From Prevotella sp. CAG:1058 (lineage in GTDB: Bacteria; Bacteroidota; Bacteroidia; Bacteroidales; Bacteroidaceae), in NCBI GenBank assembly GCA_000433175.1, contig HF986742.1, positions 1,279 to 21,519 of the forward strand: 20,241 nucleotides of DNA, read 5' to 3'. Numbering within the stretch: the stretch's first letter is position 1; each line of letters opens with the position of its first letter. A model generated the notes under the pieces. It did no database searches, was not told where the DNA came from, and was given only the letters and a program-made list of their open reading frames with translations. A program made the translations under genes and the position numbers. Positions 1 to 20,241 of the stretch are shown one piece after another.

Positions 1-46
1 CAGCACGCCGGCCTGACACATGTAAACCGGCAGCCGCGCCACGCTG

Positions 47-54
47 CAAAAGTA
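47..54 (-). promoter_or_regulatory. Possible reverse-strand -7 box for a gene left of the window
   Basis: Read on the minus strand this is TACTTTTG, a match to the Bacteroidota TAnnTTTG box. It lies 9 bp before the xerD start codon and points leftward, out of the window. A T-rich TTTTTG run on the same strand lies about 23 bp upstream, inside the xerD coding region, which is slightly far for a -33 element. No coding sequence for the left-hand gene is visible, so this is only a suggestion of a divergent neighbour. Confidence 0.4.
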
Positions 55-63
55 ATAAAATAA

Positions 64-987
64 ATGGAAACAGTAAACAAAAAGGCGTCTAATCTTGTAG
101 CCGCCTACCGCCGCTACATGAAACTCGAGCGCAACTTCACACCCAACACGCTCGACGCATATTCGCACGACATAGAGAAGCTGCTGGCCTATTTCGGCGA
201 GCAGGGCATCGACCCGCTGGCCGCACGGCTGGAAGACCTGCAGGCCTTTGCCGCCAACCTGCACAGCATAGGTGTAGGGGCGCGCTCGCAGTGCCGCATA
301 TTGAGTGGCGTGAGGACGTTCTACCACTATCTCCAAGTCGACGGATACATAAGCGACGACCCGTCCGAGCTGCTCGAGTCGCCACAGCTCGGCGACCATC
401 TGCCCGAAGTCCTGACAACCGAGGAGGTTGACCGCCTCGAGCAGGCCATCGACCTATCGAAATGGGAGGGGCAGCGCAACAAGGCCATTATAGAGGTGCT
501 TTTCAGCTGCGGACTGCGTGTAAGCGAGCTTGTAACGCTGCGTCTGTCAGACCTTTACCTTGAAGAACACTTCGTAAGGGTTGTTGGCAAGGGGCGCAAA
601 GAGAGGCTCGTGCCCATATCGGAGAGCGCGGTAAAGCAGTTGCAACTGTGGTTCATCGACCGCAACCTGATGGACATAAAGCCGGGCGAAGAGGACTACG
701 TGTTCCTCAACCGCCGCGGGGCTCACCTTACGCGCACAATGATCCTCATAATGATAAAACGCCTCGGCGAGGAGGCGGGCATAAGCAAGACAATAAGTCC
801 GCACACGCTGCGCCACAGTTTCGCAACGGCGCTGCTTGCCGGCGGTGCCGACCTGCGCGCCATACAGGCCATGCTCGGTCACGAGAGCATAGGCACGACG
901 GAAATATACACCCACATTGACACCCACGAACTGCGACGCGAGATACTTGAACACCATCCGCGCAACATAAAGCACGACGCCGGCTGA
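64..987 (+). CDS. xerD: Tyrosine recombinase XerD
   Basis: Site-specific tyrosine recombinase that with XerC resolves chromosome dimers at dif, in the cytoplasm at the division septum. The 307-residue length is normal for the family. Residues about 10-95 are the N-terminal SAM-like core-binding domain; residues about 115-295 are the catalytic domain. The full catalytic set is visible: R152 in CGLRVSEL, K176 in GKGRKER, H247 and R250 in PHTLRHSFA, H273 in LGHESIGTT and the nucleophile Y282 in IYTHI. The ATG at 64 gives the usual short N-terminus. The gene is followed directly by a strong terminator, so it is probably monocistronic or the last gene of its unit. XerC is the alternative, but the sequence reads more like XerD. 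The enzyme appears intact. Confidence 0.93.
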   Translation: METVNKKASNLVAAYRRYMKLERNFTPNTLDAYSHDIEKLLAYFGEQGIDPLAARLEDLQAFAANLHSIGVGARSQCRILSGVRTFYHYLQVDGYISDDPSELLESPQLGDHLPEVLTTEEVDRLEQAIDLSKWEGQRNKAIIEVLFSCGLRVSELVTLRLSDLYLEEHFVRVVGKGRKERLVPISESAVKQLQLWFIDRNLMDIKPGEEDYVFLNRRGAHLTRTMILIMIKRLGEEAGISKTISPHTLRHSFATALLAGGADLRAIQAMLGHESIGTTEIYTHIDTHELRREILEHHPRNIKHDAG

Positions 988-1021
988 CAGCTGCGCTGAA
1001 GCGACGTTGGCAGCTGTTTTT
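987..1021 (+). terminator. Intrinsic terminator of xerD
   Basis: An 8-bp perfect stem, ACAGCTGC (987-994) with GCAGCTGT (1010-1017), is followed by a run of five T. The stem begins at the last base of the xerD stop codon. A second small stem, CGCT/AGCG, can form inside the loop. Confidence 0.8.
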
Positions 1022-1059
1022 ACATCAGCCTGTAACTTATTGATAATCAGTATAATTAC

Positions 1060-1146
1060 AAAAGGATGCCTTTCGCATTGTAAAAGGCATCCTTTTGCGT
1101 TGCAATAGGTTACCTTTCATCGTCCCGAAAGCAACCTTTTGCAAAA
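1060..1146. repeat. AAAGG/CCTTT intergenic hairpin repeat, copy A
   Basis: The first hairpin is a perfect 14-bp inverted repeat (1060-1073 with 1083-1096, 9-nt loop), with arms AAAAGGATGCCTTT and AAAGGCATCCTTTT. A second, imperfect hairpin follows from GCAATAGGTT to AACCTTTTGC (about 1101-1143). The element lies between the convergent genes xerD and the phosphoethanolamine transferase. Copy C at 15760-15842 has the same block order and spacing but different core bases. Whether it acts as DNA or RNA is unknown; the first hairpin, with T or A runs on both sides, could also help stop transcription from the right. Confidence 0.75.
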
Positions 1147-1175
1147 TCACCGAAAAAACATTGCCGCACAGCCCG

Positions 1176-2912
1176 TCACTGCCCGGCCTTAACACGTTCC
1201 ATCATCACGAAGTCTTCCTTGTCCCTCAGTATCTTGTCAACGGGCACAGGCTCGTTGTGGTCGTTAAGATACATGCGCCTGGTAGGAGTGAACTTGCCGC
1301 TCGCCACCGACAGGCTGTCGTTGCGGTAAGGCGTTTCTATGCCGGCAAGACCGAGCATGGTGTGGAACACCGACACGCTGCTGGCCACGCTCTTGCGGCG
1401 GTTGGCATCAAGGGCGGCAGCCACGGGCGCAAAGGTGCGCCGGTAAGAGTCTGAAGTCCAGATGACGAACGGCACATGAAGCTCGTAGAACGACGGTACG
1501 GGCGAGGCATGCAGGAACAGCTGGCGACGGTCGTCAAAGATGTTTTCACCGTGGTCAGACGTGTAGAGCAATGCCGACACGGCGCCGCAACTGTCGACGA
1601 TGCCAATCAGGCCGTGCAGGAAACTGTCCGTGCTGCGTATGGAGTTGTCGTATGCGTTGACGAGCGACTCGCGGTTGGACGGCTTCGCCTCGCTCGCGTT
1701 GTCCGGCTTGAACACGGCCGTACGTGCCGCGTAGCGCTCGCGGTAGTTGAAGTGCGAGCCGTACGTATGCAATACAATAAGCTCCTTCTTGCGTCCCTGG
1801 GCCAGCACGTCCTTTACCATCGGCAGCATGTCGGCGTCCTGGAGGGTTTCCGTCCCCTTATGATTCTCCTTCATGAACACCCACTCGTCGGCCTCCATGC
1901 CGAAGAAGTCTATGAACGAGCGGTTTGGGCGCTGGTTTGATATGAACACCGTATGGAAGCCTGCTTCCTTGAAGGCTGTTATTATTCCCTTCTCGCGGTA
2001 TATGCGGTCGTAGTCTTCGGCGCACGCCGCCGAAAGCAGCATGGGCACGCTCTTGTGCGTGGTGTTCGACTGTGTAAGCACGTCGGTGTAAGCCACAAGT
2101 CCCGGTGTACGCTCGAGCAGCGGGGTGGTCTCGCGCCCGTAACCGTACAGGCTGAAGCTGCATGCACGCGCCGTCTCGCCCACCACGATGACGTACACCT
2201 CGCGGCTGGCGGCAGGGTGCGTGGCCTTAGACTTGAACTTGAAGCCCGCCGAGGTCTCGGCATAGTCGGCAGTAGCCCCTGAACGCTCTACGGCAAGCAC
2301 AAGGTTGTAACCCACGTTGAGCGGGTAAAGCTGTATCTTCGCACTGTATTCGCGGTCTGAAGCATAACTAACGCCGAGGCTTGCCGCACCTACTGCGACT
2401 GCAACGAGGGCCATGCGCCGCTGCCTTGACATGAAAGCAGCATCGAGCTTGTCCTTACGGTGCAGCGAGACTGTGGCTATAACGAGCGGCGGAATGTAGA
2501 CCACAACTACTATCGAGATGGCCGGCAGCAGGTTGTCAAGCAGCTCGAAAGCCTCTCCGGGGTTGGTTGTAACAAGGTTGAGAAACATGTCCACCGCTAT
2601 TATGGAATGCCCGAACAGATAGAGTAGCACCAGCTGGAACGCGGCGAAGAATATAAGCGGAAACATGAGCCACGTGGTTTTGCCGGGGCGGGGACTTAAG
2701 GTCATAAGCAGCCACACCACAGACACGGGCAGCAGTACATTGGTTATGCCGGCCGCCGGCGACATGCGCTCGGTCACGCAAAGCGCCACGTTGGGTACGG
2801 CAAGTACCGCTATGGTAAGCCAGAAAAGGATTAAAGCGCGCCTTTTGCCCGTGCCACGTCCCCCTGCGGACAAGAAACGGGCCAATATGCCGTGATTATT
2901 TTGGTCTTTCAT
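1176..2912 (-). CDS. Lipid A phosphoethanolamine transferase (EptA-type, sulfatase fold)
   Basis: Inner-membrane enzyme expected to move phosphoethanolamine from phosphatidylethanolamine to lipid A or another envelope glycan, which lowers surface negative charge. Residues about 28-48, 56-72, 80-101, 130-150 and 167-184 are hydrophobic and give the five-helix N-terminal membrane domain of the family. The periplasmic alkaline-phosphatase-like domain starts near residue 235. It shows E246 and the nucleophile T247 in VVGETARA, H382 and H387 in HTYGSH, the metal ligands D453 and H454 in SDHGEN, and a later HASP motif. At 578 residues it is full length. It is the last gene of a probable three-gene unit, 79 bp after the barrel gene with no promoter box between. 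Because the acceptor cannot be read from sequence I give no gene symbol; an EptC-like acceptor is possible. Confidence 0.85.
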   Translation of the reverse strand: MKDQNNHGILARFLSAGGRGTGKRRALILFWLTIAVLAVPNVALCVTERMSPAAGITNVLLPVSVVWLLMTLSPRPGKTTWLMFPLIFFAAFQLVLLYLFGHSIIAVDMFLNLVTTNPGEAFELLDNLLPAISIVVVVYIPPLVIATVSLHRKDKLDAAFMSRQRRMALVAVAVGAASLGVSYASDREYSAKIQLYPLNVGYNLVLAVERSGATADYAETSAGFKFKSKATHPAASREVYVIVVGETARACSFSLYGYGRETTPLLERTPGLVAYTDVLTQSNTTHKSVPMLLSAACAEDYDRIYREKGIITAFKEAGFHTVFISNQRPNRSFIDFFGMEADEWVFMKENHKGTETLQDADMLPMVKDVLAQGRKKELIVLHTYGSHFNYRERYAARTAVFKPDNASEAKPSNRESLVNAYDNSIRSTDSFLHGLIGIVDSCGAVSALLYTSDHGENIFDDRRQLFLHASPVPSFYELHVPFVIWTSDSYRRTFAPVAAALDANRRKSVASSVSVFHTMLGLAGIETPYRNDSLSVASGKFTPTRRMYLNDHNEPVPVDKILRDKEDFVMMERVKAGQ

Positions 2913-2991
2913 TGAATATCCGTAAGTATTGAATTACATGTAATTACACAGGGCAATGCCGTTTTACACGACATTGGGTGCAGCCTGTGCC

Positions 2992-4173
2992 TTAGAAGGC
3001 TTCGCCTATGTTGAAGATGAAACCAGACTGTCCGCTCTTGCCGAAACCGTAGTCGAGACGCACGTTGACATCCTTCTTGAACTCCCAGCGGTAGCCTATG
3101 CCGAAGTTGGGAAGCAGCCTGTCGGAGCGTAAGGCGCTGAACTTGTTGAAGACAGTGCCCACCCCTGCCCACAAGGCAATGCCGTTGCGCTTCCATACGT
3201 GCTGGCGCAGCTCTACCTGCGCCTCCAGTTTGTGCTTGTCGCGGTAGCGTCCCTCGTAATATCCGCGCATCGAGTAAGAGTTGCCCAGCAGCGACATCAT
3301 GCCCCACGAAGGGTTACCGAAGTTGAGAGTGCCGCGCAGGTCGGCCGCTACCACTCCGCCCTTCCACACCGTGCGGTACACGTCGGCACGCAGGTCGGTG
3401 GTGGCAAAGGCATAGTCATTGCCCATGAAGGCCGGCCGGAACAGTTGCGAGATGTTCACATAGAAGCCCCTGTGCGCGTTGGTTAGCACGTCGCGCGAGT
3501 CATAAACAAGGGATACGCCGGCACCTACATTCAGCGTCCGGTGGTCCATGCCCTCGAGAAGCTCAGGCCGCTCGACGTGGCTTACGCCGGCATAGTCGAA
3601 CACTACCGTCGGCCCGATGTACAGATTATCGGCAAAACGCCACTGCAGGCTCGCCTTGGCCTGGACCTGTATCCTGTCCATCGTACTCTCGTTAGAGTCC
3701 TTGTTGCCGTTGACGTAGCCTATGCCCCAGAAGCTGCTCTTGAACGAATCGAACGATACGTTGTAGTCCAGGCGGCACTTGTCATGGGGAAAGATGTGCG
3801 TTCCGCGTATGCCTATTTTATAGAACTGCCCCGTTGTGATGTCTCCGTACAGGGCGGTGTTGGAGGGCGGCAACAACGTATCGGCCATGTCGGTGCGGTA
3901 TATGCCGGTGGCAACAAGGCCAAGGCCGAACTTTGTGTCGGTGCTGTAATGCGGACCGCCCAGCAGGCTGAAGTCGAACTTCTTGCCGGGATCGGTCTTG
4001 TTGGATTCGTTTATGTAGTCAAGAAACCTGTTAATCAGTCCTTTTCTCTTCTTCACGCTGTCTGTTTGCTGCGTGCTGTCAACCGTAACAGTGTCTTTGC
4101 TGCCGTTCTCAGGCGCACTTGCACCCGGCAATATGGCACACATAAAGAATGCTGCGAGAAAAACAAGCCTCAT
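2992..4173 (-). CDS. Outer membrane beta-barrel protein, Omp85/BamA surface-antigen type without POTRA domains
   Basis: The 393-residue product has a signal peptide (about residues 1-20, ending GASA), a short charged linker (about 21-65, with RKGLINRFLDYI), and then alternating amphipathic strands rich in aromatic residues to the C-terminus. It ends in phenylalanine (FNIGEAF), the usual outer-membrane assembly signal. The strand pattern, with LLGGPHYSTDTKFGLG near residues 70-85 and repeated GIGY and Y-D-S-R-D turns, resembles the C-terminal barrel domain of the Omp85 (bacterial surface antigen) family. There is no room for POTRA repeats, so it is not a BamA itself. The gene sits 23 bp downstream of the PCMD-domain gene and is very likely cotranscribed with it. 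Substrate and role are unknown; some Bacteroidota relatives are annotated only as BamA/TamA-family proteins. Confidence 0.72.
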   Translation of the reverse strand: MRLVFLAAFFMCAILPGASAPENGSKDTVTVDSTQQTDSVKKRKGLINRFLDYINESNKTDPGKKFDFSLLGGPHYSTDTKFGLGLVATGIYRTDMADTLLPPSNTALYGDITTGQFYKIGIRGTHIFPHDKCRLDYNVSFDSFKSSFWGIGYVNGNKDSNESTMDRIQVQAKASLQWRFADNLYIGPTVVFDYAGVSHVERPELLEGMDHRTLNVGAGVSLVYDSRDVLTNAHRGFYVNISQLFRPAFMGNDYAFATTDLRADVYRTVWKGGVVAADLRGTLNFGNPSWGMMSLLGNSYSMRGYYEGRYRDKHKLEAQVELRQHVWKRNGIALWAGVGTVFNKFSALRSDRLLPNFGIGYRWEFKKDVNVRLDYGFGKSGQSGFIFNIGEAF

Positions 4174-4196
4174 AATTACCTATGGATTTACGCGGG

Positions 4197-5156
4197 TCAG
4201 TATACCATCTCGACGTTGTCCACCCATAATGTGTTGCCTACCGAGCCTATGTAAGCTCCGCCGTGGCTCGACGAGAATTGCAACATCAGGTGTGTAGGCG
4301 TGGTGTCGGCATCGGCCCATCCTATCTCTTTCACAGGCACGCTCTTGCCCTTGCTGTTGCGTGCGTAGTCCGTATGGCGCAGCCCCATCGTTGAAGCGTC
4401 ATAGCCGGGGGTGTTGCGTATGTCGCCGTACATTATCTTATACGTGGCGTTGTTGACCCATCCGCCGGTGCTCTTGCCGAACTTCACCACCATGGTGCCG
4501 ACGCGTTTGGCCGTGATATTGCCCGCCTTGTCCTCGGTTCGCTTCTGCAGGTATAGCACGGCTATGGCATAATCACGCCCGGGCACGGTCTGCTTCTTGC
4601 TGAAACCTGTCTGCTTGATCCTGTTAGGGGTGCCTGCCGCCTTGACACTGTAATCGAACCTTACTGCCTTCGGCCTGCCTGTGAACGGTATGCCGTTGTT
4701 CATGGCCTTCGGGCCGTCCTTAGTTCCGGTTATTGGCTCTTTCATGTCGCCGAGGAAGATGGAACCTGCGGCCAGCACGTTGATGTTCATAAGGCCCATG
4801 ACCTTCACGCTCTCGATGTGCGTGGTCAGCTTGGCACACCAGCCGCTGCCGCGCTTGTCGCGGTACACGGAGTTGTTGGTCTTCACTACGCCCATGACCT
4901 TGGCCATGACGTTTGACGTGCCCCATGGGGAACCTCCGCCGTTGGTGTACGGCTTGTTGCCCTCTACGGTGCGGTTAGGACCTATCTCGTAGAGTGTCTT
5001 TGTATTACCGCCTATTATGGCTGACTCGTGCACCTTGCGTATGGTCCAGCTGTCCATGTTGCCGTAAGACAACGGCACAACCTTTTCCTGGGCGCTGATT
5101 CCGGCTGCCGCCATGAATGCAGCGCAAGTTAAGAATATTTTCCTTATATGTTTCAT
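4197..5156 (-). CDS. Secreted PCMD-domain (putative carbohydrate-binding) protein
   Basis: The 319-residue product has a clear signal peptide (about residues 1-22, ending GISAQ). The mature part begins VVPLSYGNMDSWTIR, the typical opening of Bacteroidota PCMD proteins, where an N-G/D-x-D/E-x-W motif starts a jelly-roll-like fold. The rest is beta-rich with no catalytic signature I recognise. It ends with LWVDNVEMVY, the conserved final strand of this family. There is no lipobox cysteine after the signal peptide; the only signal-region cysteine (C11) is in the hydrophobic core. The family's exact ligand is not established; a glycan-binding role is inferred from its usual polysaccharide-related context. 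It is the first gene of a probable operon with the barrel and the phosphoethanolamine transferase. Its only visible promoter box lies 7 bp from the ATG. Confidence 0.68.
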   Translation of the reverse strand: MKHIRKIFLTCAAFMAAAGISAQEKVVPLSYGNMDSWTIRKVHESAIIGGNTKTLYEIGPNRTVEGNKPYTNGGGSPWGTSNVMAKVMGVVKTNNSVYRDKRGSGWCAKLTTHIESVKVMGLMNINVLAAGSIFLGDMKEPITGTKDGPKAMNNGIPFTGRPKAVRFDYSVKAAGTPNRIKQTGFSKKQTVPGRDYAIAVLYLQKRTEDKAGNITAKRVGTMVVKFGKSTGGWVNNATYKIMYGDIRNTPGYDASTMGLRHTDYARNSKGKSVPVKEIGWADADTTPTHLMLQFSSSHGGAYIGSVGNTLWVDNVEMVY

Positions 5157-5163
5157 GACGGGG

Positions 5164-5171
5164 CAAAGATA
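5164..5171 (-). promoter_or_regulatory. -7 promoter box of the PCMD-barrel-eptA operon
   Basis: On the minus strand this is TATCTTTG, an exact TAnnTTTG match. Only seven bases (CCCCGTC) lie between its last G and the ATG at 5156. No clear TTTG is found about 20 bp upstream. If this is the promoter, the transcript would start at or within a few bases of the ATG. Confidence 0.6.
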
Positions 5172-5360
5172 TGAAAACTATTTGATAAAAAAAGGTTTTC
5201 TGCATATTTTTAACCTTTAAATCGTTAAAAAACATGTATTTTGACAAATTCGTATATGCCTACATGGCAAAACATCCGTAAATGACGGCAGACAGTCACA
5301 GCACGCCAGCCAAAACTACATCTGTAACAACATGATTACCAAGCAGTTTCCAATACATAA

Positions 5361-5423
5361 CCTTTTACGCTGCAAAAGGTGGCTTTTCAGGCTGTAAAAG
5401 GATACCTTTTGCAGCGTAAAAGG
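5361..5423. repeat. AAAGG/CCTTT intergenic hairpin repeat, copy B (nested form)
   Basis: A perfect 20-bp inverted repeat pairs 5361-5380 with 5404-5423 around a 23-nt centre. The left arm reads CCTTTTACGCTGCAAAAGGT. A smaller AAAAGG...CCTTTT hairpin nests across the inner arms and centre, and another AAAAGG-CGG-CCTCTT block follows to about 5432. It shares the building blocks of copies A and C but in a different order. It lies between divergent genes, well away from both promoters. Confidence 0.75.
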
Positions 5424-5520
5424 CGGCCTCTTGGAAAGCGGATGACGCAATACGCCTGTACGACTGCCGGCAAGGCCCAACGCAAGGGGAAAACGGCAAA
5501 AGGACAGGATTTAAACTAAA

Positions 5521-5602
5521 TTATCGATTTTCGATAAATTTTTATCGTTTTTATTTTGCCGTTTAAAAAATAGTGCATATCTTTGCATATCGAAAAACGA
5601 TA
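5521..5602 (+). promoter_or_regulatory. DUF2975 operon promoter with TATCG/CGATA palindromic operators
   Basis: The promoter is TTTG (5555-5558), a 19-bp spacer and TATCTTTG (5578-5585), a near-ideal Bacteroidota pair. Three palindromes surround it: TTATCGA-TTT-TCGATAA (5521-5537), the overlapping CGATAAA-TT-TTTATCG (5532-5547), and TATCG-AAAAA-CGATA (5588-5602). The last covers the expected transcription start. All use the same five-base half-site. The small XRE regulator encoded by the second gene of the operon is the obvious candidate to bind them, which would mean autorepression; this link is inferred. Confidence 0.7.
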
Positions 5603-5679
5603 AATAATAATCAAATATCAATAATAATACAAATAACATAATATTACTCTCTCTAAAATCAAAGACAACCAGCCGGATA

Positions 5680-5712
5680 TTCCGCCGCCGTCAACACAAG
5701 ACGGTGGCGGGA
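5680..5712 (+). promoter_or_regulatory. GC-rich hairpin in the DUF2975 mRNA leader
   Basis: A stem of up to 13 bp pairs 5680-5692 with 5700-5712 (core CCGCCGCCGTC with GACGGTGGCGG, including G-T wobbles) around a 7-nt loop. It is followed not by a T run but by the start codon 21 bp later, so it is not a terminator. It stands out in an otherwise very AT-rich leader and may affect translation start or message stability. Confidence 0.5.
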
Positions 5713-5733
5713 CTACGGTAAAAAGCTACGACG

Positions 5734-6381
5734 ATGAAAAAGAAACTCAAACTGTTCTGTGTACTGATATTCGCGGTGATTGCCTGCGACATCTTTTCAA
5801 TGTCGAACGCATTCATCACAGGCTTCACGAGCGGCATGCGCCACGGTGAAGAGAGGCGCGACGTAACGCAAATAGACCCGAGCCGCTACTGCTACATATC
5901 GCTGCTGCCTGCGGAAATGTCGCCGCGCACCGCACAGACCATCACCGACAAGGCCACGAACAAGTCGCAGCAGGCATGGCCGACGCAGCTCATAGTGCCC
6001 CTCAACGGTAAAATCAACACCCTTGCCGCAATATTCAAGGTGGTTTACACCCTGGCGTTCGGCGCCATGGCCGTAACAGCACTTGTGGCGTTCATCTTCT
6101 TCGTGCGCAATGTCAACCGCAACCAGATATTCATCCACAAAAACATCAAGCTGCTGCGCCTTACAGGCTGGTGCCTCGTGGCGGCAGGAGCCATCGTCAC
6201 CGCCGACGGATGCTACGACGCATACCAGGCCCAACAGGTATTCAGCCTGAGCGAATACGTGGTCGACTACAAGTCGGCGGCTGACTTCACGAGCATCCTT
6301 TTCGGACTGTTCTCGCTCGTAATAGCCGAAGCCTTCGCCATAGGACTGAAGATGAGGGAAGAACAGGAACTAACAATATAA
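5734..6381 (+). CDS. DUF2975 family four-helix membrane protein
   Basis: The 215-residue product has four likely membrane segments at about residues 7-29, 100-124, 140-158 and 184-205, with a soluble loop of about 70 residues between the first two. This is the usual layout of DUF2975 proteins, whose biochemical role is unknown. The ATG at 5734 fits the first helix, and a basic KKKLK start predicts a cytoplasmic N-terminus. A small XRE regulator follows 13 bp after the stop, the standard pairing for this family in Firmicutes and Bacteroidota. The two proteins probably form one regulatory unit, with the membrane protein perhaps controlling or responding to the regulator; that link is inferred. 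The palindromes at the promoter support self-regulation. Confidence 0.75.
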   Translation: MKKKLKLFCVLIFAVIACDIFSMSNAFITGFTSGMRHGEERRDVTQIDPSRYCYISLLPAEMSPRTAQTITDKATNKSQQAWPTQLIVPLNGKINTLAAIFKVVYTLAFGAMAVTALVAFIFFVRNVNRNQIFIHKNIKLLRLTGWCLVAAGAIVTADGCYDAYQAQQVFSLSEYVVDYKSAADFTSILFGLFSLVIAEAFAIGLKMREEQELTI

Positions 6382-6394
6382 CAAACGCAAAGGC

Positions 6395-6607
6395 ATGGGA
6401 AGAATAATAGTAAACCTTGACGTTGAAATGGCAAAGCGCAAAATGCCGCTCGGCGAACTGGCCGAACGCGTGGGACTGACGCAGGCCAACCTGTCAATAC
6501 TCAAGACGGGCAAGGCCAAGGCCGTACGTTTCAGTACGCTCGAGGCCATATGCCGCGAATTGGACTGCCAGCCTGGCGACATACTTGAATACAGCGACGA
6601 GCCGTGA
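6395..6607 (+). CDS. Small XRE/Cro-CI family regulator (YozG-like)
   Basis: The 70-residue DNA-binding protein is almost entirely one helix-turn-helix domain. It opens with a short strand (RIIVNLDVEMAKRKM), followed by the turn-helix region GELAERVGLTQANLSILKTGKAK and the closing CRELDCQPGDILEY, which is the standard C-terminal signature of YozG-type repressors. There is no sensor or dimerisation extension. It follows the DUF2975 gene by 13 bp and is translated from the same message. It likely binds the TATCG/CGATA palindromes at 5521-5602 and represses its own operon; this is inferred from context and from the usual behaviour of such pairs. Confidence 0.85.
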   Translation: MGRIIVNLDVEMAKRKMPLGELAERVGLTQANLSILKTGKAKAVRFSTLEAICRELDCQPGDILEYSDEP

Positions 6608-6710
6608 CCGGATAGAGCCAAAGCAGGATTAAATGCGACACCGGGCGACCGCAAAGTATAAAATATATTAAATATAACAAGTAACCAACAGCGTTAATAC
6701 AAGAAAAAAC

Positions 6711-6718
6711 TATATTTG
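6711..6718 (+). promoter_or_regulatory. -7 promoter box of the M16 peptidase gene
   Basis: TATATTTG matches TAnnTTTG and lies 25 bp before the ATG at 6744. No good TTTG is present 19-21 bp upstream (the region reads GCGTTAATAC). It separates the peptidase gene from the DUF2975/XRE pair. Confidence 0.6.
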
Positions 6719-6743
6719 TCAAACCATTTTAAACCCTTATTTT

Positions 6744-9578
6744 ATGAAAATAAAACATCTTTTCGTCGCCGCCGTGCTATTCATTACAGGCACCGCAGCG
6801 GTAATGGCGCAAGGAATGCAGATGCCGCCCATACCGGTCGACAATGCTGTAAGGATAGGCAAGCTGCCTAACGGCCTTACCTATTACATCCGCCACAACG
6901 ACTATCCTGAACATCGTGTCAACTTCTACATCGCACAGCGCGTAGGCTCAATCCAGGAGGAAGAGAGCCAGAGGGGTCTTGCCCACTTCCTGGAGCACAT
7001 GGCATTCAACGGCTCTGACAACTATCCGGGCGACAAGCTGCTCGAATATATGCGCTCAATCGGCGTGGAGTTCGGCCGAGACCTCAATGCCTACACATCG
7101 ATAGCCGAGACCGTTTACAACATAGACAACGTGCCGTCAAAGAACATCGCGGCACTCGACTCTTGCCTCCTCGTGCTCAAGGACTGGTCTAACGGCCTTA
7201 CACTCGCCACCGAGGAGATAGACAAGGAGCGTGGCGTGATAGAGAACGAGTGGCGCCTGCGCTCGTCACCAATGCAGAGGATGATGGAACGCAACCTCGA
7301 AACCATTTACCCGGGCAGCAAGTACGGACGCCGCATGCCTATCGGTACGATGGAGGTGGTTAAGAACTTCAAGCCCGAAGTGCTCCGCCAGTACTACCAC
7401 AAGTGGTACCGCCCGGACAACCAGGCCATAATCGTGGTGGGCGACATCAACGTTGACCGCACAGAACAGAAGATAAAGGAAATGTTCAGCGGCATCAAGC
7501 TCGCCCCCAACGCAGCACCGGTGGTTGCAGAACCCGTGCCCGACAACAACGAGGCAATCATCGTTGTAGACAAGGACAAGGAACAGCAGATAAACATCGT
7601 TCAGATAATGTTCAAGCACGATGACGTGCCCGACAGTCTGAAGACAAGCATGGCATACATGATACAGCAGTATGCGCTGAACCTTTCACTCCAGATGCTT
7701 AACTCTCGTCTGAACGAAGTATCACAGAATCCTGACTGCCCGTATGTTCAGGCATTCGTCAGCGACGGCGACTATATCTACGCAAAGACAAAAGACGCAT
7801 TCACAGTTGCATGTCTTCCTAAACCAGGACAGACCGAAGCTGCCATATCAGCAGCCGTTCGCGAAGTAATGCGTGCCGCTAAATTCGGCTTCACTCCTAC
7901 TGAGTTTGCCCGTGCTAAGTCTGAATACATGAGCCAGTTGGAGAAAATCTACACCAACCGCAACAAGCGTGAGAACAACGTTTACTGCGAACTCTACACA
8001 CGCAACTTCATCGACAACGAGCCTATTCCGTCAATCGAAGACGAATACGCAATAATGCAGCAGATAAGCCCGATGATTCCGGTTGAGGCAATCAACGAAT
8101 CAATGAAGGAGCTTGTAAGCGTAACCGACACCAACCTCGTTGTGATGAGCTTCAACACAGAGAAGGAAGGAGCTGTTTACCCGACTGCTGAAGGCATAAA
8201 GAAAGCCATCGACGAAGTTCACAACGAGAACCTTACAGCATGGGTTGACAATGTAAAGCAGGAGCCGCTCATCGCTAAGATGCCTGAGAAAGGTAAGATT
8301 GTAAGCGAGAAAGAGAACAAGACTCTCGGCTACAAAGAGCTGACTCTCTCTAACGGCGCACGTGTATTGCTTAAGAAGACTGACTTCAAGGACGACGAGG
8401 TGGTAATCGACGCTACTTCAAAGGGCGGTTCTTCACTGCTTGGCAAGGAAGATCTCGTAAATGCAAAACTGTTCGACATGGCAATCGGCGCAAGTGGTCT
8501 GGGTAACTTCAGTAACACAGAACTCCAGAAAGCTCTTGCAGGCAAGCAGGCTAACGCAAACCTCCAGCTGTTCAATCTGCACGAAGGACTCAGCGGAACA
8601 TCTACTCCGAAGGACATCGAAACACTGTTCCAGCTCACTTATCTCTACTTCACTGATATAAAGAAAGACGAAAAGAGCTACGCACAACTGATGACTTCAC
8701 TTGAGACAATCTTGAAGAACCAGGCGCTGTCTCCTGACGCTGCATTCTCTGACTCGCTGATGTCAACACTCTACTGCCACAATCCACGCTACGCAACACT
8801 GAAGCTCGAAGACCTCAAGAAGGTTAACTACGACCGCATCCTGCAGATTGCAAAGGAGCGTACAGCTGACGCAGGCGACTTCACATTCACCATCGTGGGC
8901 AACTTCGACGAGGCTACAATACGTCCGCTCATCGAGCAGTACATAGCTTCACTGCCCGCCAAAGGCAAGAAGGAGAACTGGAAGAAGGTTTCAACCTACG
9001 CAAAGGGCAACGCCGAAAACAAGTTCACACGTAAGATGGAGACTCCGAAGGCCAATGCCTACATGTACTGGTACAACCTCACAACCCCGTATTCTCTTGA
9101 GAATGCAGTGGCTGCAAGCGCAGCAGGACAGGTTCTTGAGATGATCTACCTGAAGAAGATACGTGAGGACGCAGGAGCCGCTTACTCTGCAGGAGCTACC
9201 GGAATGGCTTCACTCGGAGGCGACACTCCGTTCACCGCACTTGTAGGTATCTGCCCGATGGACCCGGAGAAGAGCGACATGGCTATCAAGATTATGGAAG
9301 AAGAGGCCAAGAAACTCTGTACTACCGTTGACGCAGACATGCTCAACAAGGTTAAGGAACTCATGCTGAAGCGTGCCGACGAGAACGCCAAGACCAACTC
9401 TTACTGGGTAAGCACAATCAACAACCTTGACGAATACGGCGTAGATACGTACACAAACTACAAGAATGTGGTTAACGCACTCACTCCGGAGAAGGTTGCC
9501 AAGATGGTTAAGGACGTTATCTTCAAAGGCGGAAACAGCGTCAAAGTGATTATGCTGCCTGAGAAAGAGGCTAAATAA
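6744..9578 (+). CDS. Periplasmic M16 family zinc metalloprotease (pitrilysin/insulinase-like)
   Basis: The 944-residue protein has a signal peptide (about residues 1-22, ending VMAQ), so it acts in the periplasm or at the outer membrane. The zinc motif HFLEH is at residues 81-85, and E162 in DKERGVIENEW sits at the family's usual distance for the third ligand. The protein has the two-half architecture of M16: an active N-terminal half, and an inactive C-terminal half beginning near residue 520 (LGYKELTLSNGARVLLKKTDF). The length fits a fused M16 peptidase of Bacteroidota. The substrate is not known; degradation of short or misfolded peptides is the family role. It has its own promoter box and a terminator shared with recG. 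Arginine codons switch from mostly CGC in the first 285 codons to mostly CGT afterwards. Confidence 0.9.
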   Translation: MKIKHLFVAAVLFITGTAAVMAQGMQMPPIPVDNAVRIGKLPNGLTYYIRHNDYPEHRVNFYIAQRVGSIQEEESQRGLAHFLEHMAFNGSDNYPGDKLLEYMRSIGVEFGRDLNAYTSIAETVYNIDNVPSKNIAALDSCLLVLKDWSNGLTLATEEIDKERGVIENEWRLRSSPMQRMMERNLETIYPGSKYGRRMPIGTMEVVKNFKPEVLRQYYHKWYRPDNQAIIVVGDINVDRTEQKIKEMFSGIKLAPNAAPVVAEPVPDNNEAIIVVDKDKEQQINIVQIMFKHDDVPDSLKTSMAYMIQQYALNLSLQMLNSRLNEVSQNPDCPYVQAFVSDGDYIYAKTKDAFTVACLPKPGQTEAAISAAVREVMRAAKFGFTPTEFARAKSEYMSQLEKIYTNRNKRENNVYCELYTRNFIDNEPIPSIEDEYAIMQQISPMIPVEAINESMKELVSVTDTNLVVMSFNTEKEGAVYPTAEGIKKAIDEVHNENLTAWVDNVKQEPLIAKMPEKGKIVSEKENKTLGYKELTLSNGARVLLKKTDFKDDEVVIDATSKGGSSLLGKEDLVNAKLFDMAIGASGLGNFSNTELQKALAGKQANANLQLFNLHEGLSGTSTPKDIETLFQLTYLYFTDIKKDEKSYAQLMTSLETILKNQALSPDAAFSDSLMSTLYCHNPRYATLKLEDLKKVNYDRILQIAKERTADAGDFTFTIVGNFDEATIRPLIEQYIASLPAKGKKENWKKVSTYAKGNAENKFTRKMETPKANAYMYWYNLTTPYSLENAVAASAAGQVLEMIYLKKIREDAGAAYSAGATGMASLGGDTPFTALVGICPMDPEKSDMAIKIMEEEAKKLCTTVDADMLNKVKELMLKRADENAKTNSYWVSTINNLDEYGVDTYTNYKNVVNALTPEKVAKMVKDVIFKGGNSVKVIMLPEKEAK

Positions 9579-9600
9579 AAACAGTCCTACATACTATAAC

Positions 9601-9643
9601 AAAAACGTTCCCGCAAGCAAAACAGCCTGCGGGAACGTTTTTT
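9601..9643. terminator. Bidirectional terminator between the M16 gene and recG
   Basis: A perfect 15-bp inverted repeat, AAAAACGTTCCCGCA (9601-9615) with TGCGGGAACGTTTTT (9628-9642), has a 12-nt loop. The T run on the right serves the M16 transcript, and the A run on the left becomes a T run for recG read leftward. The two genes are convergent. Confidence 0.88.
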
Positions 9644-9687
9644 ATGTGTCATACAAACGGCTGAAAGGCCTTGGGCTGCCGTGCAAC

Positions 9688-11787
9688 CTATGATATGTCG
9701 CCGAAATAAGGGAGGTTCTTGCGTAGTGCCTTGAGCCTCTGCCACACCATTGAATACTCGCTCTTACAGCACTGCGGGTCGTCGGCCACTATGCTACGGG
9801 CCTCGTCGCGTGCCAGTTGTATTATCTGGTCGTCCTTGCGTATGTCTACTTTCTTGAAACCGAACACCACCCCGCTCTGCTGCGTACCTTCCAGATCGCC
9901 TGGCCCTCGCAGCTTTAGGTCGGCCTCGGCTATCTCGAATCCGTCGTTGGTCTCGCACATTATGTCAAGCCGCTTGCGTGTGTCGTCTGATATGTTACGC
10001 TTGCTTACGAGCAGGCAGAACGACTGGTCGGCACCACGACCTACACGCCCCCGCAACTGGTGAAGCTGCGAAAGGCCGAAGCGTTCGGCGTTGATTATCA
10101 CCATAACGGTGGCGTTAGGCACGTTAACCCCCACTTCTATGACCGTCGTGGAGACCAATATCTGTGTCTCGCCGCTGACAAAACGGCGCATCTCCTCTTC
10201 CTTCTCTACCGGCTTCATGCGGCCGTGCACCTTGCTCAACTTAAACTCCGGGAACGCCTCGCGCAGGCTTTCATACCCTTCTTCGAGGTTTTTAAGGTCA
10301 ATCTTCTCGCTCTCCTTAATCAACGGGAACACGATGTAAGCCTGCCTTCCGGCATTAATCTGACGGCGTATGCCTGCGTAAAGGCTTGTCGTCTGGTCGT
10401 CGTACTTGTGCAGGGTGACCACGGGTTTGCGCCCCGGCGGCAGCTCGTCAATCTTGCTTACGTCAAGGTCTCCGTAAACGGTCATGGCAAGAGTGCGCGG
10501 AATAGGTGTCGCAGTCATTACGAGAACATGGGGAGGATTGTCGCTCTTGTTCCACAACTTCGCCCTTTGCTCCACCCCGAAACGGTGCTGCTCGTCGATT
10601 ACGACAAAGCCCAGGCGTGCGAATTGCACGCTGTCTTCTATCACGGCGTGCGTTCCGACAAGTATGTCTACGCTGCCGTCGGCAAGCCCTTCGAGCACCT
10701 CGCGCCGCCGTTTGCCCTTCACCATGCCCGTAAGCAGCTCCACGCGGACATCCATGCCGTTAAGGAAGGAGACTATCGTCTCAAGATGTTGCTCCGCAAG
10801 AATCTCCGTCGGAGCCATTATGCACGACTGATAGCCATTGTCAAGCGCTATGAGCATGCACATAAGGGCGACAAGGGTCTTGCCGCTGCCCACGTCACCC
10901 TGGAGCAAACGGTTCATCTGGCATCCCGAACGCATGTCCTGCCTTATTTCCCTGATGACGCGCTTCTGCGCCCCGGTAAGTTCAAAAGGCAGGTTGTTGT
11001 AATAAAAACCGTTGAAATACGCGCCTACTTTGGTAAACATGTAGCCGCGGTACTTGCGCTTGCAGAAGCTGGCATAGCGCTGTATGTTGAGCTGAACGTA
11101 GAATACTTCCTCGAACTTTATGCGGTATTCGGCCTGCCGTATGTCGTCGGGATTTTTTGGAACGTGTATCTTCCTCAACGCATCGTCCCTCGACATGAGG
11201 TTTAAACGTTGCGTCATGAACGGCGGAAGAGTTTCAGTAATGGGCTTTTTAAGCGTATCAAGAAGAGACTTCACAAGCCTGTCCATGCCCCAGGTGTCAA
11301 GTCCCGAGTTCTTCATCTTCTCGGTCGTGTTGTAATAAGGCTGAAGGCCAAGCTGCGAAAGTTCGACTTCCGACATCTGCTTCATCTCCGGATGGGCGAA
11401 CTGGTAACGCCCGCTGAACACAGTCGGGCGGCCGTAGATGATGTATTGCGTACCGGCCTTGAGGTGCTTCAGTATGTGTTCGCCCTTCTTGAACCACACA
11501 AGGTCGGCAATTCCGCTACCGTCAGACACATGGGCGACAAGCCTCAAGCGGTGGAAACCCATGTCGAACACCTCGCAGCTCAGCAGCTTTGCGCATATCT
11601 GCACTGACGCGGCATCGGGCGTAAGCTCGCTTATCCTGTAAATATGCCTGCGGTCTATATACTTGTAAGGATAATGCTCAAGCAGGTCTTCGTAAGTCTT
11701 TATGCCCAGTTCCTTATCGAGCAGGGCCTTACGCCTTGGCCCCACACCGGGCAGGAACTGTATGTCTTGGTCAAGGATGTCGAGCAT
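9688..11787 (-). CDS. recG: ATP-dependent DNA helicase RecG
   Basis: Branch-migrating helicase that reverses stalled replication forks and processes Holliday junctions. The 699-residue product is full length. Residues about 1-160 form the wedge/OB region that grips the fork (FLPGVGPRRKALL near the N-terminus, a helix-hairpin-helix-like entry). The helicase core follows, with GDVGSGKT at 297-304 (Walker A), MAPTEILAEQH, the DEQH box at 398-401, MTATPIPRTLAM near 424-435, and QLRGRVGRG in the second lobe. The start at 11787 gives the expected MLDILDQDIQFLPGVG opening. It is probably the last gene of the pdxJ/DJ-1/ispD/recG unit, 121 bp after ispD with no promoter box seen between. Downstream it meets the bidirectional terminator. 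Confidence 0.96.
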   Translation of the reverse strand: MLDILDQDIQFLPGVGPRRKALLDKELGIKTYEDLLEHYPYKYIDRRHIYRISELTPDAASVQICAKLLSCEVFDMGFHRLRLVAHVSDGSGIADLVWFKKGEHILKHLKAGTQYIIYGRPTVFSGRYQFAHPEMKQMSEVELSQLGLQPYYNTTEKMKNSGLDTWGMDRLVKSLLDTLKKPITETLPPFMTQRLNLMSRDDALRKIHVPKNPDDIRQAEYRIKFEEVFYVQLNIQRYASFCKRKYRGYMFTKVGAYFNGFYYNNLPFELTGAQKRVIREIRQDMRSGCQMNRLLQGDVGSGKTLVALMCMLIALDNGYQSCIMAPTEILAEQHLETIVSFLNGMDVRVELLTGMVKGKRRREVLEGLADGSVDILVGTHAVIEDSVQFARLGFVVIDEQHRFGVEQRAKLWNKSDNPPHVLVMTATPIPRTLAMTVYGDLDVSKIDELPPGRKPVVTLHKYDDQTTSLYAGIRRQINAGRQAYIVFPLIKESEKIDLKNLEEGYESLREAFPEFKLSKVHGRMKPVEKEEEMRRFVSGETQILVSTTVIEVGVNVPNATVMVIINAERFGLSQLHQLRGRVGRGADQSFCLLVSKRNISDDTRKRLDIMCETNDGFEIAEADLKLRGPGDLEGTQQSGVVFGFKKVDIRKDDQIIQLARDEARSIVADDPQCCKSEYSMVWQRLKALRKNLPYFGDIS

Positions 11788-11874
11788 TGTCTTTTCTTGT
11801 CATTGTAATTGTCAGTATTGTTGACGGCGCATGGCGCCGCTGAAAGCCATTGCCGACTCCGCCTGAAGCCACAA

Positions 11875-11914
11875 GCCTGACGGCCAGGGCCGGCTTGCCG
11901 GCTGCCGTTCAGGC
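11875..11914 (-). other. Inverted repeat over the ispD stop codon
   Basis: GCCTGACGGC (11875-11884) pairs with GCCGTTCAGGC (11904-11914) with one bulged base, and GCCGGC-TT-GCCGGC can form inside. The ispD stop codon lies within the right arm. There is no T run on the minus strand, so a classical terminator is not supported; it may stabilise or separate the ispD and recG messages. Confidence 0.4.
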
Positions 11915-12574
11915 AAGAATCCGCGCTATGCGGAGGTCGAACGGCGTTGTTATCTTAATATTTTCACGGTTGCCCTCGATAAGGGTCACCTCATAGCCGG
12001 CGCTTTCAACCACTGACGCATCATCGGTGAAGCAGTCCCTGTATGGCTGTGCGTAAGCCTGCTTGAGCAGCTGTATGTCAAAGGTCTGCGGTGTCTGCAC
12101 CAACCGGTAGTCAGCCCTGTCAACCGTTTCGGTTTTCCCACCGGCCACAATGTGCCTCACAGTCTCGACCACCGGCACTACGGGAATGACCGCCTTGGCC
12201 GTCCTCGCCGTCTCGTAGCAGGCGCGTATGACCTCTACCGACGGGAAGGGGCGCACCCCGTCGTGTATTCCGACAACGCCTTCAGCGTCGTCGGGTATGG
12301 CAGCCAGTCCGTTCCTGACTGAATGGAAACGCGTCTCGCCGCCTTCAACCACGGCGTATGCGTCGGTGAAATGATAATTCTTGCACAGTTCGTTCCAGTA
12401 TTCGTGCTGCTCCTTTGGCAGCACAAGTATTATCTTCAACGCCCCGTCGTACTCCCTGAAGCGTTTTATCGTTAGCATCAATACCGGCAATCCGTTAACG
12501 GGAAGAAATTGCTTGGGTATGCTTGCACCCATCCTCAGTCCCTTTCCTCCGGCTACAATCACTGCATAGTCCAT
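11909..12574 (-). CDS. ispD: 2-C-methyl-D-erythritol 4-phosphate cytidylyltransferase
   Basis: Third enzyme of the non-mevalonate (MEP) isoprenoid pathway; it joins CTP and methylerythritol phosphate to give CDP-methylerythritol in the cytoplasm. The 221-residue product has the nucleotide-binding start [12 protein letters not shown] with R14 and K21 in IPKQF, matching the two catalytic basic residues of the family. The middle motif is GIHDGVRPF, the Bacteroidota form of HDAARP. Later come [11 protein letters not shown], the FTDDASVVE segment and [10 protein letters not shown], which carries the last conserved lysine. It is intact. It lies between the DJ-1-like gene (161-bp gap with a large hairpin) and recG. 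IspD and PdxJ both use carbon derived from 1-deoxyxylulose 5-phosphate, so their clustering may be functional. Confidence 0.95.
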
Positions 12575-12621
12575 ATTTTCGTTTTGTTGGTTAATTTCAT
12601 TCCAGCTTGCTTATAGAACCG

Positions 12622-12663
12622 ACTGCGCCACGGGGCATGGATTCCATCCGTCCGTGGCGCAGT
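12622..12663. other. Long inverted repeat between the DJ-1-like gene and ispD
   Basis: ACTGCGCCACGG (12622-12633) pairs perfectly with CCGTGGCGCAGT (12652-12663). A smaller ATGG/CCAT stem can form in the loop. No T run follows on either strand. It could be an operon-internal processing or attenuation structure, or a factor-binding palindrome. Confidence 0.5.
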
Positions 12664-12735
12664 TGTCCTTATTGGCGTGGCGGCCTTATTGCCGGCCGTA
12701 CGCAGGTGTAGGTAATGCGTATGTCACACCGGTGT

Positions 12736-13299
12736 TTATTTCAGCATAAGGTGTTTGTACATCATTCCGTCGGCAATTCCGTCAGCGGTCTTCTTGTCGG
12801 TGAGGGCCTCGAGCAGCTTGTAAGCATAGGGGAACGTAGCTGCCGGACCTTCGCCCGTGGTTATATTGCCGTCCACGGTGCAGAGCTCGTGCGTGTATTC
12901 GGCACCTTCAAGGTATTCCTCGAAGCCCGGATAGCATGTGGCGCGCTTGCCTTCAAGCATGCCCAGTCCGCCCAGCACCATAGGTGCGGCGCATATTGCT
13001 CCAATCATCTTGCCGCGTATGTTATGCTCGACGAGCGCCTTTTTCACACCTGCATGCTCGTTCAGGTTTGTTGCGCCGGGCAGTCCGCCGGGCAGCATCA
13101 GCAGGTCAGCGTCACTGAAGTCGGCTTCCTCGATCAGCAGGTCGGCTTCAATCTTCACGCCGTGGGCGCCTTCAACAACCTTCTCACCTGTCACGCTGAC
13201 AGTCTTGAAGTCAACGCCAGCGCGGCGCATTATGTCTAATGGTATCAGGGCCTCTACCTCTTCGAAGCCCGTAGCCAGGAATTCATATACTTTTGCCAT
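12736..13299 (-). CDS. DJ-1/PfpI family protein (YajL/ThiJ-like)
   Basis: The 187-residue protein of the DJ-1 superfamily has its nucleophile elbow at AICAAP, with C103, and the conserved glutamate E16 in GFEEVEAL. This pair corresponds to the reactive cysteine and its partner in human DJ-1 and YajL. The fold markers LPGG (69-72) and GHxVTCYPGFEEYL-type C-terminal segments are present (here RATCYPGFEEYL). I chose the ATG at 13299; a TTG six bases upstream would add two residues and is less likely. Proposed roles for the family are protein or nucleotide deglycation and chaperoning, and the actual substrate here is unknown. It sits 53 bp after pdxJ on the same strand with no promoter box between, so they are likely cotranscribed. 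Confidence 0.9.
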   Translation of the reverse strand: MAKVYEFLATGFEEVEALIPLDIMRRAGVDFKTVSVTGEKVVEGAHGVKIEADLLIEEADFSDADLLMLPGGLPGATNLNEHAGVKKALVEHNIRGKMIGAICAAPMVLGGLGMLEGKRATCYPGFEEYLEGAEYTHELCTVDGNITTGEGPAATFPYAYKLLEALTDKKTADGIADGMMYKHLMLK

Positions 13300-13352
13300 T
13301 TTCAAATTAGATTTAATTGGTTAATAGATAATATGTGTATATTGTCTGCCTT

Positions 13353-14066
13353 TCATTTAAGGCATTCCAGGTAAGCCTGTATCGTGTCGTGCAATCCCAT
13401 GTAAAGGGCGTCGCATATAAGCGCATGGCCTATGCTGACCTCGTCCAGCCATGGTATGTTCTGGTGGAAATAGTGCAGGTTTACGAGGCTGAGGTCGTGC
13501 CCGGCGTTGAGTCCGAGACCAACTTCGCGCGCCACCCTGGCCGCCTCTACAAACGGCTTTACGGCTTCCTCGCGGTCGAGCAGGTAGCCTGATGCATACG
13601 GCTCGGTGTAGAGTTCCACGCGGTCGGTGCCGCAGCGCTTGGCCGCTTCCACCATTTCGGGCGATGCGTCAACGAATATCGACGTCCTTATGCCTGCCTC
13701 CTTGAAGCGCCCTATCACGTCGGTAAGGAAGCCCTCGTTGGCCTTCGTGTCCCATCCGTGGTTGCTCGTCAGCTGGTTGTCGGCGTCGGGTACGAGCGTA
13801 ACCTGTGTCGGCTTGACCTCAAGCACGAGGTCGATGTACTTGTCGATAGGATTGCCTTCTATATTGAATTCGGTCGTAACCAGGGGCCTTATGTCCCTTA
13901 CGTCCTTATATCTGATGTGTCTTTCGTCGGGGCGCGGATGCACTGTTATGCCCTGCGCGCCAAACTTCTCGCAATCGAGCGCAACTTGCAGCACGTTTGG
14001 GTTGTTACCGCCACGCGCATTCCTCAAAGTGGCAACTTTGTTGACGTTTACGCTTAATTTTGTCAT
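13353..14066 (-). CDS. pdxJ: Pyridoxine 5'-phosphate synthase
   Basis: Last step of de novo vitamin B6 synthesis (DXP-dependent route): it condenses 1-deoxyxylulose 5-phosphate with aminoacetone 3-phosphate to give pyridoxine 5'-phosphate. The 237-residue TIM barrel shows the start [14 protein letters not shown], the phosphate/base motif [10 protein letters not shown] (H43, R45, R49, H50), E70 in [27 protein letters not shown] and VSIGHALI. All are highly conserved in PdxJ. The start at 14066 gives the family's normal N-terminus. It is the first gene of the leftward unit and is divergent from nadK. A minus-strand -7 box lies at 14143-14150, giving a leader of about 70 nt. Confidence 0.96.
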
Positions 14067-14115
14067 TTTTTACGTTTTTAATATGTCTGCAATGTTTGTT
14101 ATCAGGCAAAATATG

Positions 14116-14123
14116 TAATTTTG
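14116..14123 (+). promoter_or_regulatory. Candidate -7 promoter box of nadK
   Basis: TAATTTTG matches TAnnTTTG. A TTTG lies at 14095-14098, 17 bp upstream, which is a little closer than usual. It lies to the left of the pdxJ promoter box, so transcripts from the two promoters would overlap at their 5' ends. Confidence 0.5.
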
Positions 14124-14142
14124 CATTTGCCTTATCCAACGG

Positions 14143-14150
14143 CAAAGTTA
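14143..14150 (-). promoter_or_regulatory. Candidate -7 promoter box of pdxJ
   Basis: On the minus strand this reads TAACTTTG, an exact TAnnTTTG match, with a TTG 18 bp upstream. It would start a leader of about 70 nt before the pdxJ ATG at 14066. Confidence 0.6.
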
Positions 14151-14211
14151 CAAAATGTTTGGCATTTCCAAGCATTACATGTGTAAAAAGAAATTTAAAA
14201 GCTCAAAAATC

Positions 14212-15108
14212 ATGGTGTCACGTAAGTTAAGGTTCGCCCTGTTCGGAAACATTTACCAGAGCCGCAAGTCGGCAAACATCCTGAAGATTATGGAATGCCT
14301 GGCCGCACACGGCGCCGACTTGTGCATGGAAAAGGCCTTCTACGATTTCCTTGTAAGTTCGGGCATGATACCCCGGGGCTGCGTCGAGGTGTTCGACGGG
14401 TGCGACTTCACGGCCGACTTCGTCATCTCGCTCGGCGGCGACGGCACCCTGCTCAGGGCCGCATGGCTCGTAGGCTCGAAGGGCACGCCCATACTCGGCA
14501 TCAACATGGGCCGCCTGGGCTTCCTTGCCGACATCGTGCCGAGCGAGATCGAGAGCGCCATCAACTCGCTGTACGAAGACGACTACGCCATAGAGCCGCA
14601 CTCGGTGATACGCGTCGAGGTTGAGGGCGGCGACCCCGTATGCCCCGACTGCGCGCTTAACGACATAGCCGTACTCAAGCGCGACACGGCGTCGATGATT
14701 ACTATACACGCCGAAATAAACGGCGAATACCTCGTGACATACCAGGCCGACGGCCTCATCGTAAGCACGCCGACAGGCTCGACGGCCTACTCGCTGTCAA
14801 ACGGCGGCCCCATAATAGTGCCGCGCACGGGCACGCTATGCCTTACGCCCGTAGCACCACACAGCCTCAACGTACGCCCGATAGTCATCCCCGACGACTC
14901 CGAGATAACGCTGACCGTTGAGAGCCGCAGCCACAACTTCCTGATAGCCGTCGACGGACAATCGGGCAAATGCACTGAGAACGCCCGGCTGACCATAACC
15001 AAGGCACCCTATTCGGCAAGGATTGTGAAGCGCAGCAACCAGCGTTACTTCTCCACGCTGCGCGAGAAAATGATGTGGGGAGCAGATACAAGGATGGTCA
15101 AGAACTGA
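14212..15108 (+). CDS. nadK: NAD kinase
   Basis: Phosphorylates NAD to NADP with ATP, in the cytoplasm. From the ATG at 14212 the product has 298 residues, which matches the family. It opens with KLRFALFGNIYQ and carries the catalytic GGDGT at 75-79, NMGRLGFL at 98-105, the segment ALNDIAVLKR, and the second diglycine region DGLIVSTPTGSTAYSL, all diagnostic for NadK. An in-frame ATG at 14155 would add 19 residues (MFGISKHY...), but this stretch is AT-rich, lysine-heavy and unlike NadK N-termini, so I prefer the internal start. It is divergent from pdxJ and followed by the TlpA-like gene after 73 bp, with which it may be cotranscribed; small hairpins but no T run lie in the gap. Confidence 0.95.
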   Translation: MVSRKLRFALFGNIYQSRKSANILKIMECLAAHGADLCMEKAFYDFLVSSGMIPRGCVEVFDGCDFTADFVISLGGDGTLLRAAWLVGSKGTPILGINMGRLGFLADIVPSEIESAINSLYEDDYAIEPHSVIRVEVEGGDPVCPDCALNDIAVLKRDTASMITIHAEINGEYLVTYQADGLIVSTPTGSTAYSLSNGGPIIVPRTGTLCLTPVAPHSLNVRPIVIPDDSEITLTVESRSHNFLIAVDGQSGKCTENARLTITKAPYSARIVKRSNQRYFSTLREKMMWGADTRMVKN

Positions 15109-15181
15109 CTCCGGCAAAGCCGAATCCACACAGGCAGGAGCCTGCCACCGCACCGCCTTACCGCCAAGGCGCAATAAATTA

Positions 15182-15733
15182 ATGTTCAAACAAACAAAAA
15201 CGATGAAATTTATGACAATCAAACGCATCTTCATGTCAGTGGCCCTTGCATTGGCCATGACCGTAGGAGCAGCGGCACAGGACGCCGACGCCCAATACGC
15301 CAAGAACCTGTTGCAACCCGGTACAACAGCCCCCGACTTCACCCTGGCCGCCCCTGACGGCACCAGCCACAGCCTGTCGTCGCTGCGCGGCAGCTACGTC
15401 GTGCTCGACTTCTGGGCATCATGGTGCCCGGATTGCCGCAAGGACACGCCCATGCTTAAGGAACTTTACGCCAAATACGGGCAGAACATCAAGTTTGTCA
15501 GCGTGTCGTTCGACGACGACAAAGCAAAATGGACCAACTACATCGAGGCCAACGGCATGGACTGGCTCAACCTAAGCGAACTGAAGAAGTGGAAACAGAC
15601 AGAGATATCGAAGCAGTACAACATACAGTGGATACCGGCAATGTACCTGATCGACCGCCAGGGGCAGATAATACTCTCGACGGTCATGATTGAAAAGCTC
15701 GCCGCCAAGCTGAAAGAGCTGCACGAACTTTAA
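15182..15733 (+). CDS. Periplasmic TlpA-like thiol-disulfide oxidoreductase
   Basis: The 183-residue secreted thioredoxin-fold protein has a hydrophobic signal segment at about residues 16-32 and an AAAQ cleavage region. Its AhpC/TSA-TlpA domain begins PGTTAPDFTLAAPDG, with the active site WCPDC (C82, C85) and the cis-proline loop WIPAMYLID. Such proteins reduce or exchange disulfides of exported proteins, for example in cytochrome maturation or redox repair; the partner here is unknown. An in-frame ATG at 15203 (MKFMTIKRIF) follows an A-rich tract typical of this phylum and may be the real start, which would shorten the N-terminal region. It lies after nadK on the same strand, and repeat copy C starts 27 bp past its stop. 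Confidence 0.88.
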   Translation: MFKQTKTMKFMTIKRIFMSVALALAMTVGAAAQDADAQYAKNLLQPGTTAPDFTLAAPDGTSHSLSSLRGSYVVLDFWASWCPDCRKDTPMLKELYAKYGQNIKFVSVSFDDDKAKWTNYIEANGMDWLNLSELKKWKQTEISKQYNIQWIPAMYLIDRQGQIILSTVMIEKLAAKLKELHEL

Positions 15734-15759
15734 GACAACACACAACCCGGCCATTTATG

Positions 15760-15842
15760 AAAGGCGGTCTTTTGCATTGCGAAAGGCCGCCTTTTAGCGT
15801 GCAATATGCCGCCTTTTACAAGCCAAAAGACGGCATATTGCA
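15760..15842. repeat. AAAGG/CCTTT intergenic hairpin repeat, copy C
   Basis: The first hairpin is AAAGGCGGTCTTT (15760-15772) with AAAGGCCGCCTTT (15782-15794), 13 bp including one G-T pair. The second is 15801-15817 with 15825-15841, 16 of 17 pairs, arms starting GCAATATGCCG and ending CGGCATATTGC. Block order and spacing match copy A almost base for base, while the cores differ. It lies between the tandem genes tlpA-like and M23 and may also work as a weak terminator for the former. Confidence 0.78.
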
Positions 15843-15945
15843 ACTCGTTGAATATCAACACATTAACAAAGCCGCCAGCAACGGCCGGTTTGTTAAAAGG
15901 TACATAAAGTTGTTAAAGTGTAAAACAACATTGAAATTTTTTTAT

Positions 15946-15953
15946 TATCTTTG
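15946..15953 (+). promoter_or_regulatory. -7 promoter box of the M23/LysM gene
   Basis: TATCTTTG, followed by C, is an exact match to the Bacteroidota box. No TTG is found 19-21 bp upstream. It predicts a leader of about 95 nt ahead of the ATG at 16055, with a small perfect hairpin, TTGATT-TCTT-AATCAA (16026-16041), ending 13 bp before that start. Confidence 0.65.
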
Positions 15954-16054
15954 CAACGTTTTTATGAAAGACGGGAGTTTATCCTTCAGAAAACTTTCTA
16001 CTACTTCTCATGGCATTTGCCAGAGTTGATTTCTTAATCAAGAACAATTTAACT

Positions 16055-16999
16055 ATGCGCCTGAAAAGAACAATAAAGACATTAGCAATAACAGCATTCC
16101 TGGCCATGACGGCCGCAACGGCTTCAGCCCAGGACCTTTTGGCACGACAAGCACCAATAGACAAGAAAATGAAGGCAGTGGATACCCTTGCACTGCGCAA
16201 TTTGATAAACAAGGAACAGATGGGTTCACCCTCGGCCCAATTATACAAAGAGTGGAACAACAAGTACGCACACCGCGCAACGGAACTTCCCGACTCATTC
16301 CTCATCAACCTCAAACACTTCTGCATGCCTACCACAAGCAAGGTCATTACGTCCAACTTCGGACGCCGTTGGGGACGCATGCACAAGGGTATCGACGTTA
16401 AAGTATACATCGGCGACACCATACGCTCCGCATTCAGCGGCAAAGTGAGAATAGTCAAATACGAGGCCAACGGCTACGGCAACTACGTCGTGATACGCCA
16501 CTACAACGGCCTTGAGACCATATACGGCCACATGTCGAAACACCTGGTAAAGGAAAACCAGATTGTTAAGGCCGGCGAGCCTATCGGCCTCGGCGGCAAC
16601 ACAGGCCGAAGCACAGGTTCGCATCTGCATTTCGAGACACGCCTGTGCGGCGTAGCGCTCAACCCGGCACTGATGTTCGACTTCAGGAACCAGGACGTTA
16701 CCGGCGACACATACATGTTCCACCGCGACACTTACGAGAACGAGTCTGTTCTCGCCAACAAGGCAAGGGGCAAGTCTGCCGGCGACGACGAGGCTGTTGC
16801 CGAGGAGACAAGTTCAAGCAAGTCGCGCAAGCAGTCTTCAGCGTCAAGCTCAGACATACGCTACCACAAGGTTAAGCGCGGCGAGACGCTCAGCTCGATT
16901 GCCAAGAAGCGCGGAACTACCATCGACAAGCTGTGCAAGCTTAACCACATAAGCAAGCGCATGCGCATACGTCCGGGACAGATATTAAGATACTCATAA
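16055..16999 (+). CDS. Secreted M23 family peptidase with C-terminal LysM domain
   Basis: The product is a murein endopeptidase or a murein-hydrolase activator. From the ATG at 16055 it has 314 residues and opens with a clean signal peptide (MRLKRTIKTLAITAFL, cleavage after ATASA). The ATG at 16010 would add 15 residues before the signal and is less likely. The M23 domain spans about residues 95-205. It contains H110 and D114 in HKGIDV, H159 in YGHM, and H190/H192 in SHLHFE, which is the complete zinc and catalytic set, so it should be an active enzyme and not a degenerate EnvC/NlpD-type activator. A serine/lysine-rich linker (about 238-267) leads to one LysM (about 270-313, YHKVKRGETLSSIAKKRG...RPGQILRYS) for peptidoglycan binding. 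It has its own promoter box and a strong terminator. Confidence 0.93.
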   Translation: MRLKRTIKTLAITAFLAMTAATASAQDLLARQAPIDKKMKAVDTLALRNLINKEQMGSPSAQLYKEWNNKYAHRATELPDSFLINLKHFCMPTTSKVITSNFGRRWGRMHKGIDVKVYIGDTIRSAFSGKVRIVKYEANGYGNYVVIRHYNGLETIYGHMSKHLVKENQIVKAGEPIGLGGNTGRSTGSHLHFETRLCGVALNPALMFDFRNQDVTGDTYMFHRDTYENESVLANKARGKSAGDDEAVAEETSSSKSRKQSSASSSDIRYHKVKRGETLSSIAKKRGTTIDKLCKLNHISKRMRIRPGQILRYS

Positions 17000-17026
17000 T
17001 TGTTAAAGTCATAGAATAGATTGCAA

Positions 17027-17064
17027 AGACGGCTGTCAGCGTGAGCTGGCAGCCGTCTGTTTTT
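17027..17064 (+). terminator. Intrinsic terminator of the M23/LysM gene
   Basis: A 14-bp stem, AGACGGCTGTCAGC (17027-17040) with GCTGGCAGCCGTCT (17045-17058), has one G-T pair and a GTGA loop, and is followed by G and five T. It lies between convergent genes. Confidence 0.88.
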
Positions 17065-17139
17065 ATGCATCCACATGCCGGGAATCCAAGTTGTGCAGAC
17101 AGTCCGGCGCACCGGCACTGCCCAACAGCAAGCCCCAGC

Positions 17140-17502
17140 CTACCTGCGCAGGTAGACATCGTCGTAGCTGCGGCGGTCGCGCCGCGGCGTATAGTGCCTG
17201 CGCGGTGCGTCGGCATGGCGGTGTTCGTGCAGCGTACAGCGTTCACCGCGGCACACGCCGCAGTCGTAGTCCGCCCTGCGGCAACAGTTGTCACGGCGTC
17301 GTCCGCAGTCACGGTAACGGGCGCAGTTGTCCGCATGGCGGCCGTGATGGCGGCTTACGTCGCAATGTCCACGCCCGCAGTTGCCGTAATGCCTTGCCTC
17401 AGTGCGGCGCACCGGCGGCTCGTCAGGCCTGTGCTGCATGACGGCCATCGCGCCGAGGCTTACCGCCCCAAGCAAAACCAAGCTGATAATAATTTTCTTC
17501 AT
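17140..17502 (-). CDS. Small secreted Cys/His/Arg-rich protein of unknown function
   Basis: I do not recognise this 120-residue protein. Residues 1-20 are a good signal peptide (KKIIISLVLLGAVSLGAMA). The mature part is strikingly biased: nine cysteines (42, 47, 60, 66, 73, 74, 81, 84, 89), ten histidines and about 25 arginines, with no long hydrophobic stretch. The central region holds CX4C, CX5C, CC and CX2CX4C spacings and the C-terminus is a basic YxPRRDRRSYDD tail. Metal binding or a disulfide-knotted, highly basic exported protein is possible, but nothing shows which. Reading the opposite strand or other frames gives long open frames too because the region is GC-rich; the signal peptide, the start after an AT-rich upstream region and a promoter box at 17543-17550 support this one. 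It is monocistronic as far as can be seen. Confidence 0.62.
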   Translation of the reverse strand: MKKIIISLVLLGAVSLGAMAVMQHRPDEPPVRRTEARHYGNCGRGHCDVSRHHGRHADNCARYRDCGRRRDNCCRRADYDCGVCRGERCTLHEHRHADAPRRHYTPRRDRRSYDDVYLRR

Positions 17503-17542
17503 CTCTTCTTTCCAGTCTTTTTAGTTAGTATCCTGTATTGTG

Positions 17543-17550
17543 CAAAAATA
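17543..17550 (-). promoter_or_regulatory. -7 promoter box of the Cys/His/Arg-rich gene
   Basis: On the minus strand this is TATTTTTG followed by C, a TAnnTTTG match, and lies about 40 bp before the ATG at 17502. A TTTG is not present at the ideal upstream distance (the region reads GTTTAC). Confidence 0.5.
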
Positions 17551-17691
17551 AGCCGCATGGGCTGAAAAGTGTAAACATCCTTATCATTAAAACATAAATC
17601 CTTAACATCACGGCACTAGGCCGTCATGCAAAGGCTTACCACACCATATGCGGCAATACCTGTCCAGCCCGGCGGACCAGCGCCGCAAGCG

Positions 17692-18483
17692 TCATTTAAA
17701 CACTGCCCTTACAACGAACCAGGCGTGCATTGCCAGCGTTGTCAACAGTCCGTAGTGGCGGCGCATGATGTCAAAACGCTCCATGAGCGACGCCCTGTGG
17801 TACTTGGTCGACTGCCCTTCGCGCTGGTAGTCGGCCACGGTTACGTGTACGTTGACGAGCGGCAGCCCCATGCGTCCGGCCTCCTTCATTACACGTATGC
17901 ACCAGTCAACGTCGGCCGAATGGCGGTAACGCAGGTCGTAAGGGAAGCGCCGGGCTATGTCCGTGCGTGCATAGAAAGCCTGATGGCACACCAGCATGCC
18001 GTGGCGGAACGAGCGCCAGTCGAGCCGTTCGGGCGGAACTAGCCTGCGGCGGCGCATGTAATTGCCTTCATTATCCACCCAGTCGGTGTCGCCGTAAAGC
18101 ACTGCCGGCAACCGTCCGCCCTGCGCCACGCACTCGTCGAGGCGCGCCTTGGCGCATATCAGCGAAAGAGTGCCGCCGTCGGGATAGAAGTCTCCGGCAT
18201 TCATAAAGCACACATAGTCGCCCGTGGCCATGCTTAACCCCTTGTTCATGGCTTCATAAAGTCCCTTGTCAGGCTCTGAAACTATCCTTATTTCGTGGCC
18301 GTTGTCCAGTGCGTCAGACCTGCGTTTATAGTCCTCGGCGAGTTCTTTCGTGCCATCAGTTGACGCCCCGTCGATTATCAGATGCTCGACATTGCGGTAA
18401 TCCTGGTGCAAAACGCTGTCGGCGGTGCGCCCGAATACCGTGGAGGCATTATATGTAATGGTAACAACAGTGAACTTTATCAT
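17692..18483 (-). CDS. Family 2 glycosyltransferase (WcaE-like)
   Basis: The 263-residue GT-A fold transferase opens with FTVVTITYNAS and has DGASTDGT at residues 38-45, EPDKGLYEAMNKG near 70-82 and MNAGD in place of the DxD metal motif, as in the WcaE-like subgroup. The second half carries GDTDWVD, HQAFYARTD and HSADVDWCIRVM, which shape the acceptor pocket. It probably adds one sugar to a lipid-linked or surface polysaccharide at the inner face of the membrane; donor and acceptor cannot be told. Its ATG overlaps the stop codon of the upstream family 4 transferase (ATGA at 18480-18483), so the two are translationally coupled. The C-terminal tail is hydrophobic and may touch the membrane. No terminator was seen after it. 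Confidence 0.87.
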   Translation of the reverse strand: MIKFTVVTITYNASTVFGRTADSVLHQDYRNVEHLIIDGASTDGTKELAEDYKRRSDALDNGHEIRIVSEPDKGLYEAMNKGLSMATGDYVCFMNAGDFYPDGGTLSLICAKARLDECVAQGGRLPAVLYGDTDWVDNEGNYMRRRRLVPPERLDWRSFRHGMLVCHQAFYARTDIARRFPYDLRYRHSADVDWCIRVMKEAGRMGLPLVNVHVTVADYQREGQSTKYHRASLMERFDIMRRHYGLLTTLAMHAWFVVRAVFK

Positions 18484-19757
18484 AGCGCATAATGTCTGAA
18501 GGCGATTGCCTGGTTGTAGACTTCAATATACTTAAGGGCTACGCTCTGCTGCGAATACGAACTTGTAACCTTGCGCACGGCGTCGCGGGCAAGGGCATCG
18601 TAGTCGGCCTCGGCGAGCGTCCAGCGCATGCCTTCAGCCAGGTCGGCTGCGTCCCTATACTTCGCCACGTAGCCGTTCTTGCGGTGGTCTATCATCTCGG
18701 GAATGCCGCCGGTATTGAATCCCACGCACGGAACGCCGCAGGCCATAGCCTCCATTATGGTGTTCGGAAGGTTCTCTGACAGCGAAGGCATTACGAAGAT
18801 GTCTGCCGCGCGGTAGGCGCAAACTATCTTGCGCACGTCAGTGACGTAACCTAGCGAATACAGCGGCACGTCGAAACTGCCTGCCAGCTCGTCGCCGCAG
18901 CCACCGAGGGTGACGACCCCGAAATTGCCGTCAAGGTCGGGACACGACTTGACAAGCCGTGAACAAGCCTCTATAAGATAAGACACACCCTTGTTGACGT
19001 TTGACACGCGCTGTGCCACGAACAGTGCAAGGCGCTTGCCCTCGGGCAGTCCGAGAATGCGGCGGGCCTCGGCCCTGTCGCCCGGACAGAACGTGCGTAT
19101 GTCTATCGGGTTGGGTATGGCCGTAACTTTCCGGCCTTCAAGCAGCCTGCTGCGCCTGGCTTCGCCTGCAAGCCAGCGGCTGCACGTAACGAAGAATATG
19201 CCGCCGTGCTTCTTGTAAAGGCGCTCCTTGCGCTTCCACACGGTTGCGGCAAGGTCGCCCATGAATCCTCCGCCCGGCAGCAAGGGGCAGCGCGTGCAGC
19301 CGGTGGTGTACTTGCGGCAGTTGAAAGTGAGATGGCACAGCGCCGTGGCGGGCCACATGTCGTGCATGGTCCACACTACGGGCTTGCCCGAATCGAGTAT
19401 CCTGGCTATGCCGCCGAGCGAGAGCATGCCCTGGTTGACCCACTGCAGGTGGATTACGTCGGCCTCCTTGAACTCGCGGGTCTTGGTGATGTCGGTGCCG
19501 GCATTGGCAATGTCAATCTCGAAAAGGTGCTTGCGCGAGAAGCCCGAATGGCAGAATATGCACCACCGCTCCCACAGGAAGGCCAGTTTCCTTAACGGTC
19601 CGCCGCCCAGCCTTGCCACGCTCGGGTCGTCGGTAGCCTTGTCGCGCACCAGCATCTTGGCCTTGACGCCGTTGTTGTTGAGCGCATCCATAATCCGGTT
19701 GGCGGCAACAGCGGCCCCACCGGTGTTTTCACTCGTGTTTACAATAAGCACACGCAT
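18480..19757 (-). CDS. Family 4 glycosyltransferase (WcaC-like, GT-B fold)
   Basis: The 425-residue retaining glycosyltransferase has an N-terminal acceptor domain that opens MRVLIVNTSENTGGAAVAANRI. It contains HLQWVNQGMLSL and TMHDMWPATALCH, followed by a cysteine cluster C141, C147, C154 and C157 in the C-x5-C-x6-CxxCP arrangement typical of WcaC-like enzymes, which may bind a metal. The donor domain has FVAQRVSNVNKG, LGYV, and the E-x7-E motif with E328 and E336 in SENLPNTIMEAM, then GVPCVGFNTGGIPEMI. It likely acts with the coupled family 2 enzyme on one polysaccharide or O-antigen-like unit. It has a near-ideal promoter (boxes at 19816-19819 and 19788-19795) and starts the two-gene operon. 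A larger polysaccharide cluster is not visible in the window. Confidence 0.9.
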   Translation of the reverse strand: MRVLIVNTSENTGGAAVAANRIMDALNNNGVKAKMLVRDKATDDPSVARLGGGPLRKLAFLWERWCIFCHSGFSRKHLFEIDIANAGTDITKTREFKEADVIHLQWVNQGMLSLGGIARILDSGKPVVWTMHDMWPATALCHLTFNCRKYTTGCTRCPLLPGGGFMGDLAATVWKRKERLYKKHGGIFFVTCSRWLAGEARRSRLLEGRKVTAIPNPIDIRTFCPGDRAEARRILGLPEGKRLALFVAQRVSNVNKGVSYLIEACSRLVKSCPDLDGNFGVVTLGGCGDELAGSFDVPLYSLGYVTDVRKIVCAYRAADIFVMPSLSENLPNTIMEAMACGVPCVGFNTGGIPEMIDHRKNGYVAKYRDAADLAEGMRWTLAEADYDALARDAVRKVTSSYSQQSVALKYIEVYNQAIAFRHYAL

Positions 19758-19787
19758 CGTTGGTTATGTTTTCGTTTTAAACGGACA

Positions 19788-19819
19788 CAAAAATAAAACA
19801 ATTTACTCATTTTTCCAAA
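19788..19819 (-). promoter_or_regulatory. Promoter of the glycosyltransferase operon
   Basis: On the minus strand TTTG (19816-19819), exactly 20 bp of spacer and TATTTTTG (19788-19795) form an ideal Bacteroidota promoter. Transcription would start near 19781, giving a leader of about 25 nt. Confidence 0.75.
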
Positions 19820-19910
19820 TTAACAGGCATTTTAATTACTGTTTGCGCACACAAATTATTGATTTGCATCAAGAAAAGCGATATAGATGACAAAAACACA
19901 CCTGAAAGTA

Positions 19911-19941
19911 TTGACAAGAGCGCATTTTCGTTGTATCTTTG
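19911..19941 (+). promoter_or_regulatory. Promoter of the right-end short RNA
   Basis: TTGACA (19911-19916), with 20 bp between the TTG and TATCTTTG (19934-19941), followed by C. This is one of the best promoter matches in the window and points rightward, away from the glycosyltransferase operon. Confidence 0.8.
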
Positions 19942-20018
19942 CATCGTCAAAAGGTTAATAAATTGTTTAGGTTAGTAAATAGTATTAGTTTAAGGTAAAG
20001 TTTTCATGATTATTTAGG

Positions 20019-20069
20019 ATGACAAAGGTCACCGTGAGGTTCCCTTTTGATTCGCAAAAGGTTTTTTAG
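20019..20069 (+). CDS. Possible 16-residue leader peptide
   Basis: ATG at 20019 to TAG at 20067-20069, encoding MTKVTVRFPFDSQKVF. The ORF covers the whole first terminator hairpin (20043-20061), and its stop codon begins at the last T of the T run. No homology is known to me. A reading frame of this size can occur by chance; only the exact overlap with the terminator makes it notable. Confidence 0.3.
   Translation: MTKVTVRFPFDSQKVF
20043..20067 (+). terminator. First terminator of the right-end RNA
   Basis: CCTTTTG (20043-20049), loop ATTCG, CAAAAGG (20055-20061), followed by six T. The 7-bp stem is rather weak in GC, which would suit a conditional terminator. Confidence 0.6.
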
Positions 20070-20083
20070 TTAAACATATTTTT

Positions 20084-20122
20084 ATACGCTGTAGCTCGTG
20101 AAGAGTTGCAGCGTATTTTTTT
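20084..20122 (+). terminator. Second terminator of the right-end RNA
   Basis: ATACGCTGTAGCTC (20084-20097) pairs with GAGTTGCAGCGTAT (20103-20116) through 14 bp including two G-T pairs, with a GTGAA loop and a run of seven T. This is stronger than the first hairpin. Confidence 0.78.
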
Positions 20123-20241
20123 GCATACATGACACGCAAATACAGCCCGCCGCAGGACGGCAGGCAGCACTTAACGTAACAAGCTGGCTACCAACGTGTT
20201 GCAAAACGTGAGTTCGGCATAAGAAAAGCATAAAAAAGTTG

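Follow-up and report, generated by a model that had tools for sequence, protein, structure and literature searches.

A scattered intergenic element was found to recur about every 10 kb in a group of Prevotella-like gut bacteria, with letters that change while pairing and spacing are kept, a combination that suggests either a role in chromosome arrangement or a mobile element whose spacing is built in. It was followed up from a window of 20,241 nucleotides from Prevotella sp. CAG:1058 (contig HF986742.1), the whole stretch of DNA analysed, in which a sequence-only reading had described an intergenic hairpin repeat with arms that changed together and had proposed either selection for a two-hairpin structure or a mobile palindromic element. 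The pattern is real, and is larger than that reading described. The interpretation that fits it best, held tentatively, is a phased element of DNA architecture.

The hairpin repeat was recovered on checking the window sequence, between a thioredoxin-like gene (15182..15733, + strand; Pfam), the stop codon of which lies 26 nt before it, and a downstream M23 peptidase/LysM gene (16010..16999, + strand; Pfam). This copy, C (15760..15838, with no strand assigned, as for all of the elements, hairpins and end palindromes given here), consists of four AAAGGnnnCCTTT-like boxes starting at 15760, 15782, 15804 and 15826, i.e. 13-nt boxes and 9-nt spacers at a pitch of exactly 22 nt. Its predicted fold pairs units 1 and 2, with cores CGG/CCG, in hairpin I (15758..15796) and units 3 and 4, with TGCAATATGCCG/CGGCATATTGCA, in hairpin II (15800..15842), the latter with an additional weak 3-bp extension. 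Copy C scores 103.4 with the position-weight model and 84.4 bits with the covariance model, being itself among the 71 elements from which both were built. Copy A (1061..1139; units at 1061, 1083, 1105 and 1127; position-weight score 82.8), between convergent genes, is predicted to form two hairpins like those of copy C, and the core differences described between the two copies hold: A has ATG/CAT and AGGTT/AACCT where C has CGG/CCG and TGCCG/CGGCA. Copy B (5353..5431; units at 5353, 5375, 5397 and 5419; position-weight score 94.8), between divergent genes, folds in the other register with units 2 and 3 at its centre, so that the two-hairpin form is a strong tendency and no law. The repeat unit is thus finer than in the sequence-only reading, with four 13-nt boxes at an exact 22-nt pitch. 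For all three copies the fold z-scores are −6.5 to −8.7 on both strands, and none of 200 shuffled sequences folded as well. The window also holds a single short hairpin at 20043–20062 (CCTTTTGATTCGCAAAAGG followed by TTTTTT), which is probably a terminator and was not called as an element, and two further strong intergenic hairpins that lack the 22-nt plan (9597–9642, which ends in a T-run, and 12621–12666).

Relatives were found through the NAD kinase of the window, the nearest being Prevotella MAGs (L001–L009; 75–83% identity) and Marseilla massiliensis (L010; 76%). Allowing up to three mismatches, a two-unit pattern gave 41 matches in the window and 80 loci, against one in the same DNA reversed; with up to two mismatches it gave 77–492 matches per strand in nine of ten related genomes and none in the tenth, whereas the backwards pattern matched in G005 only (two per strand) and in none of the other nine. 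Applied to 934.5 kb of contiguous, unselected sequence from three genomes (G001, G300 and G004), a position-weight matrix trained partly on elements from these genomes returned 83 elements and none in the reversed sequence; loci L014–L080 (1.205 Mb) returned two. Chance or base composition, for which no supporting point was found, is already refuted by these reversed-sequence controls and retains a negligible probability. If the densities of G001, G004 and G300 hold throughout, the copy number is approximately 230–260 per genome. At a box cut-off of 7/10, four units were counted in 72 of 139 elements, two or three in 63 and five or six in four, and some of the shorter elements carry degenerate boxes further out. 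Carriers are few in wider samples, and the family is therefore local: with up to one mismatch, the two-unit pattern is present in eight of 301 genomes of the family of G009 and in eight of 60 of its genus, and the covariance model found the element in three of 149 genomes of its order, with 31 candidates per genome scored. Two genomes, G066 and G102, have ten matches each (up to one mismatch), and the seven inspected in each proved to be near-identical copies of a longer relative; in loci L228–L241 this repeat spans perhaps 280 bp, with about five boxes at a 22-nt pitch and an ATTGAT-containing end in most copies, and is larger than the elements of the window.

The claim that the two arms change together is borne out statistically across copies. 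In 71 four-unit elements, aligned without gaps, picked by their boxes and not by their cores, and including a few near-copies so that not all are independent, 83.3% of the cells in hairpins I and II pair (77.2% when shuffled), 228 changes are two-sided (124.3 when shuffled) and the covariation is 0.294 (0.189 when shuffled). None of 500 shuffles reached any of these values or that of a fourth measure, further pair types; a fifth, the number of pairs with a two-sided change, was weaker (35 of 500 shuffles). The equally spaced control helix of units 2 and 3 lay below the shuffled mean on every measure. Shuffling units within genomes, for 59 elements, tested the three-letter cores, which contain no box letters, and gave exact core complementarity of 0.458 for units 1 and 2 (0.200 expected) and 0.475 for units 3 and 4 (0.171 expected), against 0.068 for units 2 and 3 (0.145 expected); units 2 and 4 showed a small excess in one measure, the core fraction (2 of 1000 shuffles). 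Pairing is less strongly in excess among the 83 unselected elements (0.540, compared with 0.474 and 0.479), though still present: it was reached by none of 1000 shuffles for units 1 and 2 and by one of 1000 for units 3 and 4; here units 2 and 3 are not clean (z 1.8; 34 of 1000 shuffles). An orthologous site in front of the M23 gene also shows paired change: there, hairpin II is almost identical in letters between the window and G001, while hairpin I reads CGG/CCG in the window and TAG/CTA in G001, a difference of two base pairs and four substitutions, all of them paired. The covariation in units 1 and 2 and in units 3 and 4 thus gives evidence for the conserved two-hairpin structure, one of the two explanations offered at the outset. 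In this element family, compensatory changes of DNA hairpins are recorded naturally, with units 2 and 3 as a built-in control.

Placement was assessed with gene calls from a simple codon-usage caller for 100 elements in stretches of five genomes. As had been claimed, the elements are intergenic: 98 of the 100 lie outside called genes, although 77% of the DNA was called coding. Fifteen lie at the ends of stretches and 83 could be classed by gap type, 45 as tandem, 25 as divergent and 13 as convergent (gap lengths predict 49.5, 18.2 and 15.3); among unselected elements, the 80 that could be classed comprised 39 tandem, 23 divergent, 16 convergent and two inside genes. Over all classed contexts the median distance is 80 nt to stop codons (n = 71) and 249 nt to start codons (n = 95). 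A polarity of the chromosome was considered and rejected, since the 83 unselected elements were oriented 19 one way and 18 the other, with 46 left without a call.

The elements also avoid one another, a spacing rule that is new here and was absent from the sequence-only reading. In the unselected 934.5 kb, the 77 distances between neighbours have a minimum of 3783 bp, a median of 8487 bp and quartiles of 6354 and 11153 bp. None is below 3.7 kb, where six intergenic null models, which place at most one element per intergenic gap, predict 13.4–19.2, and in 2000 simulations of each null there were never fewer than five. The coefficient of variation, 0.72, falls within the simulated range because G300 has long gaps; the abnormality lies in the missing short distances. 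In stretches partly picked for containing matches, neighbours come as close as 2.1 kb, and no two lie within 2 kb of each other. In G300, 11 of 14 distances are 3.8–8.0 kb and the remaining three are 31, 38 and 53 kb; contig 2 of this genome has four element-free stretches of 31–53 kb (1–53369, 105820–136947, 136947–189833 and 201399–239666), so the elements are not needed everywhere. Eighteen proteins scanned from these gaps included products of glycan-uptake, fimbrillin, methylase, BspA-type and PDDEXK genes together with ordinary ones such as a U32 peptidase, and we presume that accessory DNA makes up most of these stretches. The density of elements might therefore distinguish core from recently acquired DNA.

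Some sites are old, as indicated by the recurrence of the element at the M23 gene and at PCMD across species. Seven of 13 carriers by box scan, and eight of 13 with the covariance model, have an element in the 900 nt upstream of the M23 gene. For PCMD, 13 genomes were searched, two gave no match and one weak match was left out; an element lies within 900 nt upstream at five of the ten loci read, and a sixth at 941 nt. Combined, the two upstream sites are occupied in 12 of 23 cases (p = 5e-6 against a baseline of 12.6%), the baselines being 12.6% upstream and 10.8% downstream of 668 genes of G001, G300 and G004 with the position-weight caller. Downstream of the Xer-like gene, an element was found in three of 13 genomes, or in four of 13 with the covariance model plus one weak match; conservation of this site on its own is not significant (3/13, p 0.16). 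The cores are species-specific, with vocabularies overlapping by 0.00–0.46 between genomes and by 0.51–0.69 between split halves of a single genome; base composition may explain part of this.

Copying to new places occurs occasionally. Near-identical copies with different flanks were found in G300 (L142, 10171 and 18885), G004 (L151, 3628 and 9678) and G009 (L126, 6440 and 9278), and this recent movement lends evidence to the other explanation first offered, a mobile palindromic element. The tract copied in the G300 pair ends close to the units, beyond which the flanks differ, and that of the G004 pair takes in the end palindrome; by eye, neither pair has an obvious target duplication at its copy boundaries. 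No parent element for a MITE was seen in the sampled DNA. A composite transposon between the twin copies of G009 was rejected, as the DNA between them holds, by eye, lipoprotein-like reading frames and no transposase.

All three window copies are adjoined by an end palindrome, identified from the sequence and the flank listing: TTGAATATCAA (15848..15858) on the M23-gene side of copy C, TTGATAATCAG (1040..1050) at copy A and the weaker ATGATTACCAA (5332..5342) at copy B. Across the family, a looser palindrome, TTGATNATCAA or a relative, adjoins some elements, centred at a distance of 15–16, 27 or 38 nt, which are increments of 11. The exact form occurs 15 times in approximately 980 kb of carrier stretches, eight of them near an element, and once in the 1.205 Mb of L014–L080. 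As a one-sided mark, the palindrome orients 46 of the 71 aligned elements by a loose rule; with up to two mismatches of TTGATNATCAA on one side it orients just 24 of the 83 unselected elements. The palindrome resembles the IHF consensus, WATCAANNNNTTR; exact matches to it occur in 6.6% of 166 flank windows and in 0.5% of 2297 other intergenic windows, a 12.7-fold difference.

Arrays with a comparable pitch were sought in intergenic DNA as self-similarity at each lag between 12 and 44. In the 67 NADK-linked Prevotellaceae loci that lack the AAAGG pattern (L014–L080), lag 22 accounted for 29 arrays and lag 21 for 19, and no other lag below 42 exceeded six, with lags 42 and 44 as echoes of 21 and 22. 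The arrays at lags 22 and 21 fold better than shuffled sequence (mean z −2.4 and −2.0, against −0.3 for the others), and about 30% reach z < −3. They consist of lineage-specific, often palindromic units at a 21- or 22-nt pitch (e.g. L015 19561, L017 2769, L059 6075 and L074 12824), some with other boxes, such as AAAAC/GTTTT in L015. In 20 stretches from the genus of G009, many of them short and with poor gene calling, the signal is weak (four and three arrays at lags 22 and 21, five at lag 14); 20 Bacteroidales stretches gave one and none, and 50 kb of E. coli none and one. The signal being unclear in the genus and order stretches, its generality is a lead and not a result.

Several known systems resemble the element in part. 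The BIME-1 and BIME-2 of enterobacteria share with it alternating inverted palindromic units, and a minority of the element's flank windows resemble the IHF consensus; the element, which presumably differs from BIMEs in sequence, usually has four units and has species-specific cores. In the available part of the source, BIME-1 interacts with IHF and BIME-2 binds gyrase (PMC2817692). The BrickBuilt MITE of Porphyromonas gingivalis is likewise intergenic, belongs to Bacteroidales and has internal repeats of similar length (23 nt), but is described, in the passages available, as carrying 1–22.8 direct repeats with leader and tail segments in 19 copies (PMC4596501), whereas the present element usually has four alternating units and is far more numerous. 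Palindromic candidate structured RNAs have been listed in Bacteroidetes from an HMP2 set, 230 of 250 being predicted terminators according to the excerpts (PMC8040213); they are set apart from the element by description only. Patterns with an 11-bp period are the topic of PMC1242344, as far as the accessible text goes. The titles, abstracts and passages of open-licence papers contained no recognisable account of the element family.

A further likeness is to REPINs, i.e. GTAG-tagged REP sequences with a RAYT, which are also numerous short intergenic palindromes with paired inverted units, fixed distances and compensatory changes; the latter two are described as common in the accessible passages of PMC3116915 (also PMC3733652). 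The element differs in having boxes at a 22-nt pitch and a minimum spacing of about 3.8 kb in unselected segments. By column counts and flank listing, the 71-element alignment has no GTAG/CGTC tag column and ends in AAAGG/CCTTT. A Y1 transposase (PF01797) is present in five of 11 strong carriers and was not found in six, the carriers being mostly MAGs and so possibly incomplete; G003 has one weak partial match to a RAYT-like protein. No element lies near the Y1 genes at the five carrier loci read, approximately 3.3 kb each; of further Y1 matches in carriers, two lie outside this reading. A classic REP/RAYT system was therefore rejected, and the element is not filed as a REP or REPIN, because it failed both of the defining tests applied, the tag and the cognate RAYT. 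A RAYT-like Y1 gene occupies one conserved locus in three genomes (L157 1240–1420 in G007, L158 1240–1420 in G006 and L159 1955–2160 in G008), flanked by its own GTAG-tagged inverted repeat pair, TTGTAGGGACATAATTCATTATGTCC, and looks like a classic REPIN beside the element family. A Bacteroidetes subclass of Y1 transposases is bordered by atypical secondary structures that recur at other places in the genome, as far as the available text tells (PMC6006769), and these structures may be distantly linked to the element.

An RNA target should tolerate G·U over A·C on the transcribed strand; with the sense taken from flanking tandem genes, G·U and A·C mismatches numbered 23 and 29 in tandem gene contexts and 21 and 23 in the unselected set (bootstrap −17..13). 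Since G·U is not favoured over A·C, a sense-strand RNA was rejected, and the pairing, by this indirect test, is probably kept at the DNA level. Most matches score nearly equally on both strands with the 71-element covariance model. A further pointer to DNA processing comes from the near-identical G009 copies, 2838 bp apart, which carry the hairpin I loop in opposite orientations. Oriented by the end palindrome, GT and AC number 32 and 14 in hairpin 1+2 and 24 and 36 in hairpin 3+4, and thus favour no consistent strand; the unoriented tally of 133 GT and 210 AC in the unselected set mixes registers. With the best register taken for each unselected element of G001, G300 and G004, A·C exceeds G·T on the contig strand (difference −23, 95% −45..−2), a small excess that is unexplained. 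A transcribed RNA element, whether a 3′ UTR stabiliser, a bidirectional terminator or a small RNA, could account for the very stable folds of the window copies and for elements being nearer to stop than to start codons, but is highly improbable given the sense-strand mismatches, the 25 of 83 classed elements in divergent gaps where 18.2 are expected by length, the lack of a terminator-like match in copy C by U-tract scan and the lack of any Rfam family at or above the gathering score in the window; below that score, copy B has a match (E 0.09) to an unrelated viral microRNA family. The scan of copy C and the undepleted divergent gaps led to the rejection of an intrinsic terminator.

The main rival, and a real possibility, is a REPIN- or MITE-like non-autonomous mobile element with target immunity. 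Transposition would include a single-stranded or end-pairing step that requires the hairpins, which would make the arms covary; a putative transposase would avoid sites near existing copies, giving the minimum spacing; and the intergenic placement would reflect the purging of insertions in genes. The near-identical pairs in different flanks of G300, G004 and G009 agree with this, as do the 14 of 20 matches in G066 and G102 that were read as near-identical copies of the longer relative and the compensatory changes and fixed distances shared by REPINs in what is available of PMC3116915. It is less easily reconciled with the Y1 transposases not found in six of 11 strong carriers, mostly MAGs, with the five Y1 loci without an element and the RAYT-like gene of G006–G008 that has another repeat, or with sites that persist across species with their boxes intact; moreover, no two elements were seen less than 2.1 kb apart, and hence no pair of IS length. 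The arms could instead have been matched by template-switch correction of quasi-palindromes or by gene conversion between elements, the structure itself being unselected. Processing of inverted repeats would produce the inverted hairpin I loop of G009, two vocabularies of cores resemble each other more within a genome than between genomes, and the copied tract of G300 stops near the units, leaving different flanks; but units 2 and 3, equally close and matched in their boxes, show no correction, and the 22-nt pitch and the long-range spacing are left unexplained, which makes this account improbable.

The phased DNA-architecture element, which falls somewhat short of probable, draws on the covariation, the lack of a G·U excess, the strand-symmetric model scores, the minimum spacing, the M23 and PCMD sites, the surplus in divergent gaps (25 against 18.2) and the 21/22-nt arrays elsewhere; against it, the spacing could equally stem from the target immunity of a mobile element, orientation lacks polarity, the pairing signal is weaker in the unselected elements, one of five covariation measures is weaker, G300 has long element-free stretches, the Xer site on its own is not significant, and base composition may partly underlie the lineage-specific cores. 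As 22 bp corresponds to two helical turns, four boxes on a strict 22-bp pitch would all face one side of the duplex and might form a platform for an oligomerising DNA-binding protein; no protein that binds the element was identified in this analysis. Units 1 and 2 and units 3 and 4, being mostly inverted repeats, could also extrude as a cruciform that takes up negative supercoiling. The element may therefore act as DNA, as a protein platform and/or as a supercoiling-absorbing cruciform, marking off stretches of chromosome typically of 6–11 kb, and keeping to at most one per several kilobases may be what the chromosome needs. If phase and pairing matter more than the exact letters, the cores would be free to drift as species-specific vocabularies. 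A broader version, unlikely as it stands, would see in the Prevotella group a chromosome lattice of phased 22-bp palindromic arrays, about one per 4–12 kb with an exclusion zone of a few kilobases, serving as structural nodes recognised through DNA shape, phase and pairing instead of sequence, in lineage dialects such as AAAGG/CCTTT here and AAAAC/GTTTT or others elsewhere. If the spacing rule reflects transposition immunity, these bacteria would harbour a mobile element that controls its own spacing and has no known transposase; if it reflects function, this gut lineage would possess spaced-out chromosome nodes that are flexible in sequence and dependent on pairing.
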